Source: Rubritalea marina DSM 17716 (GTDB lineage Bacteria; Verrucomicrobiota; Verrucomicrobiia; Verrucomicrobiales; Akkermansiaceae). From it: 64,000 bases of DNA. The stretch lies in contig NZ_KB899251.1 in the NCBI RefSeq assembly GCF_000378105.1, positions 62,001 through 126,000 of the forward strand, given 5' to 3'. The notes under the pieces are model-generated. The model searched no databases. It saw only the letters and a program-made list of their open reading frames with translations, and had not been told where the DNA came from. The translations under genes and the position numbers were made by a program. Shown here one piece after another: positions 1-64,000 of the stretch (position 1 is its first letter; every line of letters begins with the position of its first letter).

Positions 1-237
1 TTTACTAGCGCCACATTGGAAGCTTTTTAGTATGTGACTTGAAATGAAAGAGGGGGAGTTTTTTTGTTAGGGTTGTTTGGATGCTCTAGGACTAAACTAA
101 GTTGGTGATAACTGATAGCCAAAAATGCGCAATTGGCATCTTTTCTCATTCCTGAGGGCTGAACATGGGGTGTGCCAGCCATATCAACTCGTTGTAATTT
201 TTTGGATGGAGTGGGGGGGAACACCTAGGCTAGGCGT

Positions 238-271
238 AAAAAAGCCACCCAGGTGTCACCTAAGTGGCTTT
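238..271 (-). terminator. Rho-independent terminator of the peroxiredoxin gene
   Basis: An inverted repeat (AAAGCCAC at 241-248, GTGGCTTT at 264-271) has an A-run at its left edge, which is a U-run on the minus strand. It lies about 25 bases past the peroxiredoxin stop codon. Bases 1-237 to its left hold no gene I can support. Confidence 0.8.
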
Positions 272-296
272 GTAAATCTTGAATCGATTGGGCCGA

Positions 297-923
297 TTAC
301 TTGGAAAGGTATTCTGAGACGCCTTCGTGGTTTGCAGTCATGGCGTCATCGCCCTTCTGCCAGTCCATTGGGCAAACTTCGCCGTGTTCCTCGAAGTGCT
401 GAAGTGCGTCGATCACGCGGATACACTCTTTGATGGAGCGACCGAGCGGCATGTCGTTGACCACCTGGTGACGAACTGTGCCAGCTTTGTCGATGAGGAA
501 GAGGCCGCGGTAAGCAACGAGTTCTCCGTCGATTTCTACACTGCCTTCTTCGTTGACGTATGTCTCACCTGCGAGCACATCGTAGTCTTGGGAGATGGTT
601 TTGTTGATGTCAGCAACGAGTGGGTATGTCACGCCTTCGATACCACCTTGGTTTTTCGGGGTGTTGACCCAAGCCCAGTGAGAGAACTCAGAGTCTGTGG
701 AACAACCAACAACCTGAACGCCGCGTGCTTCAAATTCCTTGATCTCTTCTTGGAAACGATGGAGCTCGGTTGGGCAAACGAAGGTGAAGTCTTTTGGGTA
801 GAAGAAGAGTACCACGTATTTTTCACCGATGAATTGATCGAGTGAAAATTCGTCGATGATCTTCTGGCCTTGGACTGCTTTCGCTGTGAATGATGGTGCT
901 TTTTTACCTACAAGTACTGACAT
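297..923 (-). CDS. typical 2-Cys peroxiredoxin (AhpC/Prx1 family)
   Basis: This 208-residue cytosolic thiol peroxidase reduces H2O2, organic peroxides or peroxynitrite. The peroxidatic cysteine is Cys50 in the FVCPTE motif and the resolving cysteine is about Cys184 in EVCPMDW, so both redox residues of a typical 2-Cys enzyme are present. The length and the C-terminal extension after the second Cys fit the Prx1/AhpC subfamily better than BCP or Tpx. It appears monocistronic, with its own terminator downstream. No ahpF or thioredoxin reductase gene is adjacent, so the electron donor is not visible here. Confidence 0.95.
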   Translation of the reverse strand: MSVLVGKKAPSFTAKAVQGQKIIDEFSLDQFIGEKYVVLFFYPKDFTFVCPTELHRFQEEIKEFEARGVQVVGCSTDSEFSHWAWVNTPKNQGGIEGVTYPLVADINKTISQDYDVLAGETYVNEEGSVEIDGELVAYRGLFLIDKAGTVRHQVVNDMPLGRSIKECIRVIDALQHFEEHGEVCPMDWQKGDDAMTANHEGVSEYLSK

Positions 924-1085
924 AATAGTGATTTGTTCTTAGTTAAGAATGTTGGGAGATGCGAGCTTGGGCTGGTGCCCGAGCCGCTTGTTGCGCATGT
1001 ATCTATGCGAGGAGCAGGTGTTTCGCAACTGGTTTCTTAGTGATGCTCCGGAATAGTGGCTATAAGAGAGGCTAATAGAAGGGGC

Positions 1086-1448
1086 TTAGTCCAGTTCTGC
1101 TCTTGGTTTGAAGATTAAAATGGCACCCAAAAGAGAGAGAAGGAGAGCGTAGCCGCCGACTTTTTTGCTCATGCTAGCCAAGCCTGTTGTATCGCTTCCC
1201 ACGAAAAATAAGACGTAGAGACCGCCCAGAAGGCACAGGGCGCCGAAGATTCTTCGGCCGTGCGCTGGTCCCTTGTTCCTACCTAGAATATTTTGACCCA
1301 TGCGCCTGCGCGACATAGTGATGCAGACGTCGTTTAGGGTGAAGGATTCATTGATCTTAGTCGTGCTTTTCAGCGCAGCATAGACCTGCTCTTCATTCAT
1401 GCCTTTTTCTGACAGTTGTTCAATCAGGTCTTCCAGTTCAGGTGACAT
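1086..1448 (-). CDS. small two-TM membrane protein downstream of jetC
   Basis: I do not recognise this 120-residue protein. The first 45 residues are acidic and helical and contain EEQVYAAL, a basic stretch follows (RRRMGQNILGR), then two hydrophobic segments at about residues 68-84 and 97-112. It begins 42 bases after the jetC stop on the same strand and is probably the last gene of that operon. The position is where a JetD nuclease gene might be expected, but nothing here resembles a Toprim or nuclease domain. Role unknown; it could anchor the SMC-like complex to the membrane or be unrelated. Confidence 0.7.
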   Translation of the reverse strand: MSPELEDLIEQLSEKGMNEEQVYAALKSTTKINESFTLNDVCITMSRRRMGQNILGRNKGPAHGRRIFGALCLLGGLYVLFFVGSDTTGLASMSKKVGGYALLLSLLGAILIFKPRAELD

Positions 1449-1490
1449 GTCTAACTGTTATTAGTTTAAGCTAGGATGTCACATCAATTT

Positions 1491-4400
1491 CTAGGATTTC
1501 ACTAATTTTCTAATGGCATCTTTTCTGGTAAGTGACACGGCGATGTTGCGGATGTGATTGAGTTTTCCTTGTCTGTGTTCCTTTTTGGAGACGACCATGG
1601 TTTGGTCGCAGAGGTCAATGGCGTATGGGATGTTTCCTGAGGACATTGAGAAGGCTCCTTGGAGACCGAGTGCACGGAGGGCTTCGATACAATCGCGGAT
1701 TCGCTCGCCAGATAGCTTTGAGAAGGCCTCATCGATCGGCACGAGCCCGATACTGGGTTCTTTTCCTCGTTGATCGTAGCGATGGTAGGCGCGTAGATAG
1801 CAGGCGAGGATCGCGATGAAGTAGGGGGATTGGTTTTCACCACCTGAGAATTTGCCGGATTGTTTGTCTACTGAGGTTTCGTGGCCGTCTGGGTCTCGGG
1901 TATCGAGGACGGACATGTCGTAGTCGTAGTAGTTACGGTAATCGAGGAAGTTGAGTGCTTCAGCATTGTTTGGGTCTTCGACGAGGGTGTTGAAGATACG
2001 TTCGACTTCTTCTTGGGCTTCGGCGTCAATGGATTCGAAGAAGAGCGAGCCTTCTTCGGCGAGGGCACTATTGTCGACCAAGCGCTGGTAGACAGCGAAG
2101 TCTGGATTGCGTTTCTTGCGGATTTGATAGATGTGGATGCCGATCGGTTTTTTGAGCTCTTTGTTGAGGAGTTTGAGCGTGAGGTCGACACGCATGAGGG
2201 CGCTGCGGAGTTTAACAAGTACTTGTTTGCGGAAGATGTTTTGCCAGTTCTTTTCCTCACGTTCGGCCTTGGACTGGTAGGCTGGGATGTCGCTGTTGGC
2301 GATGCGCTCGAGGCGTTCTTCCCAAGCTTTGTTGCTCGTGTCATCAGGGGCAAATTCATTGTAGATGGGGAATTCGCGGCTGAGCTCTTTACGGGTTTCT
2401 ACCAGTGAAGCCCAACTGAGGTGGCTGCGGTCGATGCAGGCGCGTTCGAGTCGAATCGCCTGGGCGACCGCGAGGTCGAGTGCGGGGAACTCGGTGGATA
2501 GGTTCTGGTAGAGTTGCTCCCTACGTTGCTTGTACTCAACATTGTTGGGGTTTTCGGCGATGAATTTGGTGCATTCATCCTCAGCTTCTGAGAGTTGTTC
2601 TTGGAGGTCCTCGAGGCTGCCTTGGCGTTTGCCGAGTTCGATTTTGAGCTCGGACTTGCGCAGGCTTTTGAGCTCGCGGTCGTAGTTTCCGAGTGTGTGT
2701 TCGAGGTTTCCGAGTTCGGCTTCCTTCTCTTCGAACCCACCGCTTTCGATCGATTTGAGTCGTTGGATGTTTTCTTGGAGGCGATCTTCGCAGGCTTTGA
2801 GCTGTTGGATGTCGGCGAGTTGTGCGCCGAGGCTCGGACTGTCGAGGCGTTGCTTGCGGAAGTTTTGTTCGCACTCGGCGAGTAGTTCGGCGAGTGGCTG
2901 CAGGCGTTCGAGCTCTTTACGCACTTTTTGGCGCTCTTGCTCGAGTGTGTGTTTTTGTTGCTCGAGACCCTTAGAGCCGATGTAGGGGATGTTGTCGTAG
3001 TGGGCGCGGCGTTCGGCAAATGGGCGGCGGTAAGTGAAGCCATCTGGAAGAATGGATGCCTTGTGCTTGGTGAGATCTTTGGCGTCTTCCACGCAAATGA
3101 GTCGGCCAAAGAGGTGGTTCACAATCGACTGGGCCACGGGGTCGTGGCATTCGAGGTGGTGGGCGAGGCTGTCTGGCTCTACTCGGGAGTTGAGCTCAAG
3201 TGCTTGCTGTGGGTGAATCAGCGATTCCCCCGGGGCCCCTCCTTTCATTTCACGGTAAATGGTCTCGGCGTAGCGGTAGTTTTCTTCTTCTACCACAACG
3301 GCAAATTTACGGTTGAAGGCGATTTCTACGGCAGGACGCCAGCGTTCGTCTTTGACCTCACAGAGCTCGCGCAGGGCGAAGGCGGCGGGGTCGCCATTGC
3401 GGCGGCGTGGGAGGGTGGAGTTGATTGAATCGAGCAGGGCGGAGCGTTGACTCACCTTGCCGCGATCGAGGGTTTCAAGTCGCGCGGAAATGCTACGTAG
3501 TTTGTTGACTTTCTTTTCCACTTCATCGCGCAGTGGCTTCTCGGCATCTTTGGAGGCGAAGTGGAGGTTGCGCACCGCATCGGCTAGGGTTTCGAGATGT
3601 TCGGTGAGTTCATGGAGCTCACATTGTTCGGCACGACTCAGTACTTTTTCGAGTGTTTTGACCTGTCCGTGCGGGAGGTCGATGCCGGTCTTGATGAGGC
3701 TATGGAGCCAGTTGCGGATCATCTTGCAGCGCAGCACGCGAGCTTCGCCGATGGTGTTGCCTGCCTCTCTGAGTTGGTTGATCTGCGAAACTAATTTTCG
3801 GTTGTCATCACGGATGTGTAAGTAGAGTCTGCCGTCTTCTGATTCGTTGAGTGCATTGCGGAGGAGGTCGCGTTTTTCACGCCCTTGCGTGAGGAGCGTT
3901 TCGAGTTCATGTTCACGGGAGTTCTCCGAACTTGCTTGTGCTTCAAGTTCCTTGATTTCGTCTTCGAGTTCTTCGACGAGTTCGCGTAGCTCTTCGCATT
4001 TGAGGTCGCGACTGATCTCGGCATAGAGGTCCTTGTCGATGATCGATTGCTTGTTTGCTTTGAAGTCGCTGGAGATGGATTCGAGCAGTTCGAGTTGCTG
4101 TCGCAAGGCGGTGAGCTCGCGGCGCAGCGAGAGAAAGGCGTGGTAGGAATCGCGTACTTCTTGGATGCGGATCTCGTCCGGCGGAAGCACATAATTGCGA
4201 CAGAATTTGTTGAAGTTGTCCAGGAAGGTGAACGACATGGCAGCAGGCAAGAGGTAGTCGAGCGTGTCGCGATCGTAGTTGAGGTGGCGGGTGAGAGCCA
4301 TCTCGCGGCGGTATGCTTCCATGGTGTCGTAGCAACGGCCTCCAGTCTCGTTGATGAAGTCTTTGAATTTTGGGAGTTCCAGCGGGAAGCCGAAGGAATC

Positions 4401-4835
4401 GATCCAGTCGGTTTTGTCGAGCTTCGCTGGAATCATGAATCCATGACGGCGAGACGGCGTGTTTTGCGCGGCGTTGTCGAACTCGATTCTCAGCCCCCAG
4501 GTTTCAACTTTTTGCTGGTCTGGCCAGGTGAATTCTAGGGCGACGTAGGTGATTGCTCCGTCGTTGCGCATGTATTGTGGCAGACCGTCGATTTCATCTT
4601 TGGTATCACCAAGGCAATAACTTTTGAGTGTGCGTGAAGAGGCGCGGCCGGTGGCTGATTGGTTGTATTTCGACTTTTGGTCACCGATCAAGACGAGCTG
4701 GATCAAGTCCATGAGGATGGATTTTCCAGAGCCTGTGACCCCAGCGATCAAGAGGTTGCCATTGATGTCTAGGCTGTCTTGGTAACCAAACCAATTGATG
4801 GCGTGGATGCGGGTGAGTTCGATGTTTTGACTCAT
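1491..4835 (-). CDS. jetC: SMC-like ATPase JetC/MksB (MukB-like condensin)
   Basis: This 1114-residue protein has the split ABC ATPase layout of SMC proteins. A Walker A motif GVTGSGKS lies at residues 32-39, the signature SGGENQ at about 997, and Walker B VPIDEAF with Asp1035-Glu1036. Between them are long charged coiled-coil arms (about 260-480 and 640-950) around a globular middle (about 480-620) that may act as the hinge. The length and the JetA/JetB neighbours place it in the JetC/MksB family rather than SMC or SbcC. It starts 21 bases after jetB. Known relatives extrude DNA loops; in Wadjet systems they restrict circular plasmids together with JetD. Confidence 0.88.
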   Translation of the reverse strand: MSQNIELTRIHAINWFGYQDSLDINGNLLIAGVTGSGKSILMDLIQLVLIGDQKSKYNQSATGRASSRTLKSYCLGDTKDEIDGLPQYMRNDGAITYVALEFTWPDQQKVETWGLRIEFDNAAQNTPSRRHGFMIPAKLDKTDWIDSFGFPLELPKFKDFINETGGRCYDTMEAYRREMALTRHLNYDRDTLDYLLPAAMSFTFLDNFNKFCRNYVLPPDEIRIQEVRDSYHAFLSLRRELTALRQQLELLESISSDFKANKQSIIDKDLYAEISRDLKCEELRELVEELEDEIKELEAQASSENSREHELETLLTQGREKRDLLRNALNESEDGRLYLHIRDDNRKLVSQINQLREAGNTIGEARVLRCKMIRNWLHSLIKTGIDLPHGQVKTLEKVLSRAEQCELHELTEHLETLADAVRNLHFASKDAEKPLRDEVEKKVNKLRSISARLETLDRGKVSQRSALLDSINSTLPRRRNGDPAAFALRELCEVKDERWRPAVEIAFNRKFAVVVEEENYRYAETIYREMKGGAPGESLIHPQQALELNSRVEPDSLAHHLECHDPVAQSIVNHLFGRLICVEDAKDLTKHKASILPDGFTYRRPFAERRAHYDNIPYIGSKGLEQQKHTLEQERQKVRKELERLQPLAELLAECEQNFRKQRLDSPSLGAQLADIQQLKACEDRLQENIQRLKSIESGGFEEKEAELGNLEHTLGNYDRELKSLRKSELKIELGKRQGSLEDLQEQLSEAEDECTKFIAENPNNVEYKQRREQLYQNLSTEFPALDLAVAQAIRLERACIDRSHLSWASLVETRKELSREFPIYNEFAPDDTSNKAWEERLERIANSDIPAYQSKAEREEKNWQNIFRKQVLVKLRSALMRVDLTLKLLNKELKKPIGIHIYQIRKKRNPDFAVYQRLVDNSALAEEGSLFFESIDAEAQEEVERIFNTLVEDPNNAEALNFLDYRNYYDYDMSVLDTRDPDGHETSVDKQSGKFSGGENQSPYFIAILACYLRAYHRYDQRGKEPSIGLVPIDEAFSKLSGERIRDCIEALRALGLQGAFSMSSGNIPYAIDLCDQTMVVSKKEHRQGKLNHIRNIAVSLTRKDAIRKLVKS

Positions 4836-4856
4836 GATAGAAATGTGTAGTGGGGG

Positions 4857-5543
4857 TTAGTCCTGCTCTTCTTGAAGCTGTTCGTTGCTGGGCTCTGGAG
4901 CGGTGGAGCTGTCGGGATTGTCGAGCTCGAGCGGAGGGGTGCTAGCGCCTAGGTTGCTGGCTGTTTTTACCCATTGTTCGATCCCTGGGAATGGGATGGC
5001 AAAGCGTAGTGTGGGGAGGATCTGGATTGTGGAATCTGAGAAGTCGTCCTCCCAGTCGGTTTCAATCAAGTTGTGGCGTGCGAAACTGCGCAGGATCTCT
5101 TTCATACGCGATTGAGATAGCGGTTGAAGGTTGGGGAATTTGCTTTGGAATTGTTCGTTAAATTCGCGCAGGTTGAGGTTGACTTCATGGGCGCCATGTT
5201 CGCGTACTTCGACGTCGTAATCGTACCAGAGCGCGAGTGCCACGAGGGTCTCATCGCGCTTCATTTTACGGGTGATAGCGGAGACCTCGGGCACAGCCAT
5301 GAGGAGGCGTTCATCGCGCTGCAGGATGAGCTTGAGACCCATCAAGCTTGCCCATTCCTCTACCCAAGGAAGGTGTTCGACGGCCCAGTCGTAGAGTGGG
5401 CGCTCGGTATTGCGGCTGCGGATGATGGAGCCGTGCGCGAGGAGGCGATGACCGATCTCTTGGAGCATGGAGCGTTCGCGTTCGCGTAGTTGTTCGTTGA
5501 ACAAGGAATGCTGGGTGTCGTTAGCTGACGTTGAAAGACTCAT
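4857..5543 (-). CDS. jetB: JetB/MksE condensin subunit (DUF4194 type)
   Basis: This 228-residue protein sits between jetA and jetC, as in Wadjet/MksBEF operons. It has the usual small-subunit build: an N-terminal helical part with LPWVEEWASLMG, a central winged-helix-like part (ETLVALALWYDYDVEVREHG, then SRMKEILRSFARHNLIE), and a disordered acidic C-tail. The ATG at 5543 was chosen because it lies 34 bases after the jetA stop; longer readings of the frame overlap jetA and have random composition. It probably bridges the JetA kleisin and the JetC heads. Confidence 0.85.
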   Translation of the reverse strand: MSLSTSANDTQHSLFNEQLRERERSMLQEIGHRLLAHGSIIRSRNTERPLYDWAVEHLPWVEEWASLMGLKLILQRDERLLMAVPEVSAITRKMKRDETLVALALWYDYDVEVREHGAHEVNLNLREFNEQFQSKFPNLQPLSQSRMKEILRSFARHNLIETDWEDDFSDSTIQILPTLRFAIPFPGIEQWVKTASNLGASTPPLELDNPDSSTAPEPSNEQLQEEQD

Positions 5544-5577
5544 GATGGTAGGTAAAGGGTGCGTGGTTGCTGGGGGC

Positions 5578-7002
5578 TTATTTATGGTGGAGCGTGAATG
5601 GGTCGATGTAGCGATCATCCACGAGTTCGGCATCGGGCATCTCAGTGTAATCGCTTGAGTCCCTTGGCGTTTTGATTTCGTAGCTGCTATCGAGTGCCTC
5701 GGAGTGCAGCAAGAGGGCCACGGTATTGAGGGCCCATTGCTCGTGGTCGGTTGGTAGCTCGGCTGAGGCGAGGCCTTGTTCTGGGATGTCGAGGGTGCTG
5801 GCGTAGCTATTGGCGCGCATGACCGAGAGCGAGGCATTGATGTTTTCTGAAATTTCATCGAGGGCGAAGTCGATGTCTGCCTCATCGAAGTATTCGCTGA
5901 GTGGGTTTGGTGTTCCTTTCTCGCGCTGGATGCGTGGGGTGAAGAGTGAGTCCATGCCACCGAGGAGGTCGACGTGCGGGATCTTGAGGTCAGGGAGTTG
6001 GAGCGCTAGCGGCAGGGAATTGAGCTTACAGCCAGCGTATTGGTCGTTGATGGTTTCGAAGAGTTCGCGCACTTCGGAGCGGCGACCACTGGAGACTTCT
6101 TGCAGGTAGCGGAAGCGTGCGAAGGAGCGCCGTGCAAATTCGGCGGCGCGTCGGTCGACGGCTTCAGCCTGAGGCTCCACACTATTGAGCATGTGCTGGG
6201 TGTCTTCGAGCTGCTGCAGTACATAATCCGCCACTTCACTTTCGTTGAGGTCTGGGCGGCGCTTCTGCATTTCCAGCTCCATTTTAGCGACGACCTGCGG
6301 GTTGCGGCGGATGCTTTCTAGTTGGTTTTGGATCAGTGGCATGCGCACTGGTAGATCCAAGTCGATCAAGGATTTGTATGCGCGCTGCGAGATGTGTTCA
6401 GAGAATTCATCGTAGAGGACTTGGAGGTTTTCCTTGAGCGTGTCTGAGTGAAGCTGTCTTTGGGTGAGACGCGCCATGCTCTGCTGCATCGAGCGCAGCT
6501 CTTGGAGTCCGTAGCGCAGGTTGTCATTGCATACTTCGATGTCTGCGAGTGGGTGGTCCTCGAAGGCTTGCTCATCCATGATGCGGGTGCAGACAAGGTG
6601 CAGTTTGTCGGTGAAGTTGACTTGCTCAGGGTGTGCCATGCGACGTAGGCATTCAAGAAGAAGCTCGGCCCGGCTATCGAGGTAATAGACGCGCTGGTAG
6701 TCGCTGCGCCTTGGTTCCTCTAGCCACTGGCATTGTAGCATCTGGCGTAGCATCTCAGGAGCTGTGATCGTCTGCGCCTCCTCGGAGTCGTCAGTCGGGT
6801 CACCCTCTGGGAATGACGCCTGGTCGATCACGTCCTGGCATAGCTGGAGTAGCTCAGGGCGGCTCAGTCCCACGCCGTGGCGGTGCCGCTGCAGGGACTC
6901 GATGCCGTCTAATACGTCGATGTATTGCTTTCCATACCGCCATGTCAGTACGGAGAAGAAGCTATTGGGGGTGTCTCGGAATATTTGCTTACTGAGGCTC
7001 AC
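5578..7002 (-). CDS. jetA: JetA/MksF kleisin-like subunit
   Basis: This 474-residue protein is the first gene of a tight leftward operon (34 bases to jetB). The N-terminal half looks like a winged-helix dimerisation region (SFFSVLTWRYGKQYIDVLDG), followed by long helices with RRSFARFRYLQEVSSGRRSEVRELFE near residues 290-315 and an acidic C-terminus. This matches JetA/MksF proteins, which link the ATPase heads as MukF does. The start is GTG at 7002; an ATG 20 bases upstream runs into a stop after four codons, so it cannot be the start. No jetD gene lies on either side in this window. Confidence 0.85.
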   Translation of the reverse strand: MSLSKQIFRDTPNSFFSVLTWRYGKQYIDVLDGIESLQRHRHGVGLSRPELLQLCQDVIDQASFPEGDPTDDSEEAQTITAPEMLRQMLQCQWLEEPRRSDYQRVYYLDSRAELLLECLRRMAHPEQVNFTDKLHLVCTRIMDEQAFEDHPLADIEVCNDNLRYGLQELRSMQQSMARLTQRQLHSDTLKENLQVLYDEFSEHISQRAYKSLIDLDLPVRMPLIQNQLESIRRNPQVVAKMELEMQKRRPDLNESEVADYVLQQLEDTQHMLNSVEPQAEAVDRRAAEFARRSFARFRYLQEVSSGRRSEVRELFETINDQYAGCKLNSLPLALQLPDLKIPHVDLLGGMDSLFTPRIQREKGTPNPLSEYFDEADIDFALDEISENINASLSVMRANSYASTLDIPEQGLASAELPTDHEQWALNTVALLLHSEALDSSYEIKTPRDSSDYTEMPDAELVDDRYIDPFTLHHK

Positions 7003-7383
7003 AGCCGCTCAGAGTACGATCATCTCAATGGCTGGAAAGTGGGAATTTCACTATTTCAAGTGCTGCTGCTAGGAGGTCGGAAAATTTCAAAAAAATGCGT
7101 GAGTTCTGGACCCTTCTAGCTCTCGACCCGCTGGCATTCTGAGCTATCGACGCATTGTTTTCAAAATTTCAATTAAGCGGTCAGGATAGTAAGGAAGTAT
7201 TGATTATATTCTAACTCTAAACTTCGTGCTGGTGGGGGGAATGGGGAGCTTGTGGTGCAGGCGCTGCTGTCTAAAATTTGAATGGAATCGGCGCGCTGTG
7301 GTATGGATTGTTCTGAGCGGGAAATTCGATCAAGAAATAGAAGCATCTTGCCGATGTGTAGGGGTTGACGCTGGGCGGTATAG
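7003..7383. other. divergent intergenic region, no gene seen
   Basis: This 381-base gap separates the leftward jet operon from a rightward TIM-barrel gene and must hold both promoters. It is AT-rich around 7080-7215. I see no convincing ORF, tRNA, palindromic operator or hairpin, and no -35/-10 pair clear enough to call. Confidence 0.6.
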
Positions 7384-8427
7384 ATGCCAGAAAATAGCCA
7401 CAATCTTATGGAGAATAAAATAGAATTGAAAGCCGGTGTGGAGTTGGGAGTGTGCCCGACGCACGTGAAGTTTGTCGGTGGATTGGTACCAGGTGAAGAC
7501 GCCAAGTTACCGCGCACTGAGAGTGGTGAGCTCTACGCGGTGGCGGAGATGCGCACCTTGCAGGAGCGTTCACCTGTGGCGATTGAATCTGTGCAGATTT
7601 CCCAGTTCAATGGTACCGATGCAGCGGATCTCGATGAAATGTATGGTGGTTTACGTGACCTTGGTTTGACGATTCACATTATTTTGATGGTGGGTGGGGC
7701 TGACCCAATGAACCCTGCTGACGAGGATGCTGTGGTTTCACAGCTGATTGAAGGGGTGAACACGGCGAAGAAATTTGGCACCACTCAGGTAGGTTCGACT
7801 TCATTTGAAGAGTGGCTTTCTGGGAAAGAGCGCCTCGAGGGCGCAGCATTTGAAGCGGCAGTGGCGCAAGTAATCAAAGTGCACAAGCGCGTGTATGATG
7901 AAGCGGATATTGCAAATTCTAGCATTGAAAAGTGGCATCTCGAGTTCCTGCGTGGCACCGAGTTTGCGACGTTCACCGATGCAGGGCGTGCTTGGGAGGT
8001 AGCGAAGAAGCTCAATGATATGATTGGCAAGAAGTTCTTCCGTCTATTGATCGATGCGGCACATTGCGCCGATGGTCCACTGTCATTGGAAGAAAATGCC
8101 AAGTTGATTGCTGAGATTGCTGAATCTGGTGAGCTTGGGATGTTCCATGCTTCTGCTGCGACGACTCGTGGTCACCACAGCACCGATGATGGTTGGATTG
8201 CGGCGCTTCTTGCGGAGTGCGCCAAGACTGGCAAGCTTGAGCAGGTGATTGTGGAGCTTTTCCACCATGAAGATGACGCTCTCGCTCCGATGCGCGATGC
8301 GATTGAAGGCTTCGGTGTGGATACGCTTGATGGCAAGTCCTACACTGATGCTGTGGTGGACGGTCTACGCGACGCTGCGCTACGACTCAATAACTTGGTG
8401 AATCGTGGCGTGCTCGCTGCGAAGTAA
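7384..8427 (+). CDS. xylose-isomerase-like TIM-barrel protein
   Basis: This 347-residue protein alternates helices and strands like an AP-endonuclease-2/sugar-phosphate-isomerase barrel. Likely metal-site segments are DAAHCADG, GMFHASAATTRGHHSTDDG and VELFHHEDD, which place His, Asp and Glu at strand ends. The substrate is unknown. ATG 7411 (MENKIELKAG) is an equally plausible start, giving 338 residues. It converges on eboC and has its own strong terminator. Because EboE in the same block has the same general fold, a link to that pathway is possible but only inferred. Confidence 0.65.
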   Translation: MPENSHNLMENKIELKAGVELGVCPTHVKFVGGLVPGEDAKLPRTESGELYAVAEMRTLQERSPVAIESVQISQFNGTDAADLDEMYGGLRDLGLTIHIILMVGGADPMNPADEDAVVSQLIEGVNTAKKFGTTQVGSTSFEEWLSGKERLEGAAFEAAVAQVIKVHKRVYDEADIANSSIEKWHLEFLRGTEFATFTDAGRAWEVAKKLNDMIGKKFFRLLIDAAHCADGPLSLEENAKLIAEIAESGELGMFHASAATTRGHHSTDDGWIAALLAECAKTGKLEQVIVELFHHEDDALAPMRDAIEGFGVDTLDGKSYTDAVVDGLRDAALRLNNLVNRGVLAAK

Positions 8428-8456
8428 TCCAATCGTTATCGATTGATTGTTTTAGG

Positions 8457-8490
8457 ATGCGGTCAGCTCGGTGAGCTGGCCGCATTTTTT
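8457..8490 (+). terminator. Rho-independent terminator of the TIM-barrel gene
   Basis: A 13-bp stem with one mismatch (8457-8469 with 8473-8485) and a 3-base loop is followed by six T residues. It ends at the stop codon of the convergent eboC gene. Confidence 0.85.
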
Positions 8491-9388
8491 ATGTGGCGGG
8501 AGCCCAGCGCTGCAGCAGGAGGGCGAGACCAAAGAGTAGGGTGGTGGCGACAGCGGCTCCTACAGAATGGGACGCCACCACGGTGGTGTCCAGCAGGCAA
8601 AAGCCCGCCAACGACATGGCGACAAACTTGCCTTTATGAAACTTGAGAAAGTGGAAGGCGCTGAGCATCCAAACCATATAGAGGCTGAGGGCGATGCTTG
8701 CTTCGAGCCGCGCTGCGCTGAGGTCTACCCGAAGTACCAAGAAGCATAGGAGGGGCAGAGCCAGCATCAATGTGATGAGTGATTTGCGCCAGGTGAAGGG
8801 ACTGGGTGATGATTCTGTGCGAGCGACACTGGCGAAACTAACGGTGTAGGCGCCCACTGCGACTGCGATGCCGATGATGCTGCCATTGAGGCCATCGGGC
8901 TGAACCATGGCGTAGCCGGTGAGTATGAGAAAGATGCGGCAGGCGGCAATGAGAGGAAGGCCGAGCCACGGTGATTTTTTGTGCCAGATCGAGTAGGCGA
9001 TGATACTGCCGCTGAGGGGGACCAAGGTACCGAGCAGCGCCGCCCCCACTGTGCCGCTGCTGAGATAGCTATAGCATAGTGGGATGACGGTTCCGGCGCT
9101 TAGCATCGCATAGGCACTGGTGAAGATGCTCGAACGCATGAGGATGCCCGATGGAATTGGGCGGGTGGGCTTGTGGGTCATGTCGAACTCGACATCGATC
9201 GCGTCGCCTAAGAAGCATCCACCGACGTAGAGTAGTGATGCGCTGAGGCAGGCCACAAAGAGTAAGATCGCATGCTCAGCATGGAGACCACCGGCGATGA
9301 GGAAGCCGACGATGAGGTTCGACCAGACGGTGGGGAGGTTGGACACGCGGCCGGTGGCGAGGAGCGCGGAGGGTTTGCTTAATTGCAT
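8489..9388 (-). CDS. eboC: UbiA-like prenyltransferase EboC
   Basis: This 299-residue polytopic membrane protein starts with RVSNLPTVWSN, typical of EboC, and has the first UbiA Asp motif as GDAIDVEFD (Asp62, Asp65, Asp69) followed by KPTRPIPSG. The usual Asn before the first Asp is Gly here. About eight hydrophobic segments follow. UbiA enzymes transfer polyprenyl chains to aromatic or other acceptors at the membrane. EboC belongs to the ebo cluster, known from cyanobacteria and other bacteria and linked to metabolite export to the periplasm. It starts 6 bases after eboE, so the two are co-translated. No eboA, B, D or F is seen here. Confidence 0.82.
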   Translation of the reverse strand: MQLSKPSALLATGRVSNLPTVWSNLIVGFLIAGGLHAEHAILLFVACLSASLLYVGGCFLGDAIDVEFDMTHKPTRPIPSGILMRSSIFTSAYAMLSAGTVIPLCYSYLSSGTVGAALLGTLVPLSGSIIAYSIWHKKSPWLGLPLIAACRIFLILTGYAMVQPDGLNGSIIGIAVAVGAYTVSFASVARTESSPSPFTWRKSLITLMLALPLLCFLVLRVDLSAARLEASIALSLYMVWMLSAFHFLKFHKGKFVAMSLAGFCLLDTTVVASHSVGAAVATTLLFGLALLLQRWAPAT

Positions 9389-9394
9389 GGAGGC

Positions 9395-10582
9395 TTAGGC
9401 GTTCTTTGATTCGAGTGTTTTGAGTGTCCAGAGGTACTCTTGGGTGAGCTGCTGGTGGATCGGGAGCTGCATGGCTGCGGGGAGTACGCCCCAGGTGTAG
9501 GTCTCCATTTCCAGATGTGGGCAGGTTTGTGGATGCTGGCTGATGTAGGCGAGTGCAGCTTCGGCGTGGTCACGGGTGGAGCCCAGTGGTGCATCTGGAT
9601 CCGCGTAGAGTGGGATATGGAAGTGCACGCGTGCTTCTCCGAGTAGCTCGAAATTGGCTGCTTGGCGATCGAGGTAGGCAAAGAACTCTGGGATATCGCG
9701 GTGGCGTTGGATCTTTCCATTGGGTGCTTTTGTGAGCACTTGGTGGAGGTAGGTGGGTTCATCGAAGCTTCGGATCGATGCCAGGGCGTCATCGTTTGAT
9801 AGATCGATCGAGAGAGCATTGGAAAGATGGATTTTGGAGATGCGAATCTTTGCCTCCGCGAAGGCATTGAGCGCGGTGAAGCAATCGTCGTATTCGAGGG
9901 CGAAGTGGCAGGTGTCGTAGTTGATGCCGATGTGTTGTTGGATGAGTGTCTGGTCCTTGCCGTGTTGCTCTGCCCAACTATTGAAGCGTTGGAAAAACGC
10001 GAGGGATTCTTCGGTGTTTTCAAAGTGGCCAAGCGGCTCAGGCTCGAGCCCGAGGTGCAGGTCTTTGGCGTGTTGTTTCGCGAGCACGGCGATGTGCTCA
10101 GCGCAGGCGTAGAGGTTTTGGAAGATCAGATCTTCATCGGCTTGGAATTCTTTGAACGAGCCAGGGAGGGTGGAGACGGAACCACCGGCCTGAATTGGGG
10201 CAAGTTCGGCAATAATCTTGAAGAGATTCAGCGTGTAGTTGAGGCGTTCGGCAGTGGTCCAGTCGGGTTGGTAGACTTTTTCTTTGACGCGTGTGCCGTG
10301 GAAGGCTCCGAAGGGGAAGCCATTGATGGTGTAGACGTAGGCATTCTCACGCACGAGCCAGGATTGGAATTGTTCAAGTTGATCCCCAGCGAGCAATTCT
10401 GTAGCTGCCACGGCAGAGAGGCGCATGCCCAAGGCAAAGGCTGGGGACTCACCAGTTTCCTTGCTCAGTTGGTCACGCACCGTGAGTGCGTGGTCGCGCA
10501 GGGCTGCGAAGGTTTCCTCCCAGGTTTCTGCTGGGTGGATGTTGGTGCAGTAGGAAAGGTGGATGTTGTTGGCGAGTTCCAT
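9395..10582 (-). CDS. eboE: metabolite traffic protein EboE (TIM barrel)
   Basis: This 395-residue protein has strong EboE hallmarks: IHLSYCTNIHPAETWEE at the start, then MRLSAVAATELL, YVYTINGFPFGAFHG and VKEKVYQPDW, and a C-terminal HLEMETYTWGVLP. It has the xylose-isomerase-like barrel fold, with likely metal ligands in LGLEPEP, NYDTCHFALEY and HFHIPLY. ATG 10582 is the chosen start because family homology begins there; an in-frame TTG at 10621 is possible. It is the promoter-proximal gene of the eboE-eboC pair. The reaction is not established; the family is tied to moving secondary metabolites out of the cytoplasm. Confidence 0.85.
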   Translation of the reverse strand: MELANNIHLSYCTNIHPAETWEETFAALRDHALTVRDQLSKETGESPAFALGMRLSAVAATELLAGDQLEQFQSWLVRENAYVYTINGFPFGAFHGTRVKEKVYQPDWTTAERLNYTLNLFKIIAELAPIQAGGSVSTLPGSFKEFQADEDLIFQNLYACAEHIAVLAKQHAKDLHLGLEPEPLGHFENTEESLAFFQRFNSWAEQHGKDQTLIQQHIGINYDTCHFALEYDDCFTALNAFAEAKIRISKIHLSNALSIDLSNDDALASIRSFDEPTYLHQVLTKAPNGKIQRHRDIPEFFAYLDRQAANFELLGEARVHFHIPLYADPDAPLGSTRDHAEAALAYISQHPQTCPHLEMETYTWGVLPAAMQLPIHQQLTQEYLWTLKTLESKNA

Positions 10583-10618
10583 GGTGAGTCTACGTGGGTG
10601 TTGGTGAGAATCTTTATC

Positions 10619-10654
10619 CAAAAAGCGCCTCGCCTGAGATCCGGGCGAGGCGCT
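10619..10654 (-). terminator. Rho-independent terminator, probably for fabV
   Basis: A perfect 11-bp stem (AGCGCCTCGCC at 10624-10634, its complement at 10644-10654) with a 9-base loop is followed on the minus strand by a U-run. It lies about 215 bases past the fabV stop and before the eboE start. Confidence 0.75.
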
Positions 10655-10660
10655 GAGAAG

Positions 10661-10816
10661 TGTGTTTGCGAAACCTAGGGTTGCGGCTTCGCCTTAACCC
10701 TAGGTGGTATGTGTATCGCCTTTGGCGAATACGTAGAAGAGGTTTTTAAGCTCTTAGTGTGTTTGCGAAACCTAGGGCTCCAATCGGGCTGTGTCCGATC
10801 ATTGGAAACTAGGATT
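10661..10816. repeat. structured intergenic repeat, copy 1 (ACCTAGGG hairpins)
   Basis: A 10-bp stem ACCTAGGGTT/AACCCTAGGT (10673-10682 with 10696-10705) encloses GCGGCTTCGCC. A small CGCC-TTT-GGCG hairpin follows. The 20-base block at 10661-10680 recurs exactly at 10758-10777, where a second, partial hairpin starts. Related copies lie near 28.4, 46.7 and 49.3 kb. Confidence 0.75.
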
Positions 10817-10870
10817 GAGGAATTTTTCAAGTAGAGGGTGAGCCCTGAGCTGCTCTCTACCCACTACTCC

Positions 10871-12070
10871 TTATTCTGCGAGCGATGGCACCGCTGTGGT
10901 GGTGTCGGTCTCAGATTCGTAATCAACACCGTCGAGGCCAAAGCCGAAGAGCTTGAGGAACTCGCTTTGGTAGCCATCGAAGTCGGCCACGTCGCCGAAG
11001 TTCTCGTTGGATACTGAAGTCCAGATGCCGGCAACGGCAGATTGGATTTCTTCGCGCATTTCCCAATCGTCGATGCGGATACGGCCGGCTTCGTCGAGTT
11101 TAGGATCGCCTGAGTAGAGTCTGTCGGAGAAGAGGCGTTCGATTTGTTCGATACAGCCTTCGTGAGTGCCCTTGGCTTTCATTTCTTTGTAGAGGATAGA
11201 AATGTAGAGTGGCACGACCGGGATGGCAGATGATGCCTGAGTCACGAGTGCTTTGTTGACGGAAACGAATGCTTCGCCATTGAATTTCTCTTTGAGGCTG
11301 GCGTCAATCTTGGCGCAGGATGACTCGAGGTCTTTCTTTGCCTGTCCGATGGTGCCATCGGTGTAGATTGGCCAAGTGAGTTCTGGGCCGATGTAGGAAT
11401 AGGCGACTGTTTTGACGCCGGAGTCGAGCACGTCAGCTTCGATGAGCGCGTCCATCCAGAATTCCCAATCTTCGCCGCCCATCACCTTGATGGTGTGGTC
11501 GATTTCTTCAGATGTGGCTGCGCCGATGGTGACTTCATCGATCTCGCCCTTGTCGGTATTGAGAGTTTTGTTGGTGTACTCACCTCCAGTGGTTTTGAGG
11601 ACGGATTTGTAAACTTCTCCGGTATTTGGGTCGGTGCGTCGCGGTGAAGCAAGCGAGTAGACGACGAGGTCGATCTTGCCATCCATTTCGTTCTTAATGA
11701 TGTCGATCGCTTGTTCCTTAAGCTCGTTGGAGAACGCGTCACCATTGAGTGATTTGGCGAAGAGCCCCTCGGCATTTGCGGCTTTTTCGAAGGCGGCAGA
11801 GTTGTACCAACCTGCAGATCCTGGGCGTTTCTCACTACCCGGTTTTTCGAAGAAAAGGCCTAGGGTGTTGGCTCCGGACTGGAAGGCTGGGACGATGCGA
11901 GAAGCGAGGCCGTAGCCAGTGGAGGAACCAATGACGAGCACGTTCTTAGGGCCATTCTCGAGTTTTGGCTTGGACTTAACATAGTCAATTTGTTCCTGGA
12001 CGTGAGCAGCACATCCATCTGGGTGTGCGGTGGTACAGATGAATCCGCGAATTTTTGGTTTAACGATCAT
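10871..12070 (-). CDS. fabV: trans-2-enoyl-ACP reductase FabV
   Basis: This NADH-dependent enoyl-ACP reductase catalyses the last step of each fatty-acid elongation cycle. The 399-residue length is right for FabV and clearly longer than FabI. Visible features are the nucleotide loop GSSTGYGLASRI (about 48-59), the motif PIYTDGTIGQAK giving the Y-x8-K catalytic pair Tyr236/Lys245, and the substrate-loop sequence ASSAIPVVPLYISILYK. The start is ATG 12070 (MIVKPKIRGF); longer readings only add unrelated sequence. FabV enzymes are often resistant to triclosan. The downstream terminator lies past a repeat element. Confidence 0.95.
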   Translation of the reverse strand: MIVKPKIRGFICTTAHPDGCAAHVQEQIDYVKSKPKLENGPKNVLVIGSSTGYGLASRIVPAFQSGANTLGLFFEKPGSEKRPGSAGWYNSAAFEKAANAEGLFAKSLNGDAFSNELKEQAIDIIKNEMDGKIDLVVYSLASPRRTDPNTGEVYKSVLKTTGGEYTNKTLNTDKGEIDEVTIGAATSEEIDHTIKVMGGEDWEFWMDALIEADVLDSGVKTVAYSYIGPELTWPIYTDGTIGQAKKDLESSCAKIDASLKEKFNGEAFVSVNKALVTQASSAIPVVPLYISILYKEMKAKGTHEGCIEQIERLFSDRLYSGDPKLDEAGRIRIDDWEMREEIQSAVAGIWTSVSNENFGDVADFDGYQSEFLKLFGFGLDGVDYESETDTTTAVPSLAE

Positions 12071-12135
12071 AATGTGATATTGAAAACGTGTGGGTGGTTT
12101 TGCTTGAAGGAAATTAGGGCTTGATGGGGGATCGG

Positions 12136-12546
12136 TCAAGCGGGCACTGAGGGAAGGAGGCGATTCACGATCTTCGCCATGATGAGGGCTCCAATCAGGC
12201 TGCCCAGCGTGTCGGCTGTGATGTCGCCGAGGTCATTGCCGCAGCGCCCCGGTACAAAGCTTTGGTGGAATTCATCGATGACTCCAGTGGCAATGCCGAT
12301 GGCGGTACAGAGTGCGACCTTGAGCGCGGTGGTGCGTCGCTGCATCAGGTGGTGGAGTACGACGTAGAGGAGGCCTGCCCCCAAAAAAAAATAGCCAAAG
12401 TGAAGGATCTTGTCACGCATGGGGATCGGGGGCAGTTGGTCCATGTCTGGGGCACTAGATAGTATCCAGAGGGTGGCAAACCAGATGATCCAAGCGATCA
12501 ACCAGAGGGCGGGCTTCGCCATTAGCTTGGTGCACAACTTGAGCAT
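12136..12546 (-). CDS. VanZ-like family membrane protein
   Basis: This 136-residue membrane protein has about four hydrophobic segments and the conserved VanZ-family core: DKILHFGYFFLGAGLLY, then DEFHQSFVPGR and DLGDITADTLGSLIGA. Family members are widespread small membrane proteins; only a few are linked to teicoplanin resistance, so no substrate can be assigned. A GTG one codon upstream (12549) is an alternative start. It lies between fabV and brnA on the same strand, 9 bases after the brnA stop. Confidence 0.8.
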   Translation of the reverse strand: MLKLCTKLMAKPALWLIAWIIWFATLWILSSAPDMDQLPPIPMRDKILHFGYFFLGAGLLYVVLHHLMQRRTTALKVALCTAIGIATGVIDEFHQSFVPGRCGNDLGDITADTLGSLIGALIMAKIVNRLLPSVPA

Positions 12547-12555
12547 CACGACGGC

Positions 12556-12858
12556 TTATTCCGGATCTTTTAGATCTTGTTCGATCGTCGAGAGGCGTGC
12601 TTCTTCCTCGAGGCGTTCGGAGAGCCATTGTTTCATCATCGACTGGTAATTGAGGTAGCGTGAGCGCGCCATACGCTTGATGCGTGAGAGCATGCGTGGG
12701 TCAAAGCGTAGCGTGATGGTGGTGGACTCTTTAGAATCAATCTCGTGTACCGAGACGTGCATGAGTTTGCTGTCGAGTTCGTGCTCGTTCCAGAAGGCTG
12801 CTTCGTCGGCATCGGATTCAAAGTCCGGGATATCCGACCAATGGGTGATGACTTTCAT
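12556..12858 (-). CDS. brnA: BrnA-type CopG-family antitoxin
   Basis: This 100-residue protein has the antitoxin N-terminus (IPDFESDADEAAFWNEHEL, typical of CopG-type antitoxins) and a ribbon-helix-helix-like C-terminal half (TTITLRFDPRMLSRIKRMARSRYLNYQSMM). It follows the toxin by 9 bases in the toxin-first order usual for BrnTA. The antitoxin should neutralise BrnT and repress the operon. Confidence 0.8.
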   Translation of the reverse strand: MKVITHWSDIPDFESDADEAAFWNEHELDSKLMHVSVHEIDSKESTTITLRFDPRMLSRIKRMARSRYLNYQSMMKQWLSERLEEEARLSTIEQDLKDPE

Positions 12859-12867
12859 GGTGACGTG

Positions 12868-13146
12868 TTATTTGTATGAGGCGTAGCGGCGGTCGTAGAA
12901 ACGTTGCTCTTGATCAGACATATCACGCACTGCGTAGATGCGCATCTTTTTGCCGTCGGTAGAGAAGGAAATGAAGAGGAAGCGATCACCAACGGTTCTG
13001 CCTAACATGTAGAAGCGGGACTCGCCATCGGAGCGTTCATTGTCGGGGATGAGGCGCACGGTAAACGGGTCTTCAAAGACCTCTTCGATTTCACGAGGAG
13101 AGAAGATTTGTAAGTCTACAGGGGTGTCTATCAGGTCGAGTTCCAT
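12868..13146 (-). CDS. brnT: BrnT-family ribonuclease toxin
   Basis: This 92-residue protein has the BrnT pattern: an N-terminal strand-helix region (DLQIFSPREIEEVFEDPFTV), then RFYMLGRTVGDRFLFISFSTDG and MRIYAVRDMSDQEQRFYDRR. BrnT toxins have a RelE-like fold and cleave RNA. It is first in the pair with brnA. No clear palindromic operator was found in the 120 bases upstream. Confidence 0.78.
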   Translation of the reverse strand: MELDLIDTPVDLQIFSPREIEEVFEDPFTVRLIPDNERSDGESRFYMLGRTVGDRFLFISFSTDGKKMRIYAVRDMSDQEQRFYDRRYASYK

Positions 13147-13266
13147 GTCGGTGTGAGAGATTCGAGAGTGTTGCAGACTGAGGTATCTGACTGATCTGGC
13201 ACCAAGATGGCAACAATCCTACGACAGCGCAACGTTTAAGATCGCAGTGCTGCTAGAGCGAGTCTG

Positions 13267-13905
13267 CTAGCCAGCATAGTCTTGCCAATGCGCCACAGCG
13301 CCTGCGACACCTTCGATCAGCATTTGCACGCCAATCACGGCGAGGATCAAGCCCATCAGGCGGGTGACGATATTCAGTCCGCCTTTGCCGAGTGTTGAGA
13401 CGATTCTTTCGCCACCTCTGAAGAAGCCATAGGTGATGCCGCAAAGGAGGCCAAACATCGCAATGGTGATCAAGGTTTCGCTCCAGCCTCCAGCTGAGGA
13501 AAAATTGATAGCGGTGGCGATGGTGCCTGGGCCAGCGAGAATGGGCACTGCGAGTGGTGAGATGGCGACTTCGTCGTCTGCGCTTTGGTCTTGGCCACGG
13601 GGTTTGTGCATTTTCGAGCGTTCACCATTGAGCATGTTGTAGCCGATGAGGAAGACGAGCACCCCGCCGGTGATGCGGAGTGCGGGTAGGGTGATGCCAA
13701 ACATGTGGAAGATGACATTGCCCAGCAAGGCGAAGGCGGAGACGATACAGAAGGCAACTAGTAGAGCCTTCAATGCAATAAGTTTTTTTGTGTAGCTACT
13801 GTCATCTGAGGTGAGGCCGATGAATACCGCGGTGTTGGCGACGGGATTCATGATGGCAAAGAAGCCAAGAAAGACATTGAGGGTGTGAGCAATCATATCG
13901 TGCAT
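13267..13905 (-). CDS. MarC family integral membrane protein
   Basis: This 212-residue protein has six likely transmembrane helices and the MarC/UPF0056 signatures: GFFAIMNPVANTAVFIGLT near the N-terminus, ALRITGGVLVFLIGYNML, and AISPLAVPILAGPGTIAT, followed by ITRLMGLILAVIGVQMLIEG-type C-terminal sequence. The proteins sit in the inner membrane; their transport function is not established, and the old link to multiple antibiotic resistance was not confirmed. It seems to be a single gene upstream of brnTA in the same direction. Confidence 0.9.
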   Translation of the reverse strand: MHDMIAHTLNVFLGFFAIMNPVANTAVFIGLTSDDSSYTKKLIALKALLVAFCIVSAFALLGNVIFHMFGITLPALRITGGVLVFLIGYNMLNGERSKMHKPRGQDQSADDEVAISPLAVPILAGPGTIATAINFSSAGGWSETLITIAMFGLLCGITYGFFRGGERIVSTLGKGGLNIVTRLMGLILAVIGVQMLIEGVAGAVAHWQDYAG

Positions 13906-14046
13906 GATGCGATCATTATGTACTTAGTGACAGGCTCCGAGTAAACATCTAATGGAGATTTACGCCGAGCCTTGTTGGGGGGTGTTCGGTGTTGCTAGGT
14001 GACTTATCGTCTTGCTAAGCAGTCGTCCGGAGTGTTGTGTTAGGTC

Positions 14047-17000
14047 ATGAATCGAAAGCTAGGGATTGTGATTCTGTGTTTGTTTGTATCAGGATTTTGT
14101 TCCCTCGCGTACCAAGTGGTTTGGCTGCGTGAGTTTCGTATGCTTTTTGGGGCGTCGACGCCGGCGGCATCTGCGGTGCTTGCGGTGTTCATGGGGGCTC
14201 TTGGTTTGGGGAGTTGGGTGTTGGGCAAGAAGCTTGATGTTTGGAAGCGCGTGGGGAGGTCGTATGTGGTGATCGAGGCGTTGATTGGCTTGAGTGTTCT
14301 ATTGAGCCCATTGCTGTTTTTTCTGACGAGCAAGGTGTATTACGCCACGGGTGGGGTGCTTGAGCTTGGGTTGCCAGTGGCGACGGCTCTTCAGGTTGTG
14401 CTCACGCTATTGGTGATTGGCATACCGTGTTTTTTTATGGGGGGGACCTTACCTGCTGCGGTTCGCATGGTGCAGGAGGGGGCGGATGTCTCTCGTCATG
14501 CCACAGCCTTGCTCTATGGGCTCAACATTGCAGGTGCTGTGATTGGGGCTGCGAGTGCCAACTTTTTCTTTTTAGAGCGCTTCGGCAATACGCTGACGCT
14601 GATGGTGGTGGCTGTACTAAATTTGGGATTGGCCGCACTTGCATACCGGATGCTAGCGCTGGAGGAGGTGTTGCGTGTGCCAGTAGACGAGGAGGTGGTG
14701 GAGCCAGTAGGGGGAGAGGCGGATCGGATGATCTATGGCATGGCATTGGTGAGTGGCTTGGTATTCTTTGTGGCTGAGCTTGTTTGGTTTCGTATTTCGA
14801 TTCCGCTCTTGGGTGGCTCGGTGTACAACTTTGGCTTGATTTTGATCCTGGTGTTGCTGGGGATGAGTCTTGGTGGCGTGCTGTACTCGGTGTTGTTGCG
14901 ATTCATCAAGCCAAGTTACGGACTCCTGGCGATGGTGTCCTCGATGATGGCTTTGTGTCTGTTGTTGCCATTGTTGTGGAATGAGAAGTACGCGTATTTT
15001 TGTTTGGTGCTTCAGCAAGGTTACTTGGGGTACCCATTGCTGTCGAAGTTGTGGGTTTGGGGGGTGATTGCTGGTGGCTTTACCTTTCTGCCTTCGTTGT
15101 TTGCAGGCATCCAGTTTGGCTTATTTTTGTCTTTGGTCGGGCGAGGTGATGCTCGTGTGGCTGAGCAAGTTGGCAAGGTGTATGGATTCAATACGGCTGG
15201 GGCGGTGGTGGGCGCATTACTGGGGGGCTTTGTGGTGATTCCTAAATGGGGGGTGAGTCAGACCTGGCAATGGATGGGATACCTCTGCCTTGTTATCGCG
15301 GTGGTGGCATTGTTGCGCGGGTGGCGTCGTCACTCGTCGGCGTGGTCTGCCGTTTTGGTGATTGCTTTGACGGTGTTGGTGGCGAGTAATCTCAAACCTT
15401 TGAGCCCGTATTGGCATAGTAATCCGATTGGTTTTGGGCGCACCACCGTGGGGCCATTTCAGAGCCCTGTGGTTCTTGAGGGGATGATCCGGAGTGTGGA
15501 GCGCAAGATCATTTACCATCGTGACGGGCGCGAGCTGAGCACCGCGCTGGCGGCATCTGATGACTTATCGATTTTGAGTAATGGCAAGAGTGATGGCTCT
15601 GCCATGGGGGATTTGGGTACGATGACGATGGTGGGCCTGCTGCCGCCTTTGTTGTATGATGGTGATGCACGCAATGCCTGTGTTATCGGCATTGGCACCG
15701 GCACCACTATCGGGTGGTTGAGCCAGATTGAGAGTGTCCAAGACATTGATGTCCTGGAGTTGGAGCCGGCTGTGGTCGAGGCTAGCAAGCAATTCGAAGC
15801 GGTGAATTTTGCGTTTTGGGATAATCCTAAGGTGAAGATCCACTTGGGTGATGCACGTGAATTTCTGATGGTGGATCGAACCTCGCCGTACGATTTGATT
15901 ATTTCTGAACCATCGAACCCTCACCGAGCGGGGGTGGCGAGCCTCTACACCCGTGAGTACTACCGCTCGGTGATGAGGAACTTATCGCGCAAGGGCGTGT
16001 TTTGCCAGTGGCTTCAGGCATATGAAATCAGTTCTTCTGAGGTGGCTTTGATCATCAAGACCTTGAGTTCGGTTTTCCCAAAGGTGGAGGTCTATCAATC
16101 GCAGGGAACTGATTTGTTGTTTCTATGCACCAAGGATGAGGCTGGTTGGAAAGCCCCTGCCATTCGGGAGAAATTGGCTCAATATCCATACCGAATGGGC
16201 TTGGATATTGCTTGGGAGACTTCATCGTTAGAGGGCGTGATGAGTTACGCTGTGGGCAATCGGATATTCAGTAAAGCCGTCGCGGCTAAGGCTAAAGAGA
16301 TCAATACGGACGATCGCAATCTCTTGGAATTCAGGCTCGGGCGCATGGCGGGGATGAGCAAGCATGAGAAGCCAATCGAGCTCATGCTCTACAATGGCTT
16401 TAAGACAGGTATTGTGCTGCCGGAGCTTGAGGGTGACTTTGATCAGGCATTCTATGAACAGAACTTGGCAGCGGCATCGCGCCGACTCCAGCGCAAGATG
16501 TTTGCCTACACTGCGGCCAAGAGGGTGCAAGTAAAGCCATTGAGAAGACGCTATGAGCTATTGAATGAGATGCGTGTGAATCCAAAGCAGGTGGAATTGG
16601 ATGGCTTCATCCCAGTGAACCTGTTTGAGCGTCGATTGTATGCCTACAGCTTGCTGCGACAGAAGAGTCCAAAGGCGCTCAAGGCGATTGAGTTGTTCCG
16701 CCAGCAAAGCCCCTTGGATTACCATTGCTTGATGGCGGAATACTATCGCCAGCAGCATCAGGTGGCGCAAGAGGTGCAGGCCATCTGTGACATGCTAGAG
16801 AAGATGCAGACCTACCCGTGGGGGACTGAGTGGTTGATCAATCGTCAGCTCACGGCGCTGAAGATCCGGCTGCATCGTGGAGAGTGGAAGTACCAAGACC
16901 ATGCAGCTGCGATCTACCAAGCTCTGGATTCGGAGTCCGCCTGTTATCTATTTGAGAAGACCAAGCGCTTGGTCAAGCTTGGGGTGGCACGTCGCATCGG

Positions 17001-17157
17001 CGATGCTGAAACACTCGCCAGTGTACTAGACCTCGAACCTCACTTCCCAGTGACGGAAGAAGAGCTGCTGAAGCTGCGTGTCCACGTCTATCAAAAGATG
17101 AAACATCCCAACCTCGCGCGCGCAGAGGAAGATCTCGCCTTCTTCAACCAACTTTAG
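14047..17157 (+). CDS. fused membrane/spermidine-synthase-like protein
   Basis: This 1036-residue protein has three parts. Residues 1 to about 460 hold around 12 hydrophobic segments in an MFS-like arrangement (GFCSLAYQVVWLREFRMLFG at the start is typical). Residues 500-760 form an AdoMet-type Rossmann domain with CVIGIGTGTTIGWLSQ, DVLELEPAVVEASK, DAREFL and YDLIISEPSNP, close to spermidine synthase but with Glu-Pro in place of the usual catalytic Asp context. The last 250 residues are helical and may be TPR-like. Such fusions are common in Verrucomicrobiota and Planctomycetota; their product is unknown. True spermidine synthesis is doubtful. Confidence 0.85.
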   Translation: MNRKLGIVILCLFVSGFCSLAYQVVWLREFRMLFGASTPAASAVLAVFMGALGLGSWVLGKKLDVWKRVGRSYVVIEALIGLSVLLSPLLFFLTSKVYYATGGVLELGLPVATALQVVLTLLVIGIPCFFMGGTLPAAVRMVQEGADVSRHATALLYGLNIAGAVIGAASANFFFLERFGNTLTLMVVAVLNLGLAALAYRMLALEEVLRVPVDEEVVEPVGGEADRMIYGMALVSGLVFFVAELVWFRISIPLLGGSVYNFGLILILVLLGMSLGGVLYSVLLRFIKPSYGLLAMVSSMMALCLLLPLLWNEKYAYFCLVLQQGYLGYPLLSKLWVWGVIAGGFTFLPSLFAGIQFGLFLSLVGRGDARVAEQVGKVYGFNTAGAVVGALLGGFVVIPKWGVSQTWQWMGYLCLVIAVVALLRGWRRHSSAWSAVLVIALTVLVASNLKPLSPYWHSNPIGFGRTTVGPFQSPVVLEGMIRSVERKIIYHRDGRELSTALAASDDLSILSNGKSDGSAMGDLGTMTMVGLLPPLLYDGDARNACVIGIGTGTTIGWLSQIESVQDIDVLELEPAVVEASKQFEAVNFAFWDNPKVKIHLGDAREFLMVDRTSPYDLIISEPSNPHRAGVASLYTREYYRSVMRNLSRKGVFCQWLQAYEISSSEVALIIKTLSSVFPKVEVYQSQGTDLLFLCTKDEAGWKAPAIREKLAQYPYRMGLDIAWETSSLEGVMSYAVGNRIFSKAVAAKAKEINTDDRNLLEFRLGRMAGMSKHEKPIELMLYNGFKTGIVLPELEGDFDQAFYEQNLAAASRRLQRKMFAYTAAKRVQVKPLRRRYELLNEMRVNPKQVELDGFIPVNLFERRLYAYSLLRQKSPKALKAIELFRQQSPLDYHCLMAEYYRQQHQVAQEVQAICDMLEKMQTYPWGTEWLINRQLTALKIRLHRGEWKYQDHAAAIYQALDSESACYLFEKTKRLVKLGVARRIGDAETLASVLDLEPHFPVTEEELLKLRVHVYQKMKHPNLARAEEDLAFFNQL

Positions 17158-17173
17158 CTTCCCGCGTGGGCAC

Positions 17174-17202
17174 AAAAAAGGCGCTCTAACTTGTAGAGCG
17201 CC
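17174..17202 (-). terminator. Rho-independent terminator of sucCD
   Basis: A 9-bp stem GGCGCTCTA/TAGAGCGCC (17180-17188 with 17194-17202) has an A-run at its left edge, a U-run on the minus strand. It lies 28 bases past the sucD stop and also faces the end of the convergent 1036-residue gene. Confidence 0.85.
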
Positions 17203-17230
17203 TTTGGAAATACTGTGGATCAAGTACTGA

Positions 17231-18124
17231 TTACTTGAGCATGTCAACGAGCGTGCGGCCCATTTCGGAAGGTGTCTCAGAGACGGCGATGCCGCACTCA
17301 GCAAGGATCTTCTTCTTGGCTTCTGCTGTGTCGTCAGCACCACCAACGATCGCACCAGCGTGGCCCATGCGGCGTCCTGGAGGCGCTGTAGCACCAGCGA
17401 TGAAGCCGGCGATTGGCTTGGAGCAGTTCTCCTTAGCCCAACGTGCTGCTTCAGCTTCTGCGTTGCCGCCGATCTCACCGATCATGATGATCGCTTCAGT
17501 TTCAGGATCTTCATTGAACATCTTGAGAACGTCGAGGTGTGAGGTGCCGTTGATTGGGTCACCACCGATGCCCACACAGGTGGACTGGCCGTAACCGAGC
17601 TCAGTGAGCTGGTACACTGCTTCGTAGGTGAGCGTGCCAGAACGGGACACAACGCCCACGTTGCCACGCTTGTGGATGTAGCCAGGAGCGATACCGATAC
17701 GGCAACCGCCGTGTGAGTTTTCGCCAGTACCAGGAGTCACGATGCCTGGGCAGTTCGGGCCGATGAGGCGAGTCTTGGAGCCAGCCATGGCTGCTTTCAC
17801 GCGCATCATGTCAGCCACTGGGATTCCCTCAGTGATTGCGACGACGAGGTCGAGCTCGGCGTCAACGGCTTCGAGGATTGCGTCAGCTGCGAATGGTGGT
17901 GGTACGAAGATCGCGGAAACGGTAGCGCCGGACTGCTTGGCAGCGTCTGCTACTGTGTCGTAAATTGGAGTCTTGTCGCCGAAGGTCTGACCGCCTTTAC
18001 CAGGAGTCACACCAGCTACGATCTGAGTGCCGTAGTCGATAGAAAGCTGTGCGTGCTTACCACCGAAGCCACCTGTGATACCCTGAACGAGTACCTTGGT
18101 GTTTTCGTCTACTAGAATGGACAT
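17231..18124 (-). CDS. sucD: succinyl-CoA ligase alpha subunit SucD
   Basis: The alpha subunit binds CoA and carries the phosphohistidine of the TCA-cycle enzyme that interconverts succinyl-CoA and succinate with ATP or GTP formation. Residues 1-120 form the CoA-binding domain ([12 protein letters not shown]). The phosphorylated residue is His255 in [13 protein letters not shown]. Family length is normal (297), but a short insertion is visible at about residues 132-139 (GTGENSHGG between TP and CRIG) compared with the common PGECKIG. It follows sucC by 34 bases in one operon. Confidence 0.97.
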
Positions 18125-18158
18125 AATTTTATGTTTTAAGTGTTAAAGTTTGAGTGGA

Positions 18159-19343
18159 TTAGCCTTGGACTGCTGCGACGATCTTTTGTGCTGCATCGTT
18201 GAGGTTGTCTGCGCCGATGACGGCGAGGTCGGACTCTTCGATGAGTTTCTTACCGAGTGCCACGTTGGTGCCTTCGAGGCGAACCACGAGTGGGATCTTG
18301 AGCTCAAGCTCAGCAGCAGCAGCGAGGATACCTTCTGCGATGATGTCACATTGCATGATGCCACCGAAGATGTTCACAAGGATGCCTTCGACCTTCGGGT
18401 CAGAAAGGATGATTTTGAATGCAGCAGAAACCTGCTCTTTGGTTGCGCCACCCCCTACGTCGAGGAAGTTTGCTGGGTCACCACCGAAGTGCTTGATGAT
18501 GTCCATGGTCGCCATGGCGAGACCTGCACCATTCACGAGACACGCGATGTTGCCGTCGAGACCGATGTAGTTGAGATCGAACTCAGAAGCTTCCACTTCG
18601 CGTGGATCTTCTTCTGTGGTGTCGCGCATTGCCACGATGTCTGGGTGACGGTAAAGCGCGTTGTCGTCGAAGCCGAACTTGGCGTCGAGTGCGAGCACGT
18701 TACCTTCCTGAGTCACTACGAGTGGGTTGATTTCCACCATGTCGCAGTCACAGGAGATGAAGAGCTTGAAGAGATTCTTGATGAGCTTAGCAAATTGCTT
18801 TGCTTGGTCGCCGGAGAGCTCGAGTGCTGCAGCGAGTTTGCGTACTTCGTATGGCTGGAGGCCAGCGAGTGGGTGAATGAACTGACGAACGATCTTTTCT
18901 GGTGTGCTTTCAGCGACTTCTTCGATGTCCATGCCGCCTTCTGTGGAGGCTACGATGACTGGGCGTGATGTTTCACGGTCGAGAAGGATCGCGAGGTAGA
19001 GTTCGCGCTCGATTGTTGCTGATTCAGCGATCATGACCTTGTTGACAAGGCGGCCCGCTTCACCGGTTTGGTGGGTGACGAGCGTCTGGCCAATCATCTT
19101 GCCAGCAAGCTCACCTGCTTCAGCTGCGTCTTTAGGGAAGTGAACTCCGCCCTTGAAGCCGTTTTTGAATGTGCCTTTACCGCGTCCACCAGCGTGAACC
19201 TGTGCTTTAATTACAAGATCGTTGCCGCCGATGGCTTCGGCTGCAGCTACCGCTTCTTCTGCTGTGCTAGCTACCTTGCCGTTAGGGCTTGGTACGCCGA
19301 ACTTTTCAAACAGTTCTTTAGCTTGATATTCGTGAATATTCAT
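18159..19343 (-). CDS. sucC: succinyl-CoA ligase beta subunit SucC
   Basis: This 394-residue beta subunit has the N-terminal ATP-grasp domain ([37 protein letters not shown]) and the C-terminal ligase domain ([32 protein letters not shown]). It binds the nucleotide and succinate and partners with SucD. The order sucC-sucD is standard, and a single terminator follows sucD. The promoter must lie within 19344-19610. Confidence 0.97.
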
Positions 19344-19677
19344 GACTTAAAACGCCTTCGTGACGCATGGCGACACGCTAGATTTCACCTAACCAACGGT
19401 CAAGTTGAATTAGTGATTATGCGGCCAATTATTGATATTTAAGTCACTGCTGGCTCATCACATGGATCAATCTCATTCATGTGTGATGGGGGAGAAAATG
19501 GGCCAATGAGCGAGATCTCCCCAATATGAAGGAGGGGGTTTGAGAGGTGGTAAGGATGCTTTGGGTGTTGCGTGGCGGTGCTTGTGGGTGATTCTTCTTG
19601 GTTTAGTGTACAAAAAAACGCACCTGATTGATCAGGTGCGTTTGCTTTAAATGGTGTGTTGTTGGTGTGTGTGTGGC
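19344..19677. other. intergenic region with the rplQ terminator
   Basis: Between sucC and rplQ lie 334 bases without a gene. At 19612-19643 an A-run plus a near-perfect stem (CGCACCTGA / TCAGGTGCG, loop TTGA) forms the terminator of rpoA-rplQ on the minus strand. The rest presumably holds the sucC promoter; nothing else is clear. Confidence 0.8.
19612..19643 (-). terminator. Rho-independent terminator of rpoA-rplQ
   Basis: The stem CGCACCTGA (19619-19627) pairs with TCAGGTGCG (19632-19640) around a TTGA loop, with an A-run at 19612-19618 that becomes the U-run on the minus strand. It lies 34 bases beyond the rplQ stop. Confidence 0.85.
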
Positions 19678-20070
19678 TTATGCCTCAACCACTTCAACTT
19701 CTTCGACTTCAGCTGGTGCGTCTACCCATTCGATGAGAGCCATAGGAGCGGAGTCGCTCTGGCGAGCACCAAGCTTGATGATGCGGCAGTAACCACCTTG
19801 GCGGTCTGCAGCAGCTGGTGCGATTTCTTCGAAGAGTGCCTTCACTGCGTCCTTCTGCTGAAGGAATGCAACTGCCTGGCGGCGTGCGTGAAGATCGCCA
19901 CGCTTACCAAGAGTCACCATTTTCTCTGCAACTGGGCGGAGAGCTTTGGCTTTGGCGAGTGTGGTGCGGATCTTACCGTGCTCGATAAGGCTGCATGTAA
20001 GGTTGGATAGGAGTGAGCGGCGGTGTGCTGCGTCACGCTGGAGTTTGACTGTCTTGCGTCTTTTTCTCAT
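19678..20070 (-). CDS. rplQ: 50S ribosomal protein L17
   Basis: This 130-residue protein starts MRKRRKTVKLQRDAAHRRSLLSNL, with HGKIRTTLAKAKALRPVAEKMVTLGKRGDLHARRQ, the L17 core. The C-terminus is an acidic tail (EVEEVEVVEA). It begins 5 bases after rpoA, the usual bacterial rpoA-rplQ order. Confidence 0.97.
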   Translation of the reverse strand: MRKRRKTVKLQRDAAHRRSLLSNLTCSLIEHGKIRTTLAKAKALRPVAEKMVTLGKRGDLHARRQAVAFLQQKDAVKALFEEIAPAAADRQGGYCRIIKLGARQSDSAPMALIEWVDAPAEVEEVEVVEA

Positions 20071-20075
20071 CTTGG

Positions 20076-21206
20076 TTATTCGTCGTTAAGGTTCTGCGCG
20101 ATGAGGTCAGCGAGACCCACCGGTGCTTCTTCTTCAGCTCCTAGGCGTGGTGCAGGCACGGAGAGTGTCTGGCCAGTGAGGAGTGAAGGGTCGAAGGACA
20201 TTCCAAGGCCGAGACCAAGCTCGACAAGTTTGTCCTTAATTTCATTGAGAGATTTCTTACCGAAGTTACGGTACTTGAGCATCTCTGCTTCAGTCTTCAT
20301 GGCAAGCTGACCAACAGACGTGATGTTCGCGTTGTTGAGGCAGTTTGCAGCGCGTACTGAGAGTTCGATCTCGTTGACGCTCATGTTGAGTAGTTTCTTG
20401 AGGGCTGCGTTTTCTTCGCTCTGCTCTGGTTGTGCAGATTCGAACTCTACGGCATCGTCGTCGTAGTTGACGAATGCGTCGAGGTGGTGGCGAAGGATAG
20501 CGGATGCCTGAAGCAGTGCTTCAGGTGGGTCCACACGGCCGTCAGTCCAAACGTCGAGCACAAGCTTGTCGAAGTCAGTCATCTGACCCACACGAGTTTG
20601 GCCCACGGAGTACTTCACGCGAGTCACTGGTGAGAAGATGGAGTCGATCGCGATCACGCCGATTGGCATGTCTGGGCGCTTGTTTTCGTCACCAGTATTG
20701 AAGCCACGGCCAACCTTGATTTCAAATTCACAGTCGAACTTGGTCTTGCGGTCGAGTGTGCAGATGATTTGGTCCTTGTTAACAACTTCGTAGATGTTGT
20801 CGTCTTGGATGTCGCCTGCAGTGACAACGCCTTCTTTTTCGACTTGGAGCTTGAGGATGCGTGGTTCCTTAGCGTGGTGCTTGAACTTCACCTTCTTGAG
20901 GTTGAGGATGATGTCAGTGACATCTTCTACAACGCCAGCGAGGCTAGAGAATTCGTGTTGCACACCTGCGATACGTACAGATGTGATTGCAGCGCCTTCC
21001 AATGAGGAAAGGAGAACGCGGCGGAGTGAGTTGCCGATAGTGTGGCCAAATCCACGCTCGAATGGCTCGGCGGTGAATTGTGCGTAGGTATCAGTTTCAG
21101 TGTCCTCGTCTTTGATGACGCGGTTTGGCAATTCGAAGCGGTCGAGAAGGATTGCTTTCTTCTCTTCGGCTGTTTGTTCTTCAGTATTTGTCGTTTCTTC
21201 TGACAT
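20076..21206 (-). CDS. rpoA: RNA polymerase alpha subunit
   Basis: This 376-residue protein has the alpha N-terminal dimerisation domain (GFGHTIGNSLRRVLLSSLEGAAI, then VKYSVGQTRVGQMTDFDKL) and the C-terminal domain (LNNANITSVGQLAMKTEAEMLKYRNFGKKSLNEIKDKL) that contacts UP elements and activators. It is longer than E. coli alpha (329) because of extra N- and C-terminal residues. The usual upstream S13-S11-S4 genes are absent: the next gene upstream, phoH, is divergent, so rpoA-rplQ has its own promoter in the 231-base gap. Confidence 0.97.
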   Translation of the reverse strand: MSEETTNTEEQTAEEKKAILLDRFELPNRVIKDEDTETDTYAQFTAEPFERGFGHTIGNSLRRVLLSSLEGAAITSVRIAGVQHEFSSLAGVVEDVTDIILNLKKVKFKHHAKEPRILKLQVEKEGVVTAGDIQDDNIYEVVNKDQIICTLDRKTKFDCEFEIKVGRGFNTGDENKRPDMPIGVIAIDSIFSPVTRVKYSVGQTRVGQMTDFDKLVLDVWTDGRVDPPEALLQASAILRHHLDAFVNYDDDAVEFESAQPEQSEENAALKKLLNMSVNEIELSVRAANCLNNANITSVGQLAMKTEAEMLKYRNFGKKSLNEIKDKLVELGLGLGMSFDPSLLTGQTLSVPAPRLGAEEEAPVGLADLIAQNLNDE

Positions 21207-21437
21207 AATGTCTAGTAGTGCGTTGGGTTACCCTCTAGCGAGTGGTTGACCTTATCTCGATGAGATAGGCCATAGAGGACCTACAACGGTTGGACGGACT
21301 CGCGGGACGCGGAATTAAGGGGAGATTCCTCGAAATAGCAATAGTTTTTTCTCGGATATCTCTAATTTTTTCCACGATTGATGCGCGGCACGATGCTGTA
21401 GGGTTGCAAATTGGTAAAGTATTTGTTTAAGAGCCTT

Positions 21438-22415
21438 ATGGCCACGAGCGATCAAGTACAGGAGCGAATCGAGTATGAATCAGCACAATTTGTGCACGAC
21501 CTCTTTGCGAATGATTGTAAAAATGTGGTGAAGATGGGGCAGGTTCTTGGCTTGAAAGTGCTGAGTCGTGATGGTTGGGTCTTGTTACAAGGGGCCGAAG
21601 AGCAGGTGGAAAAGGCCAAGGATGCTTTAGAGGATTTGGAGGATGCGCTTCGAGTCGGCGGCGAAATCTCTGCTAAAGAATTTAACACGGCGCTGAAGGT
21701 GGTGCAGGGGCAAATGGATACGAAGGTGGCGAAGCTCGGGCAGGTCAAGATTCAGGGGGCGGCGGGGCGCAAGCCCGTTTCTCCGCGTTCAGCCCAGCAG
21801 CTCGCTTACCTCAATGCCATGGATTGCCATGATGTGACTTTTGGTCTGGGTCCGGCTGGTACGGGGAAAACTTACCTTGCGATGGCTAAAGCTTTAGCAA
21901 TGTTGAAGGAAAAGCAGGTGCACCGGATTGTGCTCACGCGTCCTGCGGTGGAGGCAGGTGAGGCTTTAGGATTCCTTCCGGGAGATATGCAGGAGAAGGT
22001 GGCTCCATACTTGCGGCCGCTGTATGATGCGATGCAGGACATGCTCGATCCAGATCTCAGCAAACGCTACCTGGAAGACGGGACGGTCGAGATCGCTCCA
22101 TTGGCTTACATGCGCGGCAGGACCTTAGCGAATGCTTTTATCATTCTTGATGAGGCTCAGAACACCACACCAGAACAGCTTTATATGTTGCTCACGCGCA
22201 TTGGCGAAGGTTCATGCTGTGTGGTCACGGGGGATCAATCGCAAATTGATTTGAAGAAGGGGATGCGCTCGGGCTTGTCTGAGGCTGTGCAGGCTCTCAA
22301 GGACATTGATGGGGTGAGCTTCATCCGTTTCAGTGCTACCGACGTGGTGCGCCATCCGGTGGTAGAGCGTATTATCACGGCTTATGACCGAGTGCGCGGG
22401 TCGGAGAATCAATAG
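21438..22415 (+). CDS. phoH: PhoH-like ATPase
   Basis: This 325-residue protein has a KH-like N-terminal region (VVKMGQVLGLKVLSRDGWVLLQG) and the PhoH NTPase domain. Walker A is GPAGTGKT at 138-145, Walker B is AFIILDEAQN with Asp238-Glu239, and GDQSQIDL and SGLSEA follow. PhoH proteins are RNA-linked ATPases, in many bacteria next to ybeY; ybeY is not adjacent here. ATG 21438 was chosen over an in-frame TTG at 21411. Confidence 0.92.
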   Translation: MATSDQVQERIEYESAQFVHDLFANDCKNVVKMGQVLGLKVLSRDGWVLLQGAEEQVEKAKDALEDLEDALRVGGEISAKEFNTALKVVQGQMDTKVAKLGQVKIQGAAGRKPVSPRSAQQLAYLNAMDCHDVTFGLGPAGTGKTYLAMAKALAMLKEKQVHRIVLTRPAVEAGEALGFLPGDMQEKVAPYLRPLYDAMQDMLDPDLSKRYLEDGTVEIAPLAYMRGRTLANAFIILDEAQNTTPEQLYMLLTRIGEGSCCVVTGDQSQIDLKKGMRSGLSEAVQALKDIDGVSFIRFSATDVVRHPVVERIITAYDRVRGSENQ

Positions 22416-22645
22416 ATAGAGGCGTCTGCGAGCCCAGTGGCAGTACCCAGAGTGCTCCAGCGTTCTGAGGCAAGGCGTCAAGTTGACCAGTCAGTTGCTG
22501 AGAGTGTGTGAATCCGCAACTCGATCGTAGGGGTGAGTTGCTCTTGGGGCGGAAATGTCACATGGTTCAGCTGTGTTGCTGTGATGGTGCTTGTACAGTT
22601 TAGCTAGAATCATTAGGTATTAGACAGTAACTAACTAACAATCAC

Positions 22646-23161
22646 ATGAGCCAATTTTCACCATTGACCACCGCCGTTGCTCTCGGAGCGCTTGTTTCGC
22701 TCTCATCATGCATCAAGAAGACCTACACCTTCGAGCTTCCGTCATTTTCCCCTAGTCTTGAGCCTGTAGCTGCTCCAGCGCAATCTTCTTCCACTGAGAA
22801 GAATGCTGCGGCTGCGGCGACGACAACCGCTGCCTCTGCGGGCGCTGCTGTCTCAGACGAAGACTCAATGCCGAAGCCGGTGATTTATTACACTGCTGAC
22901 GATGTGACCATCTACGAAGAAGCACCAAAAGGGCGCGCCTATGAGGTGCTTGGTGAAGTGAGTGGCAAGTCCAGCGACAAGATTGTGCTCGGTGGTAGTG
23001 AAGATATTATGATGGCACACCTTCAGGTGCAGGCCAAAAAGATGGGCGCGGATGCGATCATCATGAAGTCACTTGAAAAGGGCTTCTTGGGCATCAAGAA
23101 AGGTAGCGATCGTGGCATGCACCCTAGCTCAGCCACTGCGACTGCCATCAAGTTTAAGTAA
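22646..23161 (+). CDS. putative lipoprotein with an RcsF/YbjQ-like domain
   Basis: This 171-residue protein has a signal peptide with a lipobox-like LSSC ending at Cys22, then an Ala/Thr/Ser-rich linker (about 45-72) and a C-terminal domain with RAYEVLGEVSGKSSD and LQVQAKKMGADAIIM. The last pattern (repeated small residues, then GADAI) resembles bacterial lipoprotein domains of the YbjQ/RcsF/DUF4156 group. It is probably anchored in the outer membrane facing the periplasm. The function is unknown. It stands alone between phoH and rpmE. Confidence 0.7.
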   Translation: MSQFSPLTTAVALGALVSLSSCIKKTYTFELPSFSPSLEPVAAPAQSSSTEKNAAAAATTTAASAGAAVSDEDSMPKPVIYYTADDVTIYEEAPKGRAYEVLGEVSGKSSDKIVLGGSEDIMMAHLQVQAKKMGADAIIMKSLEKGFLGIKKGSDRGMHPSSATATAIKFK

Positions 23162-23306
23162 GCTTTAAAGCCGGGCTTTTCTCATCGGGTACCCTTGCAT
23201 CGCGTGAGGGTGCTTGTTTGCTGTTGGCTGCAAACGCACAAGGTATCGGCCCGGTGCACTCTCTGAGTTGCCGCCTCGCAGCGGGAGCAAGCGGGCTATT
23301 AGGCGT

Positions 23307-23338
23307 AAAAAAAATCCCCGCTAGATTGACTAGCGAGG
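23307..23338 (-). terminator. Rho-independent terminator of rpmE2
   Basis: The stem CGCTAG (23319-23324) pairs with CTAGCG (23330-23335), extended by flanking C/G bases, with an eight-A run at its left that is the U-run on the minus strand. It lies about 50 bases past the L31 stop. Confidence 0.75.
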
Positions 23339-23386
23339 ACTTTGGAAAATCGTTGGTGTTCAGTGAGCGAACACGCACTCGGCCGC

Positions 23387-23659
23387 TTAAGCGTTGAGTG
23401 ATGGCTTCTTGGCGCGACGAACAGCACCGAAACGCTTCTGGAACTTGTCGATACGACCTTCAGTATCCACGAAGGTAGATTTACCAGTGTAGAATGGGTG
23501 AGTGTCTGCAGTGATACCAGTGGAGATCACGAAGTACTCTACACCGTCTACTGTTTCAGTTGTGTCGGACTTGGCGGTGGAGCGTGTGAAGTAACGCTTA
23601 CCGGAAGTCATGTCTTGGAAGATTACTGGGTGGTAATCAGGATGGATATCAGCTTTCAT
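23387..23659 (-). CDS. rpmE2: 50S ribosomal protein L31, type B
   Basis: This 90-residue protein begins MKADIHPDYHPVIFQD and contains SGKRYFTRST, THPFYTGKSTFVDTEGRIDKFQKRFG. It has no CxxC zinc ligands, so it is the zinc-free type B L31. In many bacteria this form is induced by zinc shortage; no Zur site was recognised here, and it may be the only L31 of this organism. It is divergent from dapA. Confidence 0.95.
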   Translation of the reverse strand: MKADIHPDYHPVIFQDMTSGKRYFTRSTAKSDTTETVDGVEYFVISTGITADTHPFYTGKSTFVDTEGRIDKFQKRFGAVRRAKKPSLNA

Positions 23660-23796
23660 AGTCTTGATAATGTTGTGCCACGTTTCCGTCGCGGCGGGAG
23701 TGGTGATTTACAAGGTAATTTTAGGATGTCAACTCCATAGTGTCATCAAAGCGTCTGCACTCTTGACTAGTGAAGCTTGTTGTCTAGTCTGGCGCC

Positions 23797-24675
23797 ATGT
23801 TCGCAGGCACGCACACAGCAATTATAACCCCATTCCGCGATGGGCAGGTAGACGAATCCGCTTTTAGAGCACTGATAGAGAAGCAAGTTGCCGGCGGTGT
23901 CGAGGGGATCGTACCAGTTGGTACTACTGGTGAATCGCCGACATTGGACCCGCAGGAGCACCTCGAAGTGATCCGTATTGCTGTAGATGCTGCAGCTGGC
24001 CGCGTGAAGGTCATTGCCGGTACTGGAGCAAATTCCACAGCTGAAGCGATTCAGCTCACAGAGGAAGCTGAAGCTCTCGGAGCCGATGCCTCGTTGCAGG
24101 TCACTCCATATTACAACAAGCCCTCTCAGGAAGGATTGTTCCAGCACTTCCGCGCAGTGGCTGAGAGCACCCAGCTTCCCATCATGCTTTATTCAGTGCC
24201 GGGCCGCTCTGTGGTAGAGATTGCCCCTGAGACAGCAGCACGACTTGCCGCTGAGTGTGATAATATCATTTCAATCAAAGAGGCTGGAGGCAATCCGGAT
24301 CGTGTGGACGAGCTCAAGGCGGCTTTGCCCGATGGCTTCGAAATTCTATCAGGCGATGACCCACTGACCATCGAGTTCATGAAGCGTGGTGCTTGTGGTG
24401 TGGTATCGGTGGCATCCAATATCGTGCCAGAAGTTGTGGTGAAGTTGGTCAATGCGATGCGCGCCAACGACCCAACGGCCGCTCAGGCGGTGCAAGACCA
24501 GTACGTGGATCTACTCAGCACCTTGATGTCGGTGGAGACCAACCCGATGCCGATCAAAGCCGCCGCTGCGCTCATGGGGCTGTGCTCTGATGAAGTGCGT
24601 CTTCCGCTCTTGCCACTTCCTTCGGACAAGCTAGAAGTTGTGCGTCAGCTTCTCAGTAAATACGATCTCGTATAA
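23797..24675 (+). CDS. dapA: 4-hydroxy-tetrahydrodipicolinate synthase
   Basis: This 292-residue TIM-barrel enzyme condenses pyruvate with aspartate semialdehyde, the first committed step to diaminopimelate and lysine. The Schiff-base lysine is Lys161 in IISIKEAGGN. VGTTGESPTL (41-50) and the Tyr132 of MLYSVPGRS complete the active site; Ser replaces the more common Asn after Tyr. It is followed 92 bases later by dapB on the same strand. Confidence 0.96.
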   Translation: MFAGTHTAIITPFRDGQVDESAFRALIEKQVAGGVEGIVPVGTTGESPTLDPQEHLEVIRIAVDAAAGRVKVIAGTGANSTAEAIQLTEEAEALGADASLQVTPYYNKPSQEGLFQHFRAVAESTQLPIMLYSVPGRSVVEIAPETAARLAAECDNIISIKEAGGNPDRVDELKAALPDGFEILSGDDPLTIEFMKRGACGVVSVASNIVPEVVVKLVNAMRANDPTAAQAVQDQYVDLLSTLMSVETNPMPIKAAAALMGLCSDEVRLPLLPLPSDKLEVVRQLLSKYDLV

Positions 24676-24767
24676 ACCTTTTTTGAACGCCCAACAGCGC
24701 CAGAAGTTTTTACGCTTTCCTTGTCTGGGCATCCATTGATCATTCCATCCCTAAATCATCCTTTAAT

Positions 24768-25505
24768 ATGACAGAACTTCTTATTCTTGGTCGCTCTGGC
24801 CGTATGGGCCAAGCACTCGTGGAGGCTGCCGAAGTTGACCCCGGCGCCACCGTAACAAAGACTCACGACACTGGTGAGGACTTGCAGACTGCATTTGACG
24901 GTGTCAATGCGGCTATCGATTTCACCGTTCACTTCTTCACGGATGAAGTGTTGGCAGCAGCGATTGCCAAGAACGTGCCACTGGTGATTGGCACCACAGG
25001 GCACACTGACGAGGAACGTGCGCGCATCGTCGAGGCATCCAAGCAGCTCCCGATCGTTTTCGCCGCCAACTACTCCATCGGAGTCAACACCTTGTTCTAT
25101 CTCACCCAGAAGGCTGCGGAGATCCTCGGCAATGACACCTTTGATATTGAAGTCACCGAAATGCACCACAAGCATAAGATTGACTCGCCCTCAGGTACCG
25201 CACGTCGCTTGCTAGAGATTCTCAATGACGCGACAGGCACGAGCTATGAAGATGATGTGACTCACGGCCGCGAGGGCAATATCGGCCCGCGCCCTAGCAA
25301 GGAGATCGGCATGCACACCCTACGTGGGGGAGATGTCGTTGGTGATCACACCGTGATGTTCGCTGCAGATGGCGAGCGTGTGGAGCTCACGCACAAGGCT
25401 TCTAGCCGCCTTACCTTCGCAGGAGGTGCCGTGCGCGCGGCACAGTGGGTGCAGGACAAGCCAGCTGGTCTCTACGACATGCAGGACGTGCTGGGCTTGA
25501 AGTAA
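24768..25505 (+). CDS. dapB: 4-hydroxy-tetrahydrodipicolinate reductase
   Basis: This 245-residue NAD(P)H reductase performs the step after DapA. The nucleotide loop is GRSGRMG at 8-14 (often GAxGRMG elsewhere). The catalytic motif EMHHKHKIDSPSGTA gives His133 and Lys137, the expected pair. ANYSIGVN and THKASSR are further family signatures. It is slightly shorter than the E. coli enzyme (273). A strong terminator follows. Confidence 0.96.
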   Translation: MTELLILGRSGRMGQALVEAAEVDPGATVTKTHDTGEDLQTAFDGVNAAIDFTVHFFTDEVLAAAIAKNVPLVIGTTGHTDEERARIVEASKQLPIVFAANYSIGVNTLFYLTQKAAEILGNDTFDIEVTEMHHKHKIDSPSGTARRLLEILNDATGTSYEDDVTHGREGNIGPRPSKEIGMHTLRGGDVVGDHTVMFAADGERVELTHKASSRLTFAGGAVRAAQWVQDKPAGLYDMQDVLGLK

Positions 25506-25541
25506 TTCAAGAGTACCTGCGCGACAATGAAACTTTAGATC

Positions 25542-25583
25542 AGTGGAGAGGCCGGATCATCCCCATCGCCTCTCCACTTTTTT
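25542..25583 (+). terminator. Rho-independent terminator of dapB
   Basis: A perfect 11-bp stem (AGTGGAGAGGC at 25542-25552 with GCCTCTCCACT at 25568-25578) is followed by six T residues. It separates dapAB from folK, which starts 30 bases later. Confidence 0.9.
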
Positions 25584-25613
25584 GTACCATTGAATCACAC
25601 TATTTAGCGGTCG

Positions 25614-26117
25614 ATGAGAACGGGCATTGCATTGGGTTCCAATTTGGGTGAGCGCCTGCAGCATCTGGCTGAGGCGAAAGAACGGATTCAACAGATTCCT
25701 GGTGTGGTGGCACTGGGCCCGGTGTCCTCGGTCTTTAGTAGCGACCCTGTCGATTGCCCACCTGGTTCACCAGAATTCTACAATGCGGTGCTTGAGCTCA
25801 CATTCGATGGGGAGCCCTTGGCTTTATTGGATGCTCTGCAGCGCATTGAGGTGGAAATGGGGCGTCCGAGTGCGCACGGGGTGAATGCGCCTCGCACCAT
25901 CGACCTCGATATCCTTTATATGGGTGAGCTCGTTCTCAAGTGGCCGCGTTTGGTCATACCGCATCCACGCTTGCAACACCGCCGCTTTGTGCTAGAGCCC
26001 TTGGTGCAAATTGCTCCCGAGCTCGTCTTGCCCGAGTCCGAGAAACCGATGGAGTGGCATTTCCAAGAATTACAGAGTGGAGAACGCCCCCTGATCATGG
26101 TATCCGAGACTTGGTAA
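25614..26117 (+). CDS. folK: HPPK, 2-amino-4-hydroxy-6-hydroxymethyldihydropteridine pyrophosphokinase
   Basis: This 167-residue enzyme transfers pyrophosphate from ATP to the pterin, the step before dihydropteroate synthase in folate synthesis. It begins MRTGIALGSNLGER, the family start. The metal-binding motif is NAPRTIDLDIL with Asp97 and Asp99, and VIPHPRLQHRRFVLEPL is the conserved C-terminal signature. It precedes panB by 42 bases, so the two may be co-transcribed. folB and folP are not in the window. Confidence 0.96.
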   Translation: MRTGIALGSNLGERLQHLAEAKERIQQIPGVVALGPVSSVFSSDPVDCPPGSPEFYNAVLELTFDGEPLALLDALQRIEVEMGRPSAHGVNAPRTIDLDILYMGELVLKWPRLVIPHPRLQHRRFVLEPLVQIAPELVLPESEKPMEWHFQELQSGERPLIMVSETW

Positions 26118-26159
26118 GCCGATACCCAGAGCGAGATTGCCCGGGATAGATATTGAACC

Positions 26160-26924
26160 ATGAGCACCACCAGCCAAGCCAAAGCCGAGAGGCTCCGCCA
26201 GAGCAAAGGGCAGCAGAAGATTGCCTGCCTCACCGCCTATGATTACCCAACGGCACGCTTGCTTGACGAAGCTGGTATCGATTTGTTGTTGGTAGGTGAT
26301 TCGCTTGGCATGGTCGTGCTTGGCTACCCTGACACCACTCACGTCACCATGCAGCATATGCTGCACCACGTGGCTGCCGTGGCGCGTGGCAACACCAATG
26401 CCCTGGTGGTGGGAGACCTGCCGATCCATTCCTACGATAGTCCCGCAGAGGCTCTGGAAAATGCCCAGCTCTTGGTCGACGCAGGCGCCGATGCTGTGAA
26501 GCTAGAAGGTGGTGTTCGCCAGGCTGAAAAGGTCAAGGCTATCGTCGATGCTGGCATCCCAGTCTTTGGCCATATGGGCATGCTACCTCAGCGTGTTCTC
26601 GAAGAAGGAGGCTACAAAAAGAAGGGGAAGTCCGAGGCCGAGTACGAAGCAATCCTAGAAGGATGTCGGGCCCTCGAAAACGCCGGAGTCTTTGCCATTG
26701 TACTCGAGAGTGTTGTGCCGGCCACCGCCCAACGCCTCACCGAGCAATTGAGTGTCCCCACCATCGGCATCGGCTGTGGTGACAACACATGCGACGGCGA
26801 AGTTGCCGTCATCACCGACCTCGTGGGTGGCTACCCTTGGTTTGTCCCGCCCTTCGCCAAGCCGCAGGCAAACATCTCTAGCGATATCGCTCAGGCCGCT
26901 GTTCGCTACAAAGGACAAGTCTAG
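26160..26924 (+). CDS. panB: 3-methyl-2-oxobutanoate hydroxymethyltransferase
   Basis: This 254-residue enzyme makes ketopantoate from 2-oxoisovalerate and methylene-tetrahydrofolate, the first step of pantothenate synthesis. Conserved segments are CLTAYDYPTARLLDEAGID, LLVGDSLGMVVLGY, VVGDLPIHSY, AVKLEGG, VFGHMGMLPQ and the VLESVVP Glu. Metal ligands are the Asp of VGDS and of VGDLP. Pairing with folK is sensible because the cofactor is a folate, but panC is not next to it. Its last 4 bases overlap the convergent SGNH hydrolase gene. Confidence 0.96.
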   Translation: MSTTSQAKAERLRQSKGQQKIACLTAYDYPTARLLDEAGIDLLLVGDSLGMVVLGYPDTTHVTMQHMLHHVAAVARGNTNALVVGDLPIHSYDSPAEALENAQLLVDAGADAVKLEGGVRQAEKVKAIVDAGIPVFGHMGMLPQRVLEEGGYKKKGKSEAEYEAILEGCRALENAGVFAIVLESVVPATAQRLTEQLSVPTIGIGCGDNTCDGEVAVITDLVGGYPWFVPPFAKPQANISSDIAQAAVRYKGQV

Positions 26925-27664
26925 CTCTTCTGAGAGAGTGGGCACAGCGCCTCAAGCCAGCTTCTGGCGATGAGCTCATGGCCTTGGGGTAGTGGGTGGA
27001 TGCCATCCCAGATCCAGTGCTCTGGGGGGGCTAGTTCCGTGGCGGCATCGAAGATCGCTTGGGTCTGGATGTGCACGGCATTGTAATCCGCGGCCAGCTT
27101 GTCCACGATGGCGCCGAGCTTGTCGGTGGCACTGCGTCTTGCCTTCCATGCTTGTTCACTTTTTAGCCCACCGCTGCGCAGCACGAAGGGATCGAGCATG
27201 ACGAGCCGCAGCTGCGAGTTTGCGGCCAAACTGGCATCTAGCAATTGGCGGTAATTTGCTTCAAATTCCTGAGGCGTGATCCCTTTGCCCACATCATTGG
27301 TTCCGATGAGAATGCTGAGCAAGTCTGGCTTGATGTCGATCGCATCTTTCTGCCAGCGTTTTTTCAGGTCTTGCGTGGTGTTGCCGCTGATTCCACGGTT
27401 GTAGAATTCGAGCTTGGCCTCCGGCATGTCCACCCCGAGCCGGGCTGCCAATAGAAACACATAGCTGTGACCCAAGTAATGGTTGCGGTCGCGTTGGTTG
27501 CGCCCCCATTGCATGTCGGTGATCGAGTCGCCCTGGAACAAGAGGCGACTCCCAGCTACCAATCCTATGCTTGTTTTACTTGGTGCAGCCTTGGCCGATG
27601 AACCTAGAGCCGCCGCTCCCGCTGCGACTACAGAACGTGTGAGAAATGATCGCCTGTCTAACAT
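26921..27664 (-). CDS. exported SGNH/GDSL hydrolase
   Basis: This 247-residue protein starts with a twin-arginine-like signal (DRRSFLTRSVVAAGAAALGSSAKA), then has the SGNH esterase blocks: FQGDSITD with nucleophile Ser47, the Gly of NRGISGNT, IGTNDVG, and DGIHP with Asp220 and His223. Such enzymes remove acyl groups from carbohydrates or lipids outside the cytoplasm. The substrate is unknown. No sugar-degradation cluster surrounds it. Confidence 0.88.
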   Translation of the reverse strand: MLDRRSFLTRSVVAAGAAALGSSAKAAPSKTSIGLVAGSRLLFQGDSITDMQWGRNQRDRNHYLGHSYVFLLAARLGVDMPEAKLEFYNRGISGNTTQDLKKRWQKDAIDIKPDLLSILIGTNDVGKGITPQEFEANYRQLLDASLAANSQLRLVMLDPFVLRSGGLKSEQAWKARRSATDKLGAIVDKLAADYNAVHIQTQAIFDAATELAPPEHWIWDGIHPLPQGHELIARSWLEALCPLSQKS

Positions 27665-27773
27665 AGTTTTATAGATACTCAGTGAGCTCCTCCTGTCTTA
27701 CAGATGTTGTGGCGCACGCTAGCTATCGCGAGCGCAGTCCGAAAGTGAGCACCCTAGGTTCTGAAGAAGGCTT

Positions 27774-28028
27774 TTAATCATGGTGGCGAATTTGGGCGAT
27801 CTGGATTTCGTCTTCTGAGATTCGGTAGACGATACGATGTTCGGAGTTGATGCGTCGCGACCAGAAACCAGCGAGAGCATGTTTCAGGGGTTCGGGTTTA
27901 CCAATGCCCTCGTAGTGGTTGCGATCAATGTCTTTGATGAGTTCATTGACCTTCTTCAGCATGCGTCTGTCGGTCTTTTGCCAATAGAGGTAATCTTCCC
28001 ACGCCCGGTCTGAGAATATCTTCTTCAT
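27774..28028 (-). CDS. yoeB: YoeB/Txe-family ribosome-dependent mRNA interferase
   Basis: This 84-residue toxin starts MKKIFSDRAWEDYLYWQKTDRRMLKKVNELIKDI and has GKPEPLKHALAGFWSRRINSEHRIVYRI, the YoeB signature with Glu and Arg active-site candidates. Its C-terminus is IAQIRHHD rather than the usual R-Y-H-Y ending; the last residues form part of the active site in YoeB, so activity could differ. It overlaps the antitoxin stop by 4 bases, indicating translational coupling. Confidence 0.92.
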   Translation of the reverse strand: MKKIFSDRAWEDYLYWQKTDRRMLKKVNELIKDIDRNHYEGIGKPEPLKHALAGFWSRRINSEHRIVYRISEDEIQIAQIRHHD

Positions 28029-28276
28029 TCGACCAATTCTCGCTCTCTCCCTGAACCTGCATTCAGTTGCTCGATAGACTCGATCAAGCGCTTCGCATTA
28101 CGAGGGCTTCGCAAGAGGTGAGTGGTTTCTTGCATCGCCTCAAAATCTTCTAGCGAGATCATCACCACAGCATCAGTGCCTTTCTTTGTGATAATCACTG
28201 GGTCATGATTCACGCAAACCTCAGTGATCGTGCTCGCAAGATTTTCACGTGCGTGGGAGTAAGTGATTGCATTCAT
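28025..28276 (-). CDS. yefM: YefM/Phd-family antitoxin
   Basis: This 83-residue protein starts MNAITYSHARENLASTITEV and has DPVIITKKGTDAVVMISLEDFEAMQETTHLLRSPRNAKRLIESIEQLNAG, a clear YefM. ATG 28276 was chosen because homology begins there; an in-frame TTG at 28297 lies inside the operator palindrome. The antitoxin-first order with 4-base overlap to yoeB is standard. YefM normally binds palindromes at its own promoter, and such a palindrome is directly upstream. Confidence 0.93.
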   Translation of the reverse strand: MNAITYSHARENLASTITEVCVNHDPVIITKKGTDAVVMISLEDFEAMQETTHLLRSPRNAKRLIESIEQLNAGSGRERELVE

Positions 28277-28277
28277 A

Positions 28278-28311
28278 TTGTCCAATATATTGGACAACTG
28301 GTGAGAGTCAA
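28278..28311 (-). promoter_or_regulatory. yefM-yoeB promoter with operator palindrome
   Basis: A perfect 20-bp palindrome (TTGTCCAATA plus its complement, 28278-28297) ends two bases before the yefM ATG. On the minus strand TTGACT (28306-28311) and TATATT (28284-28289) form a -35/-10 pair with a 16-base spacer, so the -10 lies in the palindrome centre. Transcription would start at or very near the ATG. Repressor binding would block polymerase directly. The reading of function is inferred from YefM biology. Confidence 0.75.
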
Positions 28312-28385
28312 TTTTATTCTAGTTGCGGCTCATTTGAGAGTTCAGTCGCGGTGGCTGCCGCTAGTTGAAGTTTAAGCATGCAAGG

Positions 28386-28438
28386 ACCCTAGGTTTAAGT
28401 TCCTGCGTCAGCGTTTCGGAATCAACTAAACCTAGGGT
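28386..28438. repeat. structured intergenic repeat, copy 2 (12-bp stem)
   Basis: Perfect 12-bp inverted arms ACCCTAGGTTTA (28386-28397) and TAAACCTAGGGT (28427-28438) flank a 29-base loop. The CCTAGGG core matches the hairpins near 10.7, 46.7 and 49.3 kb. It lies in the gap between yefM and clpB; the remaining gap up to 28628 holds the clpB promoter and a short inverted repeat ACCACA-CGA-TGTGGT at 28585-28599. No CIRCE element was seen. Confidence 0.7.
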
Positions 28439-28628
28439 TCCTAGCCGCCTGTCGTGCTAACACTTTTACGTTTCTACTTTTTCGTTCTTACTTTAAATTA
28501 GCGAGGTGAATACAAAATATGGTATCAATTGTAGTGTTGATTTTCGAATATTATACACTATGTTGTGTTTGTCTAAATGAATGAACCACACGATGTGGTG
28601 GTTTGAACCCTAAATGGAGAATACGAAA

Positions 28629-31211
28629 ATGCAAAAGTTCACCTTGAAATTACAAGAAGCGTTGCAGCTTGCGAGCTTGTCGGCGCAGCAATCGAAGCAT
28701 GCTGAGCTGAAGGCTCTGCATGTCTTTATTGAGTTATTGAAACAAGATGGTGGTGTGGTGGTGCCGATCCTTGAGGCGGCAGGCCTTGATGTGACCCAAG
28801 TCAAGGCCACGGTGCTGAATGCGCTGGCGAATGAGCCGACAATCCAAGGCGGCAATGCCGAGCCAAGTCCGAGCTATGAGCTGCGCGAGGTGCTCAATGG
28901 TGCCGAAAAAGTGCGTGGCGAGATGGGCGATGACTTTGTCAGCGTCGAGCATTTCTTGCTGGCGAGCTTGCAGGCGAATGGCCAGCTAGGCAAGTTACTG
29001 AAAGAGGCGGGCGTGAGCGAGGAATTGCTCAAGCAAGCCTTGCAGCAAGTGCGCGGTAGCCAGCGCGTCACAGACCAAGACCCAGAGGGGAAGTACCAGA
29101 CCTTAGAAAAGTACGGCCAAGACCTCACGGCGAAAGCGCGTGAAGGGAAAATTGATCCGGTGATTGGCCGCGACACGGAGATCCGCCGCGTGATGCAGGT
29201 GCTCAGCCGCCGCACCAAGAACAACCCGGTACTCATTGGTGACCCTGGGGTGGGGAAGACCGCCATCGTCGAGGGACTCGCGAGCCGAATCGTCAGTGGT
29301 GATGTGCCTACATCGATGCAGAACAAGCGCGTGATCGCTCTAGATATCGGTTCGATGGTCGCCGGTGCCAAGTTCCGTGGTGAGTTTGAGGAACGCCTCA
29401 AAGCCTTCCTCAAGGAAGTCACCGAATCGGCGGGCGAGGTGATTCTTTTCATTGATGAATTGCACACCATTGTGGGGGCGGGAGCTACCGACGGGGCGAT
29501 GGATGCCTCAAACTTACTGAAGCCCCAGCTGGCGCGTGGTGAGCTGCGTACGATTGGAGCCACCACACTCGACGAGTACCGCCAGTATATTGAGAAAGAT
29601 GCCGCGCTCGAGCGTCGCTTCCAGCCAGTGATGGTGGGCGAACCGAGTGTGGAGGACACCATCGCGATTTTACGTGGATTAAAAGAACGCTACGAAGTGC
29701 ACCATGGGGTGCGCATCCAAGACGCCGCCATCGTCGCTGCTGCCTCCCTCAGTGATCGTTACATCTCGGATCGATTCTTGCCAGACAAGGCGGTCGATCT
29801 CGTGGACGAGGCGGCCTCGCGTCTGAAGATCGAGCTCGACTCGGTGCCGACCGAGATCGATGTGCTGCAGCGCCAAGTGATGCAGCTAGAAATGGAACGT
29901 CAGGCGCTCGAGAAAGAAAGCGACCCCGCCAGCGCCAAGCGCCTAGACAAGGTGGTGGAAGAAATGGCCAACCTCAAGGAGCAGAGTGATGGGCTGATGG
30001 CGCAATGGCAGAATGAAAAAGAAGTCATCGATACCGTCAACCAGGCCCAAGAACGGATAGAATCACTCAAGAATCAAGCCGAGCAAGCGAAGCGCGAGGG
30101 CGACCTCAGCAAGGCCTCAGAGCTCACCTACGGCACGATCCCGCAGGTGATCGAAGAGGCCGATGAGGCCAGGCTCAAGCTGGAAGACCTTCAGAAAGCC
30201 GGCCGCATGCTCACCGAGGAAGTCAGCGAGGAAGACATCGCCAATGTGGTGTCGAACTGGACGGGCATTCCCGTGAGCCGGCTCCAAGAAGGGGAGCGCG
30301 CCAAGCTCGTGCACATGGAGGAGCGGATAGGCGAGCGCGTCATTGGCCAAAAGCAAGCAGTGGAAGCAGTGTCGAATGCAGTGCGCCGCGCGCGTGCTGG
30401 ACTTCAGGACGAGGACCGCCCGATCGGTTCCTTCCTCTTCCTCGGCCCCACAGGTGTCGGCAAGACCGAGCTCTCCAAAGCCCTCGCGGAGTTCCTTTTC
30501 GATGATGAAGGGGCGATGGTGCGTATCGACATGTCCGAGTACATGGAGAAGCACGCGGTGTCGCGTCTGATCGGCGCGCCTCCGGGCTACGTCGGCTATG
30601 AAGAAGGTGGGCAGCTCAGCGAGCACGTGCGTCGCAAGCCCTACTCGGTGGTTCTTTTCGATGAAGTCGAGAAGGCGCACCCCGATGTGTTCAATGTCTT
30701 GCTCCAAGTGCTAGATGACGGCCGCATCACCGATGGCCAAGGCCGCACTGTGGACTTCCGCAATACCGTCCTCGTCATGACCTCCAACATCGGTAGCCAA
30801 TTCATCCTCGATGAGGCCAATGCCGAGCAACGCGAATCCAAGGTGCACGAGGTGCTCAAGCAACACTTCCGCCCAGAATTCCTCAACCGACTCGACGAAA
30901 CCATCATCTTCGATCGCCTCGATAAAGAGGAACTCAGCGGCATCATCGAACTCCAAATCCAGCGCGTGGCCGAACGCATGGCTCAGCGTGGATTCAAGCT
31001 GGATATCTCCGATGCCGCGGTCGCGGAAGTCGCCAGCAGCGGCTACGACCCAAGCTTCGGTGCGCGACCACTCAAGCGGGCGATTCAGAAGCTCATCCTC
31101 GACCCACTCAGCCTCGAAGTGCTCGAAGGGAAGTTCTCAGAAGGCGACACGATCCAGGTCGATCTCGGCGAGCATGGCAGCCTCCGCTTCACCTCAGGAG
31201 CGAAGGACTAG
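28629..31211 (+). CDS. clpB: ClpB disaggregase
   Basis: This 860-residue AAA+ chaperone dissolves protein aggregates together with DnaK. Domains are an N-terminal repeat region (1-140), AAA-1 with Walker A GDPGVGKT at about 204-211 and LFIDELHT, a coiled-coil middle domain (about 400-525, with [17 protein letters not shown] and SYGTIPQV-like [13 protein letters not shown]), and AAA-2 with GPTGVGKT at about 606 and [10 protein letters not shown]. The ATG at 28629 has GGAGA eight bases upstream; ATG 28614 would add five residues. The middle domain separates it from ClpA/ClpC. dnaK/grpE are not nearby. Confidence 0.97.
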
Positions 31212-31311
31212 ATGGTGGCTCACAGCGAGTCGCCAGTAGCAAGCCCAGCGCCTGCCATGGGCTATGAGGTTTTCTACTGGTGCTCGCACGGTCTCCCGAT
31301 GACCACAATGA

Positions 31312-31593
31312 TCACTGCAAGAGGTATTGACGCACGACGTATGGAACAAGAACTCCGAGACCAATCCCCCAGAAGAGAGCAAAAAAATACTTGTTCTCAA
31401 CCTTCTTTCCTCTGGGCCAGCAGCTGAGCTGATCAAAGAGAGAATTGAGGATGAGAAGCAGCATGTAGACGAATGCCAAACAATACCCGGCACGCGCTGA
31501 AATACTTGAACAAAGGTACGCCGTGATCGCCACAAGCACGGTCATGATGATGGAACTGCGCTGCGGAATACAATTAGATCTCCATGGTTTCAT
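31312..31593 (-). CDS. small membrane protein, unknown
   Basis: This 93-residue protein (start ATG 31593, MKPWRSNCIPQRSS) has three or so hydrophobic segments: SIIMTVLVAITAYLC, GYCLAFVYMLLLILNSLF and YFFALFWGIGLGVLVPYVV. I do not recognise a family. It is the leftmost of five leftward genes in an AT-richer block after clpB; the gaps between them are larger than in an operon. Confidence 0.5.
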   Translation of the reverse strand: MKPWRSNCIPQRSSIIMTVLVAITAYLCSSISARAGYCLAFVYMLLLILNSLFDQLSCWPRGKKVENKYFFALFWGIGLGVLVPYVVRQYLLQ

Positions 31594-31699
31594 ATCAAAT
31601 GCGTGTCCCCCTCCTCTGATTGTCTCATCTCCTGATGAGTTCAGAAGTATGACAGAAAACAATCCGTGTGCACCATCTCATTCTTTCTTGTTCTGCAAG

Positions 31700-32062
31700 T
31701 TAGTTTTCTGTGGACCTAGGCACTATACTGCCATCCTGGAATACTTGTTGAGGTCGCATGCCTGGAATTGGTGGTAATTCTGGAACTAGGAATAAACTAT
31801 TTGAATATGGATCTCTAACGGGGGTGTTGATGGGTAATCCTCGAACATCTAGTGGGTTCCTCAGTGGGTCATGTGGACTATAGACGTAACCATCTCGACC
31901 ATCAACCAGTACGCCATAGGGGTAAGGTGAGCTCCCTTCTTTTTTGTTTTCCGTGACTTTTTCTGGTGCGTTGATGTCTACAGTTTCTTCAGAGCAAGAT
32001 GCTAAGTAGAATAGAGTTACAATGGAATATGAGCATCCAAGTATGTGTTGCACTTTGTGCAT
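31700..32062 (-). CDS. small lipoprotein, unknown
   Basis: This 120-residue protein has a signal peptide ending in the lipobox LASC (Cys23). The mature part is acidic, then Pro/Gly/Asp-rich with PYPYGVLVDGRDGYVYSPHDP and DPYSNSLFLVP. No known domain is recognised; the repeated turn-forming residues suggest an extended surface protein. It sits 22 bases after the next gene upstream and may be co-transcribed with it. Confidence 0.6.
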   Translation of the reverse strand: MHKVQHILGCSYSIVTLFYLASCSEETVDINAPEKVTENKKEGSSPYPYGVLVDGRDGYVYSPHDPLRNPLDVRGLPINTPVRDPYSNSLFLVPELPPIPGMRPQQVFQDGSIVPRSTEN

Positions 32063-32083
32063 GTTACTAAGCAGAGGCAGATT

Positions 32084-32368
32084 TTAAATCTTAGGGTACT
32101 CAGAAATGAATAAGTAGATTCCTTTGGTTGCCATGACTGACATCGCTTCAGGAGGGAAGGCGGCACCACCACCTTTAGCTTCTGATCCTTCACGTACTGA
32201 AATACCTACGTCTGCAATGTAATCTCCAACAGGTAATTGAGTCCCGCTTTCTATTAGCCATAATTCTAGGCTCTTCATTTGCTCAGTCAGATCCCAATTA
32301 TCATTGCAGAGCCAAGCTATGTCTTCAGTTTCATCGTTAGAAAGGGTTTTGTAGATGTTGATAGGCAT
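32084..32368 (-). CDS. hypothetical soluble protein, 94 aa
   Basis: This is a small acidic cytosolic protein without signal or membrane segment. Segments such as IAWLCNDNWDLTEQMKSLELWL and LPVGDYIADVGISVREG suggest a mixed alpha/beta fold. Size and charge resemble immunity proteins of toxin systems, but no toxin gene is adjacent, so this is only a thought. No family was recognised. Confidence 0.5.
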   Translation of the reverse strand: MPINIYKTLSNDETEDIAWLCNDNWDLTEQMKSLELWLIESGTQLPVGDYIADVGISVREGSEAKGGGAAFPPEAMSVMATKGIYLFISEYPKI

Positions 32369-32495
32369 TATTTAACGTAAAGCACACCAATCACTGAACT
32401 CTCAGCGCGCTTTGTTTTTGGGTTAATGTTTGAAGATTAGAAATGGCTCGCTTCTCGACGGTGAAGGGATTGGGCGCAACGTCCTGTTAGGTAAG

Positions 32496-33026
32496 TTAGT
32501 TTATGAACGATTTGATAAGTGATAGGAGCACAAAAATAATAACAATGGTGGTGACATAGAATGGGGCCGAAGAAAAATCGAAGTCGAGGATTCGAGAAAG
32601 AATACCCTTCATTCCCCTGTGATTTCTTCGAACTTCCTTATCGACACTCTCCAAGATTTTCTGCATGGTACCGTCTCTGAATGCTAATGCGAGAGCGCCC
32701 TCGTGAAATCGATCATTTCTTACAAGGGTTGTAATTAGTTTGCACTTAGTTACCATACAGATCGAATCGTAATCTATATTATCATCGTTAATAATCTTTC
32801 TCCCATCCTCCCAAGAAGGCCAATCGAAGTTGATCATTATACTAGGCCTCATGTATGTTACTTTTATGAACCTAGATAAAATATCATGCTTAGCTGGCTC
32901 ATAAGGCAGCGTGTATGAATCTCTTGGAGTTGCTCTAATTTCTTTGATCAGCTCCAATAGAGGCCTCCACTCTTGGTATGTTAAAGTTGCAAAATGCTCT
33001 TTGGCTTCTGATTCAGGAATGAACAT
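32496..33026 (-). CDS. DUF6508-like protein with C-terminal membrane anchor
   Basis: This 176-residue protein has a soluble part with the pattern seen in DUF6508 proteins, notably ITTLVRNDRFHEGALALAFRDGTMQKILES at about 94-125, and a single hydrophobic segment near the C-terminus (FYVTTIVIIFVLLSLIKSF). DUF6508 proteins usually lack such an anchor, so the tail is notable. Function is unknown. Confidence 0.6.
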   Translation of the reverse strand: MFIPESEAKEHFATLTYQEWRPLLELIKEIRATPRDSYTLPYEPAKHDILSRFIKVTYMRPSIMINFDWPSWEDGRKIINDDNIDYDSICMVTKCKLITTLVRNDRFHEGALALAFRDGTMQKILESVDKEVRRNHRGMKGILSRILDFDFSSAPFYVTTIVIIFVLLSLIKSFIN

Positions 33027-33101
33027 ATTTAGTCGAACGTTGACTACTGCGTCTTGATCTAGCCAGTAGGCTGTGAGGGTTTAAATCCAAGTGACGCGGA
33101 C

Positions 33102-33293
33102 TCATGGCTTAGAATCCTGGTTTTGTGAATCTGATCCTTTATCTTTTCTATTTTTCATGCAGCCATAGACAATCAGTGTTAGTCCCACTGACACTTGGAT
33201 CCAGTGGTGCAGAGTAAAGTATCCCTTCAAACTAGAAGTTATTAGCCCCAGGCCAAACCACGGAAGTCCTGATATGATTTTATTCATTTCCAT
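33102..33293 (-). CDS. small membrane protein, 63 aa
   Basis: Two weak hydrophobic stretches (GLPWFGLGLITSSL and VSVGLTLIVYGCM) are followed by a charged tail (KNRKDKGSDSQNQDSKP). The ATG at 33293 has an alternative two codons later. It is the first gene of the leftward accessory block. No family recognised; it might not be expressed. Confidence 0.4.
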   Translation of the reverse strand: MEMNKIISGLPWFGLGLITSSLKGYFTLHHWIQVSVGLTLIVYGCMKNRKDKGSDSQNQDSKP

Positions 33294-33750
33294 CTAGATC
33301 AGTTAAGTATACCCGCCGAACATTTGTTCGGTCGGAGTGCTACGCAAGGTCTAACAGCGGAGCTGATTTTAACAAGTTCCTTTTGCTTGGGTCAATCCAT
33401 CAAACTAGCAGGTAGAGGAGCCAATTTCGTGGAGCTGACGATAGTCCGTAGCGAGCTGGAAGGGCGGGGGTGTTGATCGCTGGGAGTGAGTCAGGTTTCG
33501 TGTGTCGGAGGGGAATTGGAGAGTCTTGAGAGATGGCTCTTCTCATTATGATTCGGTTCGTTCGCTAGATCCGTTGTTGCCACGATGGTCTTTAGGACTG
33601 GGGTGTTTTTGCTGCTCTGGGATTGATCTTAAGGGGCCTTCAACCGGCCGGGTTGGGTGGCTGTTTTTGACTAGGGTACTGTGTCGACTCTGTCATCCTT
33701 GAGCTCTTGCTGCTTCAGTCTGATTGAGTCACGGTGTCTATTTGTTAGAT
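33294..33750. other. intergenic region without recognised gene
   Basis: This 457-base gap lies between the accessory block and a rightward gene. It contains a 16-base inverted repeat CCGAACA-TT-TGTTCGG at 33316-33331. A 66-codon frame at 33502-33702 has no support from composition or start signals. Nothing else stands out. Confidence 0.5.
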
Positions 33751-35490
33751 ATGTCTAGAAGAACTGAAGCTGGGAACTACGATTGGGTGATAGTGGATGG
33801 GATAGGTGCTTTTTTTGGTGCTTATGCCAAGCGACGTATCAATTGGTCGAAGATTCCCTTGGCTGAATTGCCCGTGGAGGGGGAGGAAGCGGATCGATAC
33901 TGGGAGGGGGTGCGCGAGGATATGACTGAGTTTGTCAAGCGTGTGCGAGCGCATGGCTACAACACGGTGACGCTGGATGATGTGGCTCATTTGACGGCCC
34001 ATCGCTCTTACTCGGCTGAGTTGATGAGGCGTGTGGAGCGTCTCAGTGAGGAGATGCGTAAGGTGATTGCGATTATCAAGGGAGCAGGGCTGAAGGTGCT
34101 GATGACGACTGATGCCGTTCCGACTAGTGGGGATTTGGTGCATGAGCTCGGTGGGAAGCGCGCGCGAATTGCTGAGTATTTCTATGCCTTGATTGATCAG
34201 TTTTTGACGGAGTTTCCAGAGGTGGATGGCGTGGTGCTGCGCTTGGGGGAAGGCGATGGCAAGGATGTGAAGGGGGATCTGCACAATACCTTGTTTGTGG
34301 AGACCGCGCAGCAGGCGAATCAATTGTTGAAGGGGTTACTCCAGGTGATGGAGAGGCATGGCAAGATGTTGCTGTGCCGCACTTGGACCGTGGGAGCCTA
34401 CCAGGTGGGTGATCTCATCTGGCATCGCCGTAGGGTGCGTGGGCTATTGCAAGGGATTGAGAGTCCTAAATTTATTCTGTCTTTGAAGTATGGAGAGAGT
34501 GATTTTTTCCGCTACTTGCCACTGACTCAGGCATTTTTCGAGACTGAGGTTCCGAAGGTGATTGAGTTCCAGGCGCGGCGCGAATACGAGGGGGCTGGGG
34601 AATACCCAAGTTTTATTGGTTGGGATGTGGAAAACTATGCCCATCAGCTGGAGCAGGCGCAGAATTTGGTGGGCTTTAGTGTCTGGGTTCAAACGGGGGG
34701 CTGGCATGCTTTCAAGCGTCGTTCCTACTTGGCTTCTGGCTCGTATTGGGTCGAGCTGAATAGTGCGGTGACGGTGCAGGTGATGCAGTACGGGCTGAGT
34801 GTGGATGCGGCGCTCACGAAGTTTTATGGCTCATTGAAGCTTGAGCAAGTGCGGCGATTTCTGGAGTTAGCCAATGACGCAGTCCTACGTGGATTGTATA
34901 TTGAGGAATTTGCCAAACAAAAATGGTTTTTCCGTCGCGTGCGTATCCCGCCACTCTTGCATGTCTATTGGGATTGTATTTTCTTCCAACACCCGATTAA
35001 AAAGATTTCCAAACACTTCGTCGGCGATTGGGAGAAAGCCATCGCTGATGGCTACGATGTGCTGCAAAACTTCTCCGAGATGGAAAGCCTCGCAAGGACC
35101 CTGGGCTGGGGGGGGGATGACGTGCAATTTATGCACGATACGTTCGAGATGATTGCCCTCTCTCGGGAGTATATGTTTGCTCCATTCACTGAGGAGCTTC
35201 GCGCCAAGGTGATTGAGAAAAAACGTGCCTACAAGGCCAAGTACCCGCGCAGCGAGCGCTCACGCTATCGCATTAAAACTGATTTCACTCGGGTGCCACT
35301 CAGCTCCCAGGACCTGAGCATTCTACAGCGTCTCTTCTTTCGCAAGAAGCGTGGCTACCGCGTGATTGACCACCTCGTGACTCTCCGCCTGCTCGGGCGA
35401 GTCTATCGGATCTTCCACCGGCGTTATGAGCATAAGATCCCGAAGTTTGCTCGGAAGAGTGCGATGGGGATTGAGACGGTTCTGAAGTGA
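33751..35490 (+). CDS. putative GH67-like glycoside hydrolase
   Basis: This 579-residue protein has no signal peptide and reads like a TIM-barrel glycosidase. NTVTLDDVAH and the later block from FILSLKYGESDFF to KVIEFQARREYEGAGEYPSFIGWDVENYAHQ resemble the core of alpha-glucuronidase-type (GH67) enzymes, where the substrate arm is read by a similar EFQ segment. The C-terminal 150 residues are helical and basic. The catalytic acids cannot be fixed by eye. ATG 33751 was chosen over TTG 33724. Its product may act in the cytoplasm on an oligosaccharide; the following TonB operon is probably unrelated. Confidence 0.5.
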   Translation: MSRRTEAGNYDWVIVDGIGAFFGAYAKRRINWSKIPLAELPVEGEEADRYWEGVREDMTEFVKRVRAHGYNTVTLDDVAHLTAHRSYSAELMRRVERLSEEMRKVIAIIKGAGLKVLMTTDAVPTSGDLVHELGGKRARIAEYFYALIDQFLTEFPEVDGVVLRLGEGDGKDVKGDLHNTLFVETAQQANQLLKGLLQVMERHGKMLLCRTWTVGAYQVGDLIWHRRRVRGLLQGIESPKFILSLKYGESDFFRYLPLTQAFFETEVPKVIEFQARREYEGAGEYPSFIGWDVENYAHQLEQAQNLVGFSVWVQTGGWHAFKRRSYLASGSYWVELNSAVTVQVMQYGLSVDAALTKFYGSLKLEQVRRFLELANDAVLRGLYIEEFAKQKWFFRRVRIPPLLHVYWDCIFFQHPIKKISKHFVGDWEKAIADGYDVLQNFSEMESLARTLGWGGDDVQFMHDTFEMIALSREYMFAPFTEELRAKVIEKKRAYKAKYPRSERSRYRIKTDFTRVPLSSQDLSILQRLFFRKKRGYRVIDHLVTLRLLGRVYRIFHRRYEHKIPKFARKSAMGIETVLK

Positions 35491-35564
35491 GCTGTACTGA
35501 CTGTTCTGCTGCCTATTCTTTACTTGACATCGTGGCTCTGCAGCTCATGGTGTTTGCTCGATTT

Positions 35565-35578
35565 GTAGCTTGTGCTAC
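35565..35578. promoter_or_regulatory. predicted MntR-like operator before the TonB operon
   Basis: The palindrome GTAGC-TTGT-GCTAC lies 78 bases before the first gene of the TonB operon. The same GTAGC-N4-GCTAC geometry occurs three times between the TonB-dependent receptor and the MntR-like regulator. E. coli MntR sites have the closely related ATAGC-N4-GCTAT form. The regulatory role is inferred. Confidence 0.7.
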
Positions 35579-35655
35579 ATGGTGAGTGATCAATTGTGTG
35601 ATTTGCTGATTGCTGCTGTGTGGGATTGGCGTATTGGATTAGGTGAGAGAACGAG

Positions 35656-36432
35656 ATGATGATGGTTCTAAAAGGATTAAGAATAGCGGCGCTAGTGCCG
35701 ATGGTGGCGGTGATGGCGGCCGACGGAGCAGGGTCTGAGGCCTTGGGTGAGACGCTGGAGCAACCGCTGCTGGCTCTGAAGCTGGTAGAGGAACGCGTGG
35801 CCAATGAGCGCCAGTTGTCTGAGGAGATGCTGGAGCTTCAGGCAAGGCGCGTGGAGGAGGAGCGGCTTAAGGCACTTTATCGTGTGGAATTGGATGCGAT
35901 TCGCAAGCAGGTTGAGGCAGCTGGATCGGCACACACGCAGGATATGGAGTCGCTGCGCAGGGATCAAGAGTTTGTGAGGCAGGCAAAGAGCAAGCGCCAG
36001 GACATGCAGGATGCCTTGGTGCAGCAGATCCAGCGGATCGAGGCGATGCAGCCGCTGCTTCCCGAGCTGCTGAAGCAGCAGCTTGAGACTGAGTATGCGC
36101 GCCTTGGTGATGCCGATGCGGCCTTGAAGGATAAGATCGTGGCATGCAGCACGTACTTGCAGAAGCTCGCAAAGTTCGACCAATCAATCAGCTATGCAGA
36201 GGAGTTTCATGAGATCAAGGGCCAGGAGAAGCAACTTGAGATCCTTTATTTGGGCTTCGGGGGTGCGTACTTCGTGAGTGGCGGACTTGCGGGGCGGGGA
36301 ACGGTGAGTGCTGCAGGCTGGCAATGGCAGGTGGATGAGGGACTGGCGTCTGAGGCGAAGCGTGCGATGGCGATCTTTAAGAAGAATGCCCGCCCAGATT
36401 TGGTGAAACTTCCAGTGCAAATCACAAAATGA
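35656..36432 (+). CDS. DUF3450-like periplasmic coiled-coil protein of a TonB system
   Basis: This 258-residue protein has an N-terminal signal sequence (VLKGLRIAALVPMVAVMAADGA), a long coiled coil (about 45-190, rich in Glu, Gln, Arg) and a small C-terminal beta part (ILYLGFGGAYFVSGG, GWQWQVDEG). The layout and position in front of a MotA/TolQ/ExbB-type gene match DUF3450 proteins, which accompany TtpC-type TonB systems in marine proteobacteria. It likely works in the periplasm with the next gene product. Its stop overlaps the next start (ATGA). Confidence 0.78.
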   Translation: MMMVLKGLRIAALVPMVAVMAADGAGSEALGETLEQPLLALKLVEERVANERQLSEEMLELQARRVEEERLKALYRVELDAIRKQVEAAGSAHTQDMESLRRDQEFVRQAKSKRQDMQDALVQQIQRIEAMQPLLPELLKQQLETEYARLGDADAALKDKIVACSTYLQKLAKFDQSISYAEEFHEIKGQEKQLEILYLGFGGAYFVSGGLAGRGTVSAAGWQWQVDEGLASEAKRAMAIFKKNARPDLVKLPVQITK

Positions 36433-37736
36433 TCAGAGGATTGATACGAACCATTGCGGTGGCGAGCACGCTAGGCGTGGCACCCGCGCTCGAGCTCAGC
36501 GACCTACGCGATGACCTGAAGCAATCGCAAGAAAAGCTCGGTGGCTTCCGTGCGGCGGAACGTGAAAAGAACATCGCGCTGGCAGAGGAATTGGCTCAAC
36601 TGGAGGTTGCCTTAGGCGAGGCTCGCGAGGAGCTCAAGTTGATCGAGCTCGGGCGCAAAGGACGCGATGACTTGAAGTTTTCCGTAAAGCGTGAGGCTCA
36701 GGCATTCGAGCGCGATTTTGATTCCATCGAGAGCACGCTGAAAGATTTTTCGGTGCAGTTCTGGCTGCGCTCGCGACAGGAACTTCCAGAGTCTGGAGCG
36801 GACAGTGCCTCGCCATCACAGGTGGCGTTGCTGGGGGCAGCTCTGGACGTGATAGAGTCAAAGGTTGGTGGTGAGCTAAGTGACAGCAAGGTGGTGAATG
36901 GCGAGGGCGATCTGGTGCAGGGTAAGACCTATAGCTTTGGTCCTTTGGCGTGGTTCCAGAGTGCTGACAAGCAAGAGTCTGGGGTGGTTCAGTACCTCAG
37001 TGGTAAGCAATATGGCAACCTGGATACCGCCGTAGATCGTGCTGCGTTAGAGGCGCTCTTTGCTGGTAGGGAAGCTCAGATGATGCTCGACCTCACTGGG
37101 GGAAAGGCGCGCATGATTGCTAAGATCCAGGATGACCCACTCAGGCTCTTTGAGAAGGGCGGGGTGTGGATTTGGCCAATCATCGCTATTGCAGTGATTT
37201 CCTTGATTTGTGGTGTCTTCAAGTTCCTTGAGCTTCGGCGCATGAAAGAACCTGATGCCGCATGGATCGGCTCACTACTGCAGGCGGTGAAGGGCCAAGA
37301 GCTCGAACGCGCTGCTGAGATCTGCGCTGGCACCCAGCACCCGGTGGGTGAGGTGATTGCCAAGTCGCTGAGCTTTGTGGAGCACGGCGCAGAAGTCGTG
37401 GACGAAGTGATTTTTGAGCAAATGATCGGGGTGCAGAATGCGATGCAGCGTTGGCTCCCATTCATTGCTGTGACGGCGGCAGCGGCTCCCTTGCTGGGGC
37501 TGCTCGGTACGGTGTCAGGAATGATTCGCATGTTCAATGTGATCACTGTGACGGGCACGGGTGATGTGAAGCCGATGGCTGGGGGGATCTCTGAGGCGCT
37601 GACGACTACTTTGTTTGGCTTGGTGGTGGCGATCCCAGCACTGGTGTTGCACACGATGCTTTCACGCCGCAGTTCGGGGATTGTTCAGACCTCTGAGCGA
37701 TTGAGTCTCACCTTTACCAATGGACTGAAGAAGTAG
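36429..37736 (+). CDS. TtpC-like long ExbB/TolQ-family protein
   Basis: This 435-residue protein has a signal sequence, a periplasmic coiled-coil region of about 220 residues, a transmembrane helix at about 247-269, and a C-terminal MotA/TolQ/ExbB domain with two more helices (about 344-365 and 391-412; PLLGLLGTVSGM and ISEALTTTLFGLVVAIPAL). This is the TtpC plan: a second, enlarged ExbB that assists the ExbB-ExbD-TonB motor. It overlaps the DUF3450 gene by 4 bases and precedes exbB by 3. Confidence 0.88.
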   Translation: MIRGLIRTIAVASTLGVAPALELSDLRDDLKQSQEKLGGFRAAEREKNIALAEELAQLEVALGEAREELKLIELGRKGRDDLKFSVKREAQAFERDFDSIESTLKDFSVQFWLRSRQELPESGADSASPSQVALLGAALDVIESKVGGELSDSKVVNGEGDLVQGKTYSFGPLAWFQSADKQESGVVQYLSGKQYGNLDTAVDRAALEALFAGREAQMMLDLTGGKARMIAKIQDDPLRLFEKGGVWIWPIIAIAVISLICGVFKFLELRRMKEPDAAWIGSLLQAVKGQELERAAEICAGTQHPVGEVIAKSLSFVEHGAEVVDEVIFEQMIGVQNAMQRWLPFIAVTAAAAPLLGLLGTVSGMIRMFNVITVTGTGDVKPMAGGISEALTTTLFGLVVAIPALVLHTMLSRRSSGIVQTSERLSLTFTNGLKK

Positions 37737-37739
37737 GCA

Positions 37740-38294
37740 ATGAATTGGTTTTTCATCATCTACCGCGAGCTATTGAGCATCCTCCAGCAAGGTGGCATCG
37801 TCTTTGTGGGGATCTTGCTAGTGGGTGCTTGGATGTATCATATTATCCTGTCAACTTGGTTTGCTCTGCGGCCGATCGAGCGGGAGCTCGGTGCCATGGA
37901 TTCGCCGATGGTGGGGCAGCGTGACGAAGAAGATGTGTTCCGCTTTTTTGAAGTGTTTAAGCTGCAGAATCTCGCGTGGTTGGATCGCCGGATGCCGGTG
38001 ATTGGGGTGATGGTGGGGGTCTGTACCTTGGCTGGACTGCTCGGCACAGTTTCTGGGATGTTGGTGACTTTTTCGAGTATGGCGAGTAGCGATGGGGGCA
38101 AGCCGATGGAGAAGATCGCGGCGGGTATCTCTGAGGCGATGATCACCACGCAGGCTGGCCTATTGATTGCGCTGCCAGCAGTCTTTGCCTTTGCGTTGTT
38201 GAAGCTCAGGCTCAAGCGCGTGCATGACATGCTGGAGCAATGCCAGTCGCGCCAGGTGAGATGGATGCAATTGAAGGGAGCACGGCATGCGTAG
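37740..38294 (+). CDS. exbB: ExbB-type proton channel subunit
   Basis: This 184-residue protein is the compact ExbB: helix 1 at about 18-40, then LAGLLGTVSGMLVTFSSMA and ISEAMITTQAGLLIALPAVFAFALL. With ExbD it forms the proton-driven motor of TonB in the inner membrane. It overlaps exbD by 8 bases. Confidence 0.92.
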   Translation: MNWFFIIYRELLSILQQGGIVFVGILLVGAWMYHIILSTWFALRPIERELGAMDSPMVGQRDEEDVFRFFEVFKLQNLAWLDRRMPVIGVMVGVCTLAGLLGTVSGMLVTFSSMASSDGGKPMEKIAAGISEAMITTQAGLLIALPAVFAFALLKLRLKRVHDMLEQCQSRQVRWMQLKGARHA

Positions 38295-38694
38295 ACGATC
38301 CATCAGCTCAGCCGGAGGTGCCCAAGCCAGCGAGATCAACATGTCGCCACTGATCGACATCGTTTTTATCTTACTGATTTTCTTTGTGGTCACTACGGTC
38401 TTTGTGGAGGACCCCGGGGTGGAGATTCAGAAACCACAAGCGAGCACCGCGCAGAAGGTGGATCAAGAGGTGGTGATCCTGGGGATCACGGCGGAGAGCG
38501 AGGTGTTTTATGCGGGCAAGAATATTGGAGTCGATGGCGTGCAGTCGGTGGTTTCTTTCATGTTGGCAGACAACCCGGAGATGCCAGTGGTGATTCAGGG
38601 GGATCGTCATGCCAAGCATGGGGTGATCATGAAGGTCACCGATGCGGCGAAGCTTGCCGGTGCCAAGCAAGTATTTTCAGCCGTCGCCAAGTGA
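38287..38694 (+). CDS. exbD: ExbD-type motor subunit
   Basis: This 135-residue protein has one N-terminal helix, MSPLIDIVFILLIFFVVTTVFV, with the proton-carrying Asp24, and a periplasmic domain ending in VVIQGDRHAKHGVIMKVTDAAKLAGAKQVFSAV. The conserved Asp and family length are intact. It works with ExbB and TonB to couple proton flow to outer-membrane transport. Confidence 0.93.
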   Translation: MRRRSISSAGGAQASEINMSPLIDIVFILLIFFVVTTVFVEDPGVEIQKPQASTAQKVDQEVVILGITAESEVFYAGKNIGVDGVQSVVSFMLADNPEMPVVIQGDRHAKHGVIMKVTDAAKLAGAKQVFSAVAK

Positions 38695-38704
38695 ATCGAG
38701 TCCT

Positions 38705-39397
38705 ATGAATTGGAAGGCCCTCATCATCAGCAACCTGTTCGTGATCGTATTGGTCATCGGTCTCGCCGTGACCCGAGTGATTCGCTACATGCCGGATGAA
38801 GATCTCGCTGAAATCCAAGAAATCGAGCTCGCCATCTACGAGCCACCAGCTGAGAAGGAGATCGAGGAGCTCCATGAACCAGAGCCGCTGGAGGATGTGC
38901 CGCCGCCACCGCCACCGAGCTTTGACGAGCTTGTGCCATCAGCAGACCCCACGGCAGTCAGCCTGCCTACTGTGGAGGTGCAGATTACGATTGATGCCCA
39001 GACCGACCTCTTTTCGACTGAGCGTGCGCCAGCTCCGTTGATTGTTGAAAAGCGTGCCACCCCCGAGCCTAAACCAACGAAGCCGAAGCTGAAGATCGGC
39101 AAGGTCAAGCGCGATGTGGGGCTGGGCGACTTGGATGCGAAACCCCGCGTTCTGCGCAAGGGTATCCTACGCTGGCCTCGCGGCGTGCGCAGTGGCAGTG
39201 TGAATGCGGTGCTGCGCATCGAGCTCAACCAAAGCGGGCGCGCGACATTGCTCAAGGTTGTGTCGCTGGATGATGAACGGTTTCGTTCGATGCTCTCAGA
39301 CTACGTCAAAACCACACGATTCACCGTACCGAAAAAAGATGGCAAGCCCGTAGGCAAGGTCGTCTTTCATTGGCCCAACAGCTTTCAGAAGAGATGA
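38705..39397 (+). CDS. tonB: TonB energy transducer
   Basis: This 230-residue protein has an N-terminal membrane anchor (LIISNLFVIVLVIGLAV), a proline/acid-rich linker (EPPAEKEIEELHEPEPLEDVPPPPPP, then PEPKPTKPK), and a C-terminal domain from about residue 150 with SGSVNAVLRIELNQSGRA and VPKKDGKPVGKVVFHWP, which fits TonB. ATG 38705 follows the exbD stop by 10 bases; longer readings overlap exbD. The periplasmic domain should contact the receptor encoded convergently downstream. Confidence 0.9.
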   Translation: MNWKALIISNLFVIVLVIGLAVTRVIRYMPDEDLAEIQEIELAIYEPPAEKEIEELHEPEPLEDVPPPPPPSFDELVPSADPTAVSLPTVEVQITIDAQTDLFSTERAPAPLIVEKRATPEPKPTKPKLKIGKVKRDVGLGDLDAKPRVLRKGILRWPRGVRSGSVNAVLRIELNQSGRATLLKVVSLDDERFRSMLSDYVKTTRFTVPKKDGKPVGKVVFHWPNSFQKR

Positions 39398-40773
39398 AAC
39401 AGCATATTTTATTCACCAGCCTCCTCACAGCAATCCCGCTCGGTCTCATGGCGCAGCCCGAAGCCATGCCATTGTCTCAGTCGTACTGGAAGTCCGCGGA
39501 GTTTGTGAAGGCATTCAATGGGTCCTACCGCACCAACGCTCGGATTGAACCGTACATCACGAGCGAGGAAAAGGTGGTGCTGCAGCAGGTGCAGAGCCAG
39601 ATGGCCAAGGGCGCTCGGACTGCCGCGATTCAGACGATTCAGGCCAGCCCATTGAGCAATGGGTCGGCTGCGTTGCAATTCAATCTCGCGAGCCTATACT
39701 TTGAAGAAGGTGACTTTGAGCAGGCGCGCGCCGCCTATCAACATGCCTTAAAACGCTACCCATCCTTTCGCCGTGCCCACAAGAACCTCGGCTTGACCTT
39801 GATGCGGCTCGATCAGCAAGCACTGGCGATGCAGAGCCTGCTCAAGGCGGTGGAGCTGGGGGACATGAGCGCGAGCACACTCGGGGTGTTGGGCTATTGT
39901 CATCTCGAGGCAGAGAACTACGGCTCCGCATTCCAAGCGTATCAATTGGCCCAACTGACTGAGCCCAACAACATCTCTTGGAAGGCAGGAGTGGCGCAGT
40001 GCCTGATGGCGATGGACAAGCTCTCCGAAGGCTTGGCAATGATCGAGGAGGTGTACAAGGAGGCCCCACAGGAGCTCGGCTATGCTCAGCTGTATGTGCA
40101 TGCCTTACTGGAAGACGAGCAACACGCGAAAGCGATTGCGATGCTGGAGCTCCTGCTACGCCAAGAGCGACTCAGCCTCGCGGATCGTAGCCTCTTGGCC
40201 CAACTCTATGCGGGTGAGGGTGACTTTAGGATGGCAAAGCCTCACATCGCTGCAGTGTTGGAAAATTTTCAGTCAAGCGAAGCAAAGACCCAGGCTGCCG
40301 ACGCCCATGCGCTGCTTCAGGTCATTGGGGCCGTGGTGGTGCTCGGTGAGTGGCAGTATGCGCTCGATGCGCTGGATCACGTGGCTGGGCGCTTCGATGC
40401 CCTAGCTGAGAGCCAAGGTCAGCAGATGACTCGCTATCGCGCGTTTTGCATGGCGCAGCTTGGCATGCCAGAGGCGCTGCCCTTACTGGATGGTTTATTG
40501 AAAAGCAAGCCGCTCGATGGCGAGCTGATATTACTGACTGCGAAGCTCCAAGTGTCACTGGGGCATGCTGCTGCGGCAGAGGTGCTCTATGAGCGTGCGG
40601 AGCAGCTGGAGTCATCGCGCTACCACGCCTTACTTTCTCATGGAGGCCTGTTGGTGCAGCAAAAGCGCTACAAGCGTGCGCTCGGAAAGTACGAAGCTGC
40701 CCAAGCGATGAAAGCGACTGAGGAGCAGGCGAAGTATATTGACGAGCTGCGCCGGGTCGTGGGGCTGCAATAG
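39394..40773 (+). CDS. TPR protein of the TonB operon
   Basis: This 459-residue exported protein (signal MKQHILFTSLLTAIPLGLMA) contains many tetratricopeptide-like helix pairs, for example ALQFNLASLYFEEGDFEQARAAYQHALKRYP and AHKNLGLTLMRLDQQALAMQSLLKAVELG. TPR proteins at the end of TtpC-type operons are known, e.g. the TonB2 complex TPR protein of Vibrio. It overlaps tonB by the ATGA pattern. It may organise the complex in the periplasm. Confidence 0.85.
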   Translation: MKQHILFTSLLTAIPLGLMAQPEAMPLSQSYWKSAEFVKAFNGSYRTNARIEPYITSEEKVVLQQVQSQMAKGARTAAIQTIQASPLSNGSAALQFNLASLYFEEGDFEQARAAYQHALKRYPSFRRAHKNLGLTLMRLDQQALAMQSLLKAVELGDMSASTLGVLGYCHLEAENYGSAFQAYQLAQLTEPNNISWKAGVAQCLMAMDKLSEGLAMIEEVYKEAPQELGYAQLYVHALLEDEQHAKAIAMLELLLRQERLSLADRSLLAQLYAGEGDFRMAKPHIAAVLENFQSSEAKTQAADAHALLQVIGAVVVLGEWQYALDALDHVAGRFDALAESQGQQMTRYRAFCMAQLGMPEALPLLDGLLKSKPLDGELILLTAKLQVSLGHAAAAEVLYERAEQLESSRYHALLSHGGLLVQQKRYKRALGKYEAAQAMKATEEQAKYIDELRRVVGLQ

Positions 40774-40807
40774 TCTAGCCTGCCAGGCCAAACTCACCCA
40801 AATGTGC

Positions 40808-40838
40808 AAAAAAATACCGCAGCATAAGATGCGGTATT
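40808..40838. terminator. shared terminator of the TonB operon and receptor gene
   Basis: A 9-bp stem AATACCGCA/TGCGGTATT (40813-40821 with 40830-40838) is flanked by an A-run at left and a short T-run at right. It lies between the convergent tonB operon and receptor gene and has a U-run best placed for the minus strand. Confidence 0.75.
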
Positions 40839-40879
40839 TGCGAGGCTTTGAGTTTATTGAGTCTAGGGCAGAGGCGCGC

Positions 40880-43012
40880 TTAGAAGCTGTAGTTGAGGCT
40901 GCCAAAGAAGGTGCGTGGGAATGCCGGCCCATAGATGTAGCTGGCATCCCTGAAGGCCCCACTCTCGAGGTCGCTCTGGTAGTCGTCGAAGAGGTTTTTG
41001 ATGCCGAGTGTCGTAGTCAATTCACCATCGCCTACGAGGAAATCTCGCGACACGCCGATATCGACATTGAAGAACCAAGGGCTGCGCTCTAGGCGGTTCC
41101 CTTCGAGGTCGCCAGTGCCGGGGTTGGAGACGACGCGTGGGATGTCCATCGGGCCGGTGAGCTTGCCAGTGATGAAGGAATCGACCCACTTGCCATCGTG
41201 GTTGAAGCGCAGGAGACCCAGCGACTCAGGCGTGCGTACGTAGGTGTTGGAGAAAATGGCATTGTCGATGGTGTCGTCAGGATCGCCGAGCACCAGCTGT
41301 GGGCTGTCGTACTCTAGGCGTTGCTGCACCCACGAGAGCTCCAGGCTCCAGAAGTCGGTGAAGTAGCCTAGGTTGAACTCCGCCCCGTAGACTTTGGAGC
41401 CCTCACCATTGGTGCGGATTTCCTCGATCACGCCCGGGGTGCTGGGGTCGTCATTGGGCTGCACCACAAAGGTGTCGTCGAGCCAGGTGTGGAAGGCATT
41501 CATTTCGAGGCGCAAGTGTTCGTTGACCTGCCACTCGGGCGATAGGGAGATAGTGACCGAGCTTTCTTCTTTGAGATTGGGGTCGTTGAAGGTGGTGCGG
41601 AGATCGCCACCGACACTCTCGATGTGGAGGTCTTCGTCGAACACTTCAGGGGCTCGGAACCCGGTGGAGACTGCGCCACGGATGCGCAAGTCGTCTTCTG
41701 GCGACCATAGGATGGCGGCGCGCGGGGAGAAGATGGGGTCGTTGATCTCGGAGTTGAAGTCGCCGCGGAGTCCGTATTCAAGCGTCCAGAGCTCTTGAGG
41801 TTTCCAGCGGTGCTGAGCGTAGATGCCTAGGTTTTCAAATGTTTGGTCAAGGTTGCGGTTTACGGAGCCTTGGTTGTCTACGATATTCTCAGACTTGAAG
41901 TTCGACCCAAAGGTGAAACGATGTTGGTCGCTTAGCTGGTAGCTAGCGAGTGCATCCAGGAAGTGGAGGTCATCCTTGGTGTTGCCGAAGCCTAGCGCTG
42001 AGTCCGTACCCAGAGCCACCGTGCCACCGTAATAGGAATCGCGCTTGGTGTGCGAGTACGCATAGGCGAAGCGCGTGCTCCATTGCGCATTCCAATCGGC
42101 CTGCCATTTGATTGTGTTGGTCAGGCGCTGCGACATGATCTCCTCTGCGATTTGTGACTCATTAGGTGCGCGCTCGAAGGCGTCGCCGGTATCGCCACCG
42201 CGGCGCTCTTCATCAGAGTAGGAAAAGTCGATGCTAAGGGTGTGATCTTCGGCCGGACGCCAGAGGGTGCGGAAGCCGGCCGTCGCAAGGTTACGCATGG
42301 ACACATCGGTGAACCCGTCGCCATTCAAGTCGAGCGGTTGGACACGGTCAAATCCGCCATAGAATGTCGCCTTCACTTTCTCGTCATCACTCACATAATC
42401 GTACAGGCCAAAAAGGTTCCCGCCAGGTGCTTGGCCAAAGCTATCACCCTGGCTGCCCTGCAGGCGTGCCTCGATGCGGCCACCGGATTCCTCAGGCTCA
42501 CGTGGCACGAGATTGATGACGCCAGCGACAGCTCCTGGCCCATAGAGTACCGAGCCGCCTCCCTTGACGATCTCGATCTGCCCGATTGTGCCAGCTGGGA
42601 TCTGTTCGATGCCGTAGACGCCGGCAAGCGTGGAAAAACTAGGCATGCCATCAAAGAGCAAGCCGATGTATTGTTGTGGCAATCCCAGCATTTGGATCGA
42701 CTGTTGGTTGCAGTTCGAGCAGGCGGTGTCGATGCGCACCCCGGGTGAGAACTCCACGGCCTCTGCCAGCGTGCGTGTGCCTGTCTGTTGGAGCAATGCT
42801 GCGTCGATGACTTCGGTGCGTACCGGGGTGTCGCGCAGCGGCTCGGCTACCTGAGAGCCAGTCACTACCGTGGTCTCTAAGGTGTCAAACGGACTGCCTG
42901 TGTCCTGAGCCCAGAGTGATGCGCTGGTACACATTCCTAGTGCTGTTGCCCAAAGTGCCACGCTGTGGGGGAGGCCCGCTCGTTGCGGCGCGCCTATGCT
43001 TGGTTGATTCAT
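40880..43012 (-). CDS. TonB-dependent outer-membrane receptor
   Basis: This 710-residue receptor has a long N-terminal signal region, a TonB-box-like FDTLETTVVTG (about 42-52), a plug domain (about 55-190) with VEIVKGGGSVLYGPGAVAGVINLVPRE-type signature, and a 22-stranded barrel ending in FGSLNYSF. The plug contains CSNCN (Cys98, Cys101). It is convergent with the tonB operon and divergent from the MntR-like regulator. Shared operators point to a metal or a metal-carrying compound as substrate; the exact ligand is unknown. Confidence 0.93.
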   Translation of the reverse strand: MNQPSIGAPQRAGLPHSVALWATALGMCTSASLWAQDTGSPFDTLETTVVTGSQVAEPLRDTPVRTEVIDAALLQQTGTRTLAEAVEFSPGVRIDTACSNCNQQSIQMLGLPQQYIGLLFDGMPSFSTLAGVYGIEQIPAGTIGQIEIVKGGGSVLYGPGAVAGVINLVPREPEESGGRIEARLQGSQGDSFGQAPGGNLFGLYDYVSDDEKVKATFYGGFDRVQPLDLNGDGFTDVSMRNLATAGFRTLWRPAEDHTLSIDFSYSDEERRGGDTGDAFERAPNESQIAEEIMSQRLTNTIKWQADWNAQWSTRFAYAYSHTKRDSYYGGTVALGTDSALGFGNTKDDLHFLDALASYQLSDQHRFTFGSNFKSENIVDNQGSVNRNLDQTFENLGIYAQHRWKPQELWTLEYGLRGDFNSEINDPIFSPRAAILWSPEDDLRIRGAVSTGFRAPEVFDEDLHIESVGGDLRTTFNDPNLKEESSVTISLSPEWQVNEHLRLEMNAFHTWLDDTFVVQPNDDPSTPGVIEEIRTNGEGSKVYGAEFNLGYFTDFWSLELSWVQQRLEYDSPQLVLGDPDDTIDNAIFSNTYVRTPESLGLLRFNHDGKWVDSFITGKLTGPMDIPRVVSNPGTGDLEGNRLERSPWFFNVDIGVSRDFLVGDGELTTTLGIKNLFDDYQSDLESGAFRDASYIYGPAFPRTFFGSLNYSF

Positions 43013-43038
43013 GCCTTGTTGGTAATCGGTTGGTTTAT

Positions 43039-43090
43039 GTAGCTTGAGCTACTGTAGCACGAGCTACATTGTTTGTGTAGCATGGGCTAC
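43039..43090. promoter_or_regulatory. three MntR-like operators between receptor and regulator
   Basis: Three palindromes GTAGC-N4-GCTAC lie at 43039-43052 (TTGA), 43054-43067 (ACGA) and 43077-43090 (ATGG), spaced 15 and 23 bases start to start. They fill the centre of the 113-base divergent gap, so a repressor bound here could control both genes. The same motif stands before the TonB operon at 35565. Confidence 0.8.
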
Positions 43091-43125
43091 GTTTTAACCT
43101 TGTCAAGCATGGAGTAACAGGGAAG

Positions 43126-43554
43126 ATGCTTGGGATGAGTGATGAGTCCAAGCACCGAGCAGCGATCCATGAACGAGTGCGCCAGCAGCATTCTTCAGAA
43201 CTTGCGCAGGACTATGTGGAGGCGATCCATGAGATTTTGGAGGGTGGCAGTGCGGTGACGATTAGTGCCTTACAAAAGGTGTTTGGAGTGTCGCACGTGA
43301 CGGTGATTCGGACCCTGCAGCGGCTGCAGGAGCAGGGATTGATTTCGGGTACCAAGTCGAAGGAGATCAGTCTGACCAATGAAGGTAGGCAGGTGGCTGA
43401 GCGGGCGATCGAAAAGCACGCCTTACTCAAGCGCTTTTTTGAGGCCCTGGGTGTGAGCGACACACAAGCTGACGCAGATGCCGAGGGTGCTGAGCACCAT
43501 TTGAGTGAGGAAACCTTGGAGGCGATCCGGCGTTTTCTCGAGCAACAGGGCTAA
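43126..43554 (+). CDS. mntR: MntR/DtxR-family metal-responsive regulator
   Basis: This 142-residue protein has the MntR architecture: SSELAQDYVEAIHEIL, winged-helix DNA-binding part with VSHVTVIRTLQRLQEQGLI, and a dimerisation/metal part with HALLKRFFEALGV, DADAEGAEHHLSEETLEAIRRFL. The Glu/His pattern EGAEHH fits the metal site. No C-terminal SH3/FeoA domain is present, as in MntR. It should repress transport genes when the metal is abundant. Whether it senses Mn(II) or Fe(II) cannot be told from sequence alone. Confidence 0.88.
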   Translation: MLGMSDESKHRAAIHERVRQQHSSELAQDYVEAIHEILEGGSAVTISALQKVFGVSHVTVIRTLQRLQEQGLISGTKSKEISLTNEGRQVAERAIEKHALLKRFFEALGVSDTQADADAEGAEHHLSEETLEAIRRFLEQQG

Positions 43555-43580
43555 GTGTGACGAGCCTCTGTTGAGGCGCG

Positions 43581-43853
43581 TTATTGCGCCAGTTCTTCGA
43601 GGCTGTCGTCGACGTTTTTGGCTCCCTCTTTGAGGCGATCCTCTAGGTCTTGCTGGAGTGCTTGCGATCCTTTTTTGGCATCTTTCCCGATGCTTTGGCC
43701 GATGTCTTTGAGTTCCTCTATTCGCCCTTCGGCTGCCTGGGCAGACTGTGACATGAGCGAGTCAGTGGCCTTGCTTACCGAGCCTTTCAGGTAGGCATAG
43801 TAGCCAAAGAGGCCGAGAACGGTGACTGCGGTGGCAGTGATGATGGCTTTCAT
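43581..43853 (-). CDS. small single-TM protein, unknown
   Basis: This 90-residue protein has an N-terminal hydrophobic helix (IITATAVTVLGLFGYYAYL) and a charged, coiled-coil-like remainder (AEGRIEELKDIGQSIGKDAKK, DLEDRLKEGAKNVDDSLEEL). It lies 12 bases after truA on the same strand and is probably co-transcribed. Function unknown. Confidence 0.6.
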   Translation of the reverse strand: MKAIITATAVTVLGLFGYYAYLKGSVSKATDSLMSQSAQAAEGRIEELKDIGQSIGKDAKKGSQALQQDLEDRLKEGAKNVDDSLEELAQ

Positions 43854-43865
43854 CTTGTAAGAGAA

Positions 43866-44621
43866 TTAGTAATCGACCTGGCGCAGTGTGAGCCCCGCTG
43901 CTGGCGCACAGTAGGGGGAGCGCCGCAGTTCCTTACCTTGACCCTGGTTAAGCAAGGCGAGGTGGTCGTCGGGGCGCAGGCGGCCTTGTGCGACATGGAC
44001 CGCAGCCCCCGTGAGTAGGCGCACCATTTTGTAGAGAAAACCATCGCCAGTGTAGCGCAGGAGGTAGCCTCCGTCTTGAGCCGTGAGGCTCGCTTCGGTG
44101 ATGGTGCGGGTGAAGTTCGTGGTGTCAGTCTCGTTGCCACGCAGCGCGCCAAAGGCTTCGAAGTCGTGGGTGCCAAGGTAGTGGCCCAGGGCCAATGCCA
44201 AATCGTCGGGGCTGAGTTGTCGTGGAAGGTGCCAGGCGCGCCCAGCCATCATCGGGTGCAATATTGGTGAGGTGGCTAGAAAGTATTCGTAGGTCTTCGA
44301 CTTGGCTGAAAAGCGCGCGTGGAAGTCGGCAGGGACTTCTTCACAGTCGCATACTCGAATGGTGGCAGGAAGCTTGGTATTGAGTGCAGGCACCCAGTTG
44401 TAGGGATTCATCTGCAAGTGCTCGGGGGCATCGAAGTGCCCCACCTGCGCCTCAGCGTGCACGCCGGTGTCTGTACGGCCCGCGCCTTGCATGGCGATGT
44501 CTACCTTCGCCACCGCACTCAGCGCACGGTTGATCAAGCCTTGGATCGTGGTGGCATTGGGCTGGATCGCCCAGCCAGAGTAGGGTCGTCCGTCGTATGC
44601 AATGGTGAGTTTTAAGCGCAA
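43866..44621 (-). CDS. truA: tRNA pseudouridine(38-40) synthase TruA
   Basis: This 251-residue enzyme converts U38-U40 in the anticodon arm. The catalytic Asp51 lies in GAGRTDTGVHA; KLTIAYDGRPYSGWAIQP at the N-terminus and FLYKMVRLLTGA near the end are family signatures. The only start available near the homology is TTG at 44621; no ATG precedes the conserved N-terminus. Confidence 0.95.
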   Translation of the reverse strand: MRLKLTIAYDGRPYSGWAIQPNATTIQGLINRALSAVAKVDIAMQGAGRTDTGVHAEAQVGHFDAPEHLQMNPYNWVPALNTKLPATIRVCDCEEVPADFHARFSAKSKTYEYFLATSPILHPMMAGRAWHLPRQLSPDDLALALGHYLGTHDFEAFGALRGNETDTTNFTRTITEASLTAQDGGYLLRYTGDGFLYKMVRLLTGAAVHVAQGRLRPDDHLALLNQGQGKELRRSPYCAPAAGLTLRQVDY

Positions 44622-45068
44622 AATCGTGAGTGGTTCTTGACGCTAGTTAGGAGGGAAAAAGTGAAAGGATAAAGCAAAAAGTCCAGCCCAGCCTTGGGCT
44701 GGGAGGTAAAGTGTGGAGCCTCAAACCCGGGTTAGAACATGGATAAGACTTTTCGGAGTGCGGTGGCTTGCCACCGCTTGCCGCGTGTGGCGCGGCATCT
44801 TTGCTTAGCTATAGCTATGCAGGACACAGTACTGGGTGGGAGGTTCACCAGATAACGTTGAGATATCCATCGCCGCAAAAAAGCACAAAAGGTCGCAGAA
44901 ATCGTTCGAATCGATGTGGAAATAACGACTACGGAGTAGTCCCAGAGGCTAGCCCTTGGTCGAAGCTAGCGGAGACCAAGGGAAGCGTCATGAGAATAAT
45001 ATCCGAGCCCGGAGGGTGTCGTAGAGAGTGAGAGATCTAGCGTGATCTTTGCAATCCGCAAAGCGCTC
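44622..45068. repeat. mosaic of hairpin-forming repeats, no gene
   Basis: The 447-base gap carries several strong inverted repeats in a row: CCAGCCCA/TGGGCTGG (44682-44703), GCGGTGG-CTTG-CCACCGC (about 44760), TGCCGCG/CGCGGCA (about 44779), GACTAC-GGA-GTAGTC (about 44927), and CCCTTGGTC/GACCAAGGG (about 44953-44982). No frame codes for protein. The look is that of dispersed structured repeats joined end to end, or of a structured RNA. The sequence does not match RNase P, tmRNA or SRP RNA motifs that I know. Confidence 0.65.
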
Positions 45069-45956
45069 TTACGAATTAAATGTCGAGTTTTTTCCATGTG
45101 TTGGGAGGCTAAGGTCTTCGAGATTGTGGCTGAAGATTGGCGTGCCTGTTTTTAATGCATCGAGCGTGTAGCGTTCAATTCTACCCTTTCGAGCGACCAA
45201 CAAGTCACCTTTAAAGTCCCATGTGGCCCAGGTCACGTCGGGTCCGAGTATCTCGTGTCCGTCCAGCTGAAATTCAAAGGTATAGCCTCCCACCAAATAC
45301 CCACGGTAAAACATCCGCAATGTGGGATGCTTAGAGGTAGGTTGCCATGCCCAGCCAGGATCATCATCACTGATGGTGGAATAGGGGCTATGTTTCAGAT
45401 AGATCACACGATCTTCTGTCATTTCGCCTTGGCGTTGCCAGCCATCGCGCTCAAGGCGGAAGTCTAGTATAGGGAAGACCGCGCCGCCTGACTCCATGCG
45501 TTCTATGGAAAAGGGAAATTCGTAAGACTTCGAGTAATCGCTGAGGGACTCGTCATTTACCCAAGCGTCATTCGAGATGAGTTTCTGGTTAGATGGGAAA
45601 TAACCGCCCCCTGCGTAGGTGCCGTGATTGGGCACGTCGACGACAGTAGTCAGTTTTGGTGGCTCACAAATACCATTCCATGTTTGGCCCTTGTTGCCCA
45701 TAGCCAGATAGACCATCCACTTTCCGTCCCATGATAGGTCACAGCGTTCGGCATAAATCCTACCATTGAACCACGAGCCGAACTTAAGTTCATCCGTCTC
45801 AGTGTTCCACTCAATGATGTGGTAACATTTCGACGGCTTGCGGCGAATGATTACCGCGATAGGTGCAGCGTGTGCTCGCAGAATGTGCAGGTGAGCAGTC
45901 TTTCTGGGCGTGGTCCATTCTAAAGGAAGGTCTTCAGTAGCGCGTTGTTCAGACAT
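45069..45956 (-). CDS. conserved hypothetical protein, beta-rich
   Basis: This 295-residue cytosolic protein has HILRAHAAPIAVIIRRKPSKCYHIIEWNTETDELKFGSWFNG and RCDLSWDGKWMVYLAMGNKGQTWNGIC, followed by GTYAGGGYFPSNQ and DPGWAWQP. Repeated Trp/Gly/Asp-rich strands suggest a beta-propeller-like or beta-sandwich fold. Similar unnamed proteins occur in Verrucomicrobiota and Planctomycetota, as far as I recall. No catalytic motif is visible. Confidence 0.6.
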   Translation of the reverse strand: MSEQRATEDLPLEWTTPRKTAHLHILRAHAAPIAVIIRRKPSKCYHIIEWNTETDELKFGSWFNGRIYAERCDLSWDGKWMVYLAMGNKGQTWNGICEPPKLTTVVDVPNHGTYAGGGYFPSNQKLISNDAWVNDESLSDYSKSYEFPFSIERMESGGAVFPILDFRLERDGWQRQGEMTEDRVIYLKHSPYSTISDDDPGWAWQPTSKHPTLRMFYRGYLVGGYTFEFQLDGHEILGPDVTWATWDFKGDLLVARKGRIERYTLDALKTGTPIFSHNLEDLSLPTHGKNSTFNS

Positions 45957-45995
45957 TGGGTGAAAAGTACGACAGGAGATGGGATATGTGGTTCT

Positions 45996-46583
45996 TTATT
46001 GCTCTGGCGCGTAGTGGTAATGACCTGTGATTTTGTAGTCGAAGAGTATGTCATCTAACACGGGACCTGAGCCAATGTTATGCACGATGTATGGACGTCC
46101 GCTGCGAGCTTTCTTGTGGCTCACAATCCCAATGTGAGGAAGGTTCCCTGGGAGCATCCAAGTCACGAGGTCTCCAGCTTTGTAATCGCTAGCCTTTTGG
46201 CTCACAGGAAGTTTTTTACCGTGGCGTGTGAAGAATGTTTGGAGATTGGGGACTCTGCGGTGGTCAATGTTGCGGTCGGTGCGCTTGAGTCCCCAAATGC
46301 GTTTCGAGGGATAGGCGGAGAAGTTGGCTTTCATATCTTCATGAACCAACTTCTGCAGATCAAAGCCCAGGGTTCTGTAGGAGCGGATGATCACGTCGGT
46401 GCAGACGCCAAGGTGCGATGGGACGTCACCATTCGGGTAGGGGATGGAATGATAAGATCCATCGTAACGTACCGTGTGCTCGGTACGCTCAATCGCAGCC
46501 TCTGACAACTTTTGTGCAAATTCATTGCAGAACGCCATGCCCACCAAGCCTAGTTGTAGGATAACAGTTAGAGAAAATTTCAT
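45996..46583 (-). CDS. DUF1287 family exported protein
   Basis: This 195-residue protein has a signal peptide (MKFSLTVILQLGLVGMAFC) and the DUF1287 core: GVCTDVIIRSYRTLGFDLQKLVHEDM, TDRNIDHRRVPNLQTFFTRHG, GDLVTWMLPGNLPHIGIVS and ITGHYHY. The conserved Cys and His suggest an NlpC/P60-like amidase fold, but activity is unproven. It is the next gene upstream of the beta-rich hypothetical protein, 39 bases away. Confidence 0.85.
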   Translation of the reverse strand: MKFSLTVILQLGLVGMAFCNEFAQKLSEAAIERTEHTVRYDGSYHSIPYPNGDVPSHLGVCTDVIIRSYRTLGFDLQKLVHEDMKANFSAYPSKRIWGLKRTDRNIDHRRVPNLQTFFTRHGKKLPVSQKASDYKAGDLVTWMLPGNLPHIGIVSHKKARSGRPYIVHNIGSGPVLDDILFDYKITGHYHYAPEQ

Positions 46584-46680
46584 CGTTACAATTGCTATCG
46601 CAATGTCTGCTATTAGGGAAGAAAATGTTGGGCTAGCTGTTGACTGAAGGTGTTAGGTTTTATGTGTTATTCCTATCTAC

Positions 46681-46775
46681 TGCCCCTACAGGGCTGGATT
46701 TACTTGTTGTCTGAAACCTAGGGTTGCGGCTTCGCCTGACCCTAGGCTTGTATGGGGCGCCCCTTTGGGGCTTTG
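46681..46775. repeat. structured intergenic repeat, copy 3
   Basis: This block contains GCCCCTACAGGGC, the hairpin CCTAGGGT...ACCCTAGG (46717-46724 with 46739-46746, enclosing GCGGCTTCGC) and GCGCCCCTTTGGGGC. The same order recurs at 49228-49345, and the hairpin alone at 10.7 kb. Confidence 0.75.
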
Positions 46776-46845
46776 GGAGCAGCAGCCAGTGGCTGGAGTT
46801 TACAGAGTTCAGTTTTCAGAATCAGTGTGCGCCTGTGGCGGTGGA

Positions 46846-47331
46846 TCAATCACTTTTCAGATTTAACTTCTGATTTTTTACTTTCACTTGGGCACCCTGG
46901 GTTTCCTGTAGCAATGACTCAAGAATACGAAAGTCTTCTTTGGACATTTTCCATTGATCGAGAACGACCTGATGTTCTCCTTGCTTCACCGTGATCACGG
47001 GGTGTGAAAGGAATTTGAGGAATGGCCGTTTAAGGGTGAAGGGCAGGGTAAGGTCGATGCAATCTATATCGCAATAGAAGGATTGTGATTTCGGACCTGT
47101 TAGTATGCTGTCCTTCACACTGATCGTGTAGCAGTTCACGCTCTTATAAATCAACAAAGAAGCAACAGCGGGAGCAACCACCGCAGGAAGTAGATAATGT
47201 GAAATTGATTCTGAGCTTACTTCGTCCCGTAAAATATCCAAACCAAATGTGCCAACTATAACCCCGCCAATCATTAAGGGGGTAAAAATTAGGAAGTACT
47301 TCTTCTTCGTAAATGGGGCGGTGAATTCCAT
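46846..47331 (-). CDS. hypothetical two-TM protein
   Basis: This 161-residue protein has two hydrophobic segments (YFLIFTPLMIGGVIVGTFGLD and YLLPAVVAPAVASLLIY) followed by a beta-rich cytosolic part (CYTISVKDSILTGP, HPVITVKQGEHQVVLDQW). The build resembles small bacterial PH-domain membrane proteins, but this is a guess. It lies between two copies of the duplicated U32-flanking sequence and may belong to the insert. Function unknown. Confidence 0.5.
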   Translation of the reverse strand: MEFTAPFTKKKYFLIFTPLMIGGVIVGTFGLDILRDEVSSESISHYLLPAVVAPAVASLLIYKSVNCYTISVKDSILTGPKSQSFYCDIDCIDLTLPFTLKRPFLKFLSHPVITVKQGEHQVVLDQWKMSKEDFRILESLLQETQGAQVKVKNQKLNLKSD

Positions 47332-47410
47332 GAGAGGCTTAGGCTACTTGATTTCGTAATCATCTAATACCTAACAGATAAAACCAATCTATCAACCCTG
47401 GGTTGATAGA

Positions 47411-47551
47411 TCACTTTTCAGATCTCACTTCTAACTTTTCACTTCCAGCGTTCCTTCGGTGACGCCTAGTTTTTCCATGGCACCGAGGTCTTGCCAGAGG
47501 AGGTGGCCGTCGGTGCGTTTTTGGATGAGTTGTTGGTAGGCTTGGAGGGTG
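47411..47551 (-). pseudogene. duplicated 3' end of the U32 gene
   Basis: These 141 bases match 49441-49581 with no gaps and about 15 mismatches (roughly 89% identity), a constant offset of 2030. On the minus strand they encode the last about 40 residues of the U32 protein (TLQAYQQL...DGHLLWQDLGAMEKLGVTEGTLEVK) in an intact frame, ending in a stop at 47431. There is no start. The differences show that the copy is not recent. Confidence 0.85.
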
Positions 47552-47552
47552 G

Positions 47553-47724
47553 GAATAAAGTCTTAATTGCATATATTTCTCATGTCGCGATGTTCTATGA
47601 TGGTTATTGTACCTCTTATCTTCGTATGGAGGGCAGAAGGAATGTAAGTGCTGAGCTATTAAAACTTGACCGTTTGAATGGCAATGACATGTTTGTATCC
47701 CTAACGAGTTTTCTGTTAAATTAA
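47553..47724 (+). pseudogene. possible C-terminal gene fragment at the duplication junction
   Basis: Directly at the right end of the U32 fragment an AT-rich frame opens without a start codon and encodes about 56 residues (KVLIAYISHVAMFYDGYC...MFVSLTSFLLN) to a stop at 47724. The amino-acid mix is protein-like. It could be the tail of a gene cut by the rearrangement; the evidence is weak. Confidence 0.3.
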
Positions 47725-47851
47725 GCGTGGAATCTATTGGATGCTGTGAAAGGGAGTGTCTAAAATATCCTTTAAGACATATGTGAGGTTAAATGATTCA
47801 TGTAGTAAATCTGTGAATTAGGATAATTTTTGTATTAAAATAAATAAATCA

Positions 47852-48700
47852 ATGAGTAGTGGTGAATATTTGTCCGAGGTTGGAATGGGTATAGCTGGCA
47901 AGGCTATAGATCAGTCGTCTGAAATAATAAAAGAGGGATTAGGGCAGCTGGTACCTATGGCACTTTTCTTAACGAATGACGGAGAAATAAGTATTAACAG
48001 ATTTGTGGCAGAACCAGATCAAGTCTCTAAATTAGCTCAAGCCGAGATAGATAAGGTTTCGGATAGCATAGTTGCTTATGCTATAGCCCGAGATGGATAC
48101 ACGACATTCGATGGTATCAGGCGCGATTCGATTATTGTCGAAGCGGGGTGTAGAATTTCCGGTAAAGGTATCATGTTAGTTCAACAATATTCTGAGGAAA
48201 ATGGCTATGAAGAGCTTGGAAATATTAAGTTAACTGGGCAGGTTCCCCTTCGAATAAAAAACTCTGATCATTCAAGGCAAGATTTTGTAGAACTCATTCA
48301 GCCCCTGTTGAAAGCGCCTTATGTTGTATTTCAAAAAGTTGCTGGAGCAGATGGGATTATTGAGAAAGATGAGATGAAAGCCTTTACTTCAATTTTGAAA
48401 GATGGCCTAGATTCTGATAATCCCTTCGTGGTGGCATGTATTGAACAATCTATCCAAAATTCTTCGGAATACCTCAAGTTAGTCAATGATAGAGAAATGA
48501 ACCCTAGGCTAGAATTGCCCGCGGTCAGAGAGTTGATTATATCAAATTTTGTAGAAGTAAGTGGCGAAGATTACATAGATTTTTTGAAGGACCTAGCTTC
48601 AAAAATAGCTCAACCTAAAGGAGGGTTTCTAGGGGTGGGCAAGAAACTCCGCCCTGAGGAGGTTGCAGCTATTGAATTGGTTGAAGAGTTATTATCATAA
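47852..48700 (+). CDS. hypothetical protein with TerB-like C-terminal part
   Basis: This 282-residue cytosolic protein is encoded in clearly AT-rich DNA. The N-terminal half has ISINRFVAEPDQVSKLAQAEIDKVSDSIVAYAIARDGYTTFDGIRRDSIIVEAG. The C-terminal half (VVFQKVAGADGIIEKDEMKAFTSILKDGL) recalls TerB-like helical bundles, where an Asp-Gly-x-Ile-x-x-x-Glu metal-like loop occurs. Start ATG 47852 has no strong ribosome-binding site. The base composition suggests recent acquisition compared with its neighbours. Confidence 0.6.
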   Translation: MSSGEYLSEVGMGIAGKAIDQSSEIIKEGLGQLVPMALFLTNDGEISINRFVAEPDQVSKLAQAEIDKVSDSIVAYAIARDGYTTFDGIRRDSIIVEAGCRISGKGIMLVQQYSEENGYEELGNIKLTGQVPLRIKNSDHSRQDFVELIQPLLKAPYVVFQKVAGADGIIEKDEMKAFTSILKDGLDSDNPFVVACIEQSIQNSSEYLKLVNDREMNPRLELPAVRELIISNFVEVSGEDYIDFLKDLASKIAQPKGGFLGVGKKLRPEEVAAIELVEELLS

Positions 48701-48718
48701 TGACCAATCATCTAGACT

Positions 48719-49096
48719 GTGGAACATCATACAAAAATCATCATATCAGCACTTGTGGTGATACTAATTAATTTTGCTTATTTTACGTTTACTTCGAGTG
48801 AATCAAAACATTCATCCAAATGTGAATGTGACATTGGTGAGGTGTATATGGCTTCAGATATTAGGCGATGGAATATACCCTTTACGGATATTTGGCTGGA
48901 TAGATCCATTTAGTTACACAATTTAACCCAAGAAAAACAGGTAGTGTCATACCGAAGTCCAGAACTTTCAAAAGAGCCTAAGCTAGTAATGATCAATTTA
49001 AGAGTGCAGGATGGCTATATAGTTCATCTATTTTGGTCACATGGTTCGGTTAAGCTTGACCATAGTGTAGAATATCCAACCAGAGGTTTTCCATAA
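48719..49096 (+). pseudogene. small membrane protein gene with in-frame amber stop
   Basis: A GTG start at 48719 opens a 64-codon frame with one transmembrane helix (IIISALVVILINFAYFTF) that ends in TAG at 48911. The same frame continues for 60 more sense codons (LHNLTQEKQVVSYRSPEL...YPTRGFP) to TAA at 49094. Both halves look like one protein of about 125 residues. The gene is either a pseudogene by a single stop, a read-through case, or a short protein followed by chance coding. Confidence 0.45.
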
Positions 49097-49227
49097 CCTC
49101 ATTTGAGTAGAACAATTTGCATTAGCCTCCCCTAACACGCTGTGCATTGCCAGATGAAGATAACTAAACCTTTAACTTATTCAGCGAAGCTCGTTCTTGG
49201 TTAGGAGTGTCTGTAATGATACATGAA

Positions 49228-49345
49228 CCTTATCTACCGCCCCTACATGGCTGGGCTCATGTTTTTTCTGACACCTAGGGCTGCGGCTTCGCCTGACCCT
49301 AGGCTCCAACTTCGCTAAAGCTTCGCAGGACACGGTGGCATAGGT
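49228..49345. repeat. structured intergenic repeat, copy 4
   Basis: The block repeats copy 3: GCCCCTACA..GGCTGG, the hairpin CCTAGGG...CCCTAGG (49274-49280 with 49297-49303) enclosing GCGGCTTCGC, and CGCCCCTTTGGGGC. It directly precedes the 3' end of the intact U32 gene, as copy 3 precedes the region leading to its fragment. The gap 49097-49460 holds nothing else. Confidence 0.75.
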
Positions 49346-49460
49346 CGCCCCTTTGGGGCTTGGGGTGCTCAGCATGCGGCTGGAGTTTTCAGAGTTCAGT
49401 TTTCAGAGAGCAGATGCAGTGTGCTCTAGCGGTGGGTGGGGCACTTTTCAGATTTCACTT

Positions 49461-51920
49461 CTACGCTTTTACTTCCAGCGTTCCTTCAGTAACCCCGAGT
49501 TTTTCCATGGCGCCGAGGTCTTGCCAGAGGAGGTGGCCGTCGGTGCGTTTGTCTACGAGTTGTTGGTAGGCTTGGAGGGTGAGGAGTGTGGCGACTTTGT
49601 CCTCGTTGAGGAAGTCGATGCGGTAGCGGCTGAGGCCGGTGGCGCGGACCTCATCGTAGAAGCGGGCGCCGGTTTGGGCGCGGCCATTGAAGAGGGTGTT
49701 GCGGCAGCCGACGTCTGCCATGAGGGTGTGGAGCTGGCCGACGCGGTCGCGCAGCTGGACTTGGTGTTTTTCGCAGGGGCGGCCGCAGTCTTTGTAGCTG
49801 GTGCCTTCGGACATGAAGGTGCAGTACACGCAGTGCTCCATATGAAACATCGGCATGTGCTGGTGTAGGGTGAGCTCGAACCAATCGCTAGGGGCCTTGC
49901 GCAGCATGTCTAGCAGTTGTTGGATGTTGAGATCGTAGGAAAGGGTGAGGTGGTCGAAGGCGGCGTGTTCCTTGAGAATTTTTGCGGTGGCTGGGTTGGC
50001 GCAGTTGAGCGAGAAGTCGCCGGTGCGGTAGAGGCCATCGCGCTCGGCGAAGTAGTTGACGGCGCCGAGGTTACGGATGAGCACGCCATCGGGTTCGGAA
50101 CGGTCGATGAATTTGAAGTAGCCGGTTTCGTTGGGTTTTTGGATCCTCGGGGTGGCGAGGTGGATGCTGGCGTTGCCACCGGCAGCGCGGACGATTTCGA
50201 CGGCTTCCTTGTAGCGACGGATGTCTTCGAAGTCGGCGTAGATCCGGTTGATGCCAGCCTCGAGAGCGGCCTCGATTTGGTGTGGGTGGCGGGTCAGAAC
50301 TGAGAGTTCGGCAGCGCGTTCGATTGGTTCGCTCGGAGTGGCCGGCATGATGTCGGCGAGGGTGCCGCTGGCGACTGGCTTCTCAGCCGGTGTGGCGGCA
50401 GCAGCGGCGACGTCGAGCTTTTCCACGAGGGCACGGCGTAGGCGATTGAGGGCGGAGACGGGGAGAATGAGTTCGCCTTCGAGTTGGTTGTCGACGCTGC
50501 CGAGTTCGTAGGCTGTCTGGCCGAGTCTGCCGAGTTGTTTGGCGAGGGTCTCGGTGCTGAGTGGGCGGTTTTGCGCGGCTTCTAGTTTTTCGCTAGAGCT
50601 CACAGAAATGCCATTACAGCTGAGTGTGAGTGGGGAGTCCAGGGTGCCTGTGACGGTGATGTGGAGTCCATCGCGGAGTGGTTCGAGCTTGGCATTTTTC
50701 CACAATGCTTTGACTTCGGAGTTGAGCTTGGGGTCGTCTGTTTTGTAGATGACGATGCCGGGTTTGATGCGGTCCCAATTGATGCCACAATGTTTGACGT
50801 GGAATTTGAGGGTGTTGCCTTCAACTGCCCAGATGCGTGAGCCTTGTTCGAGGTTTCGGTTCTCGCCTGCGTCGAAGACAATACCGTCTCCGGCCTTGAG
50901 GCCGTGCTCGCCTTCTTGGTTGAAAATGATCCAGCCAGAGCCGCAGTTCTCGACGGTGCCGACGCGGACGCCGCGCTTTTTGCCGAACTTACCGTGGGTG
51001 AGGTAGGGGTGATTGGTGCCGGCAAGCCAGCCGGTGGTGAGGCCGCGCGAGAAGGTCATTTCCATGGCGTAGCGATCGCGGTCGGTGATGGTGCTTGCGC
51101 GCTCAGCCACGGCGTCGTCGATCGCCTTGCGGTAGACGCGGGTGACGGCGGCTACGTATTCTGGGGTCTTGAGTCGTCCCTCGATTTTGTAGGAAACGAC
51201 CCCTTGCTTGACGAGGTCTGGGATCAGGTCGACGGCGGCTAGGTCTTGGGGTGAGAGCAAGTAGCGCTTCTCGCCCATGTCGACGGTTTCGCCATCGACG
51301 ACGAGCTCGTAGGGCATGCGGCAGGCTTGGGCGCACTCGCCACGGTTGGCGGAGCGTTGGCCCAGCGATTCGGAGGTGAGGCATTGGCCAGAGTAGGCAA
51401 CGCAGAGTGCGCCGTGGACAAAGACCTCGAGTGGGACGCACTCGCTGGGTTTGAACTTGTTGATCTCGGTGAGGGAGAGCTCGCGCGAGAGTACGGCGCG
51501 TTCGAGCTTGTAGATAGAATCGATGAACTCAAGTCCCTCGGGTGAGGTGATCGTCATCTGGGTGGAGGCGTGGATTTCGACCGAGGGAGCGACCCTGCGG
51601 CAGAGCTTTGCGAGGCCGAGGTCTTGGACGATGATGGCGTCGACTCCGCAGCGCTCGAGCAGACGAAGTTGTTCTTCCGCAGCTGCTAATTCCTCGGTGA
51701 AAATGAGGGTGTTCATGGTGACGAAGCCTTTCACGCCATGGGCGTGTAGGAAGTCCATAAGCTCGGGAAGGTCTGCATCCGTGAAGTTGTCAGCACGCAG
51801 TCGCGCATTGAACTTGGATAGACCGAAGAAAATGGCGTCGGCGCCATTGGCCACAGCGGCGCGTGCGCAGTCCCAGTTGCCTGCGGGTGAGAGTAGTTCG
51901 GGTGTGCGGTCGATTTCCAT
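49461..51920 (-). CDS. U32 family protein (RlhA-like, extended)
   Basis: This 819-residue protein begins with a U32 TIM-barrel domain (ELLSPAGNWDCARAAVANGADAIFFGL) and carries the four conserved cysteines Cys173, Cys180, Cys196 and Cys200. A middle beta-rich part (DUF3656-like, about 330-500) follows. The C-terminal part forms a second barrel-like half with a further Cys cluster, Cys697, Cys700, Cys712 and Cys716. Known U32 proteins such as RlhA and TrhP hydroxylate RNA with an iron-sulfur cofactor; peptidase activity is doubtful. Two separate Cys sets suggest two clusters. Confidence 0.88.
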   Translation of the reverse strand: MEIDRTPELLSPAGNWDCARAAVANGADAIFFGLSKFNARLRADNFTDADLPELMDFLHAHGVKGFVTMNTLIFTEELAAAEEQLRLLERCGVDAIIVQDLGLAKLCRRVAPSVEIHASTQMTITSPEGLEFIDSIYKLERAVLSRELSLTEINKFKPSECVPLEVFVHGALCVAYSGQCLTSESLGQRSANRGECAQACRMPYELVVDGETVDMGEKRYLLSPQDLAAVDLIPDLVKQGVVSYKIEGRLKTPEYVAAVTRVYRKAIDDAVAERASTITDRDRYAMEMTFSRGLTTGWLAGTNHPYLTHGKFGKKRGVRVGTVENCGSGWIIFNQEGEHGLKAGDGIVFDAGENRNLEQGSRIWAVEGNTLKFHVKHCGINWDRIKPGIVIYKTDDPKLNSEVKALWKNAKLEPLRDGLHITVTGTLDSPLTLSCNGISVSSSEKLEAAQNRPLSTETLAKQLGRLGQTAYELGSVDNQLEGELILPVSALNRLRRALVEKLDVAAAAATPAEKPVASGTLADIMPATPSEPIERAAELSVLTRHPHQIEAALEAGINRIYADFEDIRRYKEAVEIVRAAGGNASIHLATPRIQKPNETGYFKFIDRSEPDGVLIRNLGAVNYFAERDGLYRTGDFSLNCANPATAKILKEHAAFDHLTLSYDLNIQQLLDMLRKAPSDWFELTLHQHMPMFHMEHCVYCTFMSEGTSYKDCGRPCEKHQVQLRDRVGQLHTLMADVGCRNTLFNGRAQTGARFYDEVRATGLSRYRIDFLNEDKVATLLTLQAYQQLVDKRTDGHLLWQDLGAMEKLGVTEGTLEVKA

Positions 51921-52066
51921 GGTTTAAATGATGCTAGTAGCTGCGTGCTATGAATGTAGGACAATTCCAAGAAAATAAAAGGGAATGTCTGGGAATCTGG
52001 GCAGGGCGTATTGTGAGTATGCCTGATGTTGATAGATGTGAGCTCCTCATTTCGTATGATTCCAGC

Positions 52067-53443
52067 ATGACACTTCATGCAGGCTCAATGATCAAGGTGG
52101 GTGGGCGAGTAGCTCTTACCGCTATGCTAGCAGCGGCAAACTTGGCCACGGTAGGGGCTGACGATGACGCACTCTTTTCCTTCATGCCTGTGGAGTCTGG
52201 CGGCATGGTGGTGCATAGCTCTGAGTGTACTGATAATGGATCAGAATGGGCGCCAGGCCTTGAAGAGAAGAAGGTATTCCAACATGAAATCCGCTGGGGG
52301 GACAAGGAAACTGGCTGGCAGTTGCGCGTGGGTAAGGGCGGTCAGATCTATTCCTTTGTAGGTCCATTTGGGGAGGCGATGCCGCCTCAGATTCACAAGG
52401 GATCTGAGTGGAATGATGAGGTCTGGCAGTTGGTGTCGATTTGCACCAGTAAGAACGATCGCACCCTGGTGCGAGAGGGGAAGGTGAGGAAGCGCCCTCT
52501 CGCTTATTTCATTCATGGCTCGGGGGTTTACAAGCGTGACCCGAAGCTTGAGGAGACATTTTACAATCCTGTGTTAGCAGAGAGTTCTTGTGATTCCTCC
52601 TACGCTATTCTGAACTGGGGGCAGCACGCGCACGTCCCAACCATCTACAAGTCTGGAGCATTGTATTACACGCGCTTCAACACGCTGAAGGATGGAACGA
52701 TCGAATTGAACTATGCGATCCATAACTTTGGGGATGATGTGTTGAATTATTTCAATACTCCGTGGGGCGGGGTGAGGCATAGCAACCTCCCGGTACACAT
52801 CCTTTCTACGCCAGATGGGAGCTACGCGCCCACCGAGTTCATTCCCTTCGCTGGGAAAGGAATCAAGAGTGCGCACCTGACTGGTGGCTGGAGTGGCTTT
52901 TTTACCAAAAATGATCCCGAGGCCTGGGGCATTGCTTTGGTCTTCGGCAACAGCAGGGCCAACCACACAGCGGCCAAGGTACGCTATCGCTGGGGCTATG
53001 CCGGCAATAAGCTCAATCCTCGCGATTATTTTGTGTCGGTGGTGAATCCATTAGTGCCGGTGAAGAAGCAAGAGACGCTGCGGGTGAAAGTCTATGTGGT
53101 GGTGGACCAGTTGAAGAATATTTCGAAGCGAGTGGCGGACTTGGTGCCGATGGCTAGCTACCAAGTGAGTAGCTTTGACGACGCTCCTCAGGTGGCGGTG
53201 CAGGTGGATTCAGAGAATCGCTCCGGAGAGCTCAAACTGTATGCTTGGCCGAAGCAAGGCACACAGCCGCTCTTCCTATTGAAAGAGACAAAGACTGGAA
53301 AGTACTTCGCTAGCGAGGATCTCTATCAATTTTCATCACGCGAGTCCTTCAGCAAGTATCATCCGAAATATGAGGGTGATGCTGAGGTGCTGCGTCCTTA
53401 TGATGGCAATACTGAGTTCATCAAGCTGCTAGGCTTCGAATAA
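52067..53443 (+). CDS. hypothetical exported beta-rich protein
   Basis: This 458-residue protein has a signal-like N-terminus (MIKVGGRVALTAMLAAANLATVGA) and long beta-strand patterns: GWQLRVGKGGQIYSFVGPFGEAMPP, GALYYTRFNTLKDGTIELNYAIHN, and HLTGGWSGFFTKND. The sequence resembles exported proteins of Planctomycetota and Verrucomicrobiota without assigned function, possibly carbohydrate-binding sandwiches. ATG 52067 is the chosen start; ATG 52088 and 51950 are alternatives. Confidence 0.6.
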   Translation: MTLHAGSMIKVGGRVALTAMLAAANLATVGADDDALFSFMPVESGGMVVHSSECTDNGSEWAPGLEEKKVFQHEIRWGDKETGWQLRVGKGGQIYSFVGPFGEAMPPQIHKGSEWNDEVWQLVSICTSKNDRTLVREGKVRKRPLAYFIHGSGVYKRDPKLEETFYNPVLAESSCDSSYAILNWGQHAHVPTIYKSGALYYTRFNTLKDGTIELNYAIHNFGDDVLNYFNTPWGGVRHSNLPVHILSTPDGSYAPTEFIPFAGKGIKSAHLTGGWSGFFTKNDPEAWGIALVFGNSRANHTAAKVRYRWGYAGNKLNPRDYFVSVVNPLVPVKKQETLRVKVYVVVDQLKNISKRVADLVPMASYQVSSFDDAPQVAVQVDSENRSGELKLYAWPKQGTQPLFLLKETKTGKYFASEDLYQFSSRESFSKYHPKYEGDAEVLRPYDGNTEFIKLLGFE

Positions 53444-53534
53444 GGCTCTGCTGGATGTAGCAGCGTCGGTCAGCGGCTCAGAATGAGCTGCGCTTCTCCC
53501 CCTCAGCGAGGCGGCCTGCGCGGGTCCGAGTATC

Positions 53535-54212
53535 TTAGGCCTCGCCGAGCAGGTCAGGGCGGTTGTTGCGGGTGCGCTCCAGCGCCTGATGTTCTTTCCA
53601 CTCAGCAATCTTCTTGTGATTGCCAGAAAGGAGTACTGCGGGCACATCCATGTCACGAAAGGAATTCGGCTTGGTGTAGGCGGGGGCTTCCAGCCGGTCT
53701 GGACGCGAGAATGATTCTTCTTGGTGCGATCGTTCATCACCCAAGGCGCCAGGTAGCAGGCGTACGATGGCATCTACCACCACCGCTGCGGCGATGGCAC
53801 CATTGGTGAGGATGTAGTCACCAATCGAGAGCTCAAGGTCCACTAGGCTGTCGATCACCCGTTGGTCGACGCCTTCGTAGTGACCGCAGAGAATGATCAG
53901 GTGCTCATCGCTGGCGAATGCTTGCGCGTGTTGTTGCTTGAAGGGCGTGCCTTGGGGGGTCATGAGGATGACCTTGGTGCTAGGGATCCGAAGTTCTTCA
54001 ATGCAGGCAAAGATGGGCTCAGGCTTGAGTAGCATCCCTTGCCCACCGCCGCAGAGGTAGTCATCTGTCTTGCGGTGCTTTCCGGTAGCCCAGTCTCGGA
54101 GGTTGTGGCATTGGATCTCGACAATCCCGGCCTCACGAGCCCGCTTGATGATGCTCTCGCTGAGTGGAGCTTCCGCAATTTCTGGGAAAAGCGTGATGAT
54201 GTCGATGCGCAT
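53535..54212 (-). CDS. trmD: tRNA (guanine-N1-)-methyltransferase
   Basis: This 225-residue SPOUT enzyme methylates G37 in tRNAs reading CUN, CCN and CGG. It begins [12 protein letters not shown] and has [34 protein letters not shown] and [16 protein letters not shown]. The knot segment reads [13 protein letters not shown] instead of the usual GGE, and the position of the catalytic Asp (EDSF in E. coli, Asp169) is Glu here (QEESF). ATG 54212 was chosen by homology. It is divergent from rnhA and not in an rpsP-rimM operon. Confidence 0.93.
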
Positions 54213-54271
54213 GCCCGGGAGTCTGCAGTTTCCTGTTGGAAGATTCAAGTGTTGAGGCTATGGATTGGCAC

Positions 54272-54763
54272 ATGAAACATCAGGTCACCATCTACACCGA
54301 CGGTTCGTCGCGCGGCAATCCAGGTCCAGGTGGCTATGCTGCAGTCCTTCAGGCCGGATCTCATCAAAAGGAACTCAGCGGCGGTTTTGCAAAGACCACC
54401 AACAACCGCATGGAGCTGATGGCTGCCATCGTCGCCCTCGAAGCGCTCAAGCAACCCTGCGCGGTGCAGCTAGTCTCTGACTCCAAGTATGTGGTCGATG
54501 CCATGCGACAAGGCTGGATCCATGGTTGGAAAAAGAAGGGCTGGTCGCGTGGACCAAAGAAACCACTTAAGAATGCAGAACTTTGGCAACGGCTCGATCG
54601 AGCCGCGTCTGCGCACGAGATGACTTGGACATGGGTCAAAGGCCATGCTGGTAATCCGATGAATGAACGATGTGACGAGCTGGCAGTGGCCGAGACCGAA
54701 AAACCTAATCTCCAGCCTGATCCAGGCTTTATCGAAGATCATGATGAACAAGGTCTACTTTAA
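54272..54763 (+). CDS. rnhA: ribonuclease HI
   Basis: This 163-residue enzyme cleaves the RNA strand of RNA-DNA hybrids. Starting at ATG 54272 the catalytic residues fall exactly at the E. coli positions Asp10, Glu48 and Asp70, with His125 and Asp135 one residue later. The basic handle [14 protein letters not shown] is present. ATG 54260 is an alternative that adds four residues. A short acidic tail follows the core. Confidence 0.95.
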
Positions 54764-54917
54764 CACCCGCACATCGTTGACGCTGGCTGAAGGGGTTCAA
54801 AATTAGTCAGACTAAAATAGAGAATTCCTTGATTTTCAGGGGGCTGAGGCCTCGAGGAGGAGGCTATAGAGCTTTGGAGGAATTGATTATCAATGTCCTG
54901 ATCCACCAGGCTCATGG

Positions 54918-55346
54918 TCAATGAGTGGGAAGTGGGAGCGCTTTAGGGGAGCGTCGGATCAGCGATTTAGGCTTGGAGTCATGGGAACTGCTGGTGCCGA
55001 AGCGTCGGCGCAAGGTGCCGCTGGAGCTGGTGGTGATGACAATTGTTTCAGGAGGCACGAGTGACAGGGTCCAAGAGGTGCCGAGTTGGATCGTGTCTAG
55101 CCTGGTACGCTTGTGCTTGGAGTTGTTGATCATGCGCGAGCCTATGGCTGGAGAATCGAGTTTTCCCTCGTAATACACGAAGTCCTTGCCATGCTGGCGT
55201 ACTTCGACGAAGCGGTGATCATCAATCATATAGCGACCTGGGATCGAGACACTTTCTGGTGAAGTCGGGAGCGTTGGGTCTGAAAAATCCATGAACAGGA
55301 CAGCAGCAAAGCCAGCGAGAAGTAGGATAAGGATTATTTTAAACAT
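54918..55346 (-). CDS. small membrane-anchored hypothetical protein
   Basis: This 142-residue protein has one N-terminal hydrophobic helix (MFKIILILLLAGFAAVLFMDF) and a beta-rich remainder (GRYMIDDHRFVEVRQHGKDFVYYEGK, LGTSWTLSLVPPETIVITTSS) with a basic tail. The start ATG 55346 was chosen by the helix; upstream in-frame ATG 55370 is possible. Family not recognised. Confidence 0.5.
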   Translation of the reverse strand: MFKIILILLLAGFAAVLFMDFSDPTLPTSPESVSIPGRYMIDDHRFVEVRQHGKDFVYYEGKLDSPAIGSRMINNSKHKRTRLDTIQLGTSWTLSLVPPETIVITTSSSGTLRRRFGTSSSHDSKPKSLIRRSPKALPLPTH

Positions 55347-55452
55347 GATGGCATTCCAGTGAGGATACATGTTAGCTAGTTTTGTGGAAAAGAAATATGC
55401 TAGCGGGTTCTCATCCCCCCCTCTCTGGAGGTGTCTGAGTGGTAGAAACAAC

Positions 55453-55481
55453 AAAGGCTTTCAGAGTTACTGAAAGCCTTT
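55453..55481. terminator. terminator downstream of tRNA-Leu
   Basis: A perfect 12-bp stem (AAAGGCTTTCAG at 55453-55464 with CTGAAAGCCTTT at 55470-55481) and a 5-base loop lies 9 bases past the tRNA 3' end. Short T and A runs on both sides make it usable in either direction. Confidence 0.8.
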
Positions 55482-55489
55482 TGAAAGAA

Positions 55490-55577
<88 letters not shown>

Positions 55578-55647
55578 AAGGTGTTGTTTGGTGTGGCGGT
55601 GTTGTAGCCGGATCTCAGCGCTTGGCAAGAAAATCTTTGCGCAAAAG

Positions 55648-56733
55648 TTACTTTTTCTCTGGATTGGGGGCGAGTAGCGCAGAGACCGTGAGGTCGACAA
55701 AGCTGCCGAGTTGACCCGAATATTGGATATAGCCCTGTTGGTCAATGAGGTAGCAGCTCGGGGTGGCTTGGATGCGGTACTGGTAGCTCAGCTGGCCTTC
55801 AGGATCGCTGAAATGGACTCCGGCGACAGGGGTTTCTTGGAGGAATTTGCGTAGCGTGGCGGCTTGGTCGCGATTGACTCCAACAATCTGTACTGGCTGC
55901 CTTTGATAGGTTTGATGGAGTTTATTGAGGAACTTGATGGTGTCTGGCGCTTGTTCCCAGCTATTCCAGAAAACGAGCACGATGACCTTGCCAGCAAAGT
56001 TACTGAGTTTGAGTGGGAGACCATTGCTGTCTTTGCCCACGAGCATGGGGGCTTGGACGCCTTTGGAGAGTTTGGTCATCTTGTAAATCTCTTCTTTTGC
56101 AATATCGGCGAGCGGGATGCCATCAATGTCTGTATCTGCCGCATGGATGATGGATACACGGATGAGATCGAGTCGGCGGCGGTTGATCGAGGAGGAATCG
56201 CCAAGTTGTCCGAGTATGCCTGAGAGCGCGAGGCTGGCTTGGCCGCGTACCACCTTGCTCTTGTCTGAATCGACAATCGACTCGAGGAAGGCAATTTTCT
56301 TTTGCACCAAGTGGTTGCTGGCTGTTGCTTGTGGATCAGAATTTCCGGCATCGACTAGTGCGAGGCAGAACTTGCCCAGCTCTGGTGAGCCCGCGTGGTA
56401 TTGCTCGATGTATTTGGTGAGATTGATGGTTCCTTTGGCGCTCAGTGTCGGGTGATGACGCAAGAGCCAAATGATGTACTCCATCGACCACGCTTGGTTT
56501 AACGAGCTGGCAATAGCGGCCACCATGCGCTTGCCATAGGCCTCATTGTCAGGGCGGATTTCTAATAGGCTCAGCTTCTCTTGTGGAGTCTGGGCCTTTA
56601 GCATCTTTTGGCGCCACTCGAGTTCTTCCACACGCTGTTCGACAACGATTTGTTTCGCAGTCTGGGCATCATTGGCCAGAGTGATTTTGGGAAGGAGTGT
56701 GAGTGAAAGTAATGCAAGAATACGCAGTCTCAT
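55648..56733 (-). CDS. exported TlpA-like protein lacking redox cysteines
   Basis: This 361-residue protein has a signal peptide (LRILALLSLTLLPKITLA), a helical repeat-like middle (about 60-215) and a C-terminal thioredoxin-like domain of the AhpC/TlpA type (APMLVGKDSNGLPLKLSNFAGKVIVLVFWNSW, PVQIVGVNRDQ, IQATPSCYLIDQQGYIQY). Where WCxxC should stand the sequence is WEQA, so both redox cysteines are missing. A binding or structural role is likely rather than disulfide exchange. GTG 56739 is an alternative start. Confidence 0.75.
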   Translation of the reverse strand: MRLRILALLSLTLLPKITLANDAQTAKQIVVEQRVEELEWRQKMLKAQTPQEKLSLLEIRPDNEAYGKRMVAAIASSLNQAWSMEYIIWLLRHHPTLSAKGTINLTKYIEQYHAGSPELGKFCLALVDAGNSDPQATASNHLVQKKIAFLESIVDSDKSKVVRGQASLALSGILGQLGDSSSINRRRLDLIRVSIIHAADTDIDGIPLADIAKEEIYKMTKLSKGVQAPMLVGKDSNGLPLKLSNFAGKVIVLVFWNSWEQAPDTIKFLNKLHQTYQRQPVQIVGVNRDQAATLRKFLQETPVAGVHFSDPEGQLSYQYRIQATPSCYLIDQQGYIQYSGQLGSFVDLTVSALLAPNPEKK

Positions 56734-56795
56734 GGGCACAAGGTAGCAATGGGAGGTGGCTTGACAAGTACTTGTTGGGCATGCGTGCAGTAGAC

Positions 56796-56822
56796 AAAAA
56801 AAACGCGACCTGAATGGTCGCG
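56796..56822 (-). terminator. Rho-independent terminator of the 109-aa membrane protein gene
   Basis: A 7-bp stem CGCGACC/GGTCGCG (56804-56810 with 56816-56822) has an eight-A run at its left edge, a U-run on the minus strand. Confidence 0.8.
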
Positions 56823-56869
56823 CTTGGAAGAGATAGAGAGTTCTACGAGGTTTTTATGTTAGAGCGAAA

Positions 56870-57199
56870 TTAGCTCATGATGAATCGGCCATGATAGACA
56901 GTCCAAGCGGCAGCTGCACCGAGAGTGACGAGCATGATCCATGCTGCTAGGCCTGTCACCTTCTTGCGCTTGACGAGTGTGAGAGTACCGCCAAGTGCAA
57001 GCCAGATGGCGAGCTTAATAAAAAACCACATAGGGAACTTGCCGCCTACCATGGCAAATCCAGAGATCAATGTGAGTGCAAGCCCGAGGCCGTGGGATAT
57101 AGCGGCTCCTTTGGACCATTGCTTCATGCCGTAGGCGAAGCCCATGAAGATGAGGATGATACCGACGACGTGGATGATGTTGTAGATGTATGCTGGCAT
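56870..57199 (-). CDS. small integral membrane protein
   Basis: This 109-residue protein has four hydrophobic segments (IIHVVGIILIFMGFAYGM, HGLGLALTLISGFAMVGG, WFFIKLAIWLALGGTLTL, AAWIMLVTLGAAAAWTVY) with short loops. The start is ATG 57199 (MPAYIYNII). Similar unnamed proteins occur in related bacteria, and the plan recalls SirB-like proteins. Function unknown. Confidence 0.7.
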   Translation of the reverse strand: MPAYIYNIIHVVGIILIFMGFAYGMKQWSKGAAISHGLGLALTLISGFAMVGGKFPMWFFIKLAIWLALGGTLTLVKRKKVTGLAAWIMLVTLGAAAAWTVYHGRFIMS

Positions 57200-57374
57200 G
57201 GAATTCTGTGGTTGAAATGCGTGTTCAGCTATAGATGGATGTCTGTTGGGATGCAAGCCCAAGCTAGTTTGTCGGCAATTGCTAGACTGTGATAGAGTGA
57301 TATGTAGCTAGTGTCGCAGTTGTCACTTTTCTGATGTTCCAGAATTTAAGTCATGCTCTATAGCTTTGGCTCGT

Positions 57375-58634
57375 ATGGAAAAAGAGGACTATGCTCTCAT
57401 TGATACTAAGGTTTGGAAGACGGTTCAAGTACCGGGATTGCAGTCACCGAAGCATCAATTGAGCTATGACAGCACGGAAGTGCAGAGGGTGTTGAAAGAG
57501 TCGTTCAACATGATGTTCCCAGAGATTGTGACTGGACGTAATGGTGAGAAACGCTACCAGGTCTTGAACAAGGCGGGTGAGGATATTATTCCTGAGGTAG
57601 AGCCAGCGAAGAATATCAACGATATCCCTCGTGCAGAGATGATGCGATTGATGGAAGGGTGGATTCGTCTGCGCCGCAAGGTGCAGGAAGGGGGCGTTCC
57701 AGCACGTGCGTCTTCCATTTTGCTGAATTTTCGCGTTCCTAATCCTCGTGAATCGTTAGATCGCTACATGATCCACACCGATCGCTCGGGGGAGCAGAAG
57801 CTGGTGATTCGTTGGGGGTATGAAAATGAAGACCACCGAGCGGTATCACTGGAGCGAGCGATCAGTGTCTTGATGGATGTGCCACTAGGCCATATGCGCA
57901 GTATTCTTTCAACTACGATGTCTCCCGGGACTGCGACGGTGCTCGTGGGGCAGACACCAGAGTTAGAAAAGGGTGATAGGGCGAAGCAGGATGAGACGTC
58001 CTCTAGCACATCAAAGTCTGCAATCATCGGCAGTATTGCAGCGTGTACGGTATTGGGAATAGCGGCTCTTTGCTGGTTGTTGTTCGGTGCTTCATCTGAG
58101 GATGAGGTTGCAAGTCTTGATACTACTGGCACTGCCTTGGGCCAAGCTATGTTGAACGAAGCGCCTGCCGCTACGCAGGTTCAAGAGGTCGTCGAGAAGC
58201 CGGCACTGGTGAAGGATGAGGTGCTTGTAGAGGCTCAGTTAGAAAAGGCACAGCCTAAGGTAGAGCAGCCCAAAATAATCGAGGTGGTCAAGGTGGTTGA
58301 AGTGGAGTCGGCACCTGTCGCTCCAGCGAAGCTAAGCCTTGATGCGATGGTGAAGGCTAAGCCAAGTGAAGAGAATGATTTGATGGGAGAGATGCTTGGC
58401 AAGCCAGGCAAAGCAGTAGGGGGAAAAAGTAGCATGGTGGATGTGATGCTGACTTCGTCTACTTCGACATCTGAGGAGCAAGTGCTTCAGTCAGAAGTTA
58501 AGCTGAAGAGCTTGATGGATGCGATGACTGAAAAAACAGCTCCAGAGAAAGTCTCCACTGACAAGGCAAGCCTGGAAGCAATGATCCACAATGAGGGCAA
58601 GCAGGAAAGCTTGCTCGATGCCATGAAGCACTAA
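57375..58634 (+). CDS. single-TM protein with repeated SLxDAM motifs
   Basis: This 419-residue protein has an N-terminal cytosolic domain (about 1-200) with RLMEGWIRLRRKVQEGGVPARASSILLNF, a transmembrane helix (SAIIGSIAACTVLGIAALCWLLFGA, about 213-237), and a Glu/Lys/Pro/Val-rich outer part. In the last 110 residues the motif SL-x-D/E-x-M recurs five times (LSLDAMVKAK, SMVDVMLTSS, KSLMDAMTEK, ASLEAMIHNE, ESLLDAMKH). Family unknown. It lies 35 bases before the PstS-like/OmpA gene and is probably co-expressed. Confidence 0.65.
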   Translation: MEKEDYALIDTKVWKTVQVPGLQSPKHQLSYDSTEVQRVLKESFNMMFPEIVTGRNGEKRYQVLNKAGEDIIPEVEPAKNINDIPRAEMMRLMEGWIRLRRKVQEGGVPARASSILLNFRVPNPRESLDRYMIHTDRSGEQKLVIRWGYENEDHRAVSLERAISVLMDVPLGHMRSILSTTMSPGTATVLVGQTPELEKGDRAKQDETSSSTSKSAIIGSIAACTVLGIAALCWLLFGASSEDEVASLDTTGTALGQAMLNEAPAATQVQEVVEKPALVKDEVLVEAQLEKAQPKVEQPKIIEVVKVVEVESAPVAPAKLSLDAMVKAKPSEENDLMGEMLGKPGKAVGGKSSMVDVMLTSSTSTSEEQVLQSEVKLKSLMDAMTEKTAPEKVSTDKASLEAMIHNEGKQESLLDAMKH

Positions 58635-58669
58635 TTTTAACTATTCCCCCCAACTATACCCTAAAGACA

Positions 58670-60358
58670 ATGATGAAAACTACTAAGAAGATAGCTTGGT
58701 TCATTGGGTTGATATCGGCCCTTATGATGAGCATGGCTCCTGCCGCAACTCTGAATGAAGAGTTTGCAAGCTTGAAAGACCAACGCGAGAAGCGCGAGAC
58801 GCTGATCGACTACCTTAAGACCACGAAGGAAGCCTCCGAAGGGGTGGATGGCCTTCTGAAACTTAAGGACAGTATGCCACTGGCTGCTAAGGCCGTGGTG
58901 CATGCGGAGAACAAGGACCGCCAGCGCATGTTTGCGATTATCGCAACATTGGAAAATACCAGTGCTGCAAATGTGGCAAAGTTGTTTGCGCAACGGATGG
59001 GTGTCGACACCTCAGCACCTGAGTTTGTAACGACGCTTCGCCTTCACGGCTCGAACACCGTGGGTGCGAGCTTGGCTCCTGAAATTGTGAAAGCATTTCT
59101 AGCGAAACTAGGACACTCTGAAATCTCTGTGGAGAAAGAAGGCGTGGAGTCCAAGATTCGCTACAAGCAACTTGGCAAGCGAGAAATTAGCGTTGTTGAG
59201 ATCAAGGCGCACGGCTCTAGCACCGCATTTGGTGAAACGACTTCATCCAAGAATGTTGGGCTGTTCAAAGGTTTTGCAGATATTGGGATGGCATCACGCC
59301 AAATCAAAGACAAAGAACAGGTGAAGCTGAGTGATATCGGCAAGGGTGACCTTCGCTCTGCAGCTTGTGAATTCCCCATCGCTCTAGATGGAGTGGCGAT
59401 TATTGTGAACCGTAATAACCCGATTCAAGAGCTCACGGTGCAGCAGGTAGCGGCGCTATTTTCAGGACAGGTAAAAAACTGGAAAGAGCTAGGTGGCCCG
59501 GATCAAGCAGTCAATGTATACGCTCGTGATGAGCAATCTGGTACTTGGGATACTTTCAAGTCTCGCGTGCTCAAGCCTACGAAGGCGAAGCTTCGGAGTG
59601 ATCAAGTGAAGCGTTTCGAAGACTCAGGCCTCTTGGTACGTAACGTGGCGAGTGATCGTGGCGGTATTGGCTTCTGTGGCCTTGCCTATGTTGATTCCTC
59701 AGTGAGCGGTGTCGGTGTGAAGGCCAGTGCTAGCACACGTGGTTTCCAGCCAACTCGCTTGACTGTGAAGACTCAGGATTACCCACTAGCACGTCTCTTG
59801 TATTTCTACTTGCCGATTGACTCAAATGACATGGCTCGCGATCTCGTGAAATTCGCGATGTCGAACGAAGGGCAGGCAGTGGTGGATCAGGTTGGTCTTG
59901 TTGGTCAGGGTCTCTCTACCCAGCAGGATGCGAATAACGCTGCCAAGCTCAAGAAGCAGCTTCTCATGGACTCCGCAGTACCTCAGCGCTATAAGGATCT
60001 CATTGCTGATGCTGACCGTCGCGATACGCAGGCCAACATCCGCTTCATGTTTGGTTCCAACAACCCAGACGTAAACTCCATCAATAACCTTGATCGTATT
60101 GCGAGCTACCTGGCGAATGCAGGTCGCGAAAATTACACCGTGATCTTGGCTGGCTTTGCTGACAGTGTGGGCGAAAAATCATCCAACTTGCGTCTCTCCG
60201 AGCGCCGCGCAAATGTGATTAAAAACCTTCTCCAAGCCAAAGGGGTGCAGAGTGTGGTAGCAACTGGCTTTGGCGAGTCGATGCCAGTGGCGGACAATGA
60301 CAGCGATGCTGGACGTTCGAAGAACCGCCGCGTCGAGGTCTGGATCAAACGTAACTAA
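58670..60358 (+). CDS. PstS-like substrate-binding protein fused to OmpA domain
   Basis: This 562-residue exported protein (signal ends AAA-like APAATL) has a short helical part, then a phosphate-binding-protein-like domain (about 120-415; RLHGSNTVGASLAPEI, GFADIGMASRQI, VYARDEQSGTWDTFKSRVL, SDRGGIGFCGLAYV) and an OmpA-like peptidoglycan-binding domain (about 445-562; AGFADSVGEKSSNLRLSERRANVIKNLL, SKNRRVEVW). It should be held on the cell wall in the periplasm. No phosphate ABC transporter genes are adjacent. ATG 58673 is an alternative start. Confidence 0.88.
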   Translation: MMKTTKKIAWFIGLISALMMSMAPAATLNEEFASLKDQREKRETLIDYLKTTKEASEGVDGLLKLKDSMPLAAKAVVHAENKDRQRMFAIIATLENTSAANVAKLFAQRMGVDTSAPEFVTTLRLHGSNTVGASLAPEIVKAFLAKLGHSEISVEKEGVESKIRYKQLGKREISVVEIKAHGSSTAFGETTSSKNVGLFKGFADIGMASRQIKDKEQVKLSDIGKGDLRSAACEFPIALDGVAIIVNRNNPIQELTVQQVAALFSGQVKNWKELGGPDQAVNVYARDEQSGTWDTFKSRVLKPTKAKLRSDQVKRFEDSGLLVRNVASDRGGIGFCGLAYVDSSVSGVGVKASASTRGFQPTRLTVKTQDYPLARLLYFYLPIDSNDMARDLVKFAMSNEGQAVVDQVGLVGQGLSTQQDANNAAKLKKQLLMDSAVPQRYKDLIADADRRDTQANIRFMFGSNNPDVNSINNLDRIASYLANAGRENYTVILAGFADSVGEKSSNLRLSERRANVIKNLLQAKGVQSVVATGFGESMPVADNDSDAGRSKNRRVEVWIKRN

Positions 60359-60388
60359 GCAAACGCTAAACCATTCCAATCCTATTCA

Positions 60389-60430
60389 TAAGGGCAGGCA
60401 AGTCTCCAACTTGCTTGCCCTTATTTTTTC
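60389..60430 (+). terminator. Rho-independent terminator of the PstS-OmpA gene
   Basis: A perfect 14-bp stem (AAGGGCAGGCAAGT at 60390-60403 with its complement at 60409-60422) is followed by a six-T run. It closes the two-gene unit from 57375. Confidence 0.9.
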
Positions 60431-60529
60431 AATTCTGTCATGGATTTATCTAATTCTTGAAATGTTAGTTTACTAAGATCAGTATAGATGTTATTGAGAT
60501 TCAGTATCAATTGGGAATTAATGGTTGTG

Positions 60530-60712
60530 ATGGGAAAAGTGAAGACATTGTGTAAGTGGGGGTCTAAGGACATCTTGAAGCATCTCGAGACATTAGGAGA
60601 ATGGACGGATGAACCACGTTATGCCTGCAAGAAGTGTGCACGTGTTTGTAATTCTAAGAAGGGGTTGTGCAAACCAGTGGCGCTTCCAGTGAAGGCTATG
60701 AGCTTTCATTGA
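60530..60712 (+). CDS. four-cysteine mini-protein
   Basis: This 60-residue basic protein has Cys residues in KTLCKW, YACKKCARVC and KGLCKP, with the CxxC pair in the middle and a lone Cys before and after, suggesting a small zinc-ribbon. The start could be ATG 60530 or 60521. Small proteins of this pattern are, as I recall, common in Verrucomicrobiota and Planctomycetota. Function unknown. Confidence 0.6.
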   Translation: MGKVKTLCKWGSKDILKHLETLGEWTDEPRYACKKCARVCNSKKGLCKPVALPVKAMSFH

Positions 60713-60933
60713 TCTCTTGTGATTGAGGGTGGGACAGAGGATCGACCTTTGTTTACTGGCATAGAGCTTACTATTGCCGTTGTGCTGGAGAGGCTGTTAT
60801 TTAAAAATGTTTTGACTATTTCTGTAGATCTCGAGGAGAAGTTGTTTGTTATCAATGTTTTAGAGTCTTGACTTTACTTGCCTAACAATGGCATGATTTT
60901 TCTTTACTTCGATCATTTTGCTATCCCCCAATT

Positions 60934-61683
60934 TTGCAACTAGGAAAGTACATACCCACAATCATGCTATCACTATGTGGCGTGGCTACAGCAGCCACCA
61001 CGATCACATTGAGTGAAGCGAATGCTATTGGCGGGACATCAAGTTTGGGGACATTGTCTGTATCGAATGCGCGGGTGGATCTAGCAAATGGACGTGCTCG
61101 TGACATGACTTATGTGATTGAAGATCTCGATTTTAATGATGATGGAATTCCTGATCCTGTGACGGTGGTGATCCGTGTGGAGCCAGTGGGGCTCAATGGA
61201 CGCATCACGCGAAGTAACAGCAATGGGAGTTTTGGCTACCGTGGTGATAATCGAGCTTCCATCAGTGCGACTGATGAGAGGATGTTGGTCTCTGTGCAGT
61301 CTATCAGTGTCGCTGGTGGCTACAACATTGCATTTGATGGTTTTGAGGGGCTGAGCTTTCGCGGTTATGATAACAATGACCGTCATGCGTTTTACGATGG
61401 TGATGGAGCTGGTACGGGGGAGACGGTGGGGGATGCGAATCTTACAGGAGATAGCATCTATTTTTCGACACTACAGCAAACGATAGAGGTGGGTTATGCT
61501 GAGAACCTCGACCCGGGAGATCCTACCAATGATTTGAACAATGGTTATCGTCTAGCGTCCTACAATTTTGTGATCAGCAGTACGGAGGATGTGGTGGCGA
61601 TTCCAGAGCCTTCAGCTGCAGCGATGTTCTGGATTGCTGGGCTAGGGGTGCTGCTGAGGCGCTCAAAGAGCACATTGCTCTGA
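60934..61683 (+). CDS. PEP-CTERM sorted exported protein
   Basis: This 249-residue protein has a signal peptide (LGKYIPTIMLSLCGVATAA), a Ser/Gly/Asp-rich beta body with DFNDDGIPDP and a C-terminal PEP-CTERM signal: IPEPSAAAMFWIAGLGVLLRRSK, i.e. the PEP motif, a hydrophobic helix and Arg. Exosortase should process it for surface display or secretion; no exosortase gene is in this window. The start is TTG 60934, with ATG 60964 as alternative; both are weak. Confidence 0.8.
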   Translation: MQLGKYIPTIMLSLCGVATAATTITLSEANAIGGTSSLGTLSVSNARVDLANGRARDMTYVIEDLDFNDDGIPDPVTVVIRVEPVGLNGRITRSNSNGSFGYRGDNRASISATDERMLVSVQSISVAGGYNIAFDGFEGLSFRGYDNNDRHAFYDGDGAGTGETVGDANLTGDSIYFSTLQQTIEVGYAENLDPGDPTNDLNNGYRLASYNFVISSTEDVVAIPEPSAAAMFWIAGLGVLLRRSKSTLL

Positions 61684-61751
61684 GGGGCTGAGTTGGAATT
61701 GGATAGGACTGAGTATCGACAAAGTGCCTGATCCTTTGCTAACACTTCAGC

Positions 61752-62372
61752 ATGAAAATGTTTTTGCTCATGCTTGTGATGCTTGGAGGTGCCTTTTGGT
61801 TTTGGAACTACAATGAGGGCAATGGCTCGGGTTTGAAGGGGATGTTTAATAATCTCTTTGAAGAGAAGCAGGATGTTTATGTGGTACAGAAGGGGGATAC
61901 CTTGAGTTCTATCTCCCGACGCTATGGGCTCTCAGTTGAGGATTTGAAGTCTCGCAACCAGCTTAGCTCAGATGTGATCCATGTAGGAATGCAGCTCAAG
62001 GTAGATGGTGGGAATGTCACTCAGGGGCAGGCCAGTGAATATGTGGGACCACTGCCACGTAAATCGGCAGGCGAGGTCGTCGAGGCACCCAAGCCAAAAC
62101 CTGTAAAACCTATTGCTAAAAAGCAACTTCCTAAGTCCACAGTGATGGAATCGCAGGAAATCGCCATCGACATTGATGATAAGAACCAGGTGTATTTGAA
62201 GACCAACGACGGTAAGTATAAGCCGGCTGGGGTCATTATCTATGGTTCAGATGCGGATAAAAATGGCAACGAGGTGAAGACGATTACCTATCGTGACCTC
62301 AAAGGAAAAGAGACCACGCTTTCAGGGGCGAATACTCCAGATGCAGTGATCCGAAAGTCTTTAGGTCAGTAA
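61752..62372 (+). CDS. LysM-domain membrane or exported protein
   Basis: This 206-residue protein has an N-terminal hydrophobic helix (LLMLVMLGGAFWFW), a LysM domain at about 42-86 (YVVQKGDTLSSISRRYGLSVEDLKSRNQL), a proline/lysine linker and a C-terminal part with IDIDDKNQVYLKTNDGKYKPAGVIIYG. LysM should bind peptidoglycan. Its start lies 68 bases after the PEP-CTERM gene. Confidence 0.88.
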   Translation: MKMFLLMLVMLGGAFWFWNYNEGNGSGLKGMFNNLFEEKQDVYVVQKGDTLSSISRRYGLSVEDLKSRNQLSSDVIHVGMQLKVDGGNVTQGQASEYVGPLPRKSAGEVVEAPKPKPVKPIAKKQLPKSTVMESQEIAIDIDDKNQVYLKTNDGKYKPAGVIIYGSDADKNGNEVKTITYRDLKGKETTLSGANTPDAVIRKSLGQ

Positions 62373-62400
62373 AGAGGTTCTTGGAGCCTTGTTATAATTG

Positions 62401-62428
62401 CTGAGCGCTTAGGTGCTCAGCTTTTTTT
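62401..62428 (+). terminator. Rho-independent terminator of the LysM gene
   Basis: The stem CTGAGC (62401-62406) pairs with GCTCAG (62415-62420), followed by seven T residues, 29 bases after the LysM stop. Confidence 0.85.
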
Positions 62429-62937
62429 GTGCCGTCGGACTGGCTTTACTGCATGCATGGCTTCTTGAGATAGCATGGAGCCCCAGTTTCATGGTGGCAA
62501 GCATGCCTGCGAGGGCGGTTCATCGAGCCTGTGTTTACCAATATGGGGAGTTAAATTAACAGCTGTATTGTTAGGGGTGTAGTAAAAGTTTTTGATATTA
62601 TACATGATTTGCTTATCACCTGTAAAGAAATTAATTGATACATCTAATTGATCGAATTTTTTTATCATGAATACAGAAGTTGTTTAACCCTTTGTTTTGT
62701 TGAGTTTGTTATGGCGTGAATCATACATTTATAGGATTTTTGATAAATTAATCTAAGTTGACTCAAAAATTAATTCAGTTCATACCTATTAGTTATACAG
62801 GTAATTACGTTCATGTGTGGCCAGAATGTGATAACTAAATTGGGGTGAACAGTGTTAGGTTGTTCAAGTTTTTAGTTAGAGCTCTGAGTGTTGATCGGGA
62901 TTGTCTGTAGATGAAGCAATAAAACCACAACCTATTC
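62429..62937. other. AT-rich intergenic region, no gene seen
   Basis: About 500 bases between the LysM terminator and the last gene are AT-rich, with TTGACT at about 62757 as a possible -35 but no convincing -10. No ORF or strong hairpin was found. It probably holds the promoter of the next gene. Confidence 0.55.
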
Positions 62938-64000
62938 ATGAAAAACAACCAAACTAGACGCCCATTTAGTCGTAAGTGGCTGGCGTTAATGGCTGCAGTA
63001 CAATGTTTTAGTACGCAGGATGCAGATGCAATCTTACACAACAATCAAGCCTACGGGTACATCTACTGGGAGCACGGCAATCCGATTGTTAGTCCACGCT
63101 ACTGGGGGGTAGTGAATCCAGCAGCGGAAGCCAATCCAGATGTGATTATTCAAACAGGATATTATAGTTTGCGTTTTGATTGTGATGATGTGCAATTGAC
63201 GGGTTTTGATGCAGTGTCTGGTTCTGATTATATGTCAGCGTTGACAGAGGATGTGACTACTTTTTCTCCAGCAGATATGGATTTATCGGTGACGGTGGAT
63301 GGAGTTGTTTATACCTGTGTGTCAGGAGATGTTCGTGATGGATATAACTTGAATGTACGTTTGGTCGAAGCTGGGCAATATCTGCAGCGATTTGACCATC
63401 AAGGTTTGGTCTTTGAGGACGACCAAGGCAATCAGCTTGGAGCGTATGGCCGCATCGAAATCTGTGCTTGGCCTGAGCGTGTGACGTTCACGCTAGATTT
63501 TCGTGATGTGAATGGTGATCCGGTGGTGACAGGCATCACGGACACGAGTATCGACATTGTTTCTCCCAATGGCACCCAGTTTTCTGCAAGTGCCACAGAG
63601 AACCATGTGTCATTGGGGGTGATGCCTCAATTCAATGTGCAGATTGGAGTTCAGTCACCATCTGTCTTTGTGAATGATGCGATTAATGTGAGTGATAACA
63701 GCGCGCTCGATGTGAGCTTTGATGAAGTGCTGGGAGCGGTGAAAATTGATTTAGCCAACGAGAAATACTTCCGCTGGCCTGCTGACATCGATCAGGTAGA
63801 TGAATTTGAGATCGAAGTGACGAATCCTGTTGGAGGTCCGATCACGATCCCTTTGGTGTTTGATGAGGGGCAAGTAGGTGCAATTACTGGTACTTCGATG
63901 GTGCTATTAGACGATGTCAATTATGGTGCGCCACTCGGTCAGCCGGTGCAGATTTCCAAGAACTGGCATTGGATTGCAGACCAACCGATGATTCATGATG
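62938..64000 (+). CDS. large exported protein, 3' end outside window
   Basis: An open frame starts at ATG 62938 and runs without a stop for 354 codons to the window edge. It has a long basic signal region (KNNQTRRPFSRKWLALMAAVQCFSTQDADA), then a Trp/Tyr-rich and Asp/Gly-rich beta region (GYIYWEHGNPIVSPRYWGV, DVNGDPVVTGITDTS). The build is that of a large surface or secreted protein. Nearby PEP-CTERM and LysM genes agree with a cell-envelope setting. The family is not recognised. Confidence 0.75.
   Translation, partial: MKNNQTRRPFSRKWLALMAAVQCFSTQDADAILHNNQAYGYIYWEHGNPIVSPRYWGVVNPAAEANPDVIIQTGYYSLRFDCDDVQLTGFDAVSGSDYMSALTEDVTTFSPADMDLSVTVDGVVYTCVSGDVRDGYNLNVRLVEAGQYLQRFDHQGLVFEDDQGNQLGAYGRIEICAWPERVTFTLDFRDVNGDPVVTGITDTSIDIVSPNGTQFSASATENHVSLGVMPQFNVQIGVQSPSVFVNDAINVSDNSALDVSFDEVLGAVKIDLANEKYFRWPADIDQVDEFEIEVTNPVGGPITIPLVFDEGQVGAITGTSMVLLDDVNYGAPLGQPVQISKNWHWIADQPMIHD

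Follow-up and report, generated by a model that had tools for sequence, protein, structure and literature searches.

The window, a 64,000-nucleotide stretch of the genome of Rubritalea marina DSM 17716, a member of the Verrucomicrobiota, contains a TonB-type operon, a TonB-dependent receptor and an MntR-type regulator, together with four palindromic operators of one geometry (Table 1).

Table 1. Genes and operator boxes of the locus, with positions in the window.
Feature	Position	Strand	Basis or remark
MntR-type operator GTAGCTTGTGCTAC, within TGTAGC-N4-GCTACA	35565-35578		precedes TonB operon
DUF3450 protein, opens TonB/ExbB/ExbD operon	35656-36432	+	PF11932; sole genome copy
ExbB-like proton channel, long N-terminal part	36429-37736	+	PF01618
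Second ExbB/TolQ-like proton channel	37740-38294	+	PF01618
ExbD	38287-38694	+	PF02472
Putative TonB-like protein: N-terminal hydrophobic helix, Pro/Glu-rich spacer	38705-39397	+	position and architecture
TPR-repeat protein, closes TonB operon	39394-40773	+	domain scan
TonB-dependent receptor, C98-S-N-C101 in plug (CxNC type)	40880-43012	-	PF07715 + PF00593
MntR-type operator GTAGCTTGAGCTAC, box 1 of divergent promoter region	43039-43052		exact match
MntR-type operator GTAGCACGAGCTAC, box 2 of divergent promoter region	43054-43067		exact match
MntR-type operator GTAGCATGGGCTAC, box 3 of divergent promoter region	43077-43090		exact match
MntR-type DtxR-family regulator, 142 aa	43126-43554	+	PF01325 + PF02742; PRK11050; PDB 2h09; six metal ligands

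Operator boxes and the TonB operon

The four palindromes described in the first-pass annotation were recovered as exact copies of GTAGC-N4-GCTAC, with one before the TonB operon and three between the receptor and the regulator, as it had claimed. This sequence is expected 0.02 times per 64-kb window, and at least four copies were obtained in 0 of 100 dinucleotide-preserving shuffles. The genome scan for further sites that the annotation had proposed found seven exact copies in 3.01 Mb. The three outside the locus (C3:54182, C8:73334 and C9:104955; G, C and L denote genomes, contigs and loci of this study) lie within long ORFs and were discarded as regulon members, and all the intergenic copies (4/7) are thus found at the window locus.

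The clustered boxes occupy the 113-bp divergent region between the receptor and the regulator and, lying in a promoter region common to both genes, can control both. On the receptor strand, a weak -10-like hexamer (9/12 with the TTGACA at 43106-43101) coincides in part with box 3. No clear sigma-70 promoter was detected by the consensus scan, the best matches reaching 9/12, and the search for riboswitches within the window returned a tRNA alone. One box was flagged as terminator-like, solely as a palindrome with TTGTTTGT after it, and a role of the boxes as intrinsic terminators was set aside.

TonB2-like systems are encoded by DUF3450-ExbB-ExbB-ExbD-TonB-TPR operons, and the window operon has the same genes in the same order, differing by its manganese-type operator. 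Its TonB-like protein matched no TonB model in Pfam or NCBIfam. Immediately upstream of the operon is a 588-aa ORF (33724-35490, plus strand) with no Pfam match.

The box at 35565 is located 77 bp upstream of the first gene of this operon, and the link that it would make to the regulator, through one box in one genome, is plausible. We judge it improbable that mntR and the receptor alone are regulated, with the 35565 box a product of chance and the operon a general energiser. A box before a DUF3450 operon was seen in the window genome and in no second genome, and four plug-domain receptors are encoded with a single DUF3450 gene, as might be expected of a general energiser. However, this box is a full TGTAGC-N4-GCTACA in an intergenic position, and the probability of a chance occurrence in this 165-bp gap is ~2e-4, given that 3.0 Mb contain four boxes beyond those of the cluster. 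The genome, with four plug-domain receptors and seven ExbD genes, may plausibly contain a dedicated motor, and the number of ExbD genes means that a different energiser could serve the window receptor.

The regulator and its operator in related genomes

The regulator contains both the helix-turn-helix domain PF01325 and the metal-binding and dimerisation domain PF02742, each above the gathering score. Its top NCBIfam match is PRK11050, the E. coli-type MntR, at 127 bits; the cut-off of this equivalog (proteobacterial MntR) is 153 bits, and the protein is therefore named MntR-type here and not a PRK11050 equivalog. The closest solved relative is E. coli MntR (E 2.9e-22). The equivalents of Asp8, Glu11, His77, Glu99, Glu102 and His103 (B. 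subtilis MntR numbering) are kept in 22/22 orthologues, namely the window protein and 21 others. The E. coli and B. subtilis MntR rows of this ligand alignment are consistent with the PDB alignments. Ligand 8 is Asp, whereas DtxR has Met. Predicted palindromic operators are present at the regulator's own promoter and at transporter promoters. Two more DtxR-type proteins are encoded in the genome: C1 carries a 143-aa paralogue, and on C6 an ABC permease is fused to a PF02742 domain. This ABC-3 permease fusion (L043:7390-8688) is repeated at L129:2008-3474.

The E. coli MntR regulon comprises mntH, mntS and mntP, and its palindrome is ATAGC-N4-GCTAT. The family of the regulator and the geometry of the palindrome are the same in the window, whereas the window boxes have G/C and not A/T at the outer core position and their predicted targets are an outer-membrane receptor and a TonB motor.

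When up to 320 bp of upstream sequence were searched, an exact box was found for 16 of the 22 orthologues (the window, three others and 18 loci across the phylum) and for none of 24 DtxR paralogue genes (Fisher p=7.5e-8, a value that overstates independence because the orthologues have common ancestry). Together with the shuffles and the genome count, this led us to discard chance as the origin of the window boxes. Versions with one or two mismatches occur at L039, L070 and other loci. The box was not found at mntR in G183, G277 and G186; in G277, two boxes are present on another contig, where an OprB porin and a TroA-like ABC gene follow them. A further set of 80 loci came from Verrucomicrobiota, Planctomycetota and a small number of other groups; xTAGC-N4-GCTAx occurs near mntR in 37 of them, with G...C outermost in 41 of the 58 such sites. 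The flanks of the box, which were left out of the search pattern, converge on AAATGTAGC-N4-GCTACATTT. In B. subtilis, MntR sites of 18 bp, made of paired 9-bp inverted repeats, can be bound in arrays (PMC11275975), and the tandem boxes of the window fit this arrangement. Additional exact boxes in G171, G258, G016, G037 and G378 (C8) were set aside as background, being within ORFs or beside unrelated genes. Another exact box separates pstB-like and phoU-like genes at L134 (G378 C1:312622); it may be a chance copy or may connect manganese with phosphate.

Comparative genomics across the phylum thus backs the MntR regulon of TonB system, receptor and regulator predicted by the first reading, and this regulatory claim is a strong one. 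The neighbours of the orthologues include TroA/MntA-like ABC importers, Nramp/MntH with a universal stress protein (USP), FeoB-like proteins and PF13557 or OprB outer-membrane proteins; the MntH, FeoB and USP neighbours were named from sequence, without a domain scan. The ABC binding proteins that accompany the regulator match the structures of TroA and MntA far better than that of ZnuA. These neighbours are the usual manganese-import set, and manganese is therefore preferred to iron. At L038:8202-9059, L039, L040, L136:4191-5507 and L159, genes for PF13557 and OprB proteins with a box are divergent from mntR or lie upstream of TroA-like ABC genes; these proteins are candidate manganese porins.

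CxNC receptors and possible partners in import

Both the plug and the beta-barrel of a TonB-dependent receptor were found in the receptor protein. Its structure model (pLDDT 79) resembles TonB-dependent receptor structures, and among solved folds it comes closest to receptors for siderophores, haem and B12, at ~16 % identity, a likeness at the fold level only. A regulon responsive to iron, or to manganese and iron together, with a receptor that imports an iron chelate, would agree with these folds, as it would with the iron-repressor name of PF02742 and with the FeoB that adjoins mntR in several relatives. We nevertheless consider it unlikely: the regulator has Asp for the DtxR Met at ligand 8 within a complete MntR ligand set, TroA/MntA-type importers and MntH recur as partners, and the likeness to iron receptors does not extend beyond the fold. 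Where the first-pass annotation had named manganese, iron or a chelate as the possible cargo, manganese is favoured over iron by the regulator ligands and the neighbours in relatives, from which we infer the identity of the metal.

C98, N100 and C101 are invariant in 13 receptor homologues. The CSNC of the window aligns with the CQNC of relatives; the exact letters CQNC are absent, with Ser for Gln. CxNC receptors recur with the box. They are divergent from mntR with an exact box between the two genes in G457, G636 and G258, with TTAGC-N4-GCTAA between them in G664, and with a two-mismatch box in G171; in Ereboglobus (L201), the box of the same arrangement is GTAGCCAATGATAC, with 1-2 mismatches. 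In G407, which has three boxes in all, one adjoins mntR and feoB, and the remaining two, on a contig distinct from that of mntR, precede a CQNC receptor by 52 and 27 bp. The G539 receptor has a box, with mntR absent from the stretch read, and that of G022, a genome from the window's own family, has the box TTAGCTTAGGCTAA, of the TTAGC-N4-GCTAA form, without mntR. At the loci read in G024, G021, G404, G229 and G079, neither box nor mntR was found with the CxNC receptor. In G229 and G079, as in G095, the receptor adjoins a DUF3450-ExbB operon.

The cysteine pair raises the question of cargo. Cysteine is an uncommon ligand for Mn(II), and by general chemistry thiolates fit Zn or Cu better. A true MntR might therefore control a receptor for Zn, Cu or a metallophore, in which the CxNC pair is a ligand or a redox switch. 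The invariance of C98 and C101 would suit such a receptor, as would the thioredoxin-fold proteins that accompany CxNC receptors in G332, G353 and G381, and in G636 beside mntR; in G353 and G381, receptor and thioredoxin-fold protein share an operon with TroA-like ABC genes. We find this reading rather doubtful, as ~9 genomes have a CxNC receptor beside mntR or behind an MntR box, and the ABC binding proteins associated with the regulator are far closer to TroA and MntA than to ZnuA. No thioredoxin-fold gene is found next to the receptor at the window locus.

A second palindrome, ATTTTGA-N2 to N4-TCAAAAT, was observed at the starts of CQNC receptor genes in L126, L129 and L130, and also in L125 and L131. 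In L129 and L130, it heads operons of receptor, thioredoxin-fold and TroA-like ABC genes. This palindrome is probably the site of a second regulator of the CxNC/CQNC receptor family.

For the inner membrane, contig C6 of the window genome carries a TroA/MntA-like ABC operon in which TTAGCCTAGGCTAA lies 46 bp upstream of the gene for the binding protein. This box is of the TTAGC-N4-GCTAA form and nearly identical to the G022 receptor box; the shorter core TAGC-N4-GCTA has 52 copies in the genome. The C6 box may be read by the window MntR or by the fused DtxR domain. A weak Nramp-family match was also found on C10.

Predicted regulation and known manganese systems

We propose, with manganese as the preferred metal, that under Mn(II) sufficiency the GTAGC-N4-GCTAC boxes are occupied by MntR dimers, which would then repress the CxNC receptor together with the DUF3450-ExbB-ExbB-ExbD-TonB-TPR operon and, probably, their own gene, mntR. 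On Mn(II) shortage the repressor would depart, and receptor and energiser would be produced together. Drawing on the proton gradient, the receptor would bring free or chelated manganese into the periplasm, and the C6 TroA/MntA-type ABC importer would most likely carry out the inner-membrane step. As judged from sequence, the MntR-type repressor very probably turns on the receptor and the TonB motor at metal scarcity. The direction, repression, is suggested by MntR biology and by an mntR deletion in Stenotrophomonas maltophilia. The reading that we hold to be likely is a regulon under MntR, made up of receptor, TonB operon and importer, that serves high-affinity import of metal. The wider proposal is about evenly balanced: that MntR controls the receptor with a manganese-dedicated TonB-ExbB-ExbD motor, and that across the phylum the partners swap under one MntR and box, between TonB receptor, OprB/PF13557 porins and ABC, Nramp or FeoB importers.

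The first-pass annotation was right that MntR-type control of TonB-driven uptake is rarely described, but a precedent now exists. In S. maltophilia Sm18 (2026), an MntR-regulated TonB-dependent receptor with CQNC in the plug is encoded beside mntR and mntH and paired with a thioredoxin-fold protein, as the TBDR-pTFP module; deletion of mntR led to higher expression of this receptor locus, and homologues of CQNC receptor loci are found in Opitutales too (PMC13217887). By description, the window locus resembles this module in the Cys-x-Asn-Cys of the plug, the adjacent mntR and the upstream MntR box (PMC13217887). It differs in having CSNC and not CQNC, in the absence of an adjacent thioredoxin-fold gene or mntH, in the box of its own before the TonB/ExbB/ExbD operon, and in a GTAGC-N4-GCTAC operator present in three tandem copies. 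As it has no thioredoxin-fold neighbour, we class the locus as a variant and not as a TBDR-pTFP module. According to the accounts of Si et al. 2017 given in PMC13217887 and PMC9315381, MnoT of Burkholderia thailandensis is a TonB-dependent outer-membrane manganese importer induced at low manganese. By that description, the likeness to the system proposed here lies in TonB-dependent import across the outer membrane and in its induction, and the difference in the T6SS-secreted manganese carrier TseM with which MnoT partners.

MntR control of a CxNC receptor (2026) and, earlier, TonB-dependent manganese uptake (MnoT) were thus already known. What is new here is the operator before a TonB motor, the phylum-wide occurrence of the operator, and the exchange of outer-membrane partners under one regulator. 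The passage of manganese across the Gram-negative outer membrane is poorly known and mostly ascribed to general porins. The conserved operator marks outer-membrane proteins predicted to be under manganese control, and so points to candidate manganese receptors and porins in Verrucomicrobiota and Planctomycetota; it also gives a direct route to testing the use of TonB energy for manganese.
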